Below the pieces are notes generated by a model. It saw only the letters and a program-made list of their open reading frames with translations, was not told the DNA's origin and did no database searches. Positions 1 to 64,000 of a stretch of 64,000 bases of DNA are shown here, piece by piece; the first letter of the stretch is position 1, and the number at the start of each line of letters is the position of its first letter. The stretch lies in the NCBI GenBank assembly GCA_947471565.1, contig CANIVT010000002.1, positions 62,001-126,000 on the forward strand. The letters run 5' to 3'. The DNA is from Spartobacteria bacterium (GTDB taxonomy: Bacteria; Verrucomicrobiota; Verrucomicrobiia; Chthoniobacterales; UBA6821). A program made the position numbers and the translations under genes.

Positions 1-1243
1 TGTCACCTGGATGAACGTTGTTAGGGTCGCCGATATCGATGGTGATCGCCATCGCGGTCCTTGGTTCCTTGAGCGTCATGAACTGGGCTTCGCGGAGGAA
101 CGGTTCACCATCCTTGGCAACGGGCACGGGATCCTTCCCGTTCATCGGGAGTTGGACAAAGAGAAAGGGGAAATCAACACCCCACTGCTTCCTCCACCCC
201 TGGATCAACCGGGGGAAGAGTTCCCGGTACTCGATTCCCCTGCCGGCATTGGCCTCACCCTGGTACCAGAGCACCCCCTTGAGGGCAACGGGGCTCAGCG
301 GGGCAATCATGGCATTGTAGGCAATGCTCGGGGTGGAGGGGCGACGCGAGGGGGAGGGATGACCCATCGGATCGGGATTTGTAGGCTCCTTCCATGCAGG
401 CTTCGGCTTTTCTCCCACAGGTTTCCCTGCCGCCTTGTCGGCGTTATAAGCTTTCAACGCCTCAGTGAAACCGGGATAGACCTCCTTCTTCCACTGTTCC
501 AGCTTGGCCTCGTAGTCGGAGACCAATTTGGGATCCGCCTTCACCTTGGCGTAGTCCTCCAGCGCCTTGTCCCATTTGGCGAGAACATTGGTCAGTGCGG
601 GGGATGCCTTGATGGACTCAAGGCTCATCCAGGTCTCGATGGGGGTTCCTCCCCAGGGCGCTGAGACGACACCGACCGGCACATCGGCGGACTTCCTGAT
701 CTCTCGGGCAAAAAAGTAGGCGACAGCCGAGAAATCCTTGGCGCTGACGGGGTCGCTCGCCTTCCACTGTCCGGTGACATCGGCCTGCGGTTCGGCCGCG
801 GTCTTCTTGGTCACATTGAAAAAACGGAGTTTGTCGTCCGTGGCTTGGGGAAGGACTTCGGCGGCATTGTGGGCGGCGAACAGTGGGGAGCCCATGTTGG
901 ACTGTCCTCCTGCCAGAAAGACGTCTCCGACCAGGACGTTCGATACCTTGGTTTGGGAACCGCTGGCGCTGATCGTCATCTCGGACAGGGAGGAGGAGGC
1001 TTGGACGGGATCGAGTTTCACCATCCAGAAACCTTTGCCATCGGCCTTCGAACTCTTCTTCTGTCCCGAAAACTCAACGGTCACCTCCTCACCCGGATTG
1101 GCCGTCCCCCAGACCGGAAGAACGGCATCCCGCTGGAGCACCATGCCGTCCGTGAAGAGACTCATCGGCTTGGCAGCGGCAAGGAGCGAAGCGCCGGAAG
1201 TGAGGCAGAGGGCAAGAAGGAGACGGATGGGGGGGGCTTTCAT
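1..1243 (-). CDS. Sialate O-acetylesterase-like SGNH hydrolase (3' part outside window)
   Basis: The minus strand is open from an ATG at 1243 to the left edge: 414 residues, no stop, so the C-terminus is missing. Residues 1-24 look like a signal peptide (MKAPPIRLLLALCLTSGASL then LAAA), so the enzyme is probably exported. The start of the mature protein (MSLFTDGMVLQRDAVLPVWG) and the nucleophile block GGQSNM (Ser115) are typical of the sialate O-acetylesterase/DUF303 family. The last visible residues, DIGDPNNVHP, match the family's Asp-x-x-His block and place the catalytic His near residue 411. Known members remove acetyl esters from sialic acids or plant polysaccharides; here the neighbours favour a plant or algal glycan. 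It diverges from the fucosidase operon across a 66-bp gap that must hold both promoters. The family call is firm; the substrate is inference. Confidence 0.9.
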   Translation of the reverse strand, partial: MKAPPIRLLLALCLTSGASLLAAAKPMSLFTDGMVLQRDAVLPVWGTANPGEEVTVEFSGQKKSSKADGKGFWMVKLDPVQASSSLSEMTISASGSQTKVSNVLVGDVFLAGGQSNMGSPLFAAHNAAEVLPQATDDKLRFFNVTKKTAAEPQADVTGQWKASDPVSAKDFSAVAYFFAREIRKSADVPVGVVSAPWGGTPIETWMSLESIKASPALTNVLAKWDKALEDYAKVKADPKLVSDYEAKLEQWKKEVYPGFTEALKAYNADKAAGKPVGEKPKPAWKEPTNPDPMGHPSPSRRPSTPSIAYNAMIAPLSPVALKGVLWYQGEANAGRGIEYRELFPRLIQGWRKQWGVDFPFLFVQLPMNGKDPVPVAKDGEPFLREAQFMTLKEPRTAMAITIDIGDPNNVHPGD

Positions 1244-1309
1244 GGGCTCATGATAGGCTCTCGGACGCGGGTGGTTGCAATCAGGAATGATTTGGGAGTC
1301 AATCAGGCG

Positions 1310-3028
1310 ATGCGAGTTCCCCCCTCCGCTCTGATCGCTCTCCTGATCCCCGCCATGAGCTTTGCCACGAGGTCATCGGCGGAGGTCGCTTCGACTCCGC
1401 AATCCTCCCTGTCTGCCCCGGCATCATCCCCCGTCAGTTGGCTTCCGGGGGAGACCAAGGAGGCGAAGGATGCCCGGATGGCCTGGTGGACGAAGGCGAA
1501 GTACGGGATGTTCATCCATTGGGGGCTCTATTGCGTTCCCGCGGACGGGGAGTGGCACATGCGGAACAAGAAAGTTTCCTATGCCGAGTACTCCAAGCTC
1601 GCGCAGGAGTTCAACCCGGCCCGTTTTGATGCCGACGCGTGGATGACTCTCGCCCGCGACGCGGGGATGAATTACGTGGTCATCACCACGAAGCATCACG
1701 AGGGCTTCGCGATGTTTCAGTCCAAGGCGAGCTCCTACAACATCGTGGACGCCACCCCCTTCAGGCGCGATGTGGTCAAGGAACTCTCGGAGGCCGCACC
1801 TCGCCACGGGGTGACGTTCTGCGCCTACTACTCCTTCCTCGCCGATTGGGGGCATCCCGGTGGACAGGCCGGATGTCCTCATTGGGACCCCGGGTTTCAG
1901 GACGGGGACAAGAGGGCCTATGTGACCAATGTCGCCATTGCCCAGGTCAGGGAACTCCTCTCCAACTACGGGAAAATCGGCGTGCTCTGGTTCGACACGG
2001 ATGGATCCCGCGACATCACCCAAGGGGAGGTTGCGACGGTCACCGAGGTGCTAAAGATGCAGCCGCAACTGATCGTTGACCCCCGTGTCCCCGGAGTCAA
2101 AGGGGACTTCGACACCCAGGAGCAGCACATGCCACTGCTGCGTCCGAAATCCGACTACTGGGAGCTTTGTGGCACGGTGAATGGTGCATGGGGCTATACC
2201 GGAGCTGCAGCCAAACCGCTCGAGAAACTTCTCCCTTACATGATCACGGCGTGGGGCATGGGTGGGAATGTCCTGATGAATGTCGGTCCGACCAAGGAGG
2301 GAATCATTCCTGAGGATTCGGCCGAACGGCTTCGCCAGATCGGTGGGTGGCTCAAGACTAACGGCGAATCGATCTACGGCTCGACGGCAGGTCCCTTCAC
2401 CTGGCTTCCCTGGGGTACGGCCACACGTAATGTGGACACAGTCTATCTGCAGGTATTTCAATGGCCATCGGATGGCGTCCTGCGGGTGCCTCTGGCCAAC
2501 AAGCCTGTGAAAGCATGGCTCCTCGCCGATCCCGTGAAGAAAGAGCTTCCGTTTGAAATGAACGGTGAGCGGATCGTGATCCATCTTCCCGAGAAAGCAC
2601 CCGATCCGGTCGCCAGCGTGGTGGCTCTTCGGGTGGAGGGAGAACCCGTCAATAACTTCATCTCCCTCTCCCTGAACAAACATGTGACGGCCACATGCTG
2701 CCAGGATTCGGCTAAGGGGATCACCGATGACGATGCCTTGACCCGCTGGCGCAACACCAACGGCACGGCTTCCTTCACGATAGACCTCGGAAAGCCGGAA
2801 ACTTTCACGACGCTGAGAATATGCCCAGCCTACGGGGATATAAAAAGCGGCCTGCTGGAAGTCCGGAGCGAAGGAAACTGGAAAACCATCCTCAAGGAGA
2901 TGGCGCTCAAGCGTGACGAGAACATCGTGACCTTACCTGCCGTAACGGGCGATGCCGTCCGTTTCTCCTTCTGCGAAGAGACCAATCCACCGCAGATTTC
3001 CGACTTTGAGCTCTATCCGGCTTTTTGA
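1310..3028 (+). CDS. Secreted GH29 alpha-L-fucosidase with C-terminal discoidin-like domain
   Basis: This 572-residue protein would release terminal alpha-L-fucose from glycans outside the cytoplasm. The frame is open further upstream, but the ATG at 1310 is chosen because it gives a hydrophobic signal peptide (residues 1-24) and leaves room for the divergent esterase promoter. GH29 hallmarks are visible: KYGMFIHWG (residues 64-72), TKHHEGF (127-133), the nucleophile block VLWFD with Asp229, and GDFDTQEQ, in which Glu271 is the likely acid/base. The region from about 450 to 572 (for example LTRWRN, FTIDLGKPETFTTLRI) resembles an F5/8-type carbohydrate-binding module. It is the first gene of an operon; the next start lies 11 bases after its stop. 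The family assignment is firm. Linkage specificity cannot be read from the sequence. Confidence 0.93.
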   Translation: MRVPPSALIALLIPAMSFATRSSAEVASTPQSSLSAPASSPVSWLPGETKEAKDARMAWWTKAKYGMFIHWGLYCVPADGEWHMRNKKVSYAEYSKLAQEFNPARFDADAWMTLARDAGMNYVVITTKHHEGFAMFQSKASSYNIVDATPFRRDVVKELSEAAPRHGVTFCAYYSFLADWGHPGGQAGCPHWDPGFQDGDKRAYVTNVAIAQVRELLSNYGKIGVLWFDTDGSRDITQGEVATVTEVLKMQPQLIVDPRVPGVKGDFDTQEQHMPLLRPKSDYWELCGTVNGAWGYTGAAAKPLEKLLPYMITAWGMGGNVLMNVGPTKEGIIPEDSAERLRQIGGWLKTNGESIYGSTAGPFTWLPWGTATRNVDTVYLQVFQWPSDGVLRVPLANKPVKAWLLADPVKKELPFEMNGERIVIHLPEKAPDPVASVVALRVEGEPVNNFISLSLNKHVTATCCQDSAKGITDDDALTRWRNTNGTASFTIDLGKPETFTTLRICPAYGDIKSGLLEVRSEGNWKTILKEMALKRDENIVTLPAVTGDAVRFSFCEETNPPQISDFELYPAF

Positions 3029-3039
3029 TCCTTTTCGGA

Positions 3040-4386
3040 ATGAAATTCGGCTTCCCGACGCTGCTTGCCCTGGCCCTTGCTTCGGATCCTTTTGACCCCT
3101 ATCTCGACGGAAAGGCACCGAAGATCCTCCGCGAGGTGACGAATGGGATCACCCCGCCACACGGAATCTCTCTGAGGCAGGTGGTGTTTCGCTCGCGTGA
3201 TAACTCCGAAATCTACGCAGCCATGGCCTTCCCGAAGGCGCCGGGCAAATATCCGGGCATCCTTCTGCTTCACGGAGGCGGGGGGAGTGCCGAAGTCGAT
3301 AAAGCTCAGGCTTGGGCTCAGAGGGGTTACGTAGCCATTGCACCTGATCTTCCCGGCATTGCGGAACCCAAAAAACTCACCGAGACCAAAGTGCGTTTCT
3401 CATCGCTCAAATACGGCGAGGGTCGATGGGTTGCCGAACCTGATGCCAGCGAGAGCGTGATCTTCGACGCGGTGCTGAGTGCGATGAAGGCGCTCTATCT
3501 TTTGAGATCCCAACCCGATGTCGACACCGCGAGCATCGGAGTGGTCGGGGTTTCCTGGGGAGGTTACATGACAACGATGGTCTGCGGCCTGGCCGGAGAT
3601 CAGGTGAAGGCGGGAATGGCGCTCTACGGATGCGGTTTCTTCGATCTCGGAAGCCAGAGCGGAACGGCCGCCTGCGACCCCAGGCTCCCCAAGACCAGTC
3701 TCTCCCGACTCTCTCCCGCCGAACGCGCGCGTTGGTTGCAGTGCCTGGATGCCGGTCGGCGTGCTCCGAGCATGAAAGCCGCCTATTTCCTGGCTGCGGC
3801 CTCCAATGATTTTTTCGGGTGGCCCAGATCAGCGCAGGCCACGCTCGATGCCATAACTGGGGAAAAGAACCATCTCTTCGCCCCGAATGCAAATCACAGA
3901 CTGCCAGTGCCGGGAGGCAGCACTTACGATATCAATCCCGTCACGAACGCCGCTGTCTCGTCGTTCTCCCCCACGGCTTTCCAACCTCTTCCCACTCCCG
4001 TTGGTGAGAAGGGAAATTGGATCGGGATGGAGATCCCCTACTTCAATTATTATCTCAAGGGTCTCGGCCATCCTTTCCCCAAAGTCACCGTGGAAAAAAC
4101 CGGGGATCCCTTGCTGGCACGTTTCCGTGTCAAAGCGCCTTTGCCGATTACCAAAGCCGAAGTCTATTGGGCAACGGAGCTTCCACCTTGCCCAAAAGCC
4201 GATGATGTGAAAAACCGCGTGTGGAAGGGAGTCCCAGCCGTGAAGAAAGACGGGGAGACCTACGAGGCCTCATTACCGTCGGAAGCCTCCGAGTGGTTCG
4301 CTTTGGTCTCGGATGATCGACCCGTGACGGTTTCGGGCGATATCATCGCTATCCCCCGACCATCAACCCGTCCAACACCCCCCTGA
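3040..4386 (+). CDS. Secreted alpha/beta hydrolase, dienelactone/acetyl-xylan esterase type
   Basis: The predicted protein has 448 residues. Residues 1-14 form a short hydrophobic leader (FGFPTLLALALA). The alpha/beta-hydrolase core shows the oxyanion-hole region GILLLHGGGGS (73-83) and the nucleophile elbow GVSWGG with Ser172. Family members hydrolyse ester bonds, including acetyl groups on polysaccharides. Its position 11 bases after the fucosidase and 4 bases before the next gene implies co-transcription and fits deacetylation of the glycan the neighbours attack. A TTG at 3025 could also start this frame, overlapping the fucosidase stop, but the ATG at 3040 leaves the leader intact. The fold is well supported; the substrate is not. 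Confidence 0.82.
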   Translation: MKFGFPTLLALALASDPFDPYLDGKAPKILREVTNGITPPHGISLRQVVFRSRDNSEIYAAMAFPKAPGKYPGILLLHGGGGSAEVDKAQAWAQRGYVAIAPDLPGIAEPKKLTETKVRFSSLKYGEGRWVAEPDASESVIFDAVLSAMKALYLLRSQPDVDTASIGVVGVSWGGYMTTMVCGLAGDQVKAGMALYGCGFFDLGSQSGTAACDPRLPKTSLSRLSPAERARWLQCLDAGRRAPSMKAAYFLAAASNDFFGWPRSAQATLDAITGEKNHLFAPNANHRLPVPGGSTYDINPVTNAAVSSFSPTAFQPLPTPVGEKGNWIGMEIPYFNYYLKGLGHPFPKVTVEKTGDPLLARFRVKAPLPITKAEVYWATELPPCPKADDVKNRVWKGVPAVKKDGETYEASLPSEASEWFALVSDDRPVTVSGDIIAIPRPSTRPTPP

Positions 4387-4390
4387 CATC

Positions 4391-6670
4391 ATGAAACGCC
4401 TCCTGCCCCTATTGATCCTTCCCCTGCTCGGCCACGCAACACTGGCCGCCCTTTCTCAGGAGGAGCTTCGCACCGCCGTATCTTCCAACGATGTTATCTG
4501 GAACGAACCGGGGCGATCCGCTGCCGATTCGATGCCACTGGGCAACGGTGACATAGGACTTAATGTCTGGACCGAGCAGAACGGTGACGTGGTCTTTTAC
4601 ATCGGGAAGACGGATGCGTGGAGTGAGAATCCCAGGGGAACTACGGGGCTTGCCAAAGTGGGCAAGGTGAGGCTCTCGATGGAGCCGGCCCTGTTCACTG
4701 GTACGAATCATTTTGAGCAGGCCCTTCATCTCTACGACGGTCAGATCGTCATCAAGGGAGGGGGAGGGGAACTCCGGATCTGGGTGGATGCGAATGCGCC
4801 GGTCATTCATGCGGAGGTCAAAGGAAGCAATCCCTGCGTGCTGACCGCTTCGCTTGATCCCTACCGCTCCGCTGTGTCCGTCGCGGTGACCAATAACGTA
4901 ACGAACAACCTTTCCCAGTTCATGCAACCCACCTTGGAGGAACTCAAACCCGACTACCATGCCGAGGGACTGAAGGACCGCCTCGCCTGGTGTCATTTCG
5001 ACGGCACGACCAATCGTCTCGGCAAGCCGACCACTCCCGAGGTGGTCAACTGGGGCTTCGGTGCACTCATCCAGGGACGCGATATGACGGCCTCCGGGAT
5101 CAACGCCCTCACATCCTCTTCAGGCACCGTCCATGAGATAGCGATCACGGTTGCTTCCGGTAAGGCGGAGAGTGACGGGGAGTGGATCGAGCAGGTGCTA
5201 CGCGCCTCCACGGCACCTTTGCCCGCTTTGGATGAGAAGCAATGGAAAGAGCATGCCGACTGGTGGCATGGCTTCTGGGATCGCAGTTATCTTTTTGTGA
5301 GCGGGACACCCGACGCCAAGAAAGTCACCCAAGGATATGTCCTCCAACGTTTCAAAACCGCCTGCGCAGGCCGGGGAGCATGGCCCGTAAAATTCAACGG
5401 GTCGCTCTTTGTCATCGACTGGCCATCCGTCAGCTTCGGGAAGGATAAGGCGACCGGTATCGAGACCATCAAGCCGGTCACCGCCGATTACCGGGCTTGG
5501 GGAGGACAGTATTGGTTCCAGAACACACGCGCCATGTACTGGCCGCGCTTGAAGGCCGGTGACTACGACATCATGCAGCCCCTCTTTCGGATGTACCTCG
5601 GTGAGATCCGGAACAACGAGGCGACTGTCAGCAAACTCTACAACCACGCGGGATCGTATGTGGCCGAGACCTCCCCGCATTGGGGCGCCCTCCCGAATCT
5701 CGTTGGAAAGACCAACGGGGCCTACACAGACTTCTATTTCACGCCGGTTCTGGAGTTAAGCACGATGATGCTAGACTATTACGACCACACTCAGGATCCG
5801 GAATTCGTGAAGGAGACCCTCCTCCCCTTTGCCAATCTTGGCCTGACCTTCTTTACCAATCACTTTCCACGCGACAAGGAGGGGAAACTTCTCCTCTCGC
5901 CGGATAACTCGATCGAGATGTACTGGATGGTGGCCAATCCGCTACCGGATATCGCAGGTCTTCATTATGTCCTCTCGCGGTTGAAACAACTACCTTCCGA
6001 ACTCACCACGCCGGAGATGAGGAAGTCCTGGAGTGATCTGGAAGCGATCCTGCCCCCTCTGCCTGTTGCCGATAAGAATGGTAAAAAGGTCATCTATCCC
6101 TATGACCCGGCCTTGAATCAGGCCTATGACGAGGCAACGAAAACCGGCGTCAAAGCGCATAATTTCGAGAATCCAGAACTCTATGCGGTCTATCCTTTCA
6201 GACTCTACGGACTTCCCGAACTGGGTAAGGCCGATCTCCAAGTCGCCCGAGACACGTATGAGGCGCGCGTCCAAAAAGGCCTTCACTGCTGGGGGCAGGA
6301 TCCCATCGACTGCGCCTATCTCGGACTCACCGACGAGGCCAAGAGGCTCGCTCTCCACGATCTCACCAATCAGGACAAGAGGCAGAAGTTCCCCGCCTTC
6401 TGGGACAAGGGACATGACTACGCTCCCGACGAGGATATCGGAGGGAACGGCGAGCAGACGCTTCAACTCATGCTGATGCAGACGGAAGGCCCGAAGATCC
6501 TGCTGCTCCCCGCCTGGCCCAAGGACTGGAACTGCAACTTCAAGCTCCATGCCCCTCTGAAGACCACGGTCACCGGTACCGTCGCCGATGGCAAGGTCAC
6601 TTCGCTTACGGTCGATCCTCCCGAACGCCGTAAGGACGTGATCATCGCCGCCGGCCAACCCGTGCCTTGA
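4391..6670 (+). CDS. Secreted DUF5703/GH95-like glycoside hydrolase
   Basis: The 759-residue protein begins with a signal peptide (MKRLLPLLILPLLGHATLAA). The mature N-terminus contains IWNEP...SADSMPLGNGDIGLNVW-type sequence (about residues 36-60), the signature of DUF5703 and GH95-like N-terminal beta-sandwich domains. The central part (about 290-640) is rich in helices and aromatic residues, with segments such as RAWGGQYWFQNTRAMYWPRL and LLLSPDNSIEMYW, as expected for an (alpha/alpha)6 catalytic barrel. Related proteins act on fucosylated or other substituted glycans. It ends the operon with the GH29 and esterase genes, which suits a concerted attack on acetylated, fucosylated chains. The relation to GH95 comes from motif resemblance only. 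Catalytic acids were not assigned. Confidence 0.75.
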   Translation: MKRLLPLLILPLLGHATLAALSQEELRTAVSSNDVIWNEPGRSAADSMPLGNGDIGLNVWTEQNGDVVFYIGKTDAWSENPRGTTGLAKVGKVRLSMEPALFTGTNHFEQALHLYDGQIVIKGGGGELRIWVDANAPVIHAEVKGSNPCVLTASLDPYRSAVSVAVTNNVTNNLSQFMQPTLEELKPDYHAEGLKDRLAWCHFDGTTNRLGKPTTPEVVNWGFGALIQGRDMTASGINALTSSSGTVHEIAITVASGKAESDGEWIEQVLRASTAPLPALDEKQWKEHADWWHGFWDRSYLFVSGTPDAKKVTQGYVLQRFKTACAGRGAWPVKFNGSLFVIDWPSVSFGKDKATGIETIKPVTADYRAWGGQYWFQNTRAMYWPRLKAGDYDIMQPLFRMYLGEIRNNEATVSKLYNHAGSYVAETSPHWGALPNLVGKTNGAYTDFYFTPVLELSTMMLDYYDHTQDPEFVKETLLPFANLGLTFFTNHFPRDKEGKLLLSPDNSIEMYWMVANPLPDIAGLHYVLSRLKQLPSELTTPEMRKSWSDLEAILPPLPVADKNGKKVIYPYDPALNQAYDEATKTGVKAHNFENPELYAVYPFRLYGLPELGKADLQVARDTYEARVQKGLHCWGQDPIDCAYLGLTDEAKRLALHDLTNQDKRQKFPAFWDKGHDYAPDEDIGGNGEQTLQLMLMQTEGPKILLLPAWPKDWNCNFKLHAPLKTTVTGTVADGKVTSLTVDPPERRKDVIIAAGQPVP

Positions 6671-6703
6671 TCGGTCCTGCGGGACTACTCCCAGGCGCTG
6701 CGG

Positions 6704-6798
6704 TCAGGGAGCCCCGACCACGGAAAATCCGTTCAGGACGACAGGATCGGCACCCTTGTTGACAAGCCTGAGGGTGTGGTTGCCCGAGCGCTCTTCGG
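6704..6798 (-). pseudogene. Possible 3' remnant of a degraded secreted protein gene
   Basis: On the minus strand an open stretch ending in TGA at 6704-6706 encodes NHTLRLVNKGADPVVLNGF followed by SVVGAP and a stop. This reads like the last beta-strands of a carbohydrate-binding or secreted-protein domain. The frame upstream has no plausible start or continuing domain and soon meets a stop. It lies in the 200-bp gap between the DUF5703-like gene and the GH2 gene. I read it as a leftover C-terminus from an earlier gene. Chance coding-like sequence is the alternative. Confidence 0.35.
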
Positions 6799-6870
6799 AA
6801 CGAATCAACCTGCATTTCCGCCCGTGGCATGCTTGCGCGGGCCGTCGGAGTCGATTCTAATCATCTCCAA

Positions 6871-9756
6871 ATGAATACCCCCCTGATACTTACGATCCTT
6901 GCCCTGCTGGGTCTGATTTTCCCCTGCCAATCCCAAGCCGGATCGTCATCGAATGCTCCCGCTTCCACCGCCAATCAGGCAGATTCGGCCCTTTCAGGAC
7001 GTGAGGTGCTCTCCTTTGATCAGGGATGGCGCTTTCACCAGGGAGACATCCCTTTCCCCGAGATCAAGGGGCATGGGGCGACCTATGGCAATGCAAAGGC
7101 GGGGAATGCCCCTGGAGCGGCGGCGACCGTCTTTGACGACACGGGCTGGAGGGTGGTGGATCTTCCTCATGACTGGGCCGTGGAGGGACCTTTCGATAAG
7201 AATGCGAATGTCTCCCAAGGTTATCGCCCCAGGGGGATCGGCTGGTACCGCAAGTCCTTCAAGGTCGATCCCGCCGACCATGGCAAGCATCTGGAGCTTC
7301 AGATCGACGGAGTCTCGACGCACTGCACGGTGTGGTTGAATGGCACCGAGGTCCATCATAACAACTGCGGGTATACCGGTTTCACCATAGACCTCACCCC
7401 GATGCTCCGCTACGGCGAGGATCTCAACACCATTTCTGTCCGCGTGGATGCCAACGCCATGGAGGGATGGTGGTACGAGGGAGCCGGCATCTACCGCCAT
7501 ACGCGCCTGGTGAAGCGTCCCCCGGTCCACCTTATGACGGACGGGGTCTTTGTTCAGCCTGTGAAGCAATCCGACGGCACTTGGATGATCCCGGCCGAGA
7601 TCAAGGTGGAAAACACCGGAAAGACGAACGCCGCCGCCTCGGTTGAGGTCACCCTCCGTGATCCGGATGGAAAACAAGTCACCTCGGTCACCACAACCTC
7701 CGAGGTTCCCGTGCTGGGAAACAAGGTTCTGCGACCGGAGCTCAAAGTGACCGACCCGAAGCTCTGGTCGGTTGATCACCCGATCCTTTACACGATCGAA
7801 ACCAAGGTCTCTGCGTCAAATCAGGCTGCCGACTTGGTATCGACCAAGGTCGGCTTCCGGACGATCCGGTTCGACGCGGAGAAGGGATTCTTCCTCAATG
7901 ACCAACCGCTCAAGATCAAGGGGACCTGCGATCACATCGACCACGCAGGGGTGGGGGTGGCCGTGCCCGACTCTCTCTGGGAGTTTCGCCTCCGCAAGCT
8001 CAAGGAGATGGGGGCCAACGCCCAACGCTGCTCCCACAATCCCCCGGGCACCGAATTTCTGGATGCGTGCGACCGACTCGGTGTCCTCGTCATGGACGAG
8101 AATCGGAACTTCAACTGCTCCCCGGAGTACATGGATCAGCTCCGATGGATGGTCCTCCACGACCGCAACCATCCCTCCGTCATCCTCTGGTCTGTCTTTA
8201 ACGAGGAGCCGATGCAGGGCACCGAGCAGGGCTACGAGATGGTCCGCCGAATGTCGGCCGCCGTGAAGGAACTCGATACGACCCGTCCCGTGACGGCAGC
8301 CCAGAGCGGTGGACAGATGAGTCCTGTCAATGTCTCCTCGGCGGTTGATGTCGTGGGCTTCAATTACCAGCAGGGAAGCTACGACGCCTACCACAAGTCC
8401 CATCCGGACAAGCCACTCACCAGCTCGGAGGACACCTCTGCCGTCATGACCCGCGGCGAGTACGAGACTGTGAAGAGCAACAACATCATCGCCGCCTACG
8501 ACGACGAGCATCCCGGATGGGGCAGCACCCATCACGAGGCCTGGAAGGCGATCGATACACGGCCGTTCGTCGCCGGGGGGTTCGTCTGGACCGGCTTTGA
8601 TTATCGTGGCGAGCCGACTCCCTTTACCTGGCCGAGCGCCGGATCCTTCTTTGGGTGCATGGATCTCTGTGGTTTCCCGAAGACCGCGTTCTTCATCCAT
8701 CAGGCGATGTGGATCAAGGACCGCCCGATCCTGGCAATCGCCCCACACTGGAACTGGAAGGGGAAAGAGGGAAAACCGATCCGTGTCATGGTGATCACCA
8801 ATGCCAAGCAAGCTGAACTATTCCTCAATGGAAAATCGCTTGGGGTTAAGGAGGTTGATCCTTACGCGATGGCCAACTGGGAGGTGCCGTATGAGTCGGG
8901 GAGTCTGGAGGCTGTGGCGCGGACAGACGGAAAGGAAATCGCCAGGTCCAAGGTGGAGACAACCGGTGAAGCGGTGTCTCTGAAGTTGATTCCCGACAGG
9001 ACATCGCTTGCGGGAGATGGACTCGACGCAATGCCCGTCACCATAGAGGCCGTGGATGCGCAGGGACGCGTTGTTCCCGGTGCCGCGCCGATGGTGACAT
9101 TCAAGGTCGAGGGTCCGGTGAAACTCATGGGACTCGGCAACGGCGACCCCAACTGCCATGAGCCGGAGCAAACGGACTCCCATTCCCTCTTCCACGGCCT
9201 CGGTCAGGCGATTATCCGTTCCCTGCCGAGGGCGCACGGCAACGCAACGATCCATGCGTCGGCTCCCGGACTTGCCGCAGCCTCGGTCACGGTTCCGGTG
9301 AATGTTGCCGCCGCCCCACCTTCAGTGCCGCCCGCGCCGCCCGTCCAGATCCTCGCAAAGTGGAGAATGTCGCCGCTCACCGAGACGAAGCCCGATCCCT
9401 CGGCAAAGATTGCGGACAACGACATGAACACATGGACGCAGGTCAAACTACCCAAGCTTGAAAGCACTCCGAAGCAGGGATGGATCGCTTTCCGTAGCGA
9501 CAAGTTCCGGCCCTTCGAGCAGCAGGCCAAGGAGGGGGGGATGATCCGTTTCCACGAACTCCGTGGAAGAGGGGAGATCTGGCTCGACGGGACCAAGGTC
9601 CACGATAAATCGGCGCCAAACACCATGCCCGTGGAAATCCCGCTTCCGGCGGGAGACAAGGAGCATCAACTCGTCCTGCTATTCCAGAAATCGGATGATG
9701 CCAAGGAGGCCGGCATCGGTGGTGTGGTCACGGTGGATGCGAAGGTCAGCCCGTAA
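6871..9756 (+). CDS. Secreted GH2 beta-galactosidase
   Basis: The 961-residue protein starts at the ATG at 6871, which gives a clean signal peptide (residues 1-23, cleavage near SQAG). Domain order: GH2 sugar-binding domain (about 45-215, starting FDQGWRFHQGDIPFP), immunoglobulin-like domain (about 220-335), TIM barrel (about 340-640), then beta-sandwich and binding domains to the end. The acid/base is Glu445 in SVFNEEP. Glu520 in PLTSSEDTS is the likely nucleophile. The barrel end shows GGFVWTGFDYRGEP. The layout fits secreted beta-galactosidases with a DUF4982-like segment. It would release beta-linked galactose from polysaccharide side chains. It is a separate transcription unit 200 bases after the fucosidase operon and converges with the next gene. 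Confidence 0.92.
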   Translation: MNTPLILTILALLGLIFPCQSQAGSSSNAPASTANQADSALSGREVLSFDQGWRFHQGDIPFPEIKGHGATYGNAKAGNAPGAAATVFDDTGWRVVDLPHDWAVEGPFDKNANVSQGYRPRGIGWYRKSFKVDPADHGKHLELQIDGVSTHCTVWLNGTEVHHNNCGYTGFTIDLTPMLRYGEDLNTISVRVDANAMEGWWYEGAGIYRHTRLVKRPPVHLMTDGVFVQPVKQSDGTWMIPAEIKVENTGKTNAAASVEVTLRDPDGKQVTSVTTTSEVPVLGNKVLRPELKVTDPKLWSVDHPILYTIETKVSASNQAADLVSTKVGFRTIRFDAEKGFFLNDQPLKIKGTCDHIDHAGVGVAVPDSLWEFRLRKLKEMGANAQRCSHNPPGTEFLDACDRLGVLVMDENRNFNCSPEYMDQLRWMVLHDRNHPSVILWSVFNEEPMQGTEQGYEMVRRMSAAVKELDTTRPVTAAQSGGQMSPVNVSSAVDVVGFNYQQGSYDAYHKSHPDKPLTSSEDTSAVMTRGEYETVKSNNIIAAYDDEHPGWGSTHHEAWKAIDTRPFVAGGFVWTGFDYRGEPTPFTWPSAGSFFGCMDLCGFPKTAFFIHQAMWIKDRPILAIAPHWNWKGKEGKPIRVMVITNAKQAELFLNGKSLGVKEVDPYAMANWEVPYESGSLEAVARTDGKEIARSKVETTGEAVSLKLIPDRTSLAGDGLDAMPVTIEAVDAQGRVVPGAAPMVTFKVEGPVKLMGLGNGDPNCHEPEQTDSHSLFHGLGQAIIRSLPRAHGNATIHASAPGLAAASVTVPVNVAAAPPSVPPAPPVQILAKWRMSPLTETKPDPSAKIADNDMNTWTQVKLPKLESTPKQGWIAFRSDKFRPFEQQAKEGGMIRFHELRGRGEIWLDGTKVHDKSAPNTMPVEIPLPAGDKEHQLVLLFQKSDDAKEAGIGGVVTVDAKVSP

Positions 9757-9765
9757 GCTGACGAA

Positions 9766-11406
9766 TTAGCCACCTGCCAGGAGCTTCTTCCTGAGGCGTT
9801 GGGCCATCGGCCCGACGCCGTGTTTCACATCCCCCCAGGCACCCTTGCCGGAGTTGTAGCGGAAGCCCTCCTCCTTGTAGAGGGTGGGGGTGGCGGGATT
9901 CTTTTCCGCAGATTCGCGCCAAGCGGCCCAGACGCCGTCGTATTCCGTGAGGAGTCTTGCGGCCGTCGCGGCATCGAAGTGCTCCTCGCAGGCCTTCATC
10001 TCGAAGTTGAGCCGGTAGATCGTGTATAGGAAGCGGCCGTAGTCGCAGGAGACCCGGACGAATTCCCGTGTCTCCTCATCGGCGAAGGTGATTTTGGAGG
10101 CGAGTTCGCAGATCTGCTTCCAGATCTCTTCGGCCTCGCGCTTCTGGGCAAGCACCCGGGCGCGCTTCTCCGGATCGTTGGGTAAATCGGGCTCGCCGAT
10201 GTACTGGTCGCGGCTCCACCATGGACGGATATCGTTGTGGGTTGTGCGCTTGCCTCGGATCACCGATTTGGCCGAGAGGAGGCAGAGTTCGCGGAAGCGC
10301 GCTGCATCTTCTGCGGAAAGCTTCAGGATCTCCGTGCAGTACCGGAGGAAAACCTCCTCCTCGGTCTGGCGCGGATTGCCTCCCCACTGGGCGGAAACCC
10401 AGGCATTGAGGGAGCACCAGAACTCGTTCTTCGTGTAGGGGCCGAGCCATCCTCCTCCTCGGCTCCAGGTCCAGACCCCCGCGTAGAGAAGGGACTGCTG
10501 AGCGAACTCGCGGAGTCCCTTGGTGTAGCCGGCTTCCATCGTGAATGCGTATTCCTCGAAGCCGTTGATCACGCCCTCCAGGACATAGTTGGGGTAACAG
10601 CCCTTTCCCTCATATTCGCGTGCACACTGCACCTCGATGATTTGGGGATGGCGTCCCTGACCGATGACGCGGCTGAAGCGGTTGCCGCGGTGAAAGTCCC
10701 CCTCGCAGTGCTTCACGCTGATTGTGAGCAGTGGATGCGGTTCCACGGCGGCATCCACCACGGCGTAGGCCTCGGGATCGGCGTCGAAGGAGAGCCAGGT
10801 GCGGAAGAAGAGTGTTTTGCCCCGCTTCACGCAGAGCTCCTCGCGCAGCAACTGCATCAGCGGGATGATGGTCTCGGAGGGATTCTTCTTCTCGCGGATG
10901 CCGCCCGCATGGTGAGGGGCATCGTCGAGGTAGGTTTCACCGATCCGGACAATGAGACCGTCGAGTTCGGGAAGAACCTCGAAGCTCTCGGCGATCATAT
11001 GACGCAGGAGTTCCTGCGTGCGGGGATGACGGGGATCCCTCCAGTCAGTTCCCTCGGCCTCCATCTTCGCCGCGAGGCGCTTGGGCAGAAGGATCAGGTC
11101 CGACATGCAGAGGACCCCGACGCCCGCGGCCTTGATGCCGCCGTAGAGTTTCTTGAGCCGCGCCGCCTTGGCATCCACCCAGGCTCGTTCCTCGCTTCCC
11201 CGAGGGAAGATGGAAGGATCGAAGCCCTCCCAGTTGATGGCCAACTGGGGGGAGTCGAAGATCATGAAGACCTTCGAGTCGAATCCGTAATCCCTGAGAT
11301 GGTCTGGGTCGTTGAAGGCTGTGACGAACGCAGCATCGCCGGGGTTGTCGTGGACTAGGTCGAGGGTGCGGGGTGTGCGTAGCGCCAGGGAGGGGAATTC
11401 GCTCAT
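9766..11406 (-). CDS. Uncharacterised TIM-barrel glycosidase-like protein
   Basis: I do not recognise this 546-residue protein with certainty. It has no signal peptide and should be cytoplasmic. Alternating strand/helix segments, many Trp and Tyr residues, and conserved-looking acidic patches (VRIGETYLDDAPHH near residues 175-190, VFMIFDSPQLAINWEGFDPS near 46-65, ISVKHCEGDFHRGNRF near 248-263) suggest a (beta/alpha)8 barrel of glycoside-hydrolase type. Distant similarity to the GH67/GH115 alpha-glucuronidase style is possible but not demonstrable by eye. The start at 11406 is the first Met of the open frame. It lies downstream of the beta-helix gene on the same strand with a gap of only nine bases, so the two are probably co-transcribed and act on one glycan. 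Confidence 0.65.
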   Translation of the reverse strand: MSEFPSLALRTPRTLDLVHDNPGDAAFVTAFNDPDHLRDYGFDSKVFMIFDSPQLAINWEGFDPSIFPRGSEERAWVDAKAARLKKLYGGIKAAGVGVLCMSDLILLPKRLAAKMEAEGTDWRDPRHPRTQELLRHMIAESFEVLPELDGLIVRIGETYLDDAPHHAGGIREKKNPSETIIPLMQLLREELCVKRGKTLFFRTWLSFDADPEAYAVVDAAVEPHPLLTISVKHCEGDFHRGNRFSRVIGQGRHPQIIEVQCAREYEGKGCYPNYVLEGVINGFEEYAFTMEAGYTKGLREFAQQSLLYAGVWTWSRGGGWLGPYTKNEFWCSLNAWVSAQWGGNPRQTEEEVFLRYCTEILKLSAEDAARFRELCLLSAKSVIRGKRTTHNDIRPWWSRDQYIGEPDLPNDPEKRARVLAQKREAEEIWKQICELASKITFADEETREFVRVSCDYGRFLYTIYRLNFEMKACEEHFDAATAARLLTEYDGVWAAWRESAEKNPATPTLYKEEGFRYNSGKGAWGDVKHGVGPMAQRLRKKLLAGG

Positions 11407-11415
11407 GGGTTCCGC

Positions 11416-13620
11416 CTACTTCTTGTTGGAGGCCTCGATGTCCGTGGTCGAGCTGAACTTCCGTTTCGTCGTGTCACCCTCCTTCAGGAGTTTCATGTCA
11501 CGGGGAGGAATGCTCTTCCGATACTCGTCGATCTGGAGGCCGATCTGTTGGAAAGGGATCGGCGGAAAACTCTCGATGGCGGCCACGAGGGTCGATCCCG
11601 GCTTGAGCGTGAAGTCGAAGTTCTCGGCATCAACAAAGTCGGCAAGGGAACCCTCGGTGACATTTCCCTTCTGTTCCACGCCACCAGCGTTTTCGGGTTT
11701 CGGCAATACGACCGGGGTGCCGCAGTTGATCAGCACGTTCCCTATCACCGAATCACCCTTTGGAAGGCTTGTCTCGCCTCCCGCCACGAGTGCTGCCAGT
11801 TCGGGATGCTTGTCCTTCCACGGCGACTGATCCGGGGAGACTGACCTCACGTCGCCGCCGAGTCGCTTGTCCTCTAGGGTGTATTTTCTGGAGACACCCC
11901 GGTCGTCGATGTGGATGCCCCTGGTGCAGTCGATGATGATGTTGTGATCAAAGTGGTTGTGATGACCGCCGCCCATGAGCACCCCCATGGCGCATTTATA
12001 GGCGACGTTCCCGGTGACCGTGGCCCCGCTGGTGCCGTCGTCCATGTAGAAGGCGTTCCCATTCATGCTGTGATGGACGAAGTTGTTGCGCATCACGTTG
12101 CCGAAACCGGTGAAGCCGCAGTAGCCGTAGAAGCCCCCGAGATCTCCCGAATTCATGCCGATACGGTAGACCTCGTTCAGTTCGAAGAGATTTTCACAGC
12201 CTCCGAACGCCACGCCTGCGTTGGCGGTGTCATGGATTCGGTTATTGGCGACACGGATGCCCACGCCGTCCTTGAGAATTTCACTGGCGCCCCCGTATCC
12301 GATCCTGATCGCCGGAACAGGGAAGTCATTGGCGGCGCGGCTGACATCGTTGTTGACGATCTCGTGGCCGGCCGGCTCCAGCGATGCTTTCGATCCACCC
12401 GCTGCAGAGATCCCGACGCTGCCTGTCTCCCGGACGTCATTTGAGACGATTCGGTGACGTTTTCCGCCGCGTACCGCGATGCCTGAGCGGGCCACATTCG
12501 AAATGTCGCATCCCGCCACCAGATCGTCCTCCCCTCCCTTGATTTGGACTCCGTCCCCGAGCGATCCGACGATCCGGAGTCCCTTCACGGCGACGCGGGA
12601 GGCGTTTTCAATGGAGAGGAGGGGATTCTTGTTTGCGGCAATGAGAATGGGATTCTGGGCAGTCACCCCATCGGGAACCCAGATCAGCAGCAGCTGGCGC
12701 TTGAAGTCGATAGCCCACTCCCCGGGCTCATCGATCTCCTCGGGCAGGTTGACCGCGCACCAAGCCTCATTACCGTCACCGGGTCTGATATCGTTGCCTT
12801 GGGCATCCTTTGCCTTTTTGTATTTCGAGCCGATGCCGCCCCCCACGTCCTTGACGAAGGTGATCGTGCAGGCATTCGTGTCGATAGCCTTGACCTGGGC
12901 GCCGTTGATGACCCAGGGAACGCGCCAGAATCCGCGGAGCCAGAGTTGGTTGTCTTCCAGCGCCTTCTGCCATCGCATCGGTCGGTCCTCCCTGTAGACG
13001 AAAGTGCCACCATGGGTTGTATCGCCGTTGTCGGTCACCGTTTTCATGGTGGTGAAGCCGTATTCCCCATTGGGCCAGCGTGAGATCGGCAGGCAATTCG
13101 TTCCGAGAACGACTTGCAGCGGCCTCCAGTCGCCGTTGAAGACCTCGCGGAAAGCGGTGATTGAGGGAAGGCCGAGTTTGGCCAGGTCAACCATACGGAT
13201 ATGTTCTTTCGCGACGGGATCAAGACGATCCGCCAGCGAGGGGTCGGTCACGGGTTCCAGTTGGGAATCAGACACGGCATGACCCGCAGTCAGGAGCGGG
13301 CTTGCCCCGAGTTCAGGTGCAATGATCAGGGGCGCATTTGAGGAAACCGAGCAAGAGGCATCGAAAACAACGCCGTCGGGCAAGCTATGAACTCCGCCTG
13401 AGAGATAGACGCTGACACCATCGTTTTTCTTCTCAGTGGAAAGAGTCCCGATTGCCTCAACCGCCTCCTTCAGCGATGGGAACGGATCGTTCTTCGTGCC
13501 AGTAGCTCCCCGCTTGCCCGTAGGGTCGACATGGAATTCGACGGGAGAGGAGTGGAGAACCCCCGTAAGAAGAATTAGAGTGGTGAGAAAACCAGTGATG
13601 ACAGGGGTTTTTCTTATCAT
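11416..13620 (-). CDS. Secreted right-handed parallel beta-helix protein, pectate-lyase-like
   Basis: The 734-residue protein starts at the ATG at 13620, which yields a signal peptide (IRKTPVITGFLTTLILLTGV); the open frame extends further upstream but over the divergent promoter. The mature N-terminus (FHVDPTGKRGATGTKNDPFP then SLKEAVEAI) is the classic opening of secreted beta-helix proteins. From about residue 390 to 640, short repeated coils rich in Asn, Gly and Val recur (IVSNDVRETGSVGI, IVNNDVSRAANDF, VRNNFVHHSMNGNAFYMDDG), as in polygalacturonase and lyase folds. Such proteins cleave or bind uronic-acid polysaccharides. It diverges from the gene at 13719 with about 98 bases between the starts. 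The fold is well supported; catalytic activity is not shown. Confidence 0.82.
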   Translation of the reverse strand: MIRKTPVITGFLTTLILLTGVLHSSPVEFHVDPTGKRGATGTKNDPFPSLKEAVEAIGTLSTEKKNDGVSVYLSGGVHSLPDGVVFDASCSVSSNAPLIIAPELGASPLLTAGHAVSDSQLEPVTDPSLADRLDPVAKEHIRMVDLAKLGLPSITAFREVFNGDWRPLQVVLGTNCLPISRWPNGEYGFTTMKTVTDNGDTTHGGTFVYREDRPMRWQKALEDNQLWLRGFWRVPWVINGAQVKAIDTNACTITFVKDVGGGIGSKYKKAKDAQGNDIRPGDGNEAWCAVNLPEEIDEPGEWAIDFKRQLLLIWVPDGVTAQNPILIAANKNPLLSIENASRVAVKGLRIVGSLGDGVQIKGGEDDLVAGCDISNVARSGIAVRGGKRHRIVSNDVRETGSVGISAAGGSKASLEPAGHEIVNNDVSRAANDFPVPAIRIGYGGASEILKDGVGIRVANNRIHDTANAGVAFGGCENLFELNEVYRIGMNSGDLGGFYGYCGFTGFGNVMRNNFVHHSMNGNAFYMDDGTSGATVTGNVAYKCAMGVLMGGGHHNHFDHNIIIDCTRGIHIDDRGVSRKYTLEDKRLGGDVRSVSPDQSPWKDKHPELAALVAGGETSLPKGDSVIGNVLINCGTPVVLPKPENAGGVEQKGNVTEGSLADFVDAENFDFTLKPGSTLVAAIESFPPIPFQQIGLQIDEYRKSIPPRDMKLLKEGDTTKRKFSSTTDIEASNKK

Positions 13621-13718
13621 TGCGCAGTCTTTCATGAGCGGAGAAATGGAATCAAGACCCCAACGTCCTTTCTCTGTTAGTTGCCTCAAGGATTCCTGTG
13701 ATACAGGATGGGAATTTA

Positions 13719-15926
13719 ATGAATACCATCCCCTCCAACGCCTTTTCCTCACTGCTTTCGAGTCAGTCCAGCGCCATTTCCCTTTGGATCAGAACCGCTT
13801 CCTCCAAGGAAAACCTCCCCTGGAACGGGAGTGCCTCCCTCGGTAATTCACGCTGGAGCGTTGCTACGACCGTGAGTCCCGTCCCCGGACGCGCGGATTC
13901 CTTCGACGTGGTCTCCGTGATCCGGCTGGAGGAGGGGACCTCTCCGTCGACGAGCGTGGTGATGACCGCCGATTTCTCCCAATGGAATCCAGCCTCTTAT
14001 GTCTTCTCCCCCTGCATGGTCTATGACGGGAACCGCTTCGAGATCGTCGATGTCCCGTATTCCCCTTTCTGGCCGGATGCCTCGCACTACGCCGTCGACA
14101 AGCCGATCAGCGTCACCAACCAGGTCCACCTGAACAAGGACGGCTCCCCGGCGGTGATCGAGACCGACACCTGGGGCGTGGCCACCCCCTGCCTCGGATG
14201 GCGCTCTCCCGAGGGCCGTGGGTTCCTGCTCTTCACCCCTGATCACAATGAACTCGGCGCGATGGGGTTGACCATCGCGGAGGACGGTCCGTCCGGAAAG
14301 GCCACCTTCACGGTGGAGAGTCCGCGTCGCCGCTCCAAGATCCCCAAGATCATGGGATTCCGTGAGGGCGACCCCCTGCGCGACTGGAAAGCCGGTGACA
14401 CAGCGACACTGACGGTGCGGATTCGTTTCTTCGCCGCACCCCGCCTGCAGGATCTCTTCGACCTCTATGCCGAGGGACGCAAGGACTTCGGAGATCGCCG
14501 CACCGTCAAGGCCCTCCCGTTCAGCGAGGCCGACCGCATGGTCCGCGAGAAGGTGAATGCCCTCAACTGGGACGAGGAGCTCGGCTACTACCGCCACGGC
14601 ATCAGCAGGCTCAACACCAAGCCGTACGACTGGTGGCAGCTCGGCTGGGTCTCCGGCGGACTCACCACCCTCCCGATGATCGCCCAGGGGGATCCCGTCC
14701 AGAAGGCCCGCGCCCTCCGCAACCTCGCCTTCATGTTCGAGGGAAGCCCCGTGGAGAACGGCCTCTGGAAGGCCCACCATGACGGGACGAAATTCAACAA
14801 CGAGGACCCGCGCCCCCCGCGTCCGGGTTATCTCGTCTCCGTCCGCCGTCTCTCCGACGGCCTCTACTTCGGCCTGAAGCAGATCCTGATGCTCGAGGCC
14901 CGGGGGGAGGAGGTTCCCGTCGCCTGGAAGACCTCGGCCAGGAATCTCGCCGACGCCTTGGTGGGCATTTTCCGCAAGCAGGGCCAGATCGGCCAGTACC
15001 TCGACATCCGCACCGCGGAGATCGGCATCGGCGGAAGCACGGCCGGAGGAGTCCTTCCGGCGGCCCTTCTGCTGGCTTCAAAAACCTTCGGAGAGGCTTC
15101 CTATCTCAAGGCCGCCGAGGATCTCGGCCGTCAGCTCGTGCGCGACTGCGTGGAGACCGGCCTCACCACGGGCGGCCCCTGCGACATGCTCACGGCCCCC
15201 GACAGCGAGTCCTGCTTCGCCCTGCTCGTCTCGCTGGTCGATCTCTTCGAGGCCACCGGCGACCGCTTCTGGGCCCAGGCCGCCAGCGACCTCACCCGCC
15301 AGTTCTCCACCTGGGTCACGAGCTACGACTTCGCCTATCCGCCGGAGTCTCACCTCGGCAAGGTCGACGTCCCGTCGAACGGCTCCGTCTGGGCGAATAT
15401 CCAGAACAAGCACGCTGCTCCCGGCATCTGCAACTTCTCAGGGGAGTCCCTCTTCCGCCTCTGGCGCGACACCGGGGACGAGCTGGCGCTCGACCTCATC
15501 CGCGACATCGCGGGCAATATCACCAGCTATGTCTCCCGCGAGGGGCATCAGATCGGAACGATGAATTCCGGAATGATGTGCGAGCGGGTGAACCTCAGCG
15601 ACTGGGAGGGACAGGAAGGAGTCGGTGGCAATATCTTCGGATCCACCATCTGGGTCGAGACCGCCCTCATGCTCACCGTGGCGGAGGTTCCCGGAGTCTA
15701 CCTCCGCACCGACACCGGCCGACTCGAGATCATCGACCATGTCACGGGCTCATGGGATGCCGCTTCCAAGACCCTTACGCTAAGCAATCCCACCGCCTTC
15801 CCCGCCAAGGTGCAGGTGCTGGTTGAGGATGCGGCGACCGCCGCCGCGGCCCTGCCCCTTGAGATTCTCAGTCGCTGCAGGGCAATCGAGGTTCCGGCCG
15901 GGAGATCGGTCGCGGTGACGGTCTGA
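13719..15926 (+). CDS. Uncharacterised cytoplasmic helical-barrel carbohydrate-active protein
   Basis: This 735-residue protein is not recognised by name. The ATG at 13719 is preferred over a GTG at 13698. There is no signal peptide. The first 250 residues look like a beta-sandwich (DSFDVVSVIRLEEGTS, ASYVFSPCMVYDGNRFEIVD). The remainder is a series of helical pairs with aromatic and charged motifs (YDWWQLGWVSGGLTTLP, VRRLSDGLYFGLKQILMLEA, NFSGESLFRLWRDTGDELAL), as expected for an (alpha/alpha)6 barrel like GH88/GH105 or related hydrolases. A beta-sandwich joined to a helical barrel is common in cytoplasmic enzymes that finish oligosaccharide breakdown. It is divergent from the beta-helix gene, which suggests shared control. 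The function is inference. Confidence 0.68.
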   Translation: MNTIPSNAFSSLLSSQSSAISLWIRTASSKENLPWNGSASLGNSRWSVATTVSPVPGRADSFDVVSVIRLEEGTSPSTSVVMTADFSQWNPASYVFSPCMVYDGNRFEIVDVPYSPFWPDASHYAVDKPISVTNQVHLNKDGSPAVIETDTWGVATPCLGWRSPEGRGFLLFTPDHNELGAMGLTIAEDGPSGKATFTVESPRRRSKIPKIMGFREGDPLRDWKAGDTATLTVRIRFFAAPRLQDLFDLYAEGRKDFGDRRTVKALPFSEADRMVREKVNALNWDEELGYYRHGISRLNTKPYDWWQLGWVSGGLTTLPMIAQGDPVQKARALRNLAFMFEGSPVENGLWKAHHDGTKFNNEDPRPPRPGYLVSVRRLSDGLYFGLKQILMLEARGEEVPVAWKTSARNLADALVGIFRKQGQIGQYLDIRTAEIGIGGSTAGGVLPAALLLASKTFGEASYLKAAEDLGRQLVRDCVETGLTTGGPCDMLTAPDSESCFALLVSLVDLFEATGDRFWAQAASDLTRQFSTWVTSYDFAYPPESHLGKVDVPSNGSVWANIQNKHAAPGICNFSGESLFRLWRDTGDELALDLIRDIAGNITSYVSREGHQIGTMNSGMMCERVNLSDWEGQEGVGGNIFGSTIWVETALMLTVAEVPGVYLRTDTGRLEIIDHVTGSWDAASKTLTLSNPTAFPAKVQVLVEDAATAAAALPLEILSRCRAIEVPAGRSVAVTV

Positions 15927-15980
15927 GGTCTACAACAAAAAAGAGGCTATCCTGAAAAGGTGCTTGTTGCATTAAGCGGG

Positions 15981-16232
15981 TTACTCTGTCCGTATTGCCT
16001 TGGTGGTAGGGTTGGTGTGCTTAACGAAGTTTTTAAACCGAGGAGCTCCTAACCAAAACCACAAGGCCAGGATGACTCCCAAAAGCCCAAGCAGGCACCA
16101 AAGAGTTCGCCAGAACGACTGAAGCCTTTGCTCCAGCGGGGACTTGCCAACGATTGAGAGATCCTCCTTTGAGATCCATCCTGGCAGAAGCCACCCTGTG
16201 AAAAATTCTAGGAGGATCCAGAGAAAGCTCAT
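15981..16232 (-). CDS. Small hypothetical membrane protein
   Basis: This 83-residue frame encodes two hydrophobic stretches, FLWILLEFFTGWLLPGW (residues 3-19) and LWCLLGLLGVILALWFWLG (about 44-62), followed by a basic tail. It starts four bases after the stop of the split hydrolase on the same strand, which supports translation as the last gene of that unit. I know no family for it. Overlap of the hydrophobic pattern with chance GC-rich coding cannot be excluded. Confidence 0.45.
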   Translation of the reverse strand: MSFLWILLEFFTGWLLPGWISKEDLSIVGKSPLEQRLQSFWRTLWCLLGLLGVILALWFWLGAPRFKNFVKHTNPTTKAIRTE

Positions 16233-16236
16233 CGCC

Positions 16237-17463
16237 TCAGGGGATCAGACGGAAGGTCTGGTAAACCGTGGCCGAGGGTTTGACCCCATCCTTCTCCTTG
16301 AAGGAGCCAACTTGGTAGGCCCCGACAGTGACCTCGATTGGGGTCGTTGCTCCGGCAGGAACCTCCATCGGGATGAAGGCTCCGTCGCGGATGATGCCGG
16401 GTCCCTTCAGGACGAAGTAATCGACCGGAAGGCCGGCAGAGCTTTTGGCATGGAGTTCGACTTTGGCCGATTTCGCCGAGGCATCCGCCACGGGTGGAAA
16501 GTCGATGGTCTGCGATTTGGCTCCCTTCAGGACCGGGGCGTCGGCTGGCACGAGCGAGATCTGACAGGTGCGTCCCGCCGCCGCGAAGTCCTTGTCTCCT
16601 TCGTGGAAGACACGGACAAAGGACATGTTGAATCCGTCACCCGGCGCGATGCGGTGACGCTTCAGTCGGAGCGTCAGGCGTGTCTCGGTGACCCCGCGCT
16701 CATCCTGGAACTGTTCGCTCTTCACTGCATCGAAGACTCCCCCGTGGGCGATGAACTGGAGCGGGATGTTGCTCACGGGCAGGTTGGTGAGTCCCGCGAA
16801 GGCAGTATTCGTGTAGGTCAGCGGGATCTCTGGGTGGGCCTTACGGTCCTTCTCGGAGACCGTGCAGATCTCCGGAGGTGTCGTGAGGCGATGGGTCGTG
16901 AGGGTGAAGAGGCCGTCGTCATGGAGGAGGGCCGAGGGATTGGTCATTGGGGCCATCAGGCTCATGGCGAGGCTGATCGGTTGGTTCGTGGGATCGAGGA
17001 AAGTGAACATCTCGATCTTTTTGCGGGGCTCGGAGATCCCGAGGTCAAACTGGTTGCGGGCCAGCGTCTCGTTCGGGAACCAGAGCGCCTCGTTCCGGTG
17101 TCCCTTGTACTCGAGATAGGGAGCGGGCATCGGGTAGTCCCTCGGGAGGTCTCCCGTGGCGGGGATCTTCGAATTCATGAGCCAGCCATCCTTCAGGGCG
17201 ATGGTTTTCAGCGGATCCCCCGGTTTCTCCGGCAGGCGGGCCGAGGCGATCGCATCGAGCCAGTTGGCCACGAAGCGGTAGTTCCGCGGCGACATATCGA
17301 AGTGGCCGCTCGTCATCTCCCAGCACCCGCTGAAAAGCTCGTTGTGGGGTTGGTAGGTCGTTCCGGCATTGGTGTCCTGATCCTGACGGTAGGCGCTCAG
17401 ATAGGTTCCGTAGGGGCGGGGGTAGGGATTCCAGGAGACGGTCTCCTGACTGCCGGAGGTCAC
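16237..17463 (-). CDS. C-terminal part of a frameshifted alpha/beta hydrolase
   Basis: The 408-residue frame opens at a GTG that overlaps the stop of the upstream frame (GTGA). Its first residues, VTSGSQETVSWNPYPR, complete the strand-turn that in alpha/beta hydrolases precedes the catalytic acid. GHFDM (His54 of this frame) looks like the catalytic His. The upstream frame holds the nucleophile Ser, so neither part could be an active hydrolase alone. Residues from about 180 on are beta-rich and probably form accessory beta-sandwich domains (TRLTLRLKRHRIAPGDGFNM, KVELHAKSSAGLPVDYFVLK). It has no signal peptide of its own, unlike the upstream part. Read together with 17460-18107 it gives one secreted enzyme of about 620 residues. 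Confidence 0.75.
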   Translation of the reverse strand: MTSGSQETVSWNPYPRPYGTYLSAYRQDQDTNAGTTYQPHNELFSGCWEMTSGHFDMSPRNYRFVANWLDAIASARLPEKPGDPLKTIALKDGWLMNSKIPATGDLPRDYPMPAPYLEYKGHRNEALWFPNETLARNQFDLGISEPRKKIEMFTFLDPTNQPISLAMSLMAPMTNPSALLHDDGLFTLTTHRLTTPPEICTVSEKDRKAHPEIPLTYTNTAFAGLTNLPVSNIPLQFIAHGGVFDAVKSEQFQDERGVTETRLTLRLKRHRIAPGDGFNMSFVRVFHEGDKDFAAAGRTCQISLVPADAPVLKGAKSQTIDFPPVADASAKSAKVELHAKSSAGLPVDYFVLKGPGIIRDGAFIPMEVPAGATTPIEVTVGAYQVGSFKEKDGVKPSATVYQTFRLIP

Positions 17464-18107
17464 GAAAAGAGGATCGGGACATTGCTCAGGGCCATCGAGG
17501 GATCGGGGTGCAGGGCTTTACCCCCCGTGCCGAAGAACTTGTAGACGTCGGGGAGTCCCGCCTTGATCGGGATGGTGGCGAGGCATTGCGAAGGATTGCG
17601 GATCGCGGCCTCGAAGGGGAAACCGCAGAAGGCGGAGTGCCCGAGCGGCACGACGGGTGCCGTGGTCAGCTCCGGATGACCCGACAGATCCGCGAGCTTC
17701 TTGATGTAGGAGTCATAGATCGCTGTCCTGGCCGGATCGGTCACGTCGTAGGTGTTCTCCTTCATCATGACGCCGCCGATGTCCTTGGCCCACGGGGTGA
17801 TCAGGATCTGGGCGATGCCATGCTTTCTGCAGACCTCGCGGACGGGTGCGCTCTGGAGAATGTTGATCGGGAGCCCGTTGTGCATGGCCACCATGACGGC
17901 TCGGATCTTGGGTGTGTTCGGAGGGATCCAGAGATACATCCCGAGGTTTCCGCGGTCCTTGGAAGCCTCCGAGGGAACGAAGTACTGGTAGATGCTGTTG
18001 GTAGCCAGTTCCTCGTTTCGAGGTGTCTCGGATTGGAGTGATTTCACCGAGGGAAGGATCAGAAGCAGGGGCAGCAGGAAATGGATGCTGTGTGAACGGG
18101 ATCTCAT
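17460..18107 (-). CDS. N-terminal part of a frameshifted secreted alpha/beta hydrolase
   Basis: This 215-residue frame starts with a signal peptide (SIHFLLPLLLILPSVKSLQS) and covers the N-terminal half of an alpha/beta hydrolase, with strand AVMVAMHNGLP (70-80) and the nucleophile elbow PLGHSAFCGFP (Ser158). It stops abruptly after NVPILFS, exactly where the next core strand should continue. The minus strand there reads CTC TTT TCG TGA; one more T in the run of four T (complement of 17465-17468) would join it in frame to the following gene as ILFFVTSG. Possible causes are a real inactivating deletion, a homopolymer sequencing error or programmed slippage. The substrate is unknown; the setting suggests a glycan or polysaccharide ester. 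Confidence 0.75.
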   Translation of the reverse strand: MRSRSHSIHFLLPLLLILPSVKSLQSETPRNEELATNSIYQYFVPSEASKDRGNLGMYLWIPPNTPKIRAVMVAMHNGLPINILQSAPVREVCRKHGIAQILITPWAKDIGGVMMKENTYDVTDPARTAIYDSYIKKLADLSGHPELTTAPVVPLGHSAFCGFPFEAAIRNPSQCLATIPIKAGLPDVYKFFGTGGKALHPDPSMALSNVPILFS

Positions 18108-18254
18108 ATCAGGGGGGTGTGGAAGGGGGATGCTGAGCTAATCCAGGCCCTGAGTAGTATCAGAATCAGAAAAATTCATAACCCTTAATTCATGGAAAGG
18201 GGAGGAGTGGTTCGCATGAATTCCTCAAATGAAAGAGAAATGCCCTATGAAATC

Positions 18255-18283
18255 TTGACCATAAATATGTTTTTATGTATAAA
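18255..18283 (+). promoter_or_regulatory. Sigma-70-like promoter of the toxin-antitoxin operon
   Basis: TTGACC at 18255-18260 and TATAAA at 18278-18283 are separated by exactly 17 bases, close to the consensus for a housekeeping sigma factor. Transcription would begin six to eight bases beyond 18283, that is at about 18290-18291, which is the A of the antitoxin ATG. The transcript would then be leaderless; no Shine-Dalgarno sequence precedes the ATG. Confidence 0.65.
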
Positions 18284-18293
18284 CATATTTATG
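18260..18293. promoter_or_regulatory. Perfect 13-bp inverted repeat, probable autoregulatory operator
   Basis: CATAAATATGTTT (18260-18272) and AAACATATTTATG (18281-18293) are perfect reverse complements with an 8-base spacer. The repeat covers the whole spacer and -10 region of the promoter and its right arm ends in the antitoxin start codon. Antitoxins of this type normally bind palindromes in their own promoter as a toxin-antitoxin complex, so this is the natural operator. It is AT-rich, unlike its surroundings. Confidence 0.7.
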
Positions 18294-18512
18294 AGAACCA
18301 CATTGGATCTGCAGGATGAGCTTCTGACAGAGATCAAGATTCTGGCTGCCCAGGAGCGAGTAACCCTGAAAGAACTTATTGCGGAGTTGCTGCGTGCAGG
18401 CATCAAGTCGCGTCAGCAACCTGTCCGACAGTCCGTTTTGCCGCCGCCTTACCCTCTCGGGGTCCGAATGGATCGTGGGATGCTTCAGCAACTCATCAAG
18501 GAGGGGCGATGA
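18291..18512 (+). CDS. Antitoxin of a PIN-type toxin-antitoxin pair
   Basis: The 73-residue protein begins MRTTLDLQDELLTEIKILAA, a beta-strand plus helices typical of ribbon-helix-helix (VapB-like) DNA-binding antitoxins: the strand is TTLDLQDEL and the helices cover about 9-20 and 26-39. The C-terminal part (about 40-73) is Pro-, Gln- and Arg-rich and should wrap the toxin. The ATG at 18291 is preferred over upstream Met codons because it aligns with the family start and with the promoter. Its stop overlaps the toxin start (ATGA), giving tight coupling. It should neutralise the toxin and repress the operon at the inverted repeat. Confidence 0.8.
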   Translation: MRTTLDLQDELLTEIKILAAQERVTLKELIAELLRAGIKSRQQPVRQSVLPPPYPLGVRMDRGMLQQLIKEGR

Positions 18513-18913
18513 TTGTCGTGGATGCCACCGTGGTGCCCTTCCTGTTTCTTGAAGGGGAATTGACTCAGGCAGTCAGGGATCTCCATGCCCTTGATCCGGG
18601 GTGGGTGACCCCTCCCATTCTCAATCATGAGATTCTCCATTTATTGGCTAGATTGGGCGTCAATGAGGGGAATGAATCCATGGAGAGGCTTTGGCGCGAG
18701 ATCCGGGGCGTGCTCAGCGCCGCTCAACAGGTGCCCGATCCCGTTCGTTCCCTACGGCTTGGAATCGAGCACGGACTGAGTGGATATGAGGCCCAATACC
18801 TCTGCCTTGCGGAGGCGCTGCACCTTCCCCTGATCACCGAGGAAGTGAGATTGCAGGAACTCTTTCCAAGGCGTGCATTCGGGGTGGTGGATTACCTGCG
18901 GCTGAAAGACTAG
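18509..18913 (+). CDS. PIN-domain toxin ribonuclease (VapC-like)
   Basis: This 134-residue protein is the size of VapC toxins, metal-dependent RNases. It starts MIVVDATV with the first acidic ligand Asp5; the second is Glu41 in LNHEILHLL. The usual motif YDAxYLALA appears as YEAQYLCLA (Glu94), and the last acidic site, usually TxDxxL, appears as TEEVRL (Glu111/112). Glu replacing Asp at both of the last sites is unusual but could still bind metal. The start overlaps the antitoxin stop by four bases. A strong terminator-like hairpin follows 24 bases downstream. Confidence in the family is good; activity is uncertain because of the substitutions. Confidence 0.83.
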   Translation: MIVVDATVVPFLFLEGELTQAVRDLHALDPGWVTPPILNHEILHLLARLGVNEGNESMERLWREIRGVLSAAQQVPDPVRSLRLGIEHGLSGYEAQYLCLAEALHLPLITEEVRLQELFPRRAFGVVDYLRLKD

Positions 18914-18936
18914 GCCGGTTCTTGCTTTGACGGTAC

Positions 18937-18970
18937 AAAAAAGCCCCGGTCAAAAAGACCGGGGCTTTGA
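18937..18970. terminator. Bidirectional rho-independent terminator
   Basis: AAGCCCCGGTC (18941-18951) and GACCGGGGCTT (18957-18967) form a perfect 11-bp stem with an A5 loop. Read on the minus strand the stem is followed by a run of six T, so it is a strong terminator for xylA; on the plus strand the T run is short but would still help end the toxin-antitoxin transcript. Confidence 0.88.
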
Positions 18971-18991
18971 AGTTTCGTGCTGGCCGGGAGA

Positions 18992-20308
18992 TCAGATCAG
19001 CTCGTTGACGATGTTTTCGATCAACTCCTGGCGGCCGCTGGTATGCTGAATCGGGTCGGGGTGGCTGAGGGCATGCTTCTCGAGGCTTGCGAAACTGGCC
19101 TTGCCGGCTTCGACTTCGGCCCCGATGCCGCTGTCCCAAGAGGAGTAGCGGTTCTTGACGATCTCGGCGATGCGCCCGTCCTTGCGGATCGCAGCGGCGA
19201 TCTTGAGGCCGCGGGCGAAAGCGTCCATCCCCCCGATGTGGGCGTAGAAGAGGTCGATTGGCTCGAAGCTCTCGCGGCGTACCTTGGCGTCGAAGTTCAT
19301 GCCTCCCGTGGTAAGTCCGCCCATCTTCATGACGCCCAGCATGATCTGGGTGGTGAGGTAGAGATTGGTCGGGAACTGGTCGGTGTCCCAGCCGATGAGC
19401 TCGTTGCCGGTGTTGGCATCGATGGAGCCAAGTGCGTTTGCGCCGAGGCAGACCTCGATCTCGTGGGCCATGGTGTGGCCGGCGAGGGTAGCGTGGTTGG
19501 TCTCAAGGTTCATCTTGAAGTGATCCTGGAGGCCGTACTCGCGGAGGAAGTTGAGGCAGGCGGCCGTATCGCTGTCGTACTGGTGGGTGGTCGGCTCCTT
19601 CGGCTTGGGCTCGATGTAGAACTGGCCCTTGAAGCCGATCTCCTTCTTGTAGTCGACGGCCATGTGCAGGAAGCGTGCGAGGTGATCGAGTTCGCGCTTC
19701 ATGTCGGTGTTCCAGAGGGTGGAGTAGCCCTCGCGGCCTCCCCAGAAGGTGTATCCCTCGCCGCCCAATTCGTGGGTGACCTCGATGGCTTTCTTCACCT
19801 GGGCCGCAGCGTAGGCGTAGACGTCGGCATTCGGGCTGGTGGCCGCGCCGTGGAGGAAGCGGGGATTGGCAAAGAGGCAGGCGGTGCCCCAAAGGAGTTT
19901 GATGCCGGTGCGCTGCTGTTCCTCCTTGAGGACTGCGACTACGGCGTCGAGGTTCTTGTTGCTCTCGGCGAGGGTCTTCCCTTCCGGGGCGACATCGCGG
20001 TCATGGAAGGCGTAGTAAGGGGCGCCGAGCTTCTGGGTGAACTCAAAGGCGTAGCGTACACGGTTCTTGGCGTTCTCGACGGAGTCGGTTCCGTCATCCC
20101 AGGGGCGGATGGCCGTGCCGGCGCCGAAGGGATCGGAGAGGGAGTTGCGGAAGGTGTGCCAGTAGACGACGGAGAAGCGGAGCCAATCCTTCATCGACTT
20201 CCCTTCGATGAGTTCGGAGGGATTGTAGTGTTTGAAGGCGAGGGGATTCTTCGAGGAAGGGCCCTCGAAGGGGATGGACTTGATGTCGGGGAATGCTTGG
20301 TTGCTCAT
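18992..20308 (-). CDS. xylA: Xylose isomerase
   Basis: The 438-residue protein interconverts D-xylose and D-xylulose (also glucose and fructose) in the cytoplasm. It has class II length and motifs: [14 protein letters not shown] (49-62), the catalytic-base region [13 protein letters not shown], the aldose-binding WGGREGY, metal ligands in [27 protein letters not shown] and [19 protein letters not shown]. It is a single-gene unit with a strong terminator downstream and no xylulokinase nearby. It diverges from the HAD gene across a palindrome that may be its operator. Its presence fits use of xylose released from plant polysaccharides. Confidence 0.97.
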
Positions 20309-20351
20309 TCAAAGTGACATCGAAAGGAAACACGGATTCCAAGTGAAGTCC

Positions 20352-20373
20352 AAAAAGAGCCTAGGGTCTTTTT
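20352..20373. promoter_or_regulatory. 22-bp near-perfect palindrome between divergent xylA and HAD genes
   Basis: AAAAAGA (20352-20358) and TCTTTTT (20367-20373) flank GCCTAGGG, in which CCTAGG is itself palindromic; only one position pair is mismatched. It sits midway between the two divergent starts (43 and 40 bases away). A DNA palindrome in a divergent promoter region is most easily read as an operator, possibly for a sugar-responsive repressor not encoded nearby. Confidence 0.45.
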
Positions 20374-20413
20374 TCTCGTTCCGAGTCAAAAGGTCGGTCA
20401 TCATCGACTGGTT

Positions 20414-21211
20414 ATGGCAATCAAAGCCCTTCTTTTTGATCTGGACGATACCCTGATGGTCGACGAGTCCGTCTCCCATGAGACATTCGCCCATGTGGCG
20501 GCGGTTGCCTCCTCGCGTTTCGGGGTGGATCCCGCCCAGTTTGCCTCGGATGCCATGTCGTCCGCACGCGAACTCTGGGCCGCCGGGGAATGCCGCCCCT
20601 TTTGCCGCTCGATCGGCATCAGTGCGTTTGAATGCCTCTGGGGAGGGTTCACCGGAGAGAGTGCCGAATTGACCGCTCTGCGCAATTGGGCGACCGCCTA
20701 CCGGGTGGGGGTCTTTGCCAAGGTATTGGAACTTCAGGGCAAGGAGGTCCCGACGGATGCGGCATCCTTCCTCGCGTCTGAATTCGCCAGCACCCGACGT
20801 GCCCGCCAGCGCCTGATGCCGGGTGCACGCGAGTTGATGACGGAACTCGCGTCCTCTTATCGGCTGGGCTTGCTGACGAATGGCGCCCCCGATCTTCAGC
20901 GTGAGAAAATCGCTGCCAGCGGGCTAGAATCCTTTTTCAACGCGATTGCCGTCTCCGGCGAGCATGGTATTGGCAAGCCCAAGCCGGAAATTTTCCAGCG
21001 GTTGCTCGGAGAACTCGGTGTTGCTTCCTCGGAGGCTCTCATGGTTGGCAACAGCTTGGAACGGGACATCGCCGGAGCCCGCAATGCGGGAATCCGCTCC
21101 GTCTGGATCCGCGTTCCCGGATCGGAGGAGCAGGCGGAGGTGACTCCTGACCACACGATCACGGCCCTCTCCGAGATTCCGGGCATCCTGAACGATCTTG
21201 CGGCCAATTAG
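20414..21211 (+). CDS. HAD-superfamily phosphatase
   Basis: The 265-residue protein has all four HAD motifs: nucleophile motif I LLFDLDDTL (Asp9 and Asp11), motif II LLTNGAP, motif III Lys in GIGKPKPEIF and motif IV MVGNSLERDIAGA. A helical cap lies between motifs I and II (about 20-125), as in YjjG and N-acylneuraminate-9-phosphatase-like members. It should hydrolyse a small phosphate ester in the cytoplasm. The substrate cannot be told from the sequence. It is divergent from xylA and 33 bases upstream of bamA, so it may share a transcript with the outer-membrane genes. Confidence 0.88.
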   Translation: MAIKALLFDLDDTLMVDESVSHETFAHVAAVASSRFGVDPAQFASDAMSSARELWAAGECRPFCRSIGISAFECLWGGFTGESAELTALRNWATAYRVGVFAKVLELQGKEVPTDAASFLASEFASTRRARQRLMPGARELMTELASSYRLGLLTNGAPDLQREKIAASGLESFFNAIAVSGEHGIGKPKPEIFQRLLGELGVASSEALMVGNSLERDIAGARNAGIRSVWIRVPGSEEQAEVTPDHTITALSEIPGILNDLAAN

Positions 21212-21244
21212 CGGCTTGACCCCCTCGGCCCAGTACCGCTTCTA

Positions 21245-23701
21245 ATGTCACAGAATTTTTCAGAATCCCCAACAGCTTCTTTCATGTTCCGTCCTCGCAT
21301 TTTTCAAATCTCTTTTCTGGCGTTGGCGATGATCGCCGCAGGGGTTCTGGCGCCTAGGGTTTCGGCACAGATGCCCGGACAGGCTCCCGTGATCAAGGAA
21401 ATCGACGTTCAGTTCGTGGGGCCAACCACGCTGAGTAAACAGCGCGTCCTCGACAACCTCGCCACAAAGGTCGGTGCGCCCTACAACGATCGCCTGGTCG
21501 AGGAGGACATCAAGTCACTCTACGCCACGGGTGGCGTCTCCAATGCCCGCATCTTTGCGGAACCGGTGACCGGAGGACTCAAGGTCACGGTTCTCTTGCA
21601 GGGCCGATCGACGGTTGGAGAAGTGCTCATCCAGGGATCCGAAGCCGTTGCCTCCTCCAAGATCAGGAAAGAGATCACGACCAAGCCCGGAAGTGCCCTG
21701 AGTGATTCCGCGCTCAATGAGGACCGCCAGAAAATTCTCAAACTTTACGAAGACCGCAATTACACGGATGTGAAAGTCGAGGCGAAGACTGCGGAGCTGT
21801 CCGACAAGAAAATCCGAGTCACTTTCCAGATCGACGAGGGGCCCAAACTTGTGATCCGTCGGATCAGCTTCACTGGTAACGACTCCGTTCTTCCTAAGGA
21901 TCTTCTCAAGGTGATGAAGACCAAGACGGCCAATATTCTCTCCTTCCTCACCCATGCGGGCAGACTCACGCCCGCCCAATCGGAGGAAGATAAGGAGGAA
22001 ATCCGCAAACTCTACCAAGGCAGGGGCTTTGCGGATGCCGTGGTCACCGATGTCACGACCTCCCAACTTCCCAACGGCAAGGGAGTTGATCTGGTGATCG
22101 CGATCTCCGAGGGAACACAGTACCGGGTGGGCAAGGTTACCGTCGAGGGGGCCACGATTGTTCAGGGTGCCGACCTTGTGCGCTACATGAGGATGAACGA
22201 GGGATCACTCTTCACGCCGGACGGTCAAGCCGCCGATCTCAAGACGATCCGCGATTATTATGGTTCCCGTGGGTATGTCGACATGGTCTGCCAACCTCAG
22301 ATGGACTCGGCCGGTCAGGGTGTTCTTAATCTCTCCTACCGCATTGACGAGGGAGTCCAGTCCTATGTGAACCTGATCAATGTCCAGGGCAACACCAAGA
22401 CCAAGGACAAGGTGATTCGTCGCGAGTTGGCTGTCCATCCCGGCGGGATCTTCGACACGACGCTCGTCGACGTGAGCAAGTCCAGGCTGCAAAACCTCAA
22501 TTACTTTTCCAAGGTCGACATGGCTCCCCAGGACACGCTTGTTCCGGGCCGCAAAGATCTCGATGTCATCGTTGAGGAGAAGAAGACGGGATCTTTCAAT
22601 TTCGGTGCCGGCTTCAGTTCAATTGACAGCCTGGTCGGGTTTGCGGAACTCCAGCAATCCAATTTTGATCTCTTTAACTGGCCCCACATGACCGGCGGCG
22701 GTCAGCGTTTCCGGATCAGGGGTCAGTATGGTCTGCAACGGCAGGACTTCACGATGTCGCTTACGGAGCCCTGGTTCCTCGGCTACAAGGTCTCGGTGGG
22801 CGGCGAATTCTATTATCATGCGGCCACCTTCCTGAGCACCGTCTACAGCCAGTCAAACCTTGGAGGAGCTCTCCAGGCCCGCAAGGCGCTGACACCTTTC
22901 ACCGCTCTGCGTGGTGAATACCGTCTTGAGAATATCAGCATCTATAACCTTAACGGAAGCTACGGCAACGGGCAGGGAGCGACGCAGCAACAACAGCAGC
23001 AAGGTGCCATTCAAAGCGCAAACAATGCGTCACCCTACACCAAGAGCGCGATCCTGCTCGGGATTGACTATGACAACAGGGACAGCCTCCTTCTTTCCCG
23101 CCGGGGACAGTCCGTGAACCTGACCGGCGTGCTGGCAGGCGGTGGGCTCGGTGGTTCCGTACAGGACTATGGCATCAACCTTGAGGCCAAGAAATTCTTC
23201 CCGCTCCCCAAGGATTGCATCTTCCTAGCCAAGGGGTCCCTTGGGGTCATGAACCCATGGGGAAGCGGCACCAAGGGGACGATCAACGGACAGCCGCCGA
23301 TCTTCGACGAGCTTTACCTTGGCGGTGCCAACGACATGCGAGGGTTTATCTTTCGTGGTGTGGGTCCCAAGGACAACTACGGCAATCCCGTCGGCGGAAA
23401 CACCTCTGTCTATGGTACGGGTGAATTCACTTTCCCGATCATCCCGCGACTGCGTGGCGCTATTTTCACCGATTGGGGCTTCGTGAACGCCAACTCCTGG
23501 GACTTCTCACCTTCTCCCCAAACGCTTGCTGGGGCGAATGGCATCTACACTTCGGGAGGTCTGAACGGCGACGTCGGCATCGGTGCTCGAATCGAGCTCC
23601 CAATCGGCCCCATCCGCATCGACTGGGGCTATCCTATCATGACTGACTCTTGGAACAGGACGAGCGGGCAGTTCCAATTTAATGTTGGCTACACCTTCTA
23701 A
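21245..23701 (+). CDS. bamA: Outer-membrane assembly factor BamA
   Basis: BamA inserts beta-barrel proteins into the outer membrane. The 818-residue product has a signal peptide (cleavage near RVSA-QMPG), about five POTRA domains (residues about 50-440, each with motifs like VTVLLQGRSTVGEVLIQGSE and INVQGNTKTKDKVIRRELAV) and a C-terminal 16-strand barrel ending in FQFNVGYTF with the terminal Phe needed for insertion. A barrel loop carries six consecutive Gln residues (ATQQQQQQG), probably exposed. The start could also be the Met codon at 21284, which places the signal peptide at the N-terminus. It begins the conserved bamA-skp-lpxD cluster. Confidence 0.95.
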   Translation: MSQNFSESPTASFMFRPRIFQISFLALAMIAAGVLAPRVSAQMPGQAPVIKEIDVQFVGPTTLSKQRVLDNLATKVGAPYNDRLVEEDIKSLYATGGVSNARIFAEPVTGGLKVTVLLQGRSTVGEVLIQGSEAVASSKIRKEITTKPGSALSDSALNEDRQKILKLYEDRNYTDVKVEAKTAELSDKKIRVTFQIDEGPKLVIRRISFTGNDSVLPKDLLKVMKTKTANILSFLTHAGRLTPAQSEEDKEEIRKLYQGRGFADAVVTDVTTSQLPNGKGVDLVIAISEGTQYRVGKVTVEGATIVQGADLVRYMRMNEGSLFTPDGQAADLKTIRDYYGSRGYVDMVCQPQMDSAGQGVLNLSYRIDEGVQSYVNLINVQGNTKTKDKVIRRELAVHPGGIFDTTLVDVSKSRLQNLNYFSKVDMAPQDTLVPGRKDLDVIVEEKKTGSFNFGAGFSSIDSLVGFAELQQSNFDLFNWPHMTGGGQRFRIRGQYGLQRQDFTMSLTEPWFLGYKVSVGGEFYYHAATFLSTVYSQSNLGGALQARKALTPFTALRGEYRLENISIYNLNGSYGNGQGATQQQQQQGAIQSANNASPYTKSAILLGIDYDNRDSLLLSRRGQSVNLTGVLAGGGLGGSVQDYGINLEAKKFFPLPKDCIFLAKGSLGVMNPWGSGTKGTINGQPPIFDELYLGGANDMRGFIFRGVGPKDNYGNPVGGNTSVYGTGEFTFPIIPRLRGAIFTDWGFVNANSWDFSPSPQTLAGANGIYTSGGLNGDVGIGARIELPIGPIRIDWGYPIMTDSWNRTSGQFQFNVGYTF

Positions 23702-23735
23702 CCTTGCTGTATTACCTTAGATTCTTTCTTTACCC

Positions 23736-24326
23736 ATGAACTCCACCATCCGCACCCTTCTCCTCTCCTTTGCCCTGTTGATTGCTGGTGCTGGTTTTGC
23801 CAATGCCCAGGTCAAGATCGGCACCGTCGACATGAATCGTGTCTTCAGTGAGTACTACAAGACCAAGGACGCGCAGGCCAAATACTCCGAGGCAGAGAAA
23901 GCGGCCAACGACGATCTCAACGGCCGCGTGGAAACTCTCAAGAAGAGCATGCAGGAGATCAGCCAGGCCAATAGTGATCTTCAGAAGCAGAACCTTTCCA
24001 AGGATGATCTGGAGGCCAAGCGCAAGGAACTGCAGCCCAAGATCGAGGCCGCACGCACGCTCGACCGCGAGATCGCTGATTTCCGTTCCACCAAGCAGAA
24101 GGCCCTGCAGGATCAGTTCCTGCGGATGCGTAAGGACATCGTGGACGACATCATGAAGACCGTGAACGACATCGTGAAGGCCAAGGGCTTCGACGTTGTT
24201 TTCGACAAGTCAGGTCTGAGCGCCGGAGCCGTTCCCGTGGTGCTCTATTCCCGGGATGATCTTGATTTCAGCGCCGAGGTCACGGCTGCTCTCAACAAGA
24301 ACGCCCCCGCCAAGGCTGGCAAGTAA
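23736..24326 (+). CDS. skp: Periplasmic chaperone Skp/OmpH
   Basis: The 196-residue protein has a signal peptide (LLLSFALLIAGAGFANA) followed by the family opening QVKIGTVDMNRVFSEYYKT. The middle (about 45-140) is strongly charged and helical, forming the long tentacle-like coiled coils that hold unfolded outer-membrane proteins. It lies 34 bases after bamA, the usual arrangement, and should deliver substrates to the Bam machinery. The C-terminal segment FDVVFDKSGLSAGAVPVVLY matches the compact trimer body. Confidence 0.93.
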   Translation: MNSTIRTLLLSFALLIAGAGFANAQVKIGTVDMNRVFSEYYKTKDAQAKYSEAEKAANDDLNGRVETLKKSMQEISQANSDLQKQNLSKDDLEAKRKELQPKIEAARTLDREIADFRSTKQKALQDQFLRMRKDIVDDIMKTVNDIVKAKGFDVVFDKSGLSAGAVPVVLYSRDDLDFSAEVTAALNKNAPAKAGK

Positions 24327-24360
24327 CCGTTTTTCCGGTGAATTTTGTTGGGTTTTCCGG

Positions 24361-25389
24361 ATGAGACTGAGCGAACTCTCGGCTCTCGTCGGAGCAAGTT
24401 TTGACGCCGGTTCCGGCGATCCAGAGATCACCGGCGTCGCTTCGCTTCAGGAGGCGAGGGAAGGAGATGTCACATTTTTCTCCAATCCCCGCTATTTGGC
24501 ACAACTTCGTGCTTCCAAGGCCTCTGCGGTCATCGTTACCGCGGAGTGTGAGGAACGGATCACCCCTGTTCTTCTCCGCGCGGAGAATCCCTCTGCGGCC
24601 TTCGCTACCGCTGTGGCGGCCTTTGCTCCCAAGGAAATCATCCCAGCCCCCGGCATTCATCCTTCAGCGGTGGTGGATTCCTCGGCCGTGCTGGGAGATG
24701 GAGTTTCCATTGGCCCGAATGCCGTGATCGAGGCCGGTGTCGTCATTGGCAATGGGACGATCATCGATTCGGGGTGTCTCATCGGCACAGAGGTCCGGAT
24801 TGGAAAGGAATGCCGTCTTTTTCATGGTGCGATCATCCGGGAGCGTTGCCTGCTTGGGGATCGAGTGATCCTGCAACCCGGTGCGGTCATCGGATCGTGC
24901 GGATTCGGCTACGAGCTTCAGGGCGGCCGTCATGTGAAGATTCCACAGACCGGGATCGTTGAGATCGGTCATGATGTCGAGATCGGGTCCAACACCACCA
25001 TCGACCGAGCCCGCTTCGGGCGCACTGTGATCGGGGAGGGAAGCAAGATCGATAACCTTGTCCAGATCGCCCATAACGTGCAGGTCGGCCCTCACACCAT
25101 TATTTGTGCACAGGTGGGCATTGCCGGGAGCACGCGCATCGGCGCTTATGTCACGCTGGCCGGACAGGTAGGGCTTGCGGGACACATTGACATCGGGGAC
25201 AAAGCCGTGATCGGGGCTCAATCAGGGCTTTCCAAGAATGTTCCTGCGGAAAGCATGGTGATTGGAGCGCCCGCCAAGCCAATCAAGGAGTGGAAGCAGA
25301 GTAATTTCTACATCTCCCAACTCGGCAAGCTCTACGAGCGGGTGAAGGAGTTGGAAGAAGAAGTCAAAAAGTTGCAGGCTGTAGGCTGA
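24361..25389 (+). CDS. lpxD: UDP-3-O-acylglucosamine N-acyltransferase
   Basis: LpxD adds the second acyl chain in lipid A synthesis, so the organism should make lipopolysaccharide. The protein has 342 residues from the ATG at 24361; the open frame continues upstream into skp but the family begins at MRLSELSALVG. An N-terminal uridine-binding domain (1-95) precedes about ten hexapeptide repeats (100-310, for example AVVDSSAVLGDGVSIGPNAV). The catalytic His is His238 in QIAHNVQVG, and a short C-terminal coiled coil ends the chain (KLYERVKELEEEVKKL). It follows skp by 34 bases in the conserved cluster; fabZ and lpxA do not follow here. Confidence 0.95.
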   Translation: MRLSELSALVGASFDAGSGDPEITGVASLQEAREGDVTFFSNPRYLAQLRASKASAVIVTAECEERITPVLLRAENPSAAFATAVAAFAPKEIIPAPGIHPSAVVDSSAVLGDGVSIGPNAVIEAGVVIGNGTIIDSGCLIGTEVRIGKECRLFHGAIIRERCLLGDRVILQPGAVIGSCGFGYELQGGRHVKIPQTGIVEIGHDVEIGSNTTIDRARFGRTVIGEGSKIDNLVQIAHNVQVGPHTIICAQVGIAGSTRIGAYVTLAGQVGLAGHIDIGDKAVIGAQSGLSKNVPAESMVIGAPAKPIKEWKQSNFYISQLGKLYERVKELEEEVKKLQAVG

Positions 25390-25556
25390 CTGTGAAACGG
25401 CCGATTCGAAGGTCGAGCGTCAATAGACAGAAGGCGACCAAGGCGGTACCTATCTCCTGAACCTCCGGTGTTACCCATGTCCTGAAGCTGTAACCCGCGT
25501 CCACGGCGTCCTTTGAGTGAAATGGTTTCTGGTGTCGGTGGGGTTTCTTCGGTCTC

Positions 25557-25609
25557 TTCCTAATAGTCTTCAGTCTAAACCGCTAAGAGCCTCCCTGCCG
25601 TCTGCAGGG
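25557..25609 (+). repeat. Dispersed spacer repeat (TCTTCAG family) with adjoining hairpin
   Basis: TAATAGTCTTCAGTCTAAAC followed by CGCTAA is one copy of an element that also occurs at 32016, 43942, 48194 and 55771 and, inverted, at 47327. Just downstream CCCTGC (25593-25598) and GCAGGG (25604-25609) form a 6-bp hairpin. The rest of the 277-base lpxD-gyrA spacer shows no coding sequence. Confidence 0.6.
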
Positions 25610-25666
25610 TAGAACCTTTGACTTTCCTACTTTCGTACTTTCCCACGGCAGAGCTGTGCCTTTATA

Positions 25667-28282
<2,616 letters not shown>

Positions 28283-28290
28283 GCTTGGTC

Positions 28291-28371
28291 TTTTGAGTTC
28301 TAGCGTCGTTGCCCTGCGCTTGCAGTATGTCTCATACAGCAGCGCTTGGGCGCCTAGCTATCTCCTCAAAA
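28291..28371. repeat. Large imperfect hairpin after gyrA
   Basis: TTTTGAG (28291-28297) pairs with CTCAAAA (28365-28371). The centre is GTATG-TCT-CATAC (28325-28337), flanked by further complementary GC pieces including CCC/GGG. Starting nine bases after the gyrA stop, it may act as a terminator or RNA-stability element. A similarly built hairpin follows the FKBP gene at 55623. Confidence 0.55.
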
Positions 28372-28493
28372 TACCGTCGCCTTATAAGGCTGAGTTGCCT
28401 CAGTTCCTCTAAAGAGCTTTGTTTTTCAGATAGAGGAGGAGGTCTTAAACCCAAAATTTGCATTTGGAGCTCTTCTTGCGAGTGAGGTTAAGG

Positions 28494-28611
28494 GGTTAAA
28501 ATGGTTAGAACCGTTACAAGGTTAAAAAGTTGCCGAACGGCTAATCTGGCAACGATGAAGGGTATGATCTCAGACACTTTTTAACTTTCTAACTTTTTCA
28601 CGTTTTAACTC
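28494..28611. repeat. Long inverted repeat of GTTAxAA units (copy 1)
   Basis: The left arm (28494-28536) consists of near-tandem units GTTAAAA, GTTAGAA, GTTACAA and GTTAAAAA. The right arm (28575-28611) carries the reverse complements (TTTTTAACTTTCTAAC, then CGTTTTAAC). The same architecture recurs at 58082-58215 and 60062-60236. It lies in the 544-base spacer between gyrA and rpsR, which otherwise holds the gyrA hairpin, a CTCCGCG-type periodic stretch at 28707-28750 and a terminator; no gene was seen. Confidence 0.6.
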
Positions 28612-28706
28612 CGCACGGTCTCACCATGCTGGTGAAGCCTCCGAATCTGTAAACACCCTTTGATTGCAAAATCTGGGTTAAATCCCATACATTTTCATCC
28701 CCTTCA

Positions 28707-28750
28707 TCTCTGTGAATTTCTCCGCGCCTCCGCGTCTCCGCGCGAAACCT
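28707..28750. repeat. Short periodic CTCCGCG repeat
   Basis: The stretch TCTCTGTGAATTTCTCCGCG then CCTCCGCGTCTCCGCGCGAA is built from drifting copies of an octamer-like unit (CTCCGCGc/t). A related stretch with CTCTGCGATCTCTGCG lies at 63422-63440 and ends with TTCCGCGCGAGAAA at 63526. Such periodic spacer repeats are known from several GC-rich bacterial groups; no function is assigned. Confidence 0.45.
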
Positions 28751-28773
28751 TTCCCGCCCGCCTTCCACACCAA

Positions 28774-28803
28774 AAGAAAAGGCGACCCGGGAGGGTCGCC
28801 TTT
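28774..28803 (-). terminator. Rho-independent terminator of the L33-S18 operon
   Basis: AAAGGCGACCC (28778-28788) and GGGTCGCCTTT (28793-28803) form an 11-bp stem with a four-base loop. On the minus strand the stem leads into TTTTCTTTT, a U-rich tract. It lies 23 bases beyond the rpsR stop. Confidence 0.88.
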
Positions 28804-28826
28804 CGGTGACGAGCTAAAGTCTCCGC

Positions 28827-29069
28827 TTACTTCATCAGCAGGGAGGCGCGGGAGCGCTTGATCTCCTTGGTGATTTTGCGGTGAATGTGGGCGGCTACCC
28901 CGGTCATGCGGCGGGGAAGGATCTTGCCGGCCTCGGTCGTGAATTTCTTCAGCAGCTCGGGGTTCTTGTAGTCGATCGCCTCAGTGGAGATGTCCAACCG
29001 GCGGCGGGGCATCATGCGGTTCGCCTTGCGGAAATTGCGGCTGCGCTGCGGGGTCTTGGGTGTGCTCAT
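28827..29069 (-). CDS. rpsR: Ribosomal protein S18
   Basis: The 80-residue protein contains the S18 core IDYKNPELLKKFTTEAGKIL followed by PRRMTG and the basic end HIHRKITKEIKRSRASLL. S18 binds S6 and the platform of the 30S subunit. It lacks the Cys residues of zinc-binding forms. It is the last gene of a minus-strand group after rpmG, with a terminator downstream. In many bacteria S18 lies between S6 and L9; here L9 is 23 kb away beside dnaB, so the usual cluster is broken up. Confidence 0.96.
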   Translation of the reverse strand: MSTPKTPQRSRNFRKANRMMPRRRLDISTEAIDYKNPELLKKFTTEAGKILPRRMTGVAAHIHRKITKEIKRSRASLLMK

Positions 29070-29096
29070 GGTAGAAAAGCGGTGAAGTTGCGTCCC

Positions 29097-29270
29097 TTAC
29101 TTGGTCTCGCGGTGGAGGGTATGGCGCTTGAGGTTGGGATTGTACTTCTTCTTTTCAAGGCGGCCCGGGGTGTTGAGGCTTTTCTTGTTACGGGTCGAGA
29201 TGTAACGGGAGACCGGCTTGCCTTCGGCAACGGCTTCGGTGCACTCGAGGATAATGATGTCGCGTGGCAT
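29097..29270 (-). CDS. rpmG: Ribosomal protein L33
   Basis: A short gene of 57 codons plus stop encodes [20 protein letters not shown], then [20 protein letters not shown] and a basic end [17 protein letters not shown]. The motif RYISTRNKK...RLEKKKYNP is diagnostic of L33. There is only one Cys, so it is the zinc-free form. It lies 27 bases upstream of rpsR and 24 bases downstream of the DksA-like gene on the same strand, so the three are likely co-expressed. Confidence 0.95.
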
Positions 29271-29294
29271 GGGAAATGTCGGTTGGTGTCGGTG

Positions 29295-30134
29295 TTAGCT
29301 TTCGGTGGTCTCTTCCTCTTCGGTCTCGCCCTCTTCCTCTTCGGTTAGGCCGAACAGGGAGTTGATCTGGGGACGGACGCTGTGGTGGTGCTGGCGCTTT
29401 TCCAGCTCTGCCTGGCAGTCCACCGTATAGCGGGTGAAGGGAAGGGCTTCGAGGCGGTCGTGCTTGATCGGTTTTTGGCAGAGCTCGCAGACGCCGTAGG
29501 TTCCATCCTCGATCCTTTTCAGGGCCTCGTCAATCTCATAGAGGGATCCCTGCTCCTTGGAGAGCATGCTGAGGGCGAAATCGCGGTCGTACGCGTCGCT
29601 GCCGGCGTCTGCTTGGTGCATGCCGAAAGCAGAGGTCTCGCTGCCGGCATGGAGGTTGCCGCGGGCCACGCCGCTCATGGAGTCAAGGAGCATGTCCTTG
29701 AGGTCGAGGAGGCGCTTGTGCTGCTTGGTCAGAAAAGGGGTGAGCTTCAGGTTCTTGTTGACCTTGGGCTTCTGCACGAACTGCTGGGCTAGGACGCGGC
29801 TGTTGGAGGAACTGGCGACCGCCTTCTTGGCGGGAGCCTTTTTGACAACCGCTTTCTTGGCGGGGGCTGCGGCCTTGACCGGAGCTTTCTTTGCAGGGGC
29901 CTTGACCTTGGGAGTGGGCTTTTTGGGCGTCGCTTTCTTTGCAACGGGCTTGGAAACCTTCTTAACCGGAGCCTTTTTTGGAACCGGCTTCTTGGCCACC
30001 TCTTTCGCTTTAGCTTTATTAACGACGGGCTTGGAGGCTTTCTTGGCAGGAGCCTTCTTCACCGGTTTGGAGGCCTGTTTGACGGGCTTCTTGGCGGCTT
30101 TTGCAGGAGCTTTTTTGGCGGGTTTCTTGGCCAT
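29295..30134 (-). CDS. DksA/TraR-type zinc-finger protein with histone-H1-like N-terminal tail
   Basis: This 279-residue protein has two unlike parts. Residues 1-108 are a Lys/Ala/Pro-rich tail with repeated PAKKAP and KKPV units, like histone H1 tails, and should bind nucleic acid. Residues about 130-250 resemble DksA/TraR: a helical coiled-coil region (LTKQHKRLLDLKDMLLDSMS, then SLYEIDEALKRIEDGTYGVC) and the finger CELCQKPIKHDRLEALPFTR to VDCQAE. Only Cys216, Cys219 and Cys240 are present; the fourth ligand position is Glu243. The C-terminus is acidic (EEEEGETEEEETTES). DksA proteins tune RNA polymerase with ppGpp, often at ribosomal genes, and this gene precedes rpmG and rpsR. Whether it acts on polymerase, DNA or both is inference. 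Confidence 0.85.
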   Translation of the reverse strand: MAKKPAKKAPAKAAKKPVKQASKPVKKAPAKKASKPVVNKAKAKEVAKKPVPKKAPVKKVSKPVAKKATPKKPTPKVKAPAKKAPVKAAAPAKKAVVKKAPAKKAVASSSNSRVLAQQFVQKPKVNKNLKLTPFLTKQHKRLLDLKDMLLDSMSGVARGNLHAGSETSAFGMHQADAGSDAYDRDFALSMLSKEQGSLYEIDEALKRIEDGTYGVCELCQKPIKHDRLEALPFTRYTVDCQAELEKRQHHHSVRPQINSLFGLTEEEEGETEEEETTES

Positions 30135-30234
30135 GGGGCTGGGAAAAATCGGGTTTTTGTTCTCTAGGGGGATTTTTGGGGGAGGGGCTTGTTACCCCTC
30201 CCCACGACATCCCGCAAGAGAAATCGCTCGGAAT

Positions 30235-30684
30235 TCAGCGCCTTCCGCCGCAAACGAGCAGGCTTGCCAGTAGTCCCAGACGAAAACTCCAGAGCAGGGT
30301 ACGGATCCAGTTGGTCGCAACGAGTCTGCGGATGGCAGCCTCATCATGACGCTTTTCCAGCAATCCGTGGAGTGGGACTTGGATCAGGAAGGTGCTGCCC
30401 CAGATCAGGGCAAGGGATCCCAAGGTTGCCAGATAGGTGTGGGTGAAGGCGAGGGGAGCACCGAGCAGGGGGAGGGCGGCCGCGGTAGCCAATTCGAGGA
30501 TCATCAACGGGGCGACCACCCAGCCGGTCCGGACCGTGTGGGCCTGCTCGTAGCGGGTGAACCCATCGCTAGGGATCCTGCCAAAGAGAGGGTAATGGAC
30601 GATCTGAACAAACCAGATGATGCCGGTCATCAGAGCGGTGGCTGTGAACTGGATCAGCAGGAGGGCATTGGGCGAGGGAATCAT
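30235..30684 (-). CDS. Four-helix membrane protein of unknown function
   Basis: The 149-residue protein has four hydrophobic segments: ALLLIQFTATALMTGIIWFV (about 7-26), VVAPLMILELATAAALPLL (about 56-74), YLATLGSLALIWGSTFLIQV (about 84-103) and TLLWSFRLGLLASLLVC (about 128-145). Between the first two is a polar stretch with a conserved-looking WFVQIVHYPLF motif. It resembles a family of small membrane proteins that I cannot name with confidence. It lies upstream of the DksA-like gene on the same strand (100-base gap) and diverges from hisS. Confidence 0.72.
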   Translation of the reverse strand: MIPSPNALLLIQFTATALMTGIIWFVQIVHYPLFGRIPSDGFTRYEQAHTVRTGWVVAPLMILELATAAALPLLGAPLAFTHTYLATLGSLALIWGSTFLIQVPLHGLLEKRHDEAAIRRLVATNWIRTLLWSFRLGLLASLLVCGGRR

Positions 30685-30758
30685 CAGCTTTGAAGGTATC
30701 CGCTGGATCGGTGATTGTAGAGTGAAGACCGCTTCCCTAAGATCTTCGATTTACGACC

Positions 30759-32009
30759 ATGCAACCCCTTCCCGGCTTCCGCGACCTCTATCCAAGGGAT
30801 TTCGCGCGCCGGAATTATCTGACCGGCCGATGGAGGGAGACCGCGCGCCGATATGGATTCGTCGAGTTTGACGGCCCGACGCTGGAACCGACCGACCTTT
30901 ATCGCAAGAAGAACAGCGGCGGGGAAATCCTCGGCCAACTTTACGAGTTCACCGATAAGGGAGCGCGCGACGTTTCGCTCCGTCCCGAGGTGACCCCCAC
31001 GCTGGCCCGTATGATCGCCGCGCGGCACAGGGATTTTCCAAAGCCCCTACGCTGGTTCAATGTCGGCACCTGTTTCCGTTACGAGCGCCAGCAGAGGGGT
31101 CGCCTGCGCGAATTCCTACAGTTTAACTGCGACCTCGTCGGTGACGCGTCACCGGCTGCTGATGCCGAGGTAGTGGCCCTTCTGATCGATCTGCTCCGCT
31201 CCTTCGGGCTCACGGAGCAGGATTTTGCCATTCGGCTCAGTGATCGTTCCGCCTGGCAGAGCTTCATGGCGGGTCACGGGGTGGCCCAAGAGCAGACGGG
31301 GGAATTTCTTCAGATCGTCGACCGGATGGAGAAGATGCCGGAGGAGAAGACCACCGCCCTCCTGGCTCCTTTTGGCGTGCCGCTGGCCACCGTGAAGGAC
31401 TTCATTGAGAAGGCCGAGATTCCGGCGCTTGAGCCGTTGCTCGCCGATCTCGAAGCGCGTGGCCTGCGGTCGTTCGTTCGCCCGGACCTCGGAGTGGTCC
31501 GAGGGCTCGCCTACTACACGGGCGTGGTATTCGAGGCCTTTGCCCTGCATGGAGGCCTGCGCGCCATTGCCGGGGGCGGCCGCTACGATCGCCTGCTCTC
31601 TGATCTGAGCGACGGTCAGGCCGATCTTCCTGCCGTGGGCTTCGGCATGGGTGATGCCGTCCTGCTCGAACTGCTGGGAGAATGTCCTTCCGCCAAGGCT
31701 CGAGAGCAGGCCGCCCTTAAGGCGGATGCCGCCGTCCAGCTCTATCTCGTGATCGCCTCTGAGGAACACCGTGCCGAGGCGTTGGGCTTAGCCCAGCTAC
31801 TCCGAGAGTCTGGATGGCGCGTGGCCTACCCTCTTGCAGAGGAAAAAGTCGGAAAGCAGTTCGGTGCCGCCGAATCCTCCGGAGCCACGCACGCTATTGT
31901 CGTCGGTTCGGAGTGGCCGACGCTCAAGGTCAAGCGACTTGCCGACCGCCACGAGGAATCAGTTCCGCGTGATTCCATCCTCCCTTGGTTGGCAAACTCC
32001 CGTTCCTAG
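30759..32009 (+). CDS. hisS: Histidyl-tRNA synthetase
   Basis: The 416-residue protein charges tRNA-His. Class II motifs are clear: motif 2 CFRYERQQRGRLREFLQFN, the histidine-binding signature VRGLAYYTGVVFEA and motif 3 GGGRYDRLLSDL. The last 95 residues (from LYLVIASEEHRAEALGLAQL) are the anticodon-binding domain, so this is HisS and not the catalytic paralogue HisZ. It starts with the first Met of the family (QPLPGFRDLYP). aspS follows 50 bases later, a common pairing. Confidence 0.95.
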   Translation: MQPLPGFRDLYPRDFARRNYLTGRWRETARRYGFVEFDGPTLEPTDLYRKKNSGGEILGQLYEFTDKGARDVSLRPEVTPTLARMIAARHRDFPKPLRWFNVGTCFRYERQQRGRLREFLQFNCDLVGDASPAADAEVVALLIDLLRSFGLTEQDFAIRLSDRSAWQSFMAGHGVAQEQTGEFLQIVDRMEKMPEEKTTALLAPFGVPLATVKDFIEKAEIPALEPLLADLEARGLRSFVRPDLGVVRGLAYYTGVVFEAFALHGGLRAIAGGGRYDRLLSDLSDGQADLPAVGFGMGDAVLLELLGECPSAKAREQAALKADAAVQLYLVIASEEHRAEALGLAQLLRESGWRVAYPLAEEKVGKQFGAAESSGATHAIVVGSEWPTLKVKRLADRHEESVPRDSILPWLANSRS

Positions 32010-32015
32010 TTTTCT

Positions 32016-32050
32016 TTCCTGACAGTATTCAGTCTTCAGCCTAAACACCT
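32016..32050 (+). repeat. Dispersed spacer repeat (TCTTCAG family)
   Basis: TTCCTGACAGTATTCAGTC followed by TTCAGCCTAAACACCT fills most of the 50-base gap between hisS and aspS and ends ten bases before the aspS ATG. It is a copy of the family described at 25557. Confidence 0.6.
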
Positions 32051-32059
32051 TTCTTTCTA

Positions 32060-33856
32060 ATGCACTACCGTGACTGCTCCTGCGGCGCCCTGCGCCCCTC
32101 CGATATCGGCCGAGAGACGACCCTCAGCGGCTGGGTGGCCTCCCGCCGCGACCATGGCGGGGTAATCTTCATCGATCTGCGCGACCGCGACGGCATCACC
32201 CAGATCGTGTTCCGCCCCGAATTGCACGCTGAGGCCGCCGCTGCAGCACACTCGTTGCGTTCGGAGGATGTGGTGACCGTCACCGGCAAGGTCGTCGCCC
32301 GTCTTGAGGGAACCGAGAACGCAAAGCTTGCGACCGGCGGTATCGAGGTGGTCGTGTCCACGCTGACGGTCCTCAACCGCTCCGAGGTTCCGCCCTTCCC
32401 GATGGACGAGCGCATCGGTCATGAGGATCTGAGGCTCACCCATCGCTTCCTCGACCTTCGTCGTCCCGACATGGCGTCCAATCTCCGCCTGCGTCACCGA
32501 GTCACCAAGACGATCCGCGACGTGCTCGACACCGAAGGATTCTGGGAGATCGAGACCCCGATTCTTTCCAAGAGCACACCCGAGGGAGCCCGCGACTTTC
32601 TCGTTCCCTCCCGTCTGCATCCCGGCTCCTTCTACGCGCTCCCTCAGGCCCCCCAGCAGTACAAGCAGATGCTGATGGTCGGTGGCGTTGACAAGTACTT
32701 CCAGATCGCCCGTTGCTTCCGGGATGAGGATCTTCGCGCCGACCGCCAGCCCGAGTTCACTCAGGTCGACATCGAGGCCTCGTTCGTGAAGCCCGATGAT
32801 CTCTTCAAACTCATCGAGACGATGTTCCAGCGCGTCTTCCGCGAGACGCGCGGGGTGGAGATTCCGGTCCCCTTCAAGCGCATGACCCACTCCGATGCGA
32901 TGAACCGCTTTGGCAGCGACAAGCCCGATACCCGCTTTGGCATGGAACTGCAGGATGTCGGCGACATCTTCAAGGATTCCCAGTTCAAGGTCTTCCGTGC
33001 GGCCCTCGATGCGGGTGGCGTGGTGAAGGCGATGAATGCGAAGGGCTTTGCCTGCATCACCACGGGCCAGATCGAGGAGCTCACTGAACTCGCCAAGGGA
33101 GCCGGGGCCAAGGGCCTCGCCTTCATCAAGGTGGAGAACGGTGAGTGGAAGTCGCCGATCGTCAAATTCTTCACCGAGTCCGAGAAAGCCGCTCTTTCCG
33201 AGCGCCTCGGCATGGAGGAGGGGGATCTTATCCTCTTCGGCGCCGATAACTGGGAGACCTCCTGCGTGGTCCTGGGGCGCGTCCGCCTTCATGTCGCGGC
33301 TCTCCAGAAGATCGCGATCGATCCGGACCGCCTCGACTTTCTCTGGGTCGTCGACTTCCCGTTGCTTCACCACAGCGCCGAGGAACAGCGCTGGCATGCC
33401 GTTCATCACCCCTTCACCCGTCCCAAGGCCGAGGATCGCGAATTGCTGAAGGATCCCTCCCGGTTGGCCGGGATTCGTGCCGAGGCCTACGACATCGTCC
33501 TCAACGGCGTTGAGATCGGCGGCGGCAGCATCCGGATCCATGAGGGTGATCTTCAGTCCGAGATCTTCTCCGTACTCGGAATCACCTCGGAAGAGCAGGA
33601 ACAGCAGTTCGGTCATATCCTCCGGGCCTTCCGTCATGGAGCTCCACCGCATGGCGGTCTCGCGCTCGGACTCGACCGTCTTGTGGCGCTCATCGCGCGT
33701 GAGGAGTCGATCCGCGAGGTGATCGCGTTTCCCAAGAACAATCGGGGATCGGAACTCATGACCGCCTCGCCGTCGACGGTCGACCCCAAGCAGATCCGGG
33801 ATCTCTACATCGCCTCAACGGTGAAGCAGAAGCCGGCTCCCGCTCCGGCGGCCTGA
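32060..33856 (+). CDS. aspS: Aspartyl-tRNA synthetase
   Basis: The 598-residue protein is of the bacterial type: an N-terminal OB-fold anticodon-binding domain (1-110, with TLSGWVASRRDHGGVIFIDL), class II motif 2 CFRDEDLRADRQPEF, a GAD insertion (about 290-410, with AADN-like GADNWETSCVVLGRVR) and motif 3 GLALGLDRLVALI. It attaches Asp to tRNA. Whether it also charges tRNA-Asn depends on gatCAB and asnS elsewhere and cannot be decided here. It follows hisS on the same strand. Confidence 0.96.
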   Translation: MHYRDCSCGALRPSDIGRETTLSGWVASRRDHGGVIFIDLRDRDGITQIVFRPELHAEAAAAAHSLRSEDVVTVTGKVVARLEGTENAKLATGGIEVVVSTLTVLNRSEVPPFPMDERIGHEDLRLTHRFLDLRRPDMASNLRLRHRVTKTIRDVLDTEGFWEIETPILSKSTPEGARDFLVPSRLHPGSFYALPQAPQQYKQMLMVGGVDKYFQIARCFRDEDLRADRQPEFTQVDIEASFVKPDDLFKLIETMFQRVFRETRGVEIPVPFKRMTHSDAMNRFGSDKPDTRFGMELQDVGDIFKDSQFKVFRAALDAGGVVKAMNAKGFACITTGQIEELTELAKGAGAKGLAFIKVENGEWKSPIVKFFTESEKAALSERLGMEEGDLILFGADNWETSCVVLGRVRLHVAALQKIAIDPDRLDFLWVVDFPLLHHSAEEQRWHAVHHPFTRPKAEDRELLKDPSRLAGIRAEAYDIVLNGVEIGGGSIRIHEGDLQSEIFSVLGITSEEQEQQFGHILRAFRHGAPPHGGLALGLDRLVALIAREESIREVIAFPKNNRGSELMTASPSTVDPKQIRDLYIASTVKQKPAPAPAA

Positions 33857-33870
33857 TTTCCAATCCGGCC

Positions 33871-34248
33871 ATGCAACCGCGGCTTCTCGAAGGTTTCGAG
33901 GCCGTGATCGACCGTGTCGTCCACGCACCGGATTTACCGGCGCCACCGGACCAGCCTCATCCCTTCGTCTACTTCATCACCATCCGCAACGGCAGCGACC
34001 GGACGGTCACCGTGAAGGGCCGCAAATGGGTCGTCCGGGGTGAAGATGGGCATGTGACCGCGGTCGAAGGAGACGGGGTGGTCGGTTGCTTCCCTAGACT
34101 CGAGCCCGGGGAGCATTTTTCCTACAACAGCTACCACACGGTCGCCGGTCCCGCAGTGGCGCAAGGATCCTATCTTGCAATCACCGACAAGGGAGAGGCC
34201 GTGATGGCGTTGATTCCCGATTTTCCGTTGATCCCGCCGGGAGCCTGA
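33871..34248 (+). CDS. apaG: ApaG-domain protein
   Basis: This 125-residue protein has the fibronectin-like ApaG fold: FVYFITIRNGSDRTVTVKGR, then KWVVRGEDGHVTAVEGDGVV and the signature FPRLEPGEHFSYNSYH. ApaG domains are small all-beta proteins, often beside RNA or cobalt-resistance genes; their molecular role in bacteria is poorly defined. It begins 14 bases after aspS and is probably part of that transcript. Confidence 0.87.
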   Translation: MQPRLLEGFEAVIDRVVHAPDLPAPPDQPHPFVYFITIRNGSDRTVTVKGRKWVVRGEDGHVTAVEGDGVVGCFPRLEPGEHFSYNSYHTVAGPAVAQGSYLAITDKGEAVMALIPDFPLIPPGA

Positions 34249-34348
34249 TGGCCTCTTTTTGCAAGATCCTGTGACGAACTTGTCACGATACGGTTCTTGT
34301 CACGAGGAAGCCATCGGAGAGCCTGTTTGGCAGGTTGATATTCAGACG

Positions 34349-34582
34349 ATGAAAACATTTTTCTCAAAGTTGGGTTTGCGCCTGTTTAGGGAAAAACGAG
34401 GGGAGGCCGAAGTGTCCACTCCCGAAAACAACGGCCGTGGACGCAATTCTCGCTACATGCCCAGGGATGCCGAGGCGCTCTTTTTTAAGTCAGGTCGCCG
34501 TCCTCTCAAAATGGATATTGGGATCCTGGGAAAAAGTCCGGCAGATCTCTATCGTTCTGGGGAATCTACTCCCAATCTCTGA
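34349..34582 (+). CDS. Small hypothetical protein
   Basis: A 77-residue frame from the ATG at 34349 encodes a basic N-terminus (KTFFSKLGLRLFREKRGEAE) and a low-complexity polar middle. A longer version from a TTG at 34259 is less likely. No family is recognised. It lies between apaG and glgX on the same strand, with no strong coding evidence beyond the open frame. Confidence 0.35.
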   Translation: MKTFFSKLGLRLFREKRGEAEVSTPENNGRGRNSRYMPRDAEALFFKSGRRPLKMDIGILGKSPADLYRSGESTPNL

Positions 34583-34624
34583 TTCCACTCCTCGGACGGT
34601 AGATTAGTGATGTAGGATGAATAG

Positions 34625-36772
34625 ATGATCCGCGCCGCCTTTCATCATACCCACGAGTATGAGGGCTTCAGGATGCGCTACGGTCACGCGCTTCCCTACG
34701 GGGCAAGTCATGTGCCGGGAGGTGTCAACTTCTCGATTTACTCCAGCCATGCCACTGGGTGCACGCTGGTGCTCTTCCGAAAGGGTGAGCCGAAGCCTTT
34801 TGCCGAGATTCCCTTCCCGCACGAGTGCAAGATCGGGGATGTCTGGACGATGATCGTTTACGATCTCGACTACGAACTCTTGGAGTACGGGTTCAGGATG
34901 GAAGGGCCGTACGATCCCAAGGTGGGTGATCGCTTTGATCCCACAAAAATCCTCCTTGATCCCTTTGCCCATGAGATCGGCGGCCGCGATGCCTGGTTGT
35001 CCAGACCTTCCGAGGACGAGATCTATCCGCACCGCGCCAGGATGCCCTATCAGGATTTCGACTGGGGTCACGACAGGCCGATCCAACTCCCCGTGGAGAA
35101 TCTCGTCATCTACGAGATGCATGTGCGAGGATTCACTCGGCACCCTTCCTCGGGAGTCCGTCACCCCGGCACCTACGAGGGTATTATCGAGAAGATCCCT
35201 TATCTTCAGTCGATCGGGGTGAATTGCATCGAGTTGATGCCGATCTTCGAATTCGACGAATACGAGAACAAGAGGATCAATCCCGAGACGGGGATGCAGC
35301 TTTGCAACTACTGGGGCTACAGCACGGTCGGTTTCTACGCCCCCAAGAGCGGCTATGCCGCCACCGGTCATCACGCGAACCAGGTTTCGGAGTTCAAAAA
35401 CTTGGTCAAGGCGCTCCATGTCGCCGGGATTTCCGTGATTCTGGACGTGGTCTTCAACCACACCGCCGAGGGGGATGAGCGCGGGCCGATGATCTCCTTT
35501 CGAGGCATCGACAACCGGACCTACTACATGCTTGATCCGGACGGCTCCTACGCCAACTACACGGGCTGCGGCAACACGCTCAACTGCAATCACCCCGTCG
35601 TCCGATCCTTCGTGCTCGATTGCCTCCACTACTGGGTCTCCGAGTATCACATCGACGGGTTCCGTTTTGATCTGGCCTCCGTCTTGGGCCGTGATCCCTC
35701 CGGAGCGCCATTGGCCAATCCGCCGCTGCTCGAGGCGCTGGCCCATGATCCGATTCTTGCTGGGTGCGACCTGATCGCGGAGGCCTGGGATGCCGGCGGC
35801 CTCTATCAGGTGGGGCACTTTCCCGCCTACGGCCGATGGATGGAGTGGAACGGCCATTTCCGAGACTCGGCCCGTCGCTTCCTCAAGGGGGATCCGGGAG
35901 TCGCGGGTGATGTTGTCCAGGGGATACTCGGATCCCCCAATCTCTATGCCTCCTCAGGCCGTAAGCCGACCGCCTCGGTGAATTTTCTCACCTGCCATGA
36001 CGGTTTCACCTTGCGTGATCTCTACAGCTACAACGGCAAGCACAACCTCGCCAACGGTGAGGAGAACCGGGACGGTGCCAACGACAACTACAGCTGGAAC
36101 TGCGGGGCCGAGGGGGAGACGGACGACCCCGCCGTCAAGGCATTGCGCGCGCGTCTCCAGCGAAACGCCATGGCACTCCTCTTCCTCAGTCAGGGCGTCC
36201 CCATGCTCTCGATGGGGGACGAACTCGACCGGACCCAGCTCGGCAACAACAACGCCTACTGCCACGATGAACCTTGGAACTGGCTCGACTGGTCACCCGA
36301 AAAGGATCCGTCCAGTAACGGTTCCGGACTTAAAAGATTCGTTTCGCTCCTGGCCGAGTTTCGCAGGCGTCACAGCCAACTGCATCGGACGGAGTTTTTC
36401 ACGGGCAAGGATGTTCAGGCCTGTGGCTATCCTGACATCGGTTGGCACGGGGTGAAGCCTCGTCAGCCCGATTGGGGCGAGGAGAGCAGATCGCTCGCCT
36501 TCATGATCGCAGGAGACATCGGGAAAACCTATGGCCCCGAGGCGGACTTTATCTACGCTGCCTTCAACATGTGGCATGAACCGTTGGAATTCGGCCTGCC
36601 TGTGCTACCCCAAGGAATGAGGTGGAGGCTGGTCATCGATACGGCCCGCCCTTCTCCGGATGATTTCAACGAACCCGGCTCCGAGCCTCTTCTGGCGGAT
36701 CAGACTAGTGTCACCCTGACGGATCGTTCCGTGATTGTTCTGATTGGGAACCGGGCCGGGAGGTTGGGGTAG
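34625..36772 (+). CDS. glgX: Glycogen debranching enzyme, GH13 isoamylase type
   Basis: The 715-residue protein hydrolyses alpha-1,6 branch points of glycogen. Domains: N-terminal CBM48 (about 18-130, with LPYGASHVPGGVNFSIYS) and GH13 barrel (about 155-600). The four GH13 regions are visible: DVVFNHT (274-280), GFRFDLAS with nucleophile Asp349, LIAEAWDAGG with acid/base Glu386, and NFLTCHDGF with the third acid. NYWGYSTVGFYAP and NNAYCHDEPWNWLDW are typical of GlgX. No other glycogen gene is adjacent. A strong hairpin starts at its stop codon. The GlgX/isoamylase/TreX distinction rests on motif resemblance. Confidence 0.93.
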   Translation: MIRAAFHHTHEYEGFRMRYGHALPYGASHVPGGVNFSIYSSHATGCTLVLFRKGEPKPFAEIPFPHECKIGDVWTMIVYDLDYELLEYGFRMEGPYDPKVGDRFDPTKILLDPFAHEIGGRDAWLSRPSEDEIYPHRARMPYQDFDWGHDRPIQLPVENLVIYEMHVRGFTRHPSSGVRHPGTYEGIIEKIPYLQSIGVNCIELMPIFEFDEYENKRINPETGMQLCNYWGYSTVGFYAPKSGYAATGHHANQVSEFKNLVKALHVAGISVILDVVFNHTAEGDERGPMISFRGIDNRTYYMLDPDGSYANYTGCGNTLNCNHPVVRSFVLDCLHYWVSEYHIDGFRFDLASVLGRDPSGAPLANPPLLEALAHDPILAGCDLIAEAWDAGGLYQVGHFPAYGRWMEWNGHFRDSARRFLKGDPGVAGDVVQGILGSPNLYASSGRKPTASVNFLTCHDGFTLRDLYSYNGKHNLANGEENRDGANDNYSWNCGAEGETDDPAVKALRARLQRNAMALLFLSQGVPMLSMGDELDRTQLGNNNAYCHDEPWNWLDWSPEKDPSSNGSGLKRFVSLLAEFRRRHSQLHRTEFFTGKDVQACGYPDIGWHGVKPRQPDWGEESRSLAFMIAGDIGKTYGPEADFIYAAFNMWHEPLEFGLPVLPQGMRWRLVIDTARPSPDDFNEPGSEPLLADQTSVTLTDRSVIVLIGNRAGRLG

Positions 36773-36790
36773 CACCTCCAAAGGAGGTGC
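36772..36790 (+). terminator. Perfect 8-bp hairpin at the glgX stop codon
   Basis: GCACCTCC (36772-36779) and GGAGGTGC (36783-36790) flank an AAA loop, starting at the last base of the stop codon. No T run follows, so it may be a transcript-stabilising 3' end rather than a classical terminator. Confidence 0.45.
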
Positions 36791-36835
36791 GGTGGATGAG
36801 TTGATAGGATCTAGGGCAGCACGCAATCATATCTC

Positions 36836-37567
36836 ATGATGGATTCTCGGCTTGAACTTGTGATTGCTCGTTACGAGGAGGATCTGCGCTGGATAAGACG
36901 GGTTCCCAAGGAAATCCGGATCACTGTTTATAACAAGGGAGACACCCCTGCCCTACCTGAGGGGGTTCCCGAACGATCCGGTCTTACGGTTGCTTCTCTC
37001 ACAAATGTCGGACGCGAGGCTCATACCTACCTGATGCATCTTCTTGACCGGTATGATGAGCTGCCTGAGGTAACGGTGTTTTGCCAAGGGCACCCCTTTG
37101 ACCATGCACCCGATTTTCACGAACGCCTGCGGGTACTGGCCTCCGGTGAGGAAACGGTGAACCGGTTCCAATGGTATGGCTTTCTTGAGGAGACCGATGA
37201 TCCGCAGGGTAGACGCCTCTTTGTTCCCTGGAGTAAGAATCCGGAAGGCCTTGAGTTGGAGACGGGAAGACTCTACCGCGAACTTTTCGGGGAAATGTCA
37301 CCTGAATGGTTCCATTTTAGGGGAGGGGCCCAGTTTGCCATCACGCGCGGGGCGTTTCAGTCGCGAGGCAAGGAGTTCTATCTGCGGGCCCTTGATCTCT
37401 GCTTGTCCATCCCGCGAGCCGCCCATTCTTTCGAGCGGATGTGGGACCGGGTTTTTGGCGATCCTGTGATTGATCCCGCCGAACTTGGCCCTGACGGAGT
37501 CCGGTACCTCAAGCGGATCCGGCGACTGGAAGAGGCGCCCCCGGAGTCATTCAGCCCCGCGGATTGA
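36836..37567 (+). CDS. DUF3431 family protein
   Basis: This 243-residue protein resembles DUF3431 (glycosyltransferase-like) by LELVIARYEEDLRWIRRVP at the N-terminus, ITVYNKGD, NVGREAHTYLMHLLDRYDEL (57-76) and TVFCQGHPFDH. These motifs recall a nucleotide-sugar-binding fold. The family has no established activity. The start is the ATG at 36836, although the preceding base also begins a Met codon pair (ATGATG). It lies 64 bases after glgX; a functional tie is not implied. Confidence 0.78.
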   Translation: MMDSRLELVIARYEEDLRWIRRVPKEIRITVYNKGDTPALPEGVPERSGLTVASLTNVGREAHTYLMHLLDRYDELPEVTVFCQGHPFDHAPDFHERLRVLASGEETVNRFQWYGFLEETDDPQGRRLFVPWSKNPEGLELETGRLYRELFGEMSPEWFHFRGGAQFAITRGAFQSRGKEFYLRALDLCLSIPRAAHSFERMWDRVFGDPVIDPAELGPDGVRYLKRIRRLEEAPPESFSPAD

Positions 37568-37604
37568 AGTTGAGTTTCCTTGAGTCCGGTACGATCTTCT
37601 AGCC

Positions 37605-38018
37605 ATGTCTCGTCGGAAAAAGTCCCGCGGTCTGCCATCTTGGATTCTTCCGGTCCTGATCGCCGTCCTAGCTTTGGGCGGATATTTGATTTTCAGCAAA
37701 GGCGGCAAAGAGGGAAACCTGCGAACTGTGGAGGAGCTCGATCCAGCCCTTTACTATAGCAGTGCCAACTCGCTGAGAGGGAATACCTACCGCATCGATG
37801 CGGAGATCGATTCCTCGCTTGGAAACTCCGCCGGCAAGGGGCGTCTTTTCTCCGTCACGCTCAAAAATATGGCCAAGGGGGGTGCCCCGGTGATCTTGCC
37901 CGTCTTGGTTCCCCCTGCACTAGGGACATTGACCATTCAGAAAGGACAGCACTACCTCATGAAAGTGAACGTGGGTGAAAGCGGTCTTCTTTGTGTCGAG
38001 GAGGCAAGAAAGCCATGA
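37605..38018 (+). CDS. Hypothetical single-pass membrane protein
   Basis: The 137-residue protein has a basic start (MSRRKKSRGLPS), one membrane span (WILPVLIAVLALGGYLIF, about 13-30) and a 100-residue beta-rich domain outside (GNTYRIDAEIDSSLGNSAGK, then GRLFSVTLKN and ALGTLTIQKGQHYLMKVNVG). No family was recognised; the domain could be an OB-like fold. Its stop overlaps the next start (ATGA), so it is translationally coupled to the 718-residue gene and the two products probably work together at the cell envelope. Confidence 0.75.
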   Translation: MSRRKKSRGLPSWILPVLIAVLALGGYLIFSKGGKEGNLRTVEELDPALYYSSANSLRGNTYRIDAEIDSSLGNSAGKGRLFSVTLKNMAKGGAPVILPVLVPPALGTLTIQKGQHYLMKVNVGESGLLCVEEARKP

Positions 38019-40171
38019 GATCAAACTTTCGTAACAGTCTGTACGGAATCCTGTTGGCCTCGATGGTTTTTGGCCGCCTTTCAGCGCAAGTTCCCAACGC
38101 GAACACCATTCATGAGGTGGGACAGCAGTACAAAGAGGGTAATACCCTTCAGGGTGCCATGGACAATAGGGCCATCGGCAGCGAGGCGATGTTTGAGGCT
38201 AACCTGAAGGCCAAGAAAAACATCGTCGACATGAAGCCGAACACATTCCTGGCCATGTGGAATAATCCGGTCTTCGCTGTCCAGTTCGAGAAATACCTGA
38301 GCGCTCCAGCCGAGACCTCCGAGGATTACAAGATCTACAGGGAGCGGATCAATAAGATCATGGAACTCTTGGCCCCGGGTAACGCGACAAAGGCCAATCA
38401 GGACGAGGCTTTCAATCTTCTGACCAAGGCGAGCGAGTTCGAGAGCGACGCGAATATCTGCACCACGATCCACGATGCGATCTACGCGGCGGCCAATGTG
38501 AGAGTCCTGGTCAAGAATCTCACCGATGCAAACCAGCAGAATGAAAGGCAACTCAAGGCCGCCGAATACAACCACCTTCACTCGGCACTCTCCTTGGCGC
38601 TCCCATCACTGGCGCCCGGTAAAAACGATGTTGCCGTCTACAACGCGAACGAAAAAGAACTTCGATCGGCCATCATGGACCCCTCCAAGGCCGAGGTCGC
38701 CTCTCTGAAGCAGACGATCCAGCGCAACCATGCCCAGATCACGACGGCCGAGATCCAGGCCAAGTTCCAGATGCAGGCGCTGATCCTGCAACTTTTCGTC
38801 CAACGCCGTTACCAGCACGTCATTATCCTGAATCGCTTTTACCGCGCCCTCTTCGACGATGGAGACCAGTCACTCGAGCAGTTCAACCAGATGGCCGACA
38901 AGATGGGTTATAACAAGGCTGCCGGGCAGGCAAAGATCAAGGCGGAGGCGGCACCCAAGGGTGCCATCGCTTCCGGAACAGGAAACAACGGCGGGCGCGG
39001 GGTGGGTGCCAGTGCAGGGGCTGGAACGGGGGGAGCCGGAGCCAGCGTCGGTAGCGGTTATAATGACAACGCCGGCATGGATGCCTCGGCTCTTTCGGGG
39101 TCGGGCATCAATCTTGGCGTTGAGAACCTGAGTGTCGAAAGTGCCCAAAATGCCCTGACCACGGCGATGCGCGGAGCGAGCCGTACTTTCAAAAGTCTCA
39201 GTCAGATCGATGGCATCGCCAATGAGATCATCCGTGACGTGAACGAGGGGGTGAAGGTTTACAAGTTCCTTCTGGAGAAAGAGGAGATGGAAAGCGCCGC
39301 AAGCCAATTGGCGGCTGTCTTCACTAAGGGGGAATACCTACCCAGCGTCCGTCTGCTCTCCCAGGATGACAAACGCAAGACCCTAGCCTATGCCCAGCTT
39401 TGCAATCGCCTGATCAATGCGGCGAACTCAGGAAACATTGATGTGCTGACCGATGTGGTCGACAAGATGAAGAAGATGAACCCCGGTTTCGACGATGCCG
39501 AGATCCATGCCAAACTCCAAGGGGTGAAGACCGCCAGCAGTCTGCTGGTGGCTCAGGCCAAGGTGGCCGCATCCAAGGGAGATCTTCAGGCCGTCCAGAC
39601 ACAAATCACCCGCGCCGCAGCGCTGTGGCCTAACAATCCCGAACTGCAGAACTTCTCGGCCGAAATGACCCGTGTTTCTGAGAAGGCCAGCCCGATGGTC
39701 CAGGCTCTCTCGGACTTCGATCAACTCGAGGGACAGGGAAATTACCGCAGGATCTTCGACGAAAAAGAAAAATACATCGCAGCCGTTGCCGCGGACGACA
39801 CCGCAAAGAAAACGGTGCGCCAGGCGAAACTACGATCAGTCCTGGACAGGATGCAGGAAATCGAGACCTCGATTATGAGGGCTCAGGAAATTTCGCGCCG
39901 TGGCGACCAATCGGGAGCCTGGGAGGGTTTGGAGGTGACTTTTCAGAAATATCCCGATGATTTGAAACTAGGCCAACTTCGTGCCGAACTAACGACGCAG
40001 ACTCCTGATTTCGTCAATGATATCCGGCAAGCCAAGGACCTAGAGGCCCGCAAGCAATACGGTTCGGCACTCGCATGGTACCTTCGTGCCCAGGGGCGCT
40101 ATCCCATGAGCGATCTTACCAAGCAGGGTATCCAGAGAGTCGTGCGCGATCTGATTCCCGACGCAAACTGA
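38015..40171 (+). CDS. Large secreted helical protein of unknown function
   Basis: The 718-residue protein starts at the ATG overlapping the previous stop and has a signal peptide (LYGILLASMVFGRLSAQ). Residues about 25-310 are helical and charged (TIHEVGQQYKEGNTLQGAMD, AQITTAEIQAKFQMQALILQ). A Gly/Ala-rich linker lies at about 328-350 (GGRGVGASAGAGTGGAGASV). The rest (about 370-718) is helical with TPR-like pairs (AAALWPNNPELQNFSAEM, GALAWYLRAQGRYPMSDLTK-like end). It may be a periplasmic scaffold. Apart from the coupling to the membrane-anchored partner upstream nothing indicates a task. A TPR protein at 61627 has similar composition but no clear common domain. Confidence 0.8.
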   Translation: MRSNFRNSLYGILLASMVFGRLSAQVPNANTIHEVGQQYKEGNTLQGAMDNRAIGSEAMFEANLKAKKNIVDMKPNTFLAMWNNPVFAVQFEKYLSAPAETSEDYKIYRERINKIMELLAPGNATKANQDEAFNLLTKASEFESDANICTTIHDAIYAAANVRVLVKNLTDANQQNERQLKAAEYNHLHSALSLALPSLAPGKNDVAVYNANEKELRSAIMDPSKAEVASLKQTIQRNHAQITTAEIQAKFQMQALILQLFVQRRYQHVIILNRFYRALFDDGDQSLEQFNQMADKMGYNKAAGQAKIKAEAAPKGAIASGTGNNGGRGVGASAGAGTGGAGASVGSGYNDNAGMDASALSGSGINLGVENLSVESAQNALTTAMRGASRTFKSLSQIDGIANEIIRDVNEGVKVYKFLLEKEEMESAASQLAAVFTKGEYLPSVRLLSQDDKRKTLAYAQLCNRLINAANSGNIDVLTDVVDKMKKMNPGFDDAEIHAKLQGVKTASSLLVAQAKVAASKGDLQAVQTQITRAAALWPNNPELQNFSAEMTRVSEKASPMVQALSDFDQLEGQGNYRRIFDEKEKYIAAVAADDTAKKTVRQAKLRSVLDRMQEIETSIMRAQEISRRGDQSGAWEGLEVTFQKYPDDLKLGQLRAELTTQTPDFVNDIRQAKDLEARKQYGSALAWYLRAQGRYPMSDLTKQGIQRVVRDLIPDAN

Positions 40172-40189
40172 GGCATTTTCAGAAAATTT

Positions 40190-40305
40190 TAGCCCCAAAA
40201 GGCACAAGAGACACAAAAACAGAGGGTGCTCTGAGCGGGATTTAGCCCTTATTGAGGGCTCTCCATTCATGATTCCTGTGCGTTTTGTGCATCTTGTGGC
40301 CATGG
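40190..40305. repeat. Periodic GGCACAAGAGACACAAA-type spacer repeat with hairpin
   Basis: AAAAGGCACAAGAGACACAA (near 40197) and the opposing GTGCGTTTTGTGCATCTTGT (near 40277-40300) carry complementary CACAA/TTGTG units, so the 168-base gap between convergent genes can fold back on itself. Within it AGCCCT (40244-40249) and AGGGCT (40255-40260) form a short hairpin. It probably serves as a two-way transcription end. Confidence 0.45.
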
Positions 40306-40339
40306 ATGAGCTTAAAACGCATTGCCTGTTTGAGTCGGT

Positions 40340-41425
40340 TTACTCCCAGTTCGAGTAAGGCTCGATGGGGCGAGCGGAGGAATTTGTGGCAAGGAAGTCG
40401 GTGCGTTGTTCCGTGGTGCCGAAGAGGTAAAGGGCGTAGCCTCCGAATCCCCCGCCGCAGTATTTGCGTCCGAGGCAGCCCGTGGCTTCCGGCAGGGGAT
40501 CCATCCCCTCGGCAAGCTGTGCCGCGTAGGAGGCGGCGACTCCCTGTGCAAGATCCACGACATTTCCTGAGAGGACTCCGTTCCTTGCGAGGCGGCTTGC
40601 CGCGGTGATGGCACCATAGTCACGGTCGCGGGAGGCGATCGCCGGAGTATCGTGTGATTTCCCCGACCAGAGCAAGGCCATCAGGCCCCGTATCATGGAA
40701 CCGTCGCTCTTGAATTCAAGGGATGGTTTGGTGCCGCTCCGCCAGACACAAAGACCGGTCTCACGAATCACTGCGGGATCCTGCCAGCCCACACCCAGGG
40801 CGAGTTCCTCGTCGACACCAGTATTGCCGTTCAAAAGAGCCCATGCTCCGCTACCACCGAGTCCGGCATTGCGCTCATAACCCCAGTCCCTGAGCGAGAC
40901 CTTGGGCTGGATGGCGCAGTTGACGATGAAGCCGTCCTCTCGGGCATGGGAGGGAACATCGAGCCATCCGCCTGCAAAATCGACCCTGAGGGGTGCATCT
41001 TTCGGGGCTCGGATCCATTTCACGAGTTGTGAGGTCGAGACGGGGGCGAATTGCGGCGGGGTCTTGGGCAGGATCACATACTCGGCCCCGATCTGCGTGC
41101 AGAGATCACGCTTGAGTTGTCCGTACTGGTCATCCTCGGTGACGGCCAGAATGTGGGGTTTGAGCCGAAGGAAGTCCTCTTTGAAGTCGAGACCGTGCTC
41201 GGTGCCCTTGCCGATGACGACTTGGTCAATCATGTCGAGTGCCTCAAGAATCCCTTTTTTGTGCTCATCGGGGAGCGAAGAACGTCGTTGCTTATGCGCC
41301 CAGAGCACCTCCTCGGAGGCAAAGGAAACGGTGAGAAAATCCCCCTGCGCCTTGGCCTCGCGGAAGAACTGCACATGGCCCGCATGGATGATGTCGTAGC
41401 AACCGGAGACGAAAACGTGACGCAT
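40340..41425 (-). CDS. Nucleotidyltransferase-GHMP kinase fusion protein
   Basis: This 361-residue protein joins two enzymes. Residues 1-135 are a cytidylyltransferase-type domain with the start RHVFVSGCYDIIHAGHVQFF; HAGH (14-17) is the nucleotide-binding HxGH motif, as in HldE and RfaE. Residues about 140-361 resemble a GHMP sugar kinase: APLRVDFAGGWLDVPSHARE (opening motif), GLGGSGAWA (188-196, ATP loop) and the C-terminal signature KYCGGGFGGYALYLF (321-335). GHMP kinases of the HddA type make heptose bisphosphate and nucleotidyltransferases then activate it; a fused pair would make a nucleotide-activated sugar. The kinase half is short by about 100 residues, so a second substrate or loss of activity is possible. 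The sugar is unknown. Confidence 0.82.
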   Translation of the reverse strand: MRHVFVSGCYDIIHAGHVQFFREAKAQGDFLTVSFASEEVLWAHKQRRSSLPDEHKKGILEALDMIDQVVIGKGTEHGLDFKEDFLRLKPHILAVTEDDQYGQLKRDLCTQIGAEYVILPKTPPQFAPVSTSQLVKWIRAPKDAPLRVDFAGGWLDVPSHAREDGFIVNCAIQPKVSLRDWGYERNAGLGGSGAWALLNGNTGVDEELALGVGWQDPAVIRETGLCVWRSGTKPSLEFKSDGSMIRGLMALLWSGKSHDTPAIASRDRDYGAITAASRLARNGVLSGNVVDLAQGVAASYAAQLAEGMDPLPEATGCLGRKYCGGGFGGYALYLFGTTEQRTDFLATNSSARPIEPYSNWE

Positions 41426-41532
41426 CCTTCCACCATGCCCCCGGGATTTCCCCTAGACAAGGAGTCGTTGAAAAAACGGGTTGCTTCCACATCCTTGGAA
41501 GGGTTTTCTCATGGGCTCAACCTATCCCCCTC

Positions 41533-43023
41533 ATGCTCCTGCCGATCCTCCTCGCGGCGGCTACCGCCGTTTCCGCACCCGAAGCCTCCTCCCATCAATC
41601 CGGCCCTTCCCGAAAGGTCATGACCGTCAGGGTTCCCATGCCCAAGTTCATCACCGAAAGGGAGGAACTCAGGTTCGACATCCCCTACCAGATTCCGGAA
41701 CTCAATTGGTCGAACCAGCGCTTTTGGGATCCCTATGAGTCGCAGCGTAACAACTCGAAAAACTGGTTCCAATCTGACTACGCCACACTGAACTGGTGGG
41801 GCTTTCGCGACACACTCTCCTCCAAAGGCCTCGATATTTCCGCAAGCTACACCTCCGATTTGGCCGGGAATCCCGTCGGGGGGCAGAAAGCAGGCTTCAC
41901 TTACTGCGACAACTTCACTCTCGACCTCGAGTTCCAGACCGAGCCCTTGCTCGGATGGCATGGAGGCACTCTCAGTGTCATCGGGATCGACCGCAACGGC
42001 AACAATCTCACCGCCCAGAACATCGGGAACCAGTTCACCGTCCAGCAGGTCTACGGCGGCACCGGCTTCATCTTCTATGGACTTGCTTACAACCAGCGCT
42101 TCCTCGACGACAAGGTCAGCTTCAAGTTCGGACGCATGGCAGCCGGTGATGATTTCGCCTCATCCCCCTTCTACTGGCTCTACATGAACAACGGCATCGA
42201 TGGAAACCCCCAGTCCCTGCCAGTGAACAACAACTTCTCCACGTATCCCTGGGCTGTCTGGGGCTCGCGCATCAGGGCCCTGACCACCTCCACCACCGAG
42301 GCGATGCTTGGTGTGTATCAGGTCGCCCCGCAGACCGCCAAATCCTACCTGCACGGATTCGACTGGGAGATGAATGGCGGAGATGGCGTGATGGTAATCG
42401 CCCAGTACGGATGGGCCCCCGAGTTCTTCAAGCCTTCGGGTACTCCTGCAGCCAATCGTGGTGATAAGTCGGTGGTGGACAGCAAGAAGTTCGCCGCACC
42501 AAGCACCGACGCCGTGCCCCACGGGCTGCCGGGCCACTACTGGATGGGAGGTTATTACTCCACCTACTCCTATTCCCAGTGGCAAAGCACGACACAGAAG
42601 CAGAACGGCTCCTATTCGCTCTACTGGCATTTCGACCAGATGCTCTACCGGATGGATCCCTACAAGGACACGGGGCTCTCAGCTTGGGGTGCCTTTATGC
42701 TCACACCCCAGCAGAACACTGCCAAGATGCCATTCCAGTACAACGGCGGGTTGGTCTACACCGGCATGATTCCCTCTCGCCCACGCGATCTCACGATCTT
42801 TGGCGTGGCCTACGGCAACTTCAGCGACAACTACGCCGCGGCCAAACAGACCACGCTCGGCGGTACGGCCACCTATGAACTTGCATGGGAAGGCGGCTAC
42901 CGCGTCAATCTGACCAAGTTCGCCTACATCCAGCCCGACGTGCAGTGGATCATCAACCCCGGGGGGACGGGAACGATTCCTAACGCCCTGGTGCTCGGAG
43001 CCCAGATCGGGGTGACGTTCTAG
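41533..43023 (+). CDS. Carbohydrate-selective porin, OprB family
   Basis: OprB-type porins let sugars diffuse across the outer membrane. The 496-residue protein has a short signal-like start (LLPILLAAATAVSAPEA) and the family's barrel pattern: WWGFRDTLSSKGLDISASYT (near 90-109), LLGWHGGTLSVIGIDRNGNN, FKFGRMAAGDDFASSPFYW and the ending NALVLGAQIGVTF with terminal Phe. Amphipathic strands alternate through the whole chain. It is a single gene diverging from the kinase fusion. It could supply uptake of oligosaccharides released by the enzymes at the left end of the window. Confidence 0.9.
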   Translation: MLLPILLAAATAVSAPEASSHQSGPSRKVMTVRVPMPKFITEREELRFDIPYQIPELNWSNQRFWDPYESQRNNSKNWFQSDYATLNWWGFRDTLSSKGLDISASYTSDLAGNPVGGQKAGFTYCDNFTLDLEFQTEPLLGWHGGTLSVIGIDRNGNNLTAQNIGNQFTVQQVYGGTGFIFYGLAYNQRFLDDKVSFKFGRMAAGDDFASSPFYWLYMNNGIDGNPQSLPVNNNFSTYPWAVWGSRIRALTTSTTEAMLGVYQVAPQTAKSYLHGFDWEMNGGDGVMVIAQYGWAPEFFKPSGTPAANRGDKSVVDSKKFAAPSTDAVPHGLPGHYWMGGYYSTYSYSQWQSTTQKQNGSYSLYWHFDQMLYRMDPYKDTGLSAWGAFMLTPQQNTAKMPFQYNGGLVYTGMIPSRPRDLTIFGVAYGNFSDNYAAAKQTTLGGTATYELAWEGGYRVNLTKFAYIQPDVQWIINPGGTGTIPNALVLGAQIGVTF

Positions 43024-43347
43024 CTGGGCTCTGATTTGCTAGAATTTGGTGGATAGGCTGAACGACTAATAGCCTTGGCCCGTTTCAGCGTATGATTGCC
43101 CGAAGGTCGCCACAGCTTCCCGCGAGGGAAGTGGCGTCAAAACTATTAGGCCGTTAGGAACAAGCATTAAACCCGGGAGTAAGCAGATCCTGCAAAAATC
43201 TGGCACATCATTCATCTCACTACGCATCGGGTATAAAAGCACCCCGGTTCACTTTGAAACATCGATTTACCAATTTGAGGTGCTTTCATACATGTAACTC
43301 ATTACTGCAATAGAGAAATATGTCTTTCAAAAGCACATTGGCTATAT
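43024..43347. other. 324-base spacer with nested inverted repeats and a GCGA-loop hairpin
   Basis: No coding sequence was seen. CGCCA (43108-43112) and CTTCCC (43116-43121) pair with GGGAAG (43126-43131) and TGGCG (43132-43136) around the loop GCGA, a GNRA tetraloop. Outside it, AACG-ACTAATAG (near 43063) faces CTATTAG-GC-CGTT (near 43141), so a structure of about 100 bases is possible. The GACTAATAGCC piece resembles the TCTTCAG repeat family. The remaining sequence before the next gene is AT-rich. Confidence 0.5.
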
Positions 43348-43887
43348 ATGAATGAGATGAAAGACCGCATCACAAATACTCTCGTGCTTCTAGCACTCTT
43401 CGCAGTCGTCGTTGGTTACTTATGGTGGGATGCAGAGAACAAGGTGCGCTGGCAGAACAAACACATCGCCGCCCTAATTAGCGGGGAGAACGCGTTTGAA
43501 CTGGTTTTTAAGTGGAACGAAGTTTCACTCAACCCATTTACCTGGAATAAACCGTATTCTGACAAACTCGTTTTCGCTCGCCCATCCGAGGTTATCACCT
43601 TTGAGGAGCAAGGATTGCTCTGTGTGAATGTTTTGATTCTGCTTAATACCGACACGCTGAATATTCAGAAATCAGAGGCAATGAAACGACATGAATACTG
43701 GTACGATCTTCGCAGTAATCGAGTTGCTCGCGTGTCTACAGACTTGTTTGGGATATCCAAACAGAAACGTAAGTACGAACCTCTGGAGAAGGGCACGCAA
43801 GACATGTTTATTTTAGACTGGGCCAAGGAAATACTCAAACGGCAGTCAATCAGCGGTTCCAGCGCGCCGGTTGCCGCTGAACCCTGA
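43348..43887 (+). CDS. Hypothetical signal-anchored protein of low GC
   Basis: The 179-residue protein has an N-terminal hydrophobic helix (TLVLLALFAVVVGYLWW, about 11-27) and a soluble mixed domain rich in Lys, Asn and aromatic residues. No family was recognised. Its base composition is visibly lower in GC than the surrounding genes, and repeat copies lie on both sides (43060-43150 and 43942-43995), which suggests recent acquisition or weak constraint. The gene could be real; the open frame is long for its AT content. Confidence 0.6.
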   Translation: MNEMKDRITNTLVLLALFAVVVGYLWWDAENKVRWQNKHIAALISGENAFELVFKWNEVSLNPFTWNKPYSDKLVFARPSEVITFEEQGLLCVNVLILLNTDTLNIQKSEAMKRHEYWYDLRSNRVARVSTDLFGISKQKRKYEPLEKGTQDMFILDWAKEILKRQSISGSSAPVAAEP

Positions 43888-43941
43888 ACCTAGATTTTAG
43901 GAGAAGGCTAAGGTAACAACTTTCCTCTTCTGCTTCCTTCA

Positions 43942-43995
43942 TTCCTAATAGCCTTCAGCCTAAACGGCTAATAGTCTTGGCCTGCAAAGCAGGCC
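43942..43995. repeat. Dispersed spacer repeat (TCTTCAG family) plus perfect hairpin
   Basis: TTCCTAATAGCCTTCAGCC then TAAACGGCTAATAG (43942-43974) is a family copy. It runs into GGCCTGC-AAA-GCAGGCC (43979-43995), a perfect 7-bp stem. The hairpin ends two bases from the mtnN stop on the minus strand and may end both convergent transcripts. Confidence 0.6.
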
Positions 43996-43997
43996 AG

Positions 43998-44732
43998 TCA
44001 GCGGGCCAAAGCCCGCAAGGCATGCCTCACCGTCTCGGCGCAGGCTTTGGAGGCTGATTCCTCGACGAATTTCGCGAAGTCGATATGGGCGCTTCCATCG
44101 GCGCTGTCGGAGATGACCCGCATGACACCAAGCGGAATGCCTGCCGCCCGGCAAACCTGGGCAATGGCGGCGGATTCCATGTCCACGGCGCAGGCCTTGG
44201 GGAGATTGGTCAGGACGCGATTCCTGGCTTCCTGACTGGAAAGAAACTGGTCGCCGCTGATAACCAGTCCCTCTAAGACCTCAGCCTGCCCTAACCCGGG
44301 AGGGCGTGACGAATCCAGCATCGAGCGGGCCGCTCCGGCAAGGAGATGTCTCAACTCGGGGTCTGATCCGATGACAGAGAAACCCTCGAAGGGGATCTCG
44401 TGCAGAGGAAAGAGGGGCCGGGCATCCATGTCATGCTGCACAAAGGAGTCGCCGATGACCACATCCCCAACCTTCAGCCCCTCGGCGAGTCCCCCTGAGA
44501 CCCCTGTTACCAGAAGGCGCGAAATTCGTGCCTGGCAGGCCATCAGGGTGGCCGCATGGGTGGCGTTCACCTTGCCGCATCCGCAGAGAATCAGCGCTAC
44601 ATTCTCCCCTTCGAGCGTTCCGTAGAGGATTTCACGCCCGGCGATCTTTTCGCTGGAGTCGTGCTCCAGCGAATCGGCCAGATCGCGAAACTCCGATTCC
44701 ATGGCGGCGATGATCCCGGTTCGGTAGTTCAT
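43998..44732 (-). CDS. mtnN: 5'-methylthioadenosine/S-adenosylhomocysteine nucleosidase
   Basis: MtnN cleaves adenine from methylthioadenosine and S-adenosylhomocysteine, recycling by-products of methylation and polyamine synthesis. The 244-residue protein begins at the ATG at 44732 (MNYRTGIIAAMESE), matching the family; longer upstream frames are not supported. Catalytic residues are visible: Glu12, Glu186 in VDMESAAIAQV and Asp209 in ISDSAD. SGDQFL is the substrate-binding block. It diverges from gnd with 160 bases between starts. Confidence 0.92.
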   Translation of the reverse strand: MNYRTGIIAAMESEFRDLADSLEHDSSEKIAGREILYGTLEGENVALILCGCGKVNATHAATLMACQARISRLLVTGVSGGLAEGLKVGDVVIGDSFVQHDMDARPLFPLHEIPFEGFSVIGSDPELRHLLAGAARSMLDSSRPPGLGQAEVLEGLVISGDQFLSSQEARNRVLTNLPKACAVDMESAAIAQVCRAAGIPLGVMRVISDSADGSAHIDFAKFVEESASKACAETVRHALRALAR

Positions 44733-44892
44733 GACGCCGAGCCTAGCCTCTGATTTTCGTTCATCCAGCCCGGACCGTGTTGCACAAGTCCTGATTGTTT
44801 CTCCAAGCCGCGCTTGACGGGGCGGGATTCCTCTGTGATGAGAGGGGTTCACATTCACCCTCCTCATCAAGGAATAACAAGGAATCAAGCAT

Positions 44893-45912
44893 ATGCGTAT
44901 CGGAATGGTCGGCCTCGGCCGCATGGGAGCCAACATGGTCCTCCGTCTCATCAAGGCGGGTCACGAAGTCGTCGTTTGGGATCGCAGCGAGGCTGTGGTC
45001 AAGGATCTGGCCTCGAAGGGGGCGATTGCAGCAGCCGATCAGGCTGATCTGGTCTCCAAGCTCACCGGTCCCAAGGCCGTCTGGATGATGATCCCCGCCG
45101 CTTACGTGGATGACACCATTGCTACCTTCTCACCCCTCCTCGGTAAGGGTGATATCCTCATTGACGGCGGCAACTCCTACTACAAGGACGACATCCGCCG
45201 CGCCAGAGAGCTTGCTGCCAAGGGGATCGAATACGTCGATGTCGGCACCTCGGGCGGCGTCTGGGGTCTGGAGCGCGGGTATTGCGAGATGATTGGTGGT
45301 TCCCAGGAGGCTGTCGGCTACCTTGACCCGATCCTGAAGACACTTGCTCCCGGCAAGGGAGACGCCCCCGTCACCCCGGGCCGCACCCGCAAGGGCACGG
45401 CCGAGGAGGGGTATCTTCACTGTGGTCCCAACGGTGCAGGACACTTCGTTAAGATGGTCCACAACGGTATTGAGTACGGCATGATGGCCGCCTACGCCGA
45501 GGGGCTGAACATCCTCAAGAACGCCAATGCCGGCAAGGTGAAGCGCGAGATCGATGCGGAGACAACACCACTTCGCGATCCCGAGAACTACCAGTACGAC
45601 CTCGATCTCCCCGAGATCACCGAGGTTTGGCGTCGAGGCAGCGTGGTCGCCAGCTGGCTGCTAGACCTTACTGCCGACGCATTGGCCCGCGATCCTGAGC
45701 TCAAGACCTTCGGTGGCCGCGTCAGCGACTCCGGCGAGGGGCGCTGGACGATTCTGGCTGCGATCGAGGAGGGCGTTCCCTCCCCTGTCCTCAGCTCCGC
45801 TCTCTATGAGCGCTTCTCAAGCCGCAATCTCGCAGAGTATGCCGACAAGATCTGCTCGGCGATGCGCTTCGAGTTCGGCGGTCACCTCGAGAAGCCAGCC
45901 GGTTCCAAGTAA
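44893..45912 (+). CDS. gnd: 6-phosphogluconate dehydrogenase, decarboxylating
   Basis: Gnd oxidises 6-phosphogluconate to ribulose 5-phosphate with CO2 release in the pentose phosphate pathway. At 339 residues it belongs to the shorter YqeC/GntZ-like class. The Rossmann motif is [12 protein letters not shown] (4-15); the substrate block is [20 protein letters not shown] and the catalytic Lys and Asn lie in [20 protein letters not shown]. It is followed 30 bases later by zwf, so the two oxidative steps are encoded together, though in reverse reaction order. Confidence 0.95.
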
Positions 45913-45942
45913 CCTCTGCAATAACCCCAGTCACCCGCCGTC

Positions 45943-47322
45943 ATGCCCGCAGAAAAAAGCGACGCCCTGGTCCTCTTCGGGGCCACCGGAGACCTAGCCC
46001 ACAAGAAGCTTTTCGACACCCTTCAGGCGCTCTACCGCCGCGGGGTGCTCGAGGGGCCCGTGATCGGGGTCGCCAAGAGCGGCATGACGCGGGAACAGGT
46101 CATCGACCGTGCCCGCGAGGGGATCACCACTTACGGACGAGGTGTGGACGAGGCATTCTTCAAGAAATTTGCCGACCAATTCCAGTATGTGGACGGGGAC
46201 TACTCGGATCCCACGACCTTCCAGAATCTCAAGGCCGCTTTGGGAGACTCCAAGCAGACGCTCTTCTACCTGGCTATTCCTCCCGTCCTCTTCGGAACGG
46301 TCACCAAGGGACTCAAGGCCGCGGGATGCCTCAACGATGCGTCCCGCGTCGTCGTCGAGAAGCCATTCGGCCATGATGCCGCCTCTGCCAAGGCCCTCAA
46401 CAAGACTCTCCACGAGGTCCTTGAGGAACGTCAGGTTTTCCGTATTGATCACTACCTCGGCAAGGAGGCGACCCAGAACGTCCTCTACACCCGCTTTGCC
46501 AACGCGTTCCTGGAACCGGTCTGGAACCGCAACTACATCAGCAACATCCAGATCACCATGGCCGAGTCGTTCGGCGTGCAGGGACGCGGCGCTTTCTATG
46601 ACGCCACAGGCTGCCTGCGCGATGTGATCGAGAACCATCTCATGCAGGTCGTCGGTTTCCTCTGCATGGAACCGCCCTACTGGCCCGACATGGAGCGCGT
46701 GCGCGACGAGCAGGTGAAGCTCTTCAAGTCGATCCGTACCATCTCGACCAACGACATCGTCCGCGGCCAGTTCGAGGGATACCTCCAGGAACCTGGCGTC
46801 GCCACTGACAGCACGACCGAGACCTTTGCCGCTGTCCGTGTCTTTGTCGACAATTGGCGCTGGCAGGGCGTCCCCATCTACATCCGCGCCGGAAAGAATC
46901 TTCCCGTCAGCGCCACCGAGGTGCGCGTGCAGTTCCACCGTCCGCCGCAGGTCGTCTTCCCCGACGAGCAGGCCCCGATGCACAACTACGTTCGCTTTCT
47001 CTTCTCGCCCCGGATCGAGATCGGAATCTCCATGCAGGTAAAGATCGATGGCGAGCGCATGGTCGGCGAACCGATGGAACTCAAGGTTGTTGACCAGCAA
47101 CCCGATGAGATGACACCCTACGAGCGCCTCATCGGAGATGCGATCCAGGGCGATCAGGCCCTCTTTGCCCGTCAGGATGTGGTTGAGGAAGGATGGCGGA
47201 TCGTCGAGAGGATCATCGGCAACTCCGTCCCCGTCCATCCCTACAAGCCCGGCACCTGGGGCCCCGATGCCGTCAACGACGTGCTCCTACCCTCGGGCGG
47301 ATGGCATGGCCCGCAGGTCTGA
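45943..47322 (+). CDS. zwf: Glucose-6-phosphate 1-dehydrogenase
   Basis: Zwf makes 6-phosphogluconolactone and NADPH. The 459-residue enzyme has the coenzyme motif [11 protein letters not shown] (13-23), EKPFGHD and the substrate signature [15 protein letters not shown] (167-181) with catalytic His. The C-terminal half shows [17 protein letters not shown] and the ending [17 protein letters not shown]. It is co-directional with gnd. No lactonase (pgl) gene is adjacent, so that step is encoded elsewhere or occurs unaided. Confidence 0.96.
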
Positions 47323-47326
47323 AATC

Positions 47327-47347
47327 AGGCTGAAGACTGAAGGAAGA
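47327..47347 (-). repeat. Inverted copy of the TCTTCAG spacer repeat
   Basis: Read on the minus strand this gives TTCTTCCTTCAGTCTTCAGCC, the core of the family seen at 25557 and 32016, but it lies reversed between zwf and the next gene, directly abutting its ATG. As it contains AGGAAG it may also supply the ribosome-binding site there. Confidence 0.5.
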
Positions 47348-48154
47348 ATGAGGATAGCAAGGATCACGGCGATCCTCCTTGTTGCCTTACTTTTGCCTTT
47401 GTGGCTGATCGGTTGCGGTAGGCAGCAAAACGCCTCCGCGGTCAAACCGTTGGTCGTCGGGATGGATCTTTCCTATCCTCCCTTCGAGACGATCGGGGCT
47501 GATGGACGCCCCTCGGGCGTGAGTGTCGATCTTGCCATCGCCCTTGGTGAATCCCTGCATCGCCCCGTGCGGATCGAGAATATTCCCTTCACGGGGCTGA
47601 TTCCGTCACTGTTGACCGGAAAGATCGACCTGATTGTCTCCTCGATGACCGATACGCCCGAGCGCAGGAAGAGCATCGCCTTTTCCGATCCCTACCTGAG
47701 CATCGGTCTGGCAGCCCTTGCTGGGAAAAGAGCCGCCCTGGCCTCCTCCTCGGATCTTGATCATCCCGGCCGGACGATCGCTGTCAGGCAGGGAACAACA
47801 GCTCAGGCTTGGGCCTCTGATCACCTCAAACAGGCCAAGCTCCTTGTTCTAGACAAGGAATCCTCCGCGGTCCTAGAGGTCATCCAGGGCAAGGCTGATG
47901 CCTTCCTCTATGATCAGATGAGCGTCTGGAAGAACCAGAAAGAACACCCTGCGGAGACAGTTGCCCTGCTAGCTCCCATTCAGACCGAGCATTGGGCAAT
48001 CGGCCTTCGTCCGAGTGATACGGCCCTTCGGGACGGGGTGAATGCTTTCCTCAAGTCATTCCGCGATTCGGGGGGATTCGACCGACTCGGAGACAAGCAC
48101 CTCAAGGAACAGAAAGAGGCTTTTGCCGCCGCCGGAATCCCTTTTTACTTTTGA
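47348..48154 (+). CDS. Amino-acid ABC transporter substrate-binding lipoprotein
   Basis: The 268-residue protein belongs to the family-3 solute-binding proteins. From the ATG at 47348 it has a lipoprotein signal with lipobox LIGC (Cys at about residue 23), so it should be anchored to a membrane facing the periplasm. The ligand-binding lobes are typical: VVGMDLSYPPFETIGADGRP, FTGLIPSLLTGKIDLIVSSM and TIAVRQGTTAQAWASDHLK. Such proteins bind polar amino acids. No permease or ATPase gene is near, so it must pair with a transporter encoded elsewhere. A frame open further upstream overlaps zwf and is rejected. Confidence 0.9.
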   Translation: MRIARITAILLVALLLPLWLIGCGRQQNASAVKPLVVGMDLSYPPFETIGADGRPSGVSVDLAIALGESLHRPVRIENIPFTGLIPSLLTGKIDLIVSSMTDTPERRKSIAFSDPYLSIGLAALAGKRAALASSSDLDHPGRTIAVRQGTTAQAWASDHLKQAKLLVLDKESSAVLEVIQGKADAFLYDQMSVWKNQKEHPAETVALLAPIQTEHWAIGLRPSDTALRDGVNAFLKSFRDSGGFDRLGDKHLKEQKEAFAAAGIPFYF

Positions 48155-48193
48155 GGCGCAATCGGCCGATCCAAAGCCTTCTTCGGATTGATT

Positions 48194-48229
48194 TTCCTAA
48201 CAGTCTCACAGCCTTCAGTCTCAACACCT
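48194..48229 (+). repeat. Dispersed spacer repeat (TCTTCAG family)
   Basis: TTCCTAACAGTCTCACAGCC then TTCAGTCTCAACACCT ends seven bases before the fabD ATG. The placement directly before a start codon repeats that seen at aspS. Confidence 0.55.
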
Positions 48230-48236
48230 CCCAATT

Positions 48237-49163
48237 ATGAAAACCGCACTTCTCTTCTCCGGACAGGGTGCCCAGGCCGTCGGCATGGGCAAGGATCTCG
48301 CAGCCAATTTTCCCGTTGCCGCCGATCTCTTTTCCAAGGCCGACTCCATCCTCGGATATTCCCTCTCACAGATCGCCTTCGAGGGGCCAGCCGAGGACCT
48401 AACCAAGACCTCCGTCTGTCAACCGGCCCTCTATACCCACGGACTGGCCGTGCTCGCCGTCCTGAAGGAAAAACTCCCTTCTCTGAGCTTCCATGCCTCT
48501 GCGGGACTATCACTGGGGGAATTCACGGCCCATGCCGCGTCGGGAACCTTTGATTTCGAGACCGGTCTCCGTCTGGTCGACCAGCGTTCCCGCTTCATGC
48601 AGGAAGCCTGCGAGGCGACCGAAGGGGGGATGGCCGCCATCATCGGTGCCGAGGAGCAGCAGGTTCGCGATCTGGCCGCTGCGGCCGATGTCGATGTGGC
48701 GAATCTCAATAGTCCCGGCCAGATCGTCATTTCCGGTGAGAAGTCGAAGATCGCCCTCGCCGTCGGTATGGCCAAGGAATACGGAGCCCGCAAGGCCGTG
48801 GAGCTCACGGTTGCGGGAGCCTTCCATTCCCGCCTGATGGAGCCCGCTTACCAGCGACTCAGCGCGGTGCTGGCCGAGACTGCCATTCAGAATCCCGCGG
48901 TTCCCGTGATCAGCAACATCGACGCACTGCCGGCGTCATCGCCCGATGCGATCCGCAAGGCGCTGGCGGACCAGGTCACCGGTTCGGTGCGCTGGACCGG
49001 AAGCATCGAGTATCTCATCGATCACGCGGGCATCACGCGATTTCTCGAACTCGGTCCCGGCGGCGTCATTGCTGGTCTAGTCGGTCGCATCCGCAAGGGA
49101 ACCGAGGTCATCAGCATCTCCGACGCCGCATCGCTCGAGGCGGCGCTCCCCCTGCTTTCCTGA
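48237..49163 (+). CDS. fabD: Malonyl-CoA:ACP transacylase
   Basis: FabD loads malonyl groups onto acyl carrier protein for fatty-acid elongation. The 308-residue protein starts MKTALLFSGQGAQAVGMGKD. The active-site Ser92 lies in AGLSLGEFTA, where Leu replaces the more common His of GHSLGE. The second active His is in GAFHSRLM and the Gln-loop is FSGQGAQ. It ends two bases before tatA. Other fatty-acid genes in the window (fabF, fabI) are unlinked; no acyl carrier protein or fabG gene was found. Confidence 0.95.
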   Translation: MKTALLFSGQGAQAVGMGKDLAANFPVAADLFSKADSILGYSLSQIAFEGPAEDLTKTSVCQPALYTHGLAVLAVLKEKLPSLSFHASAGLSLGEFTAHAASGTFDFETGLRLVDQRSRFMQEACEATEGGMAAIIGAEEQQVRDLAAAADVDVANLNSPGQIVISGEKSKIALAVGMAKEYGARKAVELTVAGAFHSRLMEPAYQRLSAVLAETAIQNPAVPVISNIDALPASSPDAIRKALADQVTGSVRWTGSIEYLIDHAGITRFLELGPGGVIAGLVGRIRKGTEVISISDAASLEAALPLLS

Positions 49164-49165
49164 AA

Positions 49166-49489
49166 ATGATTCCACAGCTCGCCTTCGGCATGCCGGCGGC
49201 CCCCGAGTGGATCGTCATCGGGATTCTTGCTCTGGTCCTTTTCGGGCCCAAGAAAATCCCCGAAATCGCCCGTGGTCTCGGCAAGGCGCTCGGTGAGCTT
49301 CAGCGCGCCAAAGAGGACTTTCAGCGTGAAATCACAGGCGTGCCCCCGCTTCCTAAGATCGAATCACCGTCGGGTGTCCAATCGACTGCATCGGACACCA
49401 AAGCGCCGCCGGAATTCGGGGTAATACCCTCCGCGACCATGACGGGGCAGAAACCGAATCCTCCGGCGTCGGAGGATATCAAGTCCTGA
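49166..49489 (+). CDS. tatA: Twin-arginine translocation protein TatA/TatB family
   Basis: The 107-residue protein has the Tat layout: a short periplasmic start, one membrane helix (WIVIGILALVLFGP, about 15-28), the hinge FGPKKIPEIARGLGKALGEL and an amphipathic helix, then a Pro- and Ser-rich tail with no clear structure. It forms the pore for folded proteins together with TatC, which is not in the window. The start lies two bases beyond the fabD stop, so translation is coupled. TatA is favoured over TatB by length. Confidence 0.9.
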   Translation: MIPQLAFGMPAAPEWIVIGILALVLFGPKKIPEIARGLGKALGELQRAKEDFQREITGVPPLPKIESPSGVQSTASDTKAPPEFGVIPSATMTGQKPNPPASEDIKS

Positions 49490-49520
49490 GGACTTTTTCG
49501 GAAGGTCTGTACGCGCCCTC

Positions 49521-50564
49521 CTAGAGGGTCGCCATGTCGATCACGAAGCGGTATTTCACGTCGCTGCGAAGCATCCGTTCATAGGCCTCGTTGATGGAGG
49601 CGGCGGGGATGACCTCGACATCGCTCACGATCCCGTGCTCCGCGCAGTAATCGAGCATCTCCTGAGTTTCGGGAAGACCGCCCACAAGGGATCCGGCCAG
49701 GTGTTTGCGTCCCATCACAAGACCGAAGGCGTGAACGGCTGCCGCTTCAGGTGGAACTCCCACGAGGCAGAGGGTTCCCTCCCGTTTCAGGAGACCCAGA
49801 TAGGTGTTGAGATCATGGTTGGCCGAGACGGTGTCGAGGATGAAGTCAAAGCGGTGGGTGAGCTTTGAAACAGCTTCGGCATCGGAGGAGAGGACGACTT
49901 CGTGGGCACCGAGGCGTTGGGCATCGGCGACCTTGGATTTCGAGGTCGTGAAGCAGGTGACATGGGCTCCGAGAGAGCGGGCGAATTTGATTCCCATGTG
50001 GCCGAGCCCGCCCAGACCGACAATGCCGACGTTCTGGCCTGGGCCAACCTTCCAGTGACGGAGAGGTGACCAGGTCGTGATACCGGCGCAGAGGAGTGGA
50101 GCGGCAGCGGCAGGATCGAGTTTTTCGGAAACTTTCAGGACGAAGCGTTCGTCGGTCACGATCTGCTCGGAGTAGCCGCCAAAATTCAGCGATTTCCCGT
50201 CACGGGTCATGCTGTTGTAGGTGCCGGTAAAGCCATGATCACAGTAATTCTCCAGCCCCGCCTCGCAACTCGGACAGGTCCGGCACGAATCGATGAAGCA
50301 TCCCACCCCGGCGCGGTCACCGGCTTTCACCTTGGTCACCTCGGAGCCGACGGAGACCACCGTTCCGATGATCTCGTGACCGGGAACCATCGGGTAGAGG
50401 GAGCCACCCCACTCGTCGCGCGACATGTGGATATCGGTGTGGCAGACGCCGCAGTGGCTGATCTTGATCAGGACATCCGTCGGTCCCGGATCGCGGCGCT
50501 CGAATGAAAACGGGGCGATCGGGGAGGTGGCGGACAGGGCGGCGTAGGCTTTGGTCGGGAGCAT
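49521..50564 (-). CDS. Zinc-dependent alcohol dehydrogenase, YahK/CAD type
   Basis: This 347-residue medium-chain dehydrogenase reduces aldehydes with NAD(P)H. The start at 50564 (MLPTKAYAALS) fits the family better than the upstream Met. Catalytic zinc ligands lie in HCGVCHTDIH and VPGHEIIG; the structural zinc site is CRTCPSCEAGLENYC. The coenzyme motif is GIVGLGGLGHMGIKFA, and SRDEWGGSLYPMVPGHE is typical of YahK and cinnamyl-alcohol dehydrogenases. Its convergent neighbour is tatA. The substrate is unknown. Confidence 0.93.
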   Translation of the reverse strand: MLPTKAYAALSATSPIAPFSFERRDPGPTDVLIKISHCGVCHTDIHMSRDEWGGSLYPMVPGHEIIGTVVSVGSEVTKVKAGDRAGVGCFIDSCRTCPSCEAGLENYCDHGFTGTYNSMTRDGKSLNFGGYSEQIVTDERFVLKVSEKLDPAAAAPLLCAGITTWSPLRHWKVGPGQNVGIVGLGGLGHMGIKFARSLGAHVTCFTTSKSKVADAQRLGAHEVVLSSDAEAVSKLTHRFDFILDTVSANHDLNTYLGLLKREGTLCLVGVPPEAAAVHAFGLVMGRKHLAGSLVGGLPETQEMLDYCAEHGIVSDVEVIPAASINEAYERMLRSDVKYRFVIDMATL

Positions 50565-50723
50565 GATAGGATATGGGATCTGGGGTTTGGGCAATAGGAG
50601 ATAAAGTGGACGATACCCTTATGAGAATTTTAGAGCATCAGCAAAATACAGGCTGTTCACCATTCCCTCTCCTACCCATTACCAAGACCCGAATTCCTAT
50701 CCCCTGACCCCTCCGCTATCCCC

Positions 50724-52208
50724 TTAACTTGCCTCTCCTTCCCCGTGGGAAAGATCGCGGCTTTCGAAGCGGGTGAACTCGCTCAGGAAGGTGAGGGGAA
50801 CCTCGCCGGTGGGACCGTTACGCTGTTTTGCGATGATCAGTTCCGCCTCGCCTCCCTTCTCGCTCTTTTCCTCATCGTCCTTGGCATAGTAGGCGGATCT
50901 GTAGAGAAGGCCTACCACGTCGGCATCCTGCTCAATGGAGCCGGATTCACGCAGATCGGAGATGCGGGGCTTCCCGTCGCCTCGGTCCTCGGACTTACGG
51001 TTGAGCTGGGCGAGGACGATGATCGGGATGGTAAGTTCCTTGGCGAGGGCCTTGATGCCGTTGGAAATCTCTGCGATCTCGATCTGGCGGTTCTCCTGGC
51101 CGCGCTTGGAAGGGGACTTCAGCAACTGCAGGTAGTCGATCACGATCAACCCGAGGCCATGCTTATCCATGAGCCTGCGTGACTTGGCGCGTAGTTCGTT
51201 GATGCTGAGTCCGGCTGTATCATCGATGACCATCTTGCTGGCGCTGTATTCGGTGACCGCCTTGAAGAGCTCCTGCTGGGCATTCTTGGGCATGATCCCG
51301 TTGCGGATATGGTGCAGGTTGACCCGGGCGCGGGAACAGAGAAGACGGGTCGCCAGCTGCTGGGAGCTCATCTCGAGGCTGAAGACGGCGACGGGGATCT
51401 GTTTGTCGACGGCGACGTGCTCGGCGATGTTCATCGCGAGGGCGGTCTTTCCCATCGAAGGACGTGCCGCGATGACGATCATTTCGCTCGGATGCAGCCC
51501 GTTGGTCATGTTGTCGAGCTGCTTGTAGCCGGTGGGGACGCCGGTCACCTGACCACGGTTCTTGTAAAGCAGTTCGATCGCGTCGAGCGCGGCGTTCACA
51601 TGGTCCTTGATCTCGGGGAGGTCGCCGCGGACGCGGTCCTCGGCCACGGTGAAGACTTGCTTCTCCACATCGTCGATGAGTGCCTTCACGTCCCCCTGCT
51701 CCTCGTAACACCGGGCCGCCGACGCGGTGCAGACGGCGATCATGCGGCGGAGGAGATGCTTCTCCCGGATGATGTCGATGTAGTAGTCGGCGTTGGTCGC
51801 CGTCGGGAGGAAGGTCTGGAGATCGACCAGGACCGAGGCGCCGCCGATCTGATCGAGTTGGTTCCTGTCGGAGAGGGCCTGGGTGACCGTGATCAGGTCG
51901 ATCGGGCTGTTTGCCTTGGAGAGTTCCTCGAGCGCCGTGAAGATGGTCCCGTGGGCGGGATGGTGGAAGTGCTCCGCCGTGATCCCTTTCTCGACCGCCG
52001 TGATGAGGGTCTCCCGTGGTGAGAGAAGGATGGAGGAGAGGACGCCCTTTTCGGCGTCAATGCTTGCCGGGAGTGGGCGATGTGCCTCGGGAAGGCGTGC
52101 CGGCGAATTGAAGGAGCCGGCGGTTTGCCTGCCTCCGCCCGCTTTTCCAGCGGAGGCAGCTTTGGAAGCCGTCGCTCCGGCAGGGCCGTCCATGGGACCT
52201 TCGGCCAT
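50724..52208 (-). CDS. dnaB: Replicative DNA helicase DnaB
   Basis: DnaB unwinds DNA at the replication fork. After a low-complexity start (about 1-40), the N-terminal domain (about 45-165, PASIDAEKGVLSSILLSPRE) and RecA-like domain follow. Walker A is RPSMGKTALAMNIAEHVA and further helicase blocks are VFSLEMSSQQLATRLLC, GLIVIDYLQLL (Walker B) and ELTIPIIVLAQLNRKSEDR. No intein is present. It is 12 bases downstream of rplI on the same strand, the common rplI-dnaB pair. The start at 52208 is less certain because of the variable leader; 494 residues is a little longer than usual. Confidence 0.96.
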   Translation of the reverse strand: MAEGPMDGPAGATASKAASAGKAGGGRQTAGSFNSPARLPEAHRPLPASIDAEKGVLSSILLSPRETLITAVEKGITAEHFHHPAHGTIFTALEELSKANSPIDLITVTQALSDRNQLDQIGGASVLVDLQTFLPTATNADYYIDIIREKHLLRRMIAVCTASAARCYEEQGDVKALIDDVEKQVFTVAEDRVRGDLPEIKDHVNAALDAIELLYKNRGQVTGVPTGYKQLDNMTNGLHPSEMIVIAARPSMGKTALAMNIAEHVAVDKQIPVAVFSLEMSSQQLATRLLCSRARVNLHHIRNGIMPKNAQQELFKAVTEYSASKMVIDDTAGLSINELRAKSRRLMDKHGLGLIVIDYLQLLKSPSKRGQENRQIEIAEISNGIKALAKELTIPIIVLAQLNRKSEDRGDGKPRISDLRESGSIEQDADVVGLLYRSAYYAKDDEEKSEKGGEAELIIAKQRNGPTGEVPLTFLSEFTRFESRDLSHGEGEAS

Positions 52209-52220
52209 GCCAGGGGAAGA

Positions 52221-52751
52221 TTACGCCTCGGCGGACTCCTCCGACTTACGGCGCGACTTGCGGGGAGATTCCTCCTCGGTGACCTCGGCCTTGGGAGCGG
52301 CGGCGATCTCGATGCGAAGGGTCGCGGTGACGTCAGTGTGGATCTTGACCGGGATCTGATGCTCGCCGCTCTCCTTGAGGGGGCGCTCCAGCACGATGGC
52401 GTGCTTGGGCAGGACGAGATCCGAGATCTCGGCGGTGAGGCGCTCGAGAAGGTCTGCGGCGGTGATCGATCCGAAAGCCTTGCCGGTCTCGCCGGTCTCG
52501 AGCTTCAGGGAGAGGCGGAGCTTGTTGATCTTGGTGGCGACGGCCTCGGCCTCGTTCAGTTCACGGGCCTCACGCTCGGCGCGCTTTGCCTTGAGGTTAT
52601 TGATGCGGCGGAGGGAAGCAGGCGTGACCTCGAGGGCCTTGCCTCCGGGGATCAGGAAGTTGCGGGCGTAGCCGGCACGAACCTTGACGATATCGGCTTC
52701 GGCTCCCAGCGAGGGAACGGCTTCAGTGAGGATGACTTCGGAAGTGGCCAT
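52221..52751 (-). CDS. rplI: Ribosomal protein L9 with C-terminal extension
   Basis: L9 binds 23S rRNA near the L1 stalk. The N-terminal domain is clear (ILTEAVPSLGAEADIVKVRA then GYARNFLIPGGKA), followed by the long connecting helix (about 45-80) and the C-terminal domain (about 85-150). The last 25 residues form a charged tail (KAEVTEEESPRKSRRKSEES) absent from standard L9. It is 176 residues long and precedes dnaB by 12 bases. Confidence 0.95.
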   Translation of the reverse strand: MATSEVILTEAVPSLGAEADIVKVRAGYARNFLIPGGKALEVTPASLRRINNLKAKRAEREARELNEAEAVATKINKLRLSLKLETGETGKAFGSITAADLLERLTAEISDLVLPKHAIVLERPLKESGEHQIPVKIHTDVTATLRIEIAAAPKAEVTEEESPRKSRRKSEESAEA

Positions 52752-52859
52752 AAAGAGAATCCCGGTTGGTGTGTCGCGGGAGGGGAGAGAGTAGCGTGAC
52801 GCGGCTCCGTGTCAACGAAGAAGGTGAAAAATCACCGTCTTTGTCTCCGGGCATGAAAA

Positions 52860-53217
52860 TGGTGGAGGCGAGGGGAGTCGAACCCCTGTCCTTGAAACGC
52901 ACCGGGCGCCCGTCCACATGCTTCACCGCGCTTGAGATTTAGGGGATCGGCCACGGCGCGATACGCTGCGTCACCCCGATCGTCCACGAGTCGAAGTCGC
53001 TACCCGCCGCGGTCGATCCGTCGGGAAGCCATCCTGCTGGCGTCGCCTTCACCGCTAGCAGGAGTCGCGGTGTCAGCGTCGGGCCTAATTAGGCCGCGAG
53101 GGCGAGATCTTCGTAATCTGCGTTTATTTTGTTTGATCCGATTTTTAACGAGGCCAACGAATCATCCTCGGCATGCAGAACGCGCGACGAGCTTCGAGTC
53201 GAAACCAGTACGCCCCC
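52860..53217 (-). ncRNA. ssrA: Transfer-messenger RNA (tmRNA)
   Basis: On the minus strand the RNA starts GGGGGCGTACTGGTTTCGAC (5' end at 53217) and ends with the T-arm GGGGTTCGACTCCCC, acceptor CGCCTCC, discriminator A and encoded CCA at 52860, followed by four T. GGGGGCG pairs with CGCCTCC to close the acceptor stem, including one G-U. The tag frame, most likely GCA GAT TAC GAA GAT CTC with stop TAA at 53089-53121, gives ADYEDLALAA, ending in the usual LAA. It is the one-piece form of about 358 bases. It tags proteins on stalled ribosomes for proteolysis. smpB was not found in the window. Confidence 0.96.
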
Positions 53218-53325
53218 TATATGGGTTTAATCTGGATCAGGTACTGCTTGTCCGCAAGGGCGAATCTGGGAGTTGGGTTTGTAAGGAGGGGATCCTTTCC
53301 TTAGCTCCCAGCCGCTAGCTTCTTG

Positions 53326-53742
53326 TTACTTGAGGAACCGGATCGTGAAGGGGTAGCGGTAGATCTCGCCGTTGCTGACCTTCACGGCCGCCAGCACCAT
53401 GCAGACGATCCAGGTGATCAGCACCACGGGAAGGATCAGGAAGCCAACCAGTGCAAAGCAGAGCAGAATCGCGACTCCGGTGTAGATCGAATAAGAGATC
53501 TGGAAGTTCAGAACCTCCTTGCCGGTGGCGTCGATGTCGGGGCTGTCGGCGCGCTTGATGAGCCAGATGGCCAGCGGGGCGAGGATATGCATGAGTGACC
53601 AGCCCAGAAGGATCCCGGAGAATCCGGAGAGATGAAGTCCGATGCACCAGGAACGGGCGTGCTCGGGGGAGCCGGCCGGCACCATGTCAATGGTGGGACG
53701 GGAGGATTCGGAGTGCGGTTCGAGAGGTGGGGGTGTTTCCAT
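53326..53742 (-). CDS. DUF4870 membrane protein
   Basis: The 138-residue protein has a Pro-rich cytoplasmic start and three hydrophobic segments: ILLGWSLMHILAPLAIWLI (about 44-62), YSIYTGVAILLCFALVGFL (about 84-102) and LPVVLITWIVCMVLAAVKV (about 104-122). The conserved pieces GKEVLNFQISYSIY and NGEIYRYPFTIRFL are typical of DUF4870. The function is unknown; members are small membrane proteins. It sits between tmRNA and fabF and diverges from fabF. Confidence 0.85.
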   Translation of the reverse strand: METPPPLEPHSESSRPTIDMVPAGSPEHARSWCIGLHLSGFSGILLGWSLMHILAPLAIWLIKRADSPDIDATGKEVLNFQISYSIYTGVAILLCFALVGFLILPVVLITWIVCMVLAAVKVSNGEIYRYPFTIRFLK

Positions 53743-53852
53743 GGCACCAAGGGTGGATCTGGAGGGATTCCGCTTGCAAGGTGCAAAGTTCTTTCCGTGT
53801 CCGTCCCTTCGGTGTTGCCAAGCTGATTCCCCTCGGATTGACTATCCAAATG

Positions 53853-53866
53853 CCTCCATCCGGAGG
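53853..53866 (+). promoter_or_regulatory. Hairpin covering the fabF Shine-Dalgarno sequence
   Basis: CCTCC (53853-53857) can pair with GGAGG (53862-53866) around the loop ATCC. GGAGGT, ten to fifteen bases before the fabF ATG, is the only strong Shine-Dalgarno sequence seen in this part of the window, so the hairpin could limit ribosome access. Confidence 0.4.
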
Positions 53867-53877
53867 TCTATTTTTAT

Positions 53878-55125
53878 ATGAGCGAACGCAGAGTTGTCAT
53901 CACCGGCATGGGGGTCATCAGTCCCGTGGGATCCGATATTCCTACTTTCTGGAAAAGCCTGACAGAGGGACGCTCCGGCGTCACCCACTACGAGGCCTTC
54001 GATACCACGGGCTACGACTGCCTGATCGCCGGAGAGGTGAAGGGGTTCGATCCGGTCCCCTGGTTCAAGACCCCCAAGGACGCCCGGCGTGCTGATCGGT
54101 TTGCCCAGTTTGCGATGGCCGGTGCCAAGATGGCCCTTGAGGATTCCGGGATCGACCTGCAGGCGGTCGACCGTGATCGCTTCGGAGTGATCGTCGGCAG
54201 TGGAATCGGCGGTCTTCGGACCATCGAGGATGAGGCGAAGAAGCTCTTTGACCGCGGACCGTCCAAGCTTTCCCCCTTCACCATTGCGATGATGATCAGC
54301 AACATGGCGAGCGGACTCATTTCCATGGAGTACGGCCTGAGCGGACCGAACATGTCGATCGTTACGGCCTGCGCCACTTCCAATAACTCCATCGGCGAAG
54401 CCTGGCGCATCATCAAGTTTGGTGATGCCGACGCCTTCGTAGCCGGTGGAGCGGAGGCCACCATCTCCCCCATCGGTGTGGCCGGCTTCTCCTGCATGCG
54501 TGCTCTCAGCACCCGCAATGACGAGCCCGAGAAAGCTTCCCGTCCGTTCGACAAGGACCGTGACGGCTTCGTCATGGGCGAGGGAAGCGGCGTCGTGATC
54601 CTTGAGGAGCTTGAGCACGCGAAGAAGCGCGGGGCACGCATTTACTGCGAACTCGTCGGCTACGGTGCCACGGCAGACGCCTATCACATGACCGCTCCGC
54701 GTCCCGAGGGTGAGGGAGCCAGTCGCTGCATGCAGGTCGCCATGAAGCATGCCAAGGTCACCCCGGCCGACATTGATTACGTCAACGCCCACGGCACCTC
54801 CACCCCGCTCGGTGATATCTGCGAGACCAAGGCGATCAAGGATGCCTTCGGGGCCGATGCTTACAAGACGGCTGTCAGCTCCACCAAGTCGATGACCGGT
54901 CACCTCCTCGGTGCCGCCGGTGGCATCGAGTTGGCGGCCTGCGTCCTCGCCATGCGGGACGGCATCATTCCGCCGACCATCAATCTCGACAATCCCGATC
55001 CCGAGTGCGATCTCGACTACGTCCCGCACACCGCGCGCGAGGCCAAGGTCAAGGTGGCCCTCAGTAACTCTTTCGGGTTCGGTGGGCACAACTCAACCTT
55101 GATCATCCGCGAGTTCCAGGGCTGA
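53878..55125 (+). CDS. fabF: 3-oxoacyl-ACP synthase II
   Basis: FabF condenses malonyl-ACP with acyl-ACP to extend fatty acids. The 415-residue thiolase-fold enzyme has the catalytic triad Cys165 (VTACATSNN), His305 ([12 protein letters not shown]) and His342 ([13 protein letters not shown], with Lys337). The gatekeeper-region block [13 protein letters not shown] closes the C-terminus. The start is the ATG at 53878, preceded by GGAGGT at a slightly long distance. The FKBP gene follows 19 bases later on the same strand. No acpP gene precedes it, unlike the frequent acpP-fabF order. Confidence 0.96.
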
Positions 55126-55144
55126 TCCTGACCAGAATCCCTTT

Positions 55145-55609
55145 ATGAACCCCAAGTCCCTTGCTTCCGGCCTTGCCGTCGCGGCCCTCCTTGCACTCAC
55201 CACCACCAATATCATGGCCCAATCCAACCTCGAACTCGGTCAGGCATTCCTGAAACAGAACTCCACCCAACCCGGCGTCAAGACCACTCCCAGCGGTCTC
55301 CAATACAAGGTCATTACCGAGGGTAAGGGAAAGAGCCCCAAGGCCACGGACACCGTCCTCGTTCATTATCGCGGCACCACCATTGACGGACAGGAATTTG
55401 ACAGCTCCTACAAGCGGAACGAGCCGATCTCCTTCCCTCTCAACGGTGTCATCCCCGGTTGGACCGAGGGTGTCCAACTCATGAAGGAAGGCGGAAAAAT
55501 CCAGCTCTTCATTCCCTCCAATCTGGCCTACGGATCGCGAGGAGCAGGTGGGGTTATTCCTCCGGACTCGACCCTCGTCTTCGACATCGAACTCTTGAAG
55601 GTTCAATAA
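55145..55609 (+). CDS. Secreted FKBP-type peptidyl-prolyl isomerase
   Basis: This 154-residue protein speeds proline isomerisation in protein folding. It has a signal peptide (MNPKSLASGLAVAALLALTT, cleavage near IMA-QSN) and a full FKBP domain (about 50-154): SGLQYKVITEGKGKSPKATD, VLVHYRGTTIDGQEFDSSYK, GVIPGWTEGVQLM and IPSNLAYGSRGAGGVIPPDS, the last being the active-site loop. It should act in the periplasm on secreted or outer-membrane proteins. It lies just downstream of fabF; a large hairpin follows. Confidence 0.95.
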   Translation: MNPKSLASGLAVAALLALTTTNIMAQSNLELGQAFLKQNSTQPGVKTTPSGLQYKVITEGKGKSPKATDTVLVHYRGTTIDGQEFDSSYKRNEPISFPLNGVIPGWTEGVQLMKEGGKIQLFIPSNLAYGSRGAGGVIPPDSTLVFDIELLKVQ

Positions 55610-55622
55610 TCAAACAGCTGGA

Positions 55623-55720
55623 GGCTTGGGATTTTGGCGCCGCGCGTTGTTGCTGCTCGCTCGCAGTAGTTCACTACAGCTTCGCTCGCGCGCCTAGCGC
55701 GGCATCCAAACTGTCAAGCC
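55623..55720. repeat. Large nested hairpin between convergent FKBP and oxidase genes
   Basis: GGCTTG/CAAGCC (55623/55715), TTTGG/CCAAA (55633/55706), GCCGCGC/GCGCGGC (55639/55697) and the centre GTAGT-TC-ACTAC (55666-55677) are nested complementary blocks over 98 bases. It starts 14 bases after the FKBP stop and probably ends both transcripts. It resembles the post-gyrA hairpin in design. Confidence 0.6.
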
Positions 55721-55770
55721 TTGGTTTTTGCCCAATACGCCCAACTCGGTTTGGTCTTAAGGACTAACGG

Positions 55771-55796
55771 ACTAACAGTCTTCAGCCTAACAACCT
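55771..55796 (+). repeat. Dispersed spacer repeat (TCTTCAG family)
   Basis: ACTAACAGTCTTCAGCCTAA then CAACCT is a family copy that lies just beyond the 3' end of the minus-strand oxidase gene. Unlike other copies it is not followed by a start codon. Confidence 0.5.
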
Positions 55797-55802
55797 CGCT
55801 AC

Positions 55803-57230
55803 TCAGACGAATTTTCCGGGGTTCAGGATATCCTTCGGATCGACTGCTTTCTTGATCAGCGAGTGGAGTTTGCGAAGTTCCGGTGTCGTTGCCTCATTCC
55901 ACCAGCGCTTCTTGGCGATGCCGATGCCATGTTCCCCGGTGATGGCTCCTCCCCAGGCAATGACCTGACGGAAGAGGGCGTCGAGCGTCGCCTCGATCTC
56001 CTTGGGGCGTTTGGTCTGCTGTTCCTTGGACACCATGATATTCACATGGATGTTGCCGTCGCCGGCATGGCCGAAGCAGGCAATCGGGAAGCCAGTCTTC
56101 TTTTGCAGTTTTTCAGCGAAAGCAATGAGGTCAACGAGTCGACCGCGCGGAATGGCGATGTCCTCGTTGAGCTTGGTAAGCCCTGTCGCCTTGAGTGAAG
56201 CCGAGAAGGCGCGACGCAGGGCCCAAATCCGTTCACGGCGGTCCGGTGAGGTGGCCAACTCGATTTCGAGAGCCTTGTTCTTGGACAGCAGGGCCTTGAG
56301 GGCCTTGCCCTCGCTCAGGACACTTGCCTTCTGACCGTCGAGTTCGACGAGCAGGTGAGCCTTCCCGGGAGGAATGAAGCTTCCCTTGACCTCTTTGTGT
56401 GCATTGCGTGCCGATTGGAGGGTGAAGTTGTCGGCCACCTCGACCGCACAGGGAAGGTAGCCGGCCTTGAAGATTGCCTGGACGGCGGTCGCCGCGTCGC
56501 GCATGGAACCGAATCCGGCTGAAAGCGTGACATGAGCGGGAGGGAGGGGCAGGAGTTTGAGGGTCGCCTCGGTGATGATGCCGAGCATTCCCTCCGATCC
56601 GACAAACATGCCGACGAGATCGAAGCCGGTCTTGTTCTTGTGGGTGCGTCCACCGACTCGGACAAGCGTGCCGTCGGCCAGTGCTACCTGCAGACCCAGG
56701 ACATAGGGGCGGGTAACGCCGTATTTGAGGCAGCGGGGGCCGCCCGCATTGGTGGCAATGTTGCCACCGATGGAGCAGTCCTTGTAGCTCTGGGGGTCGG
56801 GTGGATAGAAGAGCCCGCGCTTCTCAACCTCAGACTGGAGCACTCCGGTGATGACATGGGGCTCGACGACGGCGACGAAATCCTCACCACTGATCTCCTG
56901 GATGCGGTTCATCCGGTGAAGGCTCATCAGGATGCCGCCCCGCAGCGGAACGCATCCCCCGACATAGCCGACGCCGGCGCCCCGTGCGGTGACGGGAATG
57001 TTTTGTTTATCAGCGTAGGCAAGGACCGCCGAAACCTCCTTGGCGGAGCCAGGAGCTACGGCAATCTCAGGCTGTGATGCCGCGAACCATTTGTCGGTTC
57101 CCAGTTCGGCAAGACGCGCGGGATCGGTGATGACCCCGGCCTTGGTCGGGATCAGCTTGCGGAGATCCCGCTCCAAGCTGGAGCGGGAGTTTTTGGACTT
57201 GGAGAATCGAATGGAGCGGGAAGCGCTCAC
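55803..57230 (-). CDS. FAD-linked oxidase, GlcD/D-lactate dehydrogenase type
   Basis: The 475-residue flavoprotein belongs to the family of glycolate oxidase subunit GlcD and D-lactate dehydrogenases. The FAD domain includes VTARGAGVGYVGGCVPLRGG (about 80-99), DPQSYKDCSIGGNIATNAGG (about 145-164) and GGRTHKNKTGFDLVGMFVGS; the cap and C-terminal block GHAGDGNIHVNIM and GAITGEHGIGIAKKRWW are also typical. It oxidises a 2-hydroxy acid. The GTG start overlaps the fabI stop (GTGA), so the two are translationally coupled; why is unclear. No glcE or glcF partner is next to it. Confidence 0.93.
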   Translation of the reverse strand: MSASRSIRFSKSKNSRSSLERDLRKLIPTKAGVITDPARLAELGTDKWFAASQPEIAVAPGSAKEVSAVLAYADKQNIPVTARGAGVGYVGGCVPLRGGILMSLHRMNRIQEISGEDFVAVVEPHVITGVLQSEVEKRGLFYPPDPQSYKDCSIGGNIATNAGGPRCLKYGVTRPYVLGLQVALADGTLVRVGGRTHKNKTGFDLVGMFVGSEGMLGIITEATLKLLPLPPAHVTLSAGFGSMRDAATAVQAIFKAGYLPCAVEVADNFTLQSARNAHKEVKGSFIPPGKAHLLVELDGQKASVLSEGKALKALLSKNKALEIELATSPDRRERIWALRRAFSASLKATGLTKLNEDIAIPRGRLVDLIAFAEKLQKKTGFPIACFGHAGDGNIHVNIMVSKEQQTKRPKEIEATLDALFRQVIAWGGAITGEHGIGIAKKRWWNEATTPELRKLHSLIKKAVDPKDILNPGKFV

Positions 57231-58003
57231 ATCCCCATGATCTCGTAGCCGCCGTCGACATAGATCACCTGACCGGTGATCCCGCTGCCGCCGTCGCTGG
57301 CGAGGAAGACGCCGGTGTGACCGAGTTCCTCACCGGTGCAGGTGCGGCGGAGAGGGGCGTGCTCCTCGTAGTGCTTGATCATGGTGCCGAGTCCGGAGAC
57401 GCCGCGCGCAGCGAGGGTATTCATCGGTCCGGCGCTGATGCAGTTGACGCGGATCTTCTTGGTGCCGAGATCGTAGGCGAGGTAGCGGGTGCTGGCTTCG
57501 AGGGAGGCCTTGGCGACGCCCATCACGTTGTAGTGTGGGACGACCTTCACGGAACCGTAGTAGCTCATGGCCAGAATGCTGCCGCCGTCTGTCATGAGGG
57601 GGGCTGCCTCGCGGGAGAGGCCAACCAGCGAGTAGGCGCTGATGTCATGAGCTCGCAGGTAAGCGTCGCGGCTGGTGGAGATAAAGTCTCCCTCGAGCGC
57701 TTCCTTGGGAGCGAAGGCGACCGAGTGGAGCAGAAGATCGATCTTGGAGGTCTTTTCGCGGACCTTGCCGAAGAAGGTTGCGATCTCGGCATCACTGGAA
57801 ACGTCACAGGGCTGAAGGAAGGTGTCGGCACCAAACTCGGAGACGAGCTCCTCGACATTCTCCTTGAGGCGTTCACCCTGATAGTTGAAGAGGAGGGTGG
57901 CTCCTGCCTGCTTCCAAGCCTTGGCAATGTGCCATGCAATACTGCGTTTGTTGGCGACGCCGAAAACGACGCCGACTTTACCTGCGAGGGGTCCGTTACT
58001 CAT
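57227..58003 (-). CDS. fabI: Enoyl-ACP reductase (NADH), FabI
   Basis: FabI performs the last reduction of each fatty-acid elongation cycle and is the target of triclosan-type inhibitors. The 258-residue short-chain-reductase-fold protein has VVFGVANKRSIAWHIAKAW (coenzyme loop, 12-30), LLHSVAFAPKEALEGDF and the catalytic pair Tyr158 and Lys165 (YNVMGVAK, spaced by six residues), with Tyr148 also present. The end is GQVIYVDGGYEIMGM. It is coupled to the FAD oxidase downstream. Confidence 0.97.
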   Translation of the reverse strand: MSNGPLAGKVGVVFGVANKRSIAWHIAKAWKQAGATLLFNYQGERLKENVEELVSEFGADTFLQPCDVSSDAEIATFFGKVREKTSKIDLLLHSVAFAPKEALEGDFISTSRDAYLRAHDISAYSLVGLSREAAPLMTDGGSILAMSYYGSVKVVPHYNVMGVAKASLEASTRYLAYDLGTKKIRVNCISAGPMNTLAARGVSGLGTMIKHYEEHAPLRRTCTGEELGHTGVFLASDGGSGITGQVIYVDGGYEIMGM

Positions 58004-58081
58004 CCCACTAGCAAGCCTGTTTCAGGGCCATCCTGTCACGCAAAAAGCTCGCGGGAGCGAGTTCGGGAGGAATTCCTCCCG

Positions 58082-58215
58082 AGGTTAAAATTGTTGAAGC
58101 GTCAAAATAGTTAGAAGGAACTGAGGGTACTATTGCTCGTCGTGGCTTGTCCGAGTTGAAGCTTGCCCGGGATTCACTTTGTAACCTTGTAACGTTTCTA
58201 ACTTTTTTAACCCTC
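58082..58215. repeat. Long inverted repeat of GTTAxAA units (copy 2)
   Basis: The left arm (58082-58118) reads GAGGTTAAAATTGTTGAAG then GTCAAAATAGTTAGAAGG, and the right arm (58175-58215) carries CACTTTGTAACCTTGTAACG then TTTCTAACTTTTTTAACCC. It fills most of the 220-base gap between xerD and fabI. It is related to copies at 28494 and 60062. Confidence 0.6.
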
Positions 58216-58223
58216 GATACCCA

Positions 58224-59111
58224 TCACCCCCTTGGATGGAACTTTTGGTGGACCGACTTCAGTTGGCCCCGGTCGACCTGCGTGTAGATCTGGGTCGTGG
58301 TGATGGAGGCGTGGCCCAGCATCTCCTGAATGATGCGAAGGTCGGCTCCTCCGGCAAGCAAGTGGGTCGCGAAGGAGTGGCGGAGTTGGTGGGGATGGAT
58401 CGATTCCTCGATGCCGGCCCGCCTGGCATACAGCCTTACGACCTGCCAGATCCGGGCGGGGGTCAGCGCATGACCGCGTACCGAGAGAAAGATCTCCCCG
58501 CCGGATTTGGCTGAGAGCAGCTTTGGGCGGGCATTGGTCAGGTAGAATTTCAGCGCCTCCAGAGCGGCCCGGCCCACGGGGATGAGACGGGTTTTGTTGC
58601 CCTTCCCGGTGACTCGGATGACACCGCCCTCTTCATCGAGGTTTTCGAGGCGTACCGAGCAGGCCTCCGCGATCCGCAGTCCGCAGGCGTAGAGGAGTTC
58701 CAGCAGGGCCCGGTCACGGATCTCGAGAGGTGTGTCCCCGGCGGGTGCAGCGACGAGCTTCGCCATCTCCTCCTTGGAGAGTGGTTTGGGCAGGGTATGG
58801 GGAAGCCTCGGCAGGGGGAGCTTCTCTGCGGGATCTGCAGGAACGCGGTTTCGCGCCGTCAGGAATCGGAAGAAGATCCGTAGGGCGACCGCTTCCAGCT
58901 TCACCGAGGTGGCGGAGAGCCCCCGTTTTTTTTCTGAGATCAGGAAGTCCGAAAGCAGAGAAGGGGTGACGCTAGTCGGCGAACTGATGCCGCGGCCACA
59001 AGCCCATCCGGCAAAACGTTCGAGCGAAGAGCGTGTCGAGAGTTGGTAGTTGGTCGAGAGGCCTCTTTCCGTCGCCAAGTATAAAAGAAAGCTCTCGATC
59101 TCTCCCTCCAT
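58224..59111 (-). CDS. xerD: Tyrosine site-specific recombinase XerD
   Basis: XerD with its partner XerC resolves chromosome dimers at the dif site. The 295-residue protein has a SAM-like N-terminal domain (1-105) and catalytic domain with Arg146 (CGLRIAEACS), Lys170 (TGKGNKTR), His241 and Arg244 (HQLRHSFATHLL), His267 (LGHASITTTQ) and nucleophile Tyr276. The full set of active residues and the length fit a housekeeping Xer protein rather than a phage integrase. It is eight bases downstream of purC. No dif-like site was identified in the window. Confidence 0.93.
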   Translation of the reverse strand: MEGEIESFLLYLATERGLSTNYQLSTRSSLERFAGWACGRGISSPTSVTPSLLSDFLISEKKRGLSATSVKLEAVALRIFFRFLTARNRVPADPAEKLPLPRLPHTLPKPLSKEEMAKLVAAPAGDTPLEIRDRALLELLYACGLRIAEACSVRLENLDEEGGVIRVTGKGNKTRLIPVGRAALEALKFYLTNARPKLLSAKSGGEIFLSVRGHALTPARIWQVVRLYARRAGIEESIHPHQLRHSFATHLLAGGADLRIIQEMLGHASITTTQIYTQVDRGQLKSVHQKFHPRG

Positions 59112-59119
59112 GGGGATTC

Positions 59120-59998
59120 TCAGGCTGTCGGAGAAGTCAACCGGGTCAGCGCCTCACGGTATTTCTCGGCGGTTTTGGCGACGATGTCTGCCGGTAGTTC
59201 AGGGGCGGGGGGCTGTTTGTCCCAGCCGCAATTCTCGAGCCAGTCGCGCACGAACTGCTTGTCAAAGCTCGGAGGACTACCTCCCGGCTGGTAGAGATCT
59301 GCGGGCCAGAAGCGCGAGGAGTCAGGAGTCATGCATTCGTCGATCAGGATGATTTCTCCGTCATGGATTCCGAACTCGAACTTCGTGTCGGCGATGATAA
59401 TGCCGCGCGAGGCGGCGTAGGCTCGTCCCGTCCGGTAAAGCTCCAGACTCATGTCGCGGACGCGGTGGGCGACCTCGTCGCCGAGAAGGGAGCGGCACTG
59501 AGCCCAGGTGATCGCCTCGTCGTGGCCTTCCTCTGCCTTGGTGCTCGGGGTGAAGAGGTCCTCGGGCAGGCGGTCGGCCTGCTTCAGTCCGACAGGCATA
59601 GCATGGCCGCCCACGGTGCCTTCGCTTAGATATTCCTTCCAACCGGATCCTGCGATGTAGCCGCGCACCACGCATTCAACGGGAAGGGGCTTCGCCTTCT
59701 TGGCGATCATCGAGCGCCCGCGGAGGATTTCGGCGTAGGGCTTGAGTTCGGACGGAAAGGCGGCGACCTCCGTCTCGATCATGTGGTTCGGGACGAAGTC
59801 AAGGCGGTGGAACCAGAACGTCGAGAGCCGATTCAGGACCTCCCCCTTGCCTGGGATGGCATTGGGCAGGATGCAGTCGAAAGCCGAGATCCTGTCGGTG
59901 GCCACGAGGAGAAGGTTCTCGCCGAGGTCGAAGACCTCGCGGACCTTGCCGCTACGGAGTTTCTTGATGCTGGAAAGGTCGCAGGTCAGGAGATCCAT
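59120..59998 (-). CDS. purC: SAICAR synthetase
   Basis: PurC joins aspartate to CAIR in purine synthesis using ATP. The 292-residue protein is of the longer type: KLRSGKVREVFDLGENLLLV (13-32), ATDRISAFDCILPNAIPGKG, the motif RGYIAGSGWKEY (about 108-119), TKAEEGHDEAI and IIADTKFEFGIHDGEIILID. It precedes xerD in an operon. No other purine gene is close by. Confidence 0.96.
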   Translation of the reverse strand: MDLLTCDLSSIKKLRSGKVREVFDLGENLLLVATDRISAFDCILPNAIPGKGEVLNRLSTFWFHRLDFVPNHMIETEVAAFPSELKPYAEILRGRSMIAKKAKPLPVECVVRGYIAGSGWKEYLSEGTVGGHAMPVGLKQADRLPEDLFTPSTKAEEGHDEAITWAQCRSLLGDEVAHRVRDMSLELYRTGRAYAASRGIIIADTKFEFGIHDGEIILIDECMTPDSSRFWPADLYQPGGSPPSFDKQFVRDWLENCGWDKQPPAPELPADIVAKTAEKYREALTRLTSPTA

Positions 59999-60061
59999 GG
60001 GTGAAAAGTTGAAAGCTGAAAGCTGAAAGATAAAAGCAAAAAGGGTGGGGTGCGCGGAACG

Positions 60062-60236
60062 AGGTTAAAAGGGTTAGAACGTTAAAAGGTTGAAGCGTTG
60101 TGACGCAGACAAACTCAAGCTGATTCGAAGTTTAGGGAAGCGCTTATTAAATCGCATGAAGGTCGTTGCGGTAAGAACGATGGAAACGGATCAGGGGCTC
60201 CCAAGCAGTCCCTTGTAACCTTTTAACGTTTCAACG
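60062..60236. repeat. Long inverted repeat of GTTAxAA units (copy 3)
   Basis: The left arm at 60062-60098 reads AGGTTAAAAGGGTTAGAACG then TTAAAAGGTTGAAGCG. The right arm at 60212-60236 is CTTGTAACCTTTTAACGTTTC then AACG. It occupies the 245-base gap between purC and the release-factor-like gene. No gene was seen there. Confidence 0.6.
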
Positions 60237-60243
60237 TCAGTCC

Positions 60244-60603
60244 TCACTCACTCACCTTGCCGCGGCCTTTTTTGATTTCGGAACGGTGACGCTTCCCAGC
60301 GACCAGCTTCCTTTTTTCGCCCGGAGAGCGCCGCGCTTTCTGCCTTCGGGCCTTTGCTGTTGCGGCCCGCATCTGCTGGCGACGTGCTTCCCTGCGTTCC
60401 TGCAGTTTTTCGGCAAGGCGTTCGCGGGCGAGCTTGCGATTCATGCTCTGGCTGCGTGAGTCGCTCACCGTGACGGAGAGTCCTGTCGGAAGATGGGTCA
60501 GGGTCACCGCCGTGGAGACCTTGTTGACGTGCTGGCCGCCCGGCCCCGACGAGCGCGCGAAACTTTCCCTCAAATCTTCATCGCGGAGAGGGGCATGTGC
60601 CAT
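60244..60603 (-). CDS. arfB: ArfB/YaeJ-like ribosome rescue factor
   Basis: This 119-residue protein has the class I release-factor GGQ domain without codon-recognition domains: [20 protein letters not shown] (Gly22-Gly23-Gln24), which hydrolyses peptidyl-tRNA. A basic C-terminal tail (about 75-119, [20 protein letters not shown]) fits insertion into the empty mRNA channel, as in ArfB. The start at 60603 ([17 protein letters not shown]) matches the family. Together with ssrA it gives the cell two rescue routes for stalled ribosomes. It diverges from the epimerase-like gene. Confidence 0.87.
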
Positions 60604-60677
60604 ATCTGGAGGATGAATTATGAAGGATGAAGAATGAAGAATATTGAGTCGAACGGGATATCCCTCATCCTTTTCCC

Positions 60678-61610
60678 ATGAGCCTCTTCTTCCAAACACT
60701 CGATTCTGCCGCCGGTCCCTTAGACCAGATCACTGACGAGGAGGCCGGACTGCGTTTGGTCGTCTGCCGCACCGGGGCCGAGCCTGTCAGTCTCGCTCGT
60801 CGCGATGCCCAAGGGAACTGGCATGGATTTCTCTGGCGCGACGGCCAGGTGGAGAAGCCGGCCGAGGGATGGGGCAACCATGCCACGGTCATGGGGTATT
60901 TCGTTCACCGTCTCTGGAAGCAGGAGTCCGTTTACGAAGGGCATGTCATCAAGGGGGGGAACCATGGTTTTATCAGATCCTTTGCCTTTGATGCCCCGGA
61001 GGTCGACCTGGCGGCGGGATCGATCACTTATGCCGTGGCTCCTGAGCAGATCCCTGCGGAGGCTTATCCCTACCGGGTCTCCATGAAGCTGTCCTATGCT
61101 GTCGCTGCAGGCTCTCTCCGGATGACCTTTGATTTCCAGAATCAGGAGGATCACGAGGTGGCCTTGGGCTTCGGATGGCATCCCGGCTTTGCTGTTTCGT
61201 CACTGGAGAACGCCCGGTTGACCCTTCCTGCGGGAACCTATCTCCGCGAGATGGCGCCGGGGGATTTTCTGGATGGAACCGTGCAGGAAGTTCGCTTCGC
61301 CGGCGGAGAAATGCCCTTCGCCAAAAAAGACCTCCCCGGTTCCTACCTGCTGGACCTGGCTGGCGTCCCGGACCGGCGCTTCGTGCTTGAGGATCGCGAA
61401 CTAGGACACCGGGTTGAGTGCGACTATGCCGAGGCCCCTTTTCTCACACTCTGGAGCAATGGCGACCCCTTCCTCTGTGTCGAGCCATGCTGGGGGCTTC
61501 CGGACAGCAATCCTCCCGTACCTTTCGGTCAAAAGAAGGGTATCCAGCGGATTTCCGCCCAGGGATCCCTGAAAGCCTCGCTGGCAATCCGTCCCTCGTT
61601 CCTTTCTTGA
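60678..61610 (+). CDS. Aldose 1-epimerase-like protein
   Basis: The 310-residue protein has the all-beta galactose-mutarotase fold: [27 protein letters not shown] (catalytic-type His in the NHGF motif, about residue 96), [11 protein letters not shown] (His about 168) and [16 protein letters not shown] (Glu about 264). These two His and one Glu correspond to the family's active site. It probably interconverts sugar anomers in the cytoplasm, useful after glycosidase action. It resembles the LacX subgroup more than GalM; the sugar is unknown. Confidence 0.85.
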
Positions 61611-61626
61611 TTTTGTGCGGTGAGGG

Positions 61627-63090
61627 ATGTTGCGAAGGGGGCGGACGGATGGTAAAAACAGGGCTCCCTTGAAAACCCAGAAAGATCTCTCCCCTCAACA
61701 GAAACAGGCATGGCTCAAGGCGATGAGCGCCATGGAGCTCAAGAACTACCCTTATGCCATCCAGTTGGTCCAAGGGATTCTCCAGTCGCTTCCTGATTTT
61801 CTGGACGGCCGCAAGCTCGCACGCAAGGCGGCATTCGAAAAGGCCAAGACGGCCAAGAAGAGTTTCTTTTCACTCGGTGGCATGGGTGGAGGCACCTCAA
61901 AGGCCTCCAGTCTTCTTAAGAAGGGCGATGTAGCCGGCGCCCTCGTGGCGCTCGAGGAAATCTTGGCCGAGGATCCGGGAAGCGTTCAGGCCAACAACCT
62001 GCTCCGTGAAACTGCGCTCAAATGGGATCCTCCCATGAACGAGTTGGCGTTGTATGCCTTCGAGACCATTCTGGAAGGCAACCCCAAGGACAAGGAACAG
62101 CTGAACAGATACGCCTCCTTCTGCATGGAGCGGAACGAGACCGGACAACCTCGTGACCCCGCGCGAGCCGTCGAGATTTTCGACAGGATCCTGGCGATTG
62201 CTCCCAACGATCTCGCTGCCATCAAGGGAAGCAAGGACGCCGCCGCCGCCCGTTCCGTAAGTCAGGGGGGATGGGAGGTGGCCGACAGCTACCGTGACCT
62301 GATCAAGAACAAGGACGAGGCTGTCTCGCTCGAGCAGGCCGGACGCGTGGTCAAGAGCGAGGAGATGATCGACAACCAGATCGCGGAGTTGTCCGCCGCG
62401 GTTCAGGCTGAACCCGGTAGCATCGACAAGTCCCGCCGTGTCGCTGAACTCTACGAGCAGAAGGGGGATCTCGATCAGTCCCTGGAGTGGTATCGCTATG
62501 TGCTTGGTCTTACCGCGGGCGCGGATCCCACCATTGCCAGAAAGATCAGTGACCTGCAGCTACGGCAGATCAACGAGGCCTACAAGGCACGTGAAGATTA
62601 CCTGGCCGCAGCACCCGACGATCCGGAGGCCCCCCGTTACCGTCAGGAAATGGAGGAACTCTCCAAACAACGGGCGGAATTCGTCCTGACCGAGGCCCGT
62701 GAACGTGTCGACCGGAACCCCACCGATCTGCTCGCCCACTTCGATCTTGCCACCGCGCTCATGGATGCCGGCCTGCATCAGGAAGCGATCGGTCACCTTC
62801 AGCGCGCGCGTAGCAATCCCTCCGTGCGACTCAAGGCGATGAGCAAGCTCGGCCAGTGCTACGTCTCGCGGAGCATGAACGATTTGGCAGCCAAGACTTT
62901 CGCCGATGCCATTGCCGAAATCCCGGCCATGGATGCGGTGAAGAAAGACCTCCTCTACAACCTGGGGGTCGTCTACGAAAACATGGAGAAGAAGACCGAG
63001 GCCCTCGACTGCTTCAAGCAGATCTATGAGGTGGACTATGGTTACCGCGATGTGGCAACGAAGGTGGAGTCTTCCTACTCGAATAACTAG
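61627..63090 (+). CDS. Tetratricopeptide-repeat protein of unknown function
   Basis: Residues about 15-487 form helical pairs. Clear TPR-like units include AMELKNYPYAIQLVQGILQS, KGDVAGALVALEEILAEDPG, QKGDLDQSLEWYRYVLGLTA, LATALMDAGLHQEAIGHLQR and YNLGVVYENMEKKTEALDCF. There is no signal peptide. The start is uncertain: the ATG at 61627 gives 487 residues; a TTG at 61669 before KTQKDLSPQQKQ is equally good. TPR arrays bind other proteins; partners are unknown. It follows the epimerase-like gene by 16 bases. Confidence 0.82.
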   Translation: MLRRGRTDGKNRAPLKTQKDLSPQQKQAWLKAMSAMELKNYPYAIQLVQGILQSLPDFLDGRKLARKAAFEKAKTAKKSFFSLGGMGGGTSKASSLLKKGDVAGALVALEEILAEDPGSVQANNLLRETALKWDPPMNELALYAFETILEGNPKDKEQLNRYASFCMERNETGQPRDPARAVEIFDRILAIAPNDLAAIKGSKDAAAARSVSQGGWEVADSYRDLIKNKDEAVSLEQAGRVVKSEEMIDNQIAELSAAVQAEPGSIDKSRRVAELYEQKGDLDQSLEWYRYVLGLTAGADPTIARKISDLQLRQINEAYKAREDYLAAAPDDPEAPRYRQEMEELSKQRAEFVLTEARERVDRNPTDLLAHFDLATALMDAGLHQEAIGHLQRARSNPSVRLKAMSKLGQCYVSRSMNDLAAKTFADAIAEIPAMDAVKKDLLYNLGVVYENMEKKTEALDCFKQIYEVDYGYRDVATKVESSYSNN

Positions 63091-63547
63091 GGCTCGCGAT
63101 TTGACGCTCTCGCTCCCGCGAATAGCGCCCTAGCGGGCTACGCTGTGCGTAGTCTATCCCGGCCGTTCCCACGGCCCGGTATTGCGCTCTGGCTGCGTTG
63201 GCCTGCTGTCGCCGTAGGTTTGTCTGCCGATCGTCCCCGATCAGGCATCCTCGGATCTACTGATCCGAGGACTTCTCAGCCTACGCCTCGAATGACTAAG
63301 CCACGTTCCCACGCGCCTTTTCTACGGCTTCCCTTGTACGCCTTGCCATAGCATCAAAATTCCTGCGCCGTTGATAAGTAGAATGTTTCTGTCGGAATCA
63401 GTAATTCCGGATTCAAAACACCTCTGCGATCTCTGCGTTTGACGGCACTTGCCTCCCGGCAAGCGGTGCCGCCCTTAGGGCTGCGGCTACACCGCAGTCT
63501 TCCGCGTCTGTGTCCACAGACTTGGTTCCGCGCGAGAAATATTCCCC
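63091..63547. repeat. 457-base spacer packed with perfect palindromes
   Basis: No gene was seen. Palindromes include CCTCGGATC-TACT-GATCCGAGG (63249-63270), CGGAAT-CAGTA-ATTCCG (63393-63409), GGCAC TTGCC-TCCC-GGCAA with GGTGCC (63444-63470), CTGCGG/CCGCAG (63481-63497) and GTCTGTG-TC-CACAGAC (63506-63521). CTACGC-TGT-GCGTAG lies near 63138. The later ones interrupt a CTCTGCG-type periodic repeat similar to that at 28707. Confidence 0.6.
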
Positions 63548-64000
63548 CTATATCTTCCCTGCTGTGATCAGTTCCTTCGCTTTGGCTAGCGCGGACTGAA
63601 GGCCTGAGGCATCGCGGCCCCCGCCACGGGCTCCATCGGGTTTGCCGCCCCCTTTGCCCCCGACGAGCGGGGCCACGGCGCCGATCAGTTTCCCTGCGGG
63701 GAGTGATGACTGGTGCGGTTTGCCGGTCGCGGCCACGAGCGAGACGGCGCCTTCGGAGACTCCTGCCAGGAAGATCACACCCTCAAAGGAGGTCTTGAGG
63801 GCATCAGCGACAACCTGGAGTTCGTTGCCATCGGCTCCGGGGATTTCCCCGACGATCGAGGGAATCGCTCCGACCGAGGCCTTCGCGAGCAGTTCCTTGG
63901 CGAGTCCGGCGGCTGCTTTCTGGCGCAGGGCTCCGAGTTCTTTCTCGAGCTCCTTCTGACGCACGAGGGTGGCTTCGAGTTTCTTCTCCACCTCGGCAAG
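63548..64000 (-). CDS. alaS: Alanyl-tRNA synthetase, C-terminal fragment (5' part outside window)
   Basis: The minus-strand frame is open to the right edge and encodes 150 residues before the stop: a helical coiled-coil start (EKKLEATLVRQKELEKELGA) and the DHHA1/C-Ala domain (VVADALKTSFEGVIFLAGVS), ending in the typical GGKGGGKPDGARGGGRDASG, then LQSALAKAKELI. The Gly-rich GGKGGG block that contacts tRNA is diagnostic of AlaRS. The catalytic and editing domains lie beyond the window. Confidence 0.92.
   Translation of the reverse strand, partial: LAEVEKKLEATLVRQKELEKELGALRQKAAAGLAKELLAKASVGAIPSIVGEIPGADGNELQVVADALKTSFEGVIFLAGVSEGAVSLVAATGKPHQSSLPAGKLIGAVAPLVGGKGGGKPDGARGGGRDASGLQSALAKAKELITAGKI

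Follow-up and report, generated by a model that had tools for sequence, protein, structure and literature searches.

The window analysed here, a stretch of 64,000 nucleotides from a Spartobacteria bacterium, encodes a protein of 279 amino acids in which a histone H1-like N-terminal tail is joined to a core of the DksA fold. Judged by its sequence, the protein is a variant of the known DksA/TraR family, and such tails recur in Verrucomicrobiota. With moderate confidence, and by analogy, we propose that it acts as a ppGpp-independent factor of the RNA polymerase secondary channel whose tail tethers it to nucleic acid, a plan analogous to that of CarD, with binding to RNA polymerase and DNA predicted from the fold and the composition. 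The fusion of an H1-like tail to a fold known to bind RNA polymerase, noticed in a sequence-only reading of this DNA, turned out to be real and to recur across the phylum (73 of 116 loci).

Gene and genome setting

The open reading frame is the first of three genes on the same strand, in the order dksA-rpmG-rpsR, and its position directly upstream of the two ribosomal protein genes, as claimed in the sequence-only reading, was confirmed. The features of the region are as follows.

29295 to 30134, minus strand: dksA-like gene, 279 aa, with a PF01258 match and the DksA fold
29811 to 30134, minus strand: N-terminal H1-like tail, residues 1-108 (39 K, 28 A, 17 P, net +38; no DNA tandem repeat)
29505 to 29738, minus strand: coiled coil, residues 133-210, with tip motif H-Q-A-D-A-G (AlphaFold2 helices and alignment)
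29409 to 29504, minus strand: zinc-finger-type domain, residues 211-242, with ligand positions C-C-T-C at Cys216, Cys219, Thr237 and Cys240 (Pfam and alignment)
29298 to 29372, minus strand: C-terminal segment, residues 255-279, the SLFGLT motif followed by an acidic tail, net -10 (composition and LFG conservation)
29097 to 29270, minus strand: rpmG (L33), first gene 3' of the dksA-like gene (ORF list and synteny)
28827 to 29069, minus strand: rpsR (S18) (ORF list and synteny)
28777 to 28804, minus strand: terminator-like hairpin 3' of rpsR, a 12-pair stem followed by a T-rich run, a plausible operon end

The hairpin is taken as a plausible operon end at most, since terminator-like sites in the region are no more frequent than in shuffles. 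No sigma-70-type promoter was found in 28300-30800, where 0.6 would be expected by chance; such a search is uninformative in Verrucomicrobiota. The source genome (2.28 Mb, 46 contigs, 97% complete) has a single PF01258 protein, the product of this gene, and also encodes GreA, PPK1 and PPK2.

Surveyed loci and conservation of gene order

A profile of the core alone (A1), built from 17 of 18 representatives after the truncated sequence L071 was left out, has a match in 276 of 288 Verrucomicrobiota genomes, on which the survey was centred, and in 36 of 38 relatives. In two relatives there is a second, divergent DksA-like match (G317:C89:4809-5228 and G296:C19:4182-4619). From the loci found via the core, 116 were hand-picked, with at least one per family where a place was listed, rather than drawn at random: 16 from the window's order, 44 from the rest of its class and 56 from other classes. 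Families f18, f23, f34 and f60 matched the profile yet were left out of this set. For each ORF the most upstream ATG served as the start, and the four ORFs that run off the contig at the N-terminus were counted as tail-less. A set of 81 close sequences consists of the best 80 of 250 loci and the window's own gene; its query included the tail and it is biased to tailed proteins, and its best 80 share some genomes with the 16 order loci. One locus with a 94% identical protein, L002 (RFPR01000023.1), is titled Proteobacteria bacterium, and this MAG is probably mis-titled. Counts of character changes come from a tree of 118 rows and 112 columns in which 24 of 115 inner branches are starred, so they are rough, and independent-pairs tests on this weak tree gave no signal either way.

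L33 and S18 lie directly 3' of dksA in all 16 order loci and in 16 of the 44 loci from the rest of the class, five more of which have S18 alone. In a phmmer search that used the L33 and S18 of the window as queries and may miss divergent ones, neither gene was found next to dksA in the remaining 23 or in any of the 56 loci outside the class. Association with ribosomal protein genes is thus a lineage-specific trait.

A core with the DksA fold

The window protein scores 37.8 bits against PF01258 (zf-dskA_traR), above the gathering cut-off of 24.9; CarD_CdnL_TRCF (PF02559) is absent from its four Pfam matches up to an E-value of 1. The best NCBIfam match is TIGR02890, the model of Bacillus YteA-type DksA-like proteins, with 82.7 bits, which is below the family cut-off of 134.4. 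The scores for the dksA equivalog models also lie below their cut-offs (TIGR02420, 50.2 vs. 115.5; NF033459, 61.9 vs. 105).

An AlphaFold2 model of residues 124-279, which does not include the tail, has a pLDDT of 74, with values below 50 in the acidic end. The modelled core superimposes on E. coli DksA (1TJL) with a Z score of 12.7 and an rmsd of 1.9 over 119 aligned residues. The top four fold matches in the PDB are all DksA or DksA2, namely E. coli DksA, P. aeruginosa DksA2 and two complexes of E. coli RNA polymerase with DksA (Z 12.4-12.7), and the fifth is C. trachomatis DksA (Z 9.9). Matches other than DksA are helical hairpins with Z of 9.5 or less; being below the DksA rows, with Z <10, they were treated as chance. 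The nearest solved chain by sequence is 6PTG, the chlamydial DksA (6.1e-17). According to the model, the core adopts the DksA fold, with a coiled coil and a globular domain, in agreement with the coiled coil and finger recognised in the sequence-only reading.

In E. coli DksA the tip of the coiled coil carries the motif D71-x-x-D74-x-A76, in which A76 is important. The corresponding residues of the window protein are H-x-x-D-x-G, and the proposed comparison with the DksA tip thus gave a divided answer: Asp74 is kept, but D71 is replaced by His and A76 by Gly. Position 74 is Asp in 97 of the 116 loci and Glu in 19, all of the latter outside the window's class, and position 76 is Gly in 108. Binding of the protein in the secondary channel of RNA polymerase and control of rRNA promoters may be expected on the basis of the modelled fold.

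Zinc-ligand positions

The cysteines of the window protein are residues 216, 219 and 240. In the alignment with E. coli DksA they retain Cys114, Cys117 and Cys138, and the third ligand, Cys135, corresponds to Thr237, so the four zinc-binding cysteines of the E. coli type are replaced by C-C-T-C. The claim that three of four Cys are present is correct; the Glu that had been placed at the fourth position was a misalignment and is ruled out by the E. coli alignment. All 16 same-order loci have Thr at position 135. This makes the loss of the ligand a lineage trait, not one peculiar to the window's gene, and rules out sequence error or lineage noise as its explanation.

The 81 close sequences (the window's own gene and the best 80 of 250 loci) divide into 65 with C-S-T-C, 15 with C-C-T-C and one with C-T-T-C. 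Seven further loci of the same family comprise five of the window's genus, all C-C-T-C, and two of a sister genus, both C-S-T-C. Since the window's own genus differs here from its sister genus and from most close sequences, the Cys at the second position seems, from the distribution of these forms, to have been regained in the genus, rather than just one Cys having been lost. Elsewhere in the class, C-T-S-G, C-T-S-A and similar forms are frequent, and outside the class all four Cys are kept in 40 of 56 loci. It is likely that four Cys represent the older state, with loss in the window's class and some other families; the ligand state changes eight times on the weak tree. Absence of ligands is compatible with the fold: DksA2 of P. 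aeruginosa has a degenerate finger with two Cys and no zinc (PMC9213440), hence the DksA fold does not need four zinc Cys.

The basic N-terminal tail

Residues 1-108 contain 39 Lys, 28 Ala, 17 Pro, one Glu and no Asp, with a net charge of +38, which bears out the earlier description of a PAKKAP-type tail of about 108 residues. The tail has the Lys-, Ala- and Pro-rich, acid-poor composition of H1-like and HC2 proteins; the Pfam HC2 model gives a weak compositional match of 14.6 bits against a gathering cut-off of 40. Lysine reaches a density of nine in 20 residues with no run longer than two. No tandem or slippage repeat was found in the DNA over the tail, and its codons are mixed. With the tail as a query, no second H1-like gene was found in the source genome at E <=0.001, low-complexity queries being able to miss relatives.

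For the survey, a tail was defined as 40 consecutive residues before the core that include 10 or more Lys and no more than two acidic residues. It is present in 73 of the 116 loci (order, 10 of 16; remainder of the class, 33 of 44; other classes, 30 of 56), and other thresholds give 63 to 84. As a control, a stretch of this kind occurs in none of the 42 other window genes and in two of the 239 genes flanking the 116 loci, which places the tail above chance. One of these two is the frameshifted tail of the dksA of L191 itself, which, when counted in, brings the total to 74 of 116. The K-rich ORF of L191 is read in a different frame from the DksA core, because of either an assembly error in the repeat or a real frameshift.

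The tail is absent or not basic in 42-43 of the 116 loci, including six of the 16 in the order, where several lineages have short, neutral or even acidic N-terminal extensions; the length of the pre-core region among relatives ranges from 9 to 359 residues. On the poorly resolved tree the tail state changes about 25 times. It follows from this distribution that the tail is not strictly required. It accompanies both types of finger, being found in 22 of 41 four-Cys loci and in 51 of 75 loci with a degenerate finger. In the 12 nearest sequences among the matches listed, mean identity is 0.56 before the core vs. 0.88 in the core, and the pre-core region has 82-157 residues with 24-33% Lys and at most four acidic residues.

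The check on homologues proposed in the sequence-only reading therefore had a mixed result: the tail is widespread, but some relatives lack it, and close homologues mostly have two Cys, distant ones four. Such relatives had been named as a sign of lineage noise or sequence error; judged by its distribution, the tail occurs too often and is too closely tied to this gene for either to account for it. It is common in Verrucomicrobiota, not universal. No description of a tailed DksA was found in the titles and abstracts of the open-licence literature.

The acidic C-terminal segment

The strongly acidic C-terminus noted from the sequence is confirmed by a net charge of -10 over residues 255-279. 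Measured from LFG to the end, 73 of 97 sequences from the order and from near relatives have a net charge of -9 (the mean is -9.1, and values run from -12 to -7); the 97 are the best 80 of 250 loci, the window's own gene and the 16 order loci, with some overlap, and L088 and L013 share a C-terminus. The charge of the C-terminal end is not related to that of the N-terminal tail (Spearman -0.09, p 0.36, n=96, partly non-independent, the truncated L071 being dropped): in 19 of the 96 sequences the tail charge is +5 or less, and all 19 keep a C-terminal charge of -9. In the set of 116, both the basic tail and the acidic end are present in 10 loci of the order, 28 of the rest of the class and four others. 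The acidic end occurs without the basic tail in six, 11 and four loci, respectively, and the basic tail without the acidic end in none, five and 26.

The acidic end is preceded by SLFGLT, a motif that hardly varies within the order: all 81 close sequences (the window's own gene and the best 80 of 250 loci) and all 16 order loci contain LFG. With VFG counted too, the motif is found in the set of 116 in all four loci of family f10, in five of 11 of f9, in none of the 29 other class loci and in none of the 56 outside the class. As the two ends vary independently, the acidic end looks like a separate class-level module with a role of its own.

DksA in the near absence of ppGpp synthetases

DksA is known mainly as a partner of ppGpp. 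RelA_SpoT (PF04607) is absent from the source genome according to a search that was positive in 11 of 14 known control genomes. The domain was found in 15 of 288 Verrucomicrobiota genomes (absent in 273) and in three of 117 genomes of the order (absent in 114), which agrees with the reported absence of RSH from PVC bacteria (PMC3153485). The few matches of the phylum are mostly in frames of 320-390 aa, with two in frames of about 900 aa; the length of the shorter frames suggests small alarmone synthetases or toxic kin, not long Rel.

In E. coli DksA, residues R91, K98, R129 and K139 are reported to form ppGpp site 2 (PMC7676912). They correspond to K, E, L and Q in the window protein, and across the 116 loci K98 is Lys in one, R129 is Arg in nine and K139 is Lys in 25. 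Because RelA/SpoT is absent from the source genome and from most of the phylum and most site-2 residues are changed, a stringent role of the ppGpp type, as the sequence-only reading had proposed, is unlikely for this protein.

Comparison with known systems

With E. coli DksA (1TJL) the window protein shares PF01258, the coiled coil with the globular domain, and the tip Asp74. It differs in having Thr at 135, Gly at 76 and E, L and Q in place of K98, R129 and K139; in addition, E. coli DksA has 151 residues and neither the long basic N-terminal tail nor the acidic C-terminal tail. C. trachomatis DksA (6PTG) is similar in its tip motif HQADxGxD, in its degenerate zinc ligands and in coming from an organism described as lacking ppGpp synthesis (PMC10995303). 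However, the deposited chain of 132 residues is too short for a long N-terminal tail, and its ligand letters are C-S-T-S. P. aeruginosa DksA2 (4IJJ) has the same fold (Z 12.4), but its chain of 129-136 residues carries no H1-like tail, and it is a zinc-starvation paralogue, whereas the window protein has three Cys and is the only copy in its genome.

A parallel in overall plan is CarD of Myxococcus, in which a module that binds RNA polymerase is described as joined to an acidic stretch and to a disordered, basic tail; the basic domain binds DNA, and histone H1 or its tail can take its place (PMC8156234). Unlike the window protein, CarD has an unrelated RNA polymerase-binding domain and a C-terminal tail with AT hooks, and its homologues are reported to be restricted to myxobacteria (PMC8156234). 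AlgP and other bacterial H1-like proteins with KPAA tails, as well as chlamydial HC2, are similar to the window tail in Lys, Ala and Pro composition, but the window tail falls below the HC2 cut-off and is joined to a DksA core.

Proposed mode of action and alternative explanations

Taking the plan of CarD together with the reported binding of KPAA-repeat peptides to DNA (PMC9239181), we regard the tail as a probable tether that is non-specific for polyanions, on a DksA that would work independently of ppGpp. The core would enter the secondary channel of RNA polymerase and tune initiation without ppGpp, at promoters such as those of rRNA and ribosomal protein genes. The basic tail, emerging where the first coiled-coil helix begins, would bind DNA (or RNA) non-specifically and thereby hold the factor and its polymerase at the nucleoid, its composition mattering rather than its sequence. 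The acidic segment with SLFGLT would be a separate module. Points against this explanation are the loci whose tail is missing or not basic, the Gly in place of A76, and the failure of chlamydial DksA to complement E. coli dksA, as stated in a review (PMC10995303).

Of the alternatives, binding of the tail to polyphosphate, or to ribosomal or nascent RNA, instead of DNA, so that starvation polyphosphate moves the factor off or onto its target, is one that we hold to be improbable. The source genome has PPK1 and PPK2 without RSH, AlgP with its KPAA-repeat H1-like tail is reported on polyphosphate granules (PMC9239181), lysine-rich stretches of EngA and SrmB are reported to bind polyphosphate (PMC12077175), and the two ribosomal protein genes directly 3' of the dksA-like gene fit a polyphosphate or RNA target. 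On the other hand, proteins modified by polyphosphate are described as having at least three consecutive Lys (PMC12077175), and the window tail has no run longer than two. Slightly less probable in our estimate is a near-neutral origin, in which low-complexity sequence grows and shrinks and is tolerated since the N-terminus of DksA is free. The range of pre-core lengths, the roughly 25 changes of tail state and the neutral or acidic extensions of some relatives are in its favour. The mixed codons and the lack of a DNA tandem repeat in the window tail speak against it, as do a composition kept while the sequence diverges and the near absence of comparable tails from neighbouring genes (0 of 42 and 2 of 239).

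The fold-back of the acidic segment onto the basic tail, suggested in the sequence-only reading and here considered as an autoinhibition of DNA binding, is weakened by the data and appears quite improbable. It draws on the electrostatics of RNA polymerase delta, whose long-range contacts are said in a review to influence transcription (PMC9136928), and on the co-occurrence of basic tail and acidic end in 38 of 60 class loci, order included. Nevertheless, the acidic charge is independent of the basic one, sequences with little tail charge keep it in full, outside the class the acidic end is missing from 26 of the 30 loci with a basic tail, and AlphaFold2, in a model without the tail, gives the acidic segment no confident place. 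Least probable by far, and very improbable in absolute terms, is a classical ppGpp-dependent stringent-response factor: the DksA fold and the ribosomal protein gene neighbours would suit it, but RelA/SpoT is missing from the source genome and nearly all of the order and the phylum, PVC bacteria are reported without RSH (PMC3153485), and the site-2 residues are mostly changed, with Lys at position 98 in one locus of 116.

The reading of the protein as a tethered, ppGpp-independent factor gains interest from its setting: almost the whole phylum keeps DksA (276 of 288 genomes) nearly without a ppGpp synthetase (15 of 288), often with an H1-like tail (73 of 116 loci). A more speculative extension, which we think doubtful, is that growth-rate control in Verrucomicrobiota is free of ppGpp and that DksA there is a chromatin protein whose H1-like tail replaces the alarmone, so that the state of the nucleoid or the level of polyanions, through a tie to the nucleoid or to polyphosphate, would set its action on RNA polymerase. 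In Verrucomicrobiota it becomes possible to test the role of DksA in the absence of ppGpp, and to ask if a polymerase factor can be made nucleoid-bound by a generic basic tail, as in CarD. Transposon mutagenesis on a large scale is reported for one cultivable relative, Verrucomicrobium spinosum (PMC12283558). The answer may bear on chlamydial DksA, which is described as retained without ppGpp synthesis (PMC10995303). The GreA domain of the source genome (L218, G000:C1:104259-104483) forms the C-terminal end of a 641-aa open frame with an N-terminal extension of several hundred residues, and this extended protein can be likened to the oversized GreA of 715 aa described in C. trachomatis (PMC10995303).

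Follow-up and report, generated by a model that had tools for sequence, protein, structure and literature searches.

An HxGH nucleotidyltransferase fused to a pared-down GHMP kinase in Verrucomicrobiota, a probable functional analogue of the fucose-activating enzyme FKP

The window, a stretch of 64,000 nucleotides from a Spartobacteria bacterium, carries a gene whose product is confirmed by domain content as a fusion of an HxGH nucleotidyltransferase (NTase) and a short GHMP kinase (Table 1). The open reading frame and its HAGH, GLGGSGAWA and KYCGGGFGGY motifs are present as reported in a preliminary description of the sequence. The N-terminal half matched CTP_transf_like at 30.1 bits against a Pfam gathering score of 21, and all 55 fusion members matched PF01467 at an E value of ≤0.01. 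A single-sequence Pfam scan of the window protein gave no match in the kinase half, so that Pfam sees the N-terminal half only. Against NCBIfam, the rfaE_dom_II and TagD models matched below threshold, and there was a trace match to FKP, the L-fucokinase/GDP-fucose pyrophosphorylase of Bacteroides fragilis. This trace was confined to residues 143 to 173, where the FKP family model NF009948 scored 13.3 bits against a curated cutoff of 721 bits.

Table 1. Features of the fusion gene, in window coordinates (aa, residues of the encoded protein)
Feature	Coordinates	Strand	Remarks
NTase/mini-GHMP kinase fusion gene	40340..41425	(-)	ATG start, 361 aa plus stop; full-length orthologs found
N-terminal HxGH nucleotidyltransferase domain, aa 1-139	41009..41425	(-)	Pfam CTP_transf_like (6e-7) and Foldseek
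HAGH catalytic motif, aa 14-17	41375..41386	(-)	H14, G16 and H17 invariant in 55 proteins
C-terminal compact GHMP kinase domain, aa 140-361	40343..41008	(-)	Profile-profile, Foldseek and PDB profile matches
GHMP motif 1 PLRVDFAGGWLDVP, aa 145-158	40952..40993	(-)	R147, W154 and D156 equal FKP R592, W599 and D601; invariant in 55
Junction, aa 177-187, where ~82 residues of a normal FKP-type kinase are absent, modelled adenine pocket included	40865..40897	(-)	
P-loop GLGGSGAWA, aa 188-196	40838..40864	(-)	G188 and S192 invariant; S192 equals FKP S719 (Mg2+)
Catalytic-base motif GWQDP, aa 213-217	40775..40789	(-)	G213, Q215 and D216 invariant in 55; Q215 and D216 equal FKP Q761 and D762
GHMP motif 3 KYCGGGFGGY, aa 321-330	40436..40465	(-)	G324, G326, G328 and G329 invariant; G326 is altered in the Akkermansia G326E suppressor

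The kinase half was recognized by profile and structure comparisons. A profile of 55 relatives matched the PDB sequences of heptose kinase 3k85 (1e-20), WcbL (4usm; 3e-19) and FKP (9iip; 8e-19), and profile-profile alignment of the kinase half with FKP kinase domains (hhalign) gave an E value of 1.5e-7. An AF2 model built with 38 close relatives had a pLDDT of 84 and an uncertain P-loop (pLDDT of about 55). The model built with 55 sequences from three subfamilies reached a pLDDT of 91.9 and a pTM of 0.77, with a P-loop helix at residues 191 to 198 and a P-loop pLDDT of about 86 to 90, a rise due to the added sister subfamilies. The top Foldseek match of the AF2 model was 9iip, which is the fucokinase domain of FKP in complex with fucose-1-phosphate (E = 3.5e-10), followed by WcbL and then by the nucleotidyltransferases TagD, Fom1 and HldC; as the alignment runs across two domains, the whole-chain RMSDs are large. 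The N-terminal domain matched TagD (2b7l), the Fom1 cytidylyltransferase (5x3d), HldC (5xf2) and 3glv, with TM-scores between 0.71 and 0.87 depending on the target. The protein thus has the three motifs and the two-lobe fold of the GHMP superfamily (invariant motifs, Foldseek match to 9iip and PDB profile matches below 1e-17). The predicted fold, whose completeness the preliminary description had left to be checked, is nevertheless not whole: the N-terminal lobe lacks the adenine-pocket segment, with only two predicted strands (144-151 and 166-176) before the P-loop helix.

The kinase half had been estimated as about 100 residues shorter than HddA-like kinases, and a shortfall of this kind is borne out by measurement: motif 1 Arg to the C terminus takes about 215 residues in the window protein and 356 to 358 in FKP. 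From the same Arg to the P-loop Gly, there are 41 residues in the window protein and 47 and 37 in the sister subfamilies, compared with 123 to 124 in FKP. Some 82 residues are therefore absent in all three fusion subfamilies, including the segment modelled to contact adenine in FKP. The FKP crystal paper models the adenine base on D644, M645, P666, I669 and L722 (PMC11982464), and the first four of these all fall within the absent segment. Between the P-loop and the catalytic Asp, a further ~19 residues have been lost in the window subfamily. With the adenine-pocket segment missing, an ATP-dependent kinase activity cannot simply be assumed.

The rest of the active site is kept. The residues that hold fucose or act in catalysis in FKP, R592, W599, D601, S719, Q761 and D762 (PMC11982464), correspond to R147, W154, D156, S192, Q215 and D216 of the window protein and are invariant in 55/55 fusions. 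E207, invariant in the window subfamily only, may be the counterpart of FKP E751. Two positions count against an FKP-like reading, as T602, which contacts the C3 hydroxyl in FKP, is V157 in the window protein, and the position of S720 is mostly glycine in the fusions (G193). Relatives without the ATP loop, which had been named as grounds for dismissing a kinase, did not appear: the P-loop Gly and Ser are invariant.

We sampled the family in 388 genomes of the phylum, plus one scan of genome contigs with the window protein. The kinase-half profile matched 61 of the 388 genomes; one weak match belonged to a sister subfamily, leaving 60 with the window-type fusion. The open frames at these matches were at least 356 aa long, except for one end-of-contig fragment, and every one extracted contained both domains. 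The distribution is patchy within the window's own genus (10 to 11 of 16 genomes). Full-length identity is 78 to 85% across this genus and 51 to 66% in other families (Akkermansiaceae, Opitutaceae and others). dN/dS is about 0.06 to 0.12 across the gene in both halves, with nonsynonymous change of 0.05 to 0.18 and synonymous change that is nearly saturated for most pairs. Purifying selection acts on both halves; the family is old and conserved, and the fusion is no chance product.

Two sister subfamilies share the architecture. FUS2 proteins (L100 and L114) have 445 to 462 aa and retain a Pfam GHMP_kinases_C match; each of their genes (L100, 2405-3742; L114, 1438-2826) immediately follows a gene for a sigma-54 response regulator. 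FUS3 proteins have about 380 aa, and about 40 genomes of the phylum gave strong matches over the full length. In a tree of nucleotidyltransferases, the FUS1 and FUS3 domains stood apart from HldC and HldE, and the placement of FUS2 was uncertain. At one locus (L168), kinase and nucleotidyltransferase are separate neighbouring genes. Standalone mini-GHMP kinases of ~260 aa occur there (8619-9413, adjoining a separate HxGH NTase at 9757-10245) and at L167 (8522-9295). Several genomes with the standalone form also carry FKP, unlike fusion genomes, so its substrate may differ.

Of the 388 genomes, 67 carry FKP and 60 carry the window-type fusion, and none carries both, where an overlap of about 10 was expected (hypergeometric P = 4e-6 when counted by genome and 1e-3 when counted by genus, both without phylogenetic correction). 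Co-occurrence of the fusion with gmd across genomes is uninformative because gmd is present in 267/388, and only local linkage is informative. The gene order was gmd-FKP-fcl at two loci (L165 and L166) and FUS3-gmd-fcl at three (L152, L158 and L160). Window-type fusions of Akkermansiaceae relatives lie beside gmd and fcl in five genomes, with gaps of 0.1 to 3 kb, at loci that also contain wecG and sulfate-activation genes. A fusion in Opitutaceae (L029) likewise accompanies gmd and fcl, with the gmd start 74 bases past the fusion. Fusions and FKP thus fill one slot in gmd-fcl operons, with GHMP kinases attached to nucleotidyltransferases that are unrelated to each other.

Eight genomes of the genus Akkermansia contain the fusion and lack both gmd and FKP; in three of them (G106, G190 and G150), we found GT10/GT11 fucosyltransferase matches above the Pfam cutoff. 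In one Akkermansia genome, an acyltransferase gene separates a fusion copy from a gene for a GH29-like fucosidase ~1.6 kb away. The window's own genus showed no pathway neighbours, and the gene stands alone there among porin, transglycosylase-like and hypothetical genes. A search of the window's own genome for GT10/GT11 found none, which counts against a fucose reading there.

The window protein is, by sequence comparison, an ortholog of Amuc_1591 at about 60% identity; the two have both domains in common, and positions V176 and G326 carry the same numbers in each. A report of June 2026 describes Amuc_1591: all 12 spontaneous D-arabinose-resistant mutants carried lesions in it (V176G, G326E and frameshift), L-fucose or mucin restored growth on D-arabinose, and the authors called the C-terminal domain sugar-kinase-like and proposed a fucose-nucleotidyltransferase (PMC13313206). 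Both of these reported missense changes map to the kinase half, and the Akkermansia fusion copy next to murJ has V176 and G326 at exactly the reported mutant positions. The genome of this copy (G080) encodes an Amuc_1100 protein 96% identical to the known one, with a query sequence that may be approximate. B. fragilis FKP accepts D-arabinose (PMC11982464), and the lipooligosaccharide (LOS) core of A. muciniphila contains fucose (PMC13135019). The core member of the family is already in print, and what is new is the variant, its breadth and its pared-down kinase. The available part of the Amuc_1591 paper covers phenotype, a model and the nucleotidyltransferase label, with no mention there of the missing adenine segment, family breadth, gmd/fcl linkage or FKP exclusion (PMC13313206); a 2025 paper on the evolution of FKP has no mention of Akkermansia or Verrucomicrobia.

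Among known systems, FKP (9iip and 9iit) is the closest in plan. The preliminary description held that FKP differs in kinase type or domain order, but the order is identical, nucleotidyltransferase then GHMP kinase, and it is the nucleotidyltransferase fold that differs: FKP has a GT-A-like pyrophosphorylase with a beta-helix, and the fusion has an HxGH domain of the CTP_transf_like type. The two also share the kinase active-site residues, the gmd-fcl slot in this phylum and a link to D-arabinose, which FKP accepts and which figures in the Amuc_1591 phenotype. FKP has 949 aa and a full GHMP kinase with an adenine pocket, whereas the window protein has 361 aa and no adenine segment. With its low NF009948 score and its lack of the pyrophosphorylase fold, the fusion is better described as a functional analogue of FKP than as a member of that family. 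HldE (RfaE), the heptose-7-phosphate kinase/heptose-1-phosphate adenylyltransferase, likewise joins an rfaE_dom_II-type HxGH NTase to a sugar kinase, but its kinase is N-terminal with a ribokinase fold; the window protein has no such kinase and matched only rfaE_dom_II, below the cutoff. The HddA/WcbL heptose kinases (4usm and 3k85) have the GHMP fold and the same P-loop-to-motif-3 motifs, yet they are full-length standalone kinases with GGGTD in motif 1 and no fused NTase, whereas the fusions have GGWxD. The window protein, with GGWLD, gave no match to the HddA model NF049969. TagD, HldC and the Fom1 cytidylyltransferase domain share the fold of the N-terminal domain and are standalone or fused to other domains, none to a GHMP kinase.

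We consider it probable that the fusion is a bifunctional salvage enzyme that activates an L-fucose-type sugar as a functional analogue of FKP, with C1 phosphorylation by the C-terminal domain and formation of NDP-fucose, probably GDP-fucose, by the N-terminal domain. The mini-GHMP domain would bind free L-fucose, or a sugar with its C2-C4 configuration (e.g., D-arabinopyranose), and phosphorylate C1, with R147, S192/Mg2+ and D216 acting as in FKP. The HxGH domain would then transfer NMP to the resulting sugar-1-phosphate and release PPi; the NDP-sugar formed, GDP-L-fucose being the most likely, would be destined for LPS or exopolysaccharide. CTP or ATP is the usual substrate of HxGH enzymes, so use of GTP by the fusion is uncertain. 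This reading draws on the FKP active-site residues, on FKP never occurring in fusion genomes, on the shared operon slot and on the eight Akkermansia-genus genomes, three of them with fucosyltransferase matches. The GH29-like fucosidase and the fucose in the LOS core (PMC13135019) point the same way, as do the Amuc_1591 phenotype and its rescue and the acceptance of D-arabinose by FKP (PMC13313206 and PMC11982464). The gene's lone position in the window's genus and its presence in only 10 to 11 of 16 members count against this reading. We infer kinase activity, phosphoryl donor and nucleotide identity, and, from orthology only, the substrate in the window's own organism. Of the earlier proposals, the best supported is that a single protein makes a nucleotide sugar for a surface glycan, with a free L-fucose-type sugar a more likely substrate than the sugar phosphate then suggested.

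More tentatively, the mini-GHMP domain could be a new mode of sugar kinase that dispenses with the adenine pocket. Either the kinase would grip the donor through its phosphates alone (an NTP of any base, or even PPi from the neighbouring NTase), or the fused domain or another subunit would supply a base pocket, coupling the steps from free sugar to NDP-sugar in one 360-residue chain. If fucose activation is correct, the fusion would be a second, independently assembled one-protein route from free to activated fucose, widespread in the phylum including Akkermansia. It would explain the supply of activated fucose for surface glycans in members without gmd or FKP, and an enzyme less than half the size of FKP would be of use in enzymatic GDP-fucose synthesis. 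It would also provide a natural GHMP kinase lacking the adenine-binding segment, with which the minimal fold for phosphoryl transfer could be probed.

The loss of ~82 residues with the FKP adenine contacts in all three subfamilies could also mean that the C-terminal domain has lost kinase activity and only binds sugar-1-phosphate, supplied by a separate kinase, for the N-terminal NTase. The window-type P-loop GLGGSG departs from the classical GLGSSS, and this alternative comes close to the wording "fucose-nucleotidyltransferase" in the Amuc_1591 report (PMC13313206). We regard it as unlikely, since D216, R147, S192 and the motif 3 glycines are invariant in 55 diverse proteins, which is more than sugar-1-phosphate binding alone would need, and since FKP is absent from fusion genomes, leaving no other anomeric fucokinase of the FKP kind found. 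Activation of another sugar, either a heptose (HddA/HddC or HldE pathways) or a galactose-type sugar, is less probable still. The NTase domain is closest to the rfaE_dom_II (HldE/HldC) and TagD models, WcbL was the second Foldseek match, and one Akkermansia-genus copy lies beside hldE-gmhA-gmhB. However, the genus has its own HldE-type kinase in 16/16 genomes and HldC-like nucleotidyltransferase in 15/16, and the FKP-specific Trp of motif 1 replaces the Gly of HddA-like kinases; heptose activation, one of the roles first suggested, was rejected as the main reading on these grounds. Supply of Gmd by the fusion (GDP-heptose to 6-deoxyheptose) was rejected because of the eight Akkermansia-genus genomes with the fusion and without gmd, which show that it does not simply feed Gmd. 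That the gene encodes a catalytically inactive relic, regulatory or decaying, as also suggested earlier, could be argued from its patchiness in the genus and its lack of an obvious pathway neighbour. This is very improbable given the low dN/dS in both halves and the invariant active sites, and mutations in the Akkermansia ortholog give a phenotype (PMC13313206).

We also made several minor observations. A standalone HldC-like NTase was not found in the window's own genome, which keeps the HldE-type kinase, and is present in 15/15 other genus members (about 1e-51), pointing to an assembly gap or a loss. Many Akkermansia-genus genomes have a second, divergent fusion copy within a glycosyltransferase cluster (L073, 9292-10383; L075, 9398-10489), with a gene for a GH29-like alpha-L-fucosidase about 1.6 kb away. 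In genome G284 (L070, 6226-14591), the fusion lies in an LPS core cluster, where it adjoins hldE, gmhA, gmhB, a family 9 glycosyltransferase and two msbA-like transporters. A genome labelled Proteobacteria (RFPR01 contigs; L021 and L038) evidently belongs to the window's genus; its assembly, in which the gene occurs in two versions, is mislabelled and mixed. Finally, an MTA/SAH-nucleosidase-like gene next to gnd and zwf (window positions 43998-47322) is kept beside the OprB-like porin and the fusion at two other loci (L023 and L024).
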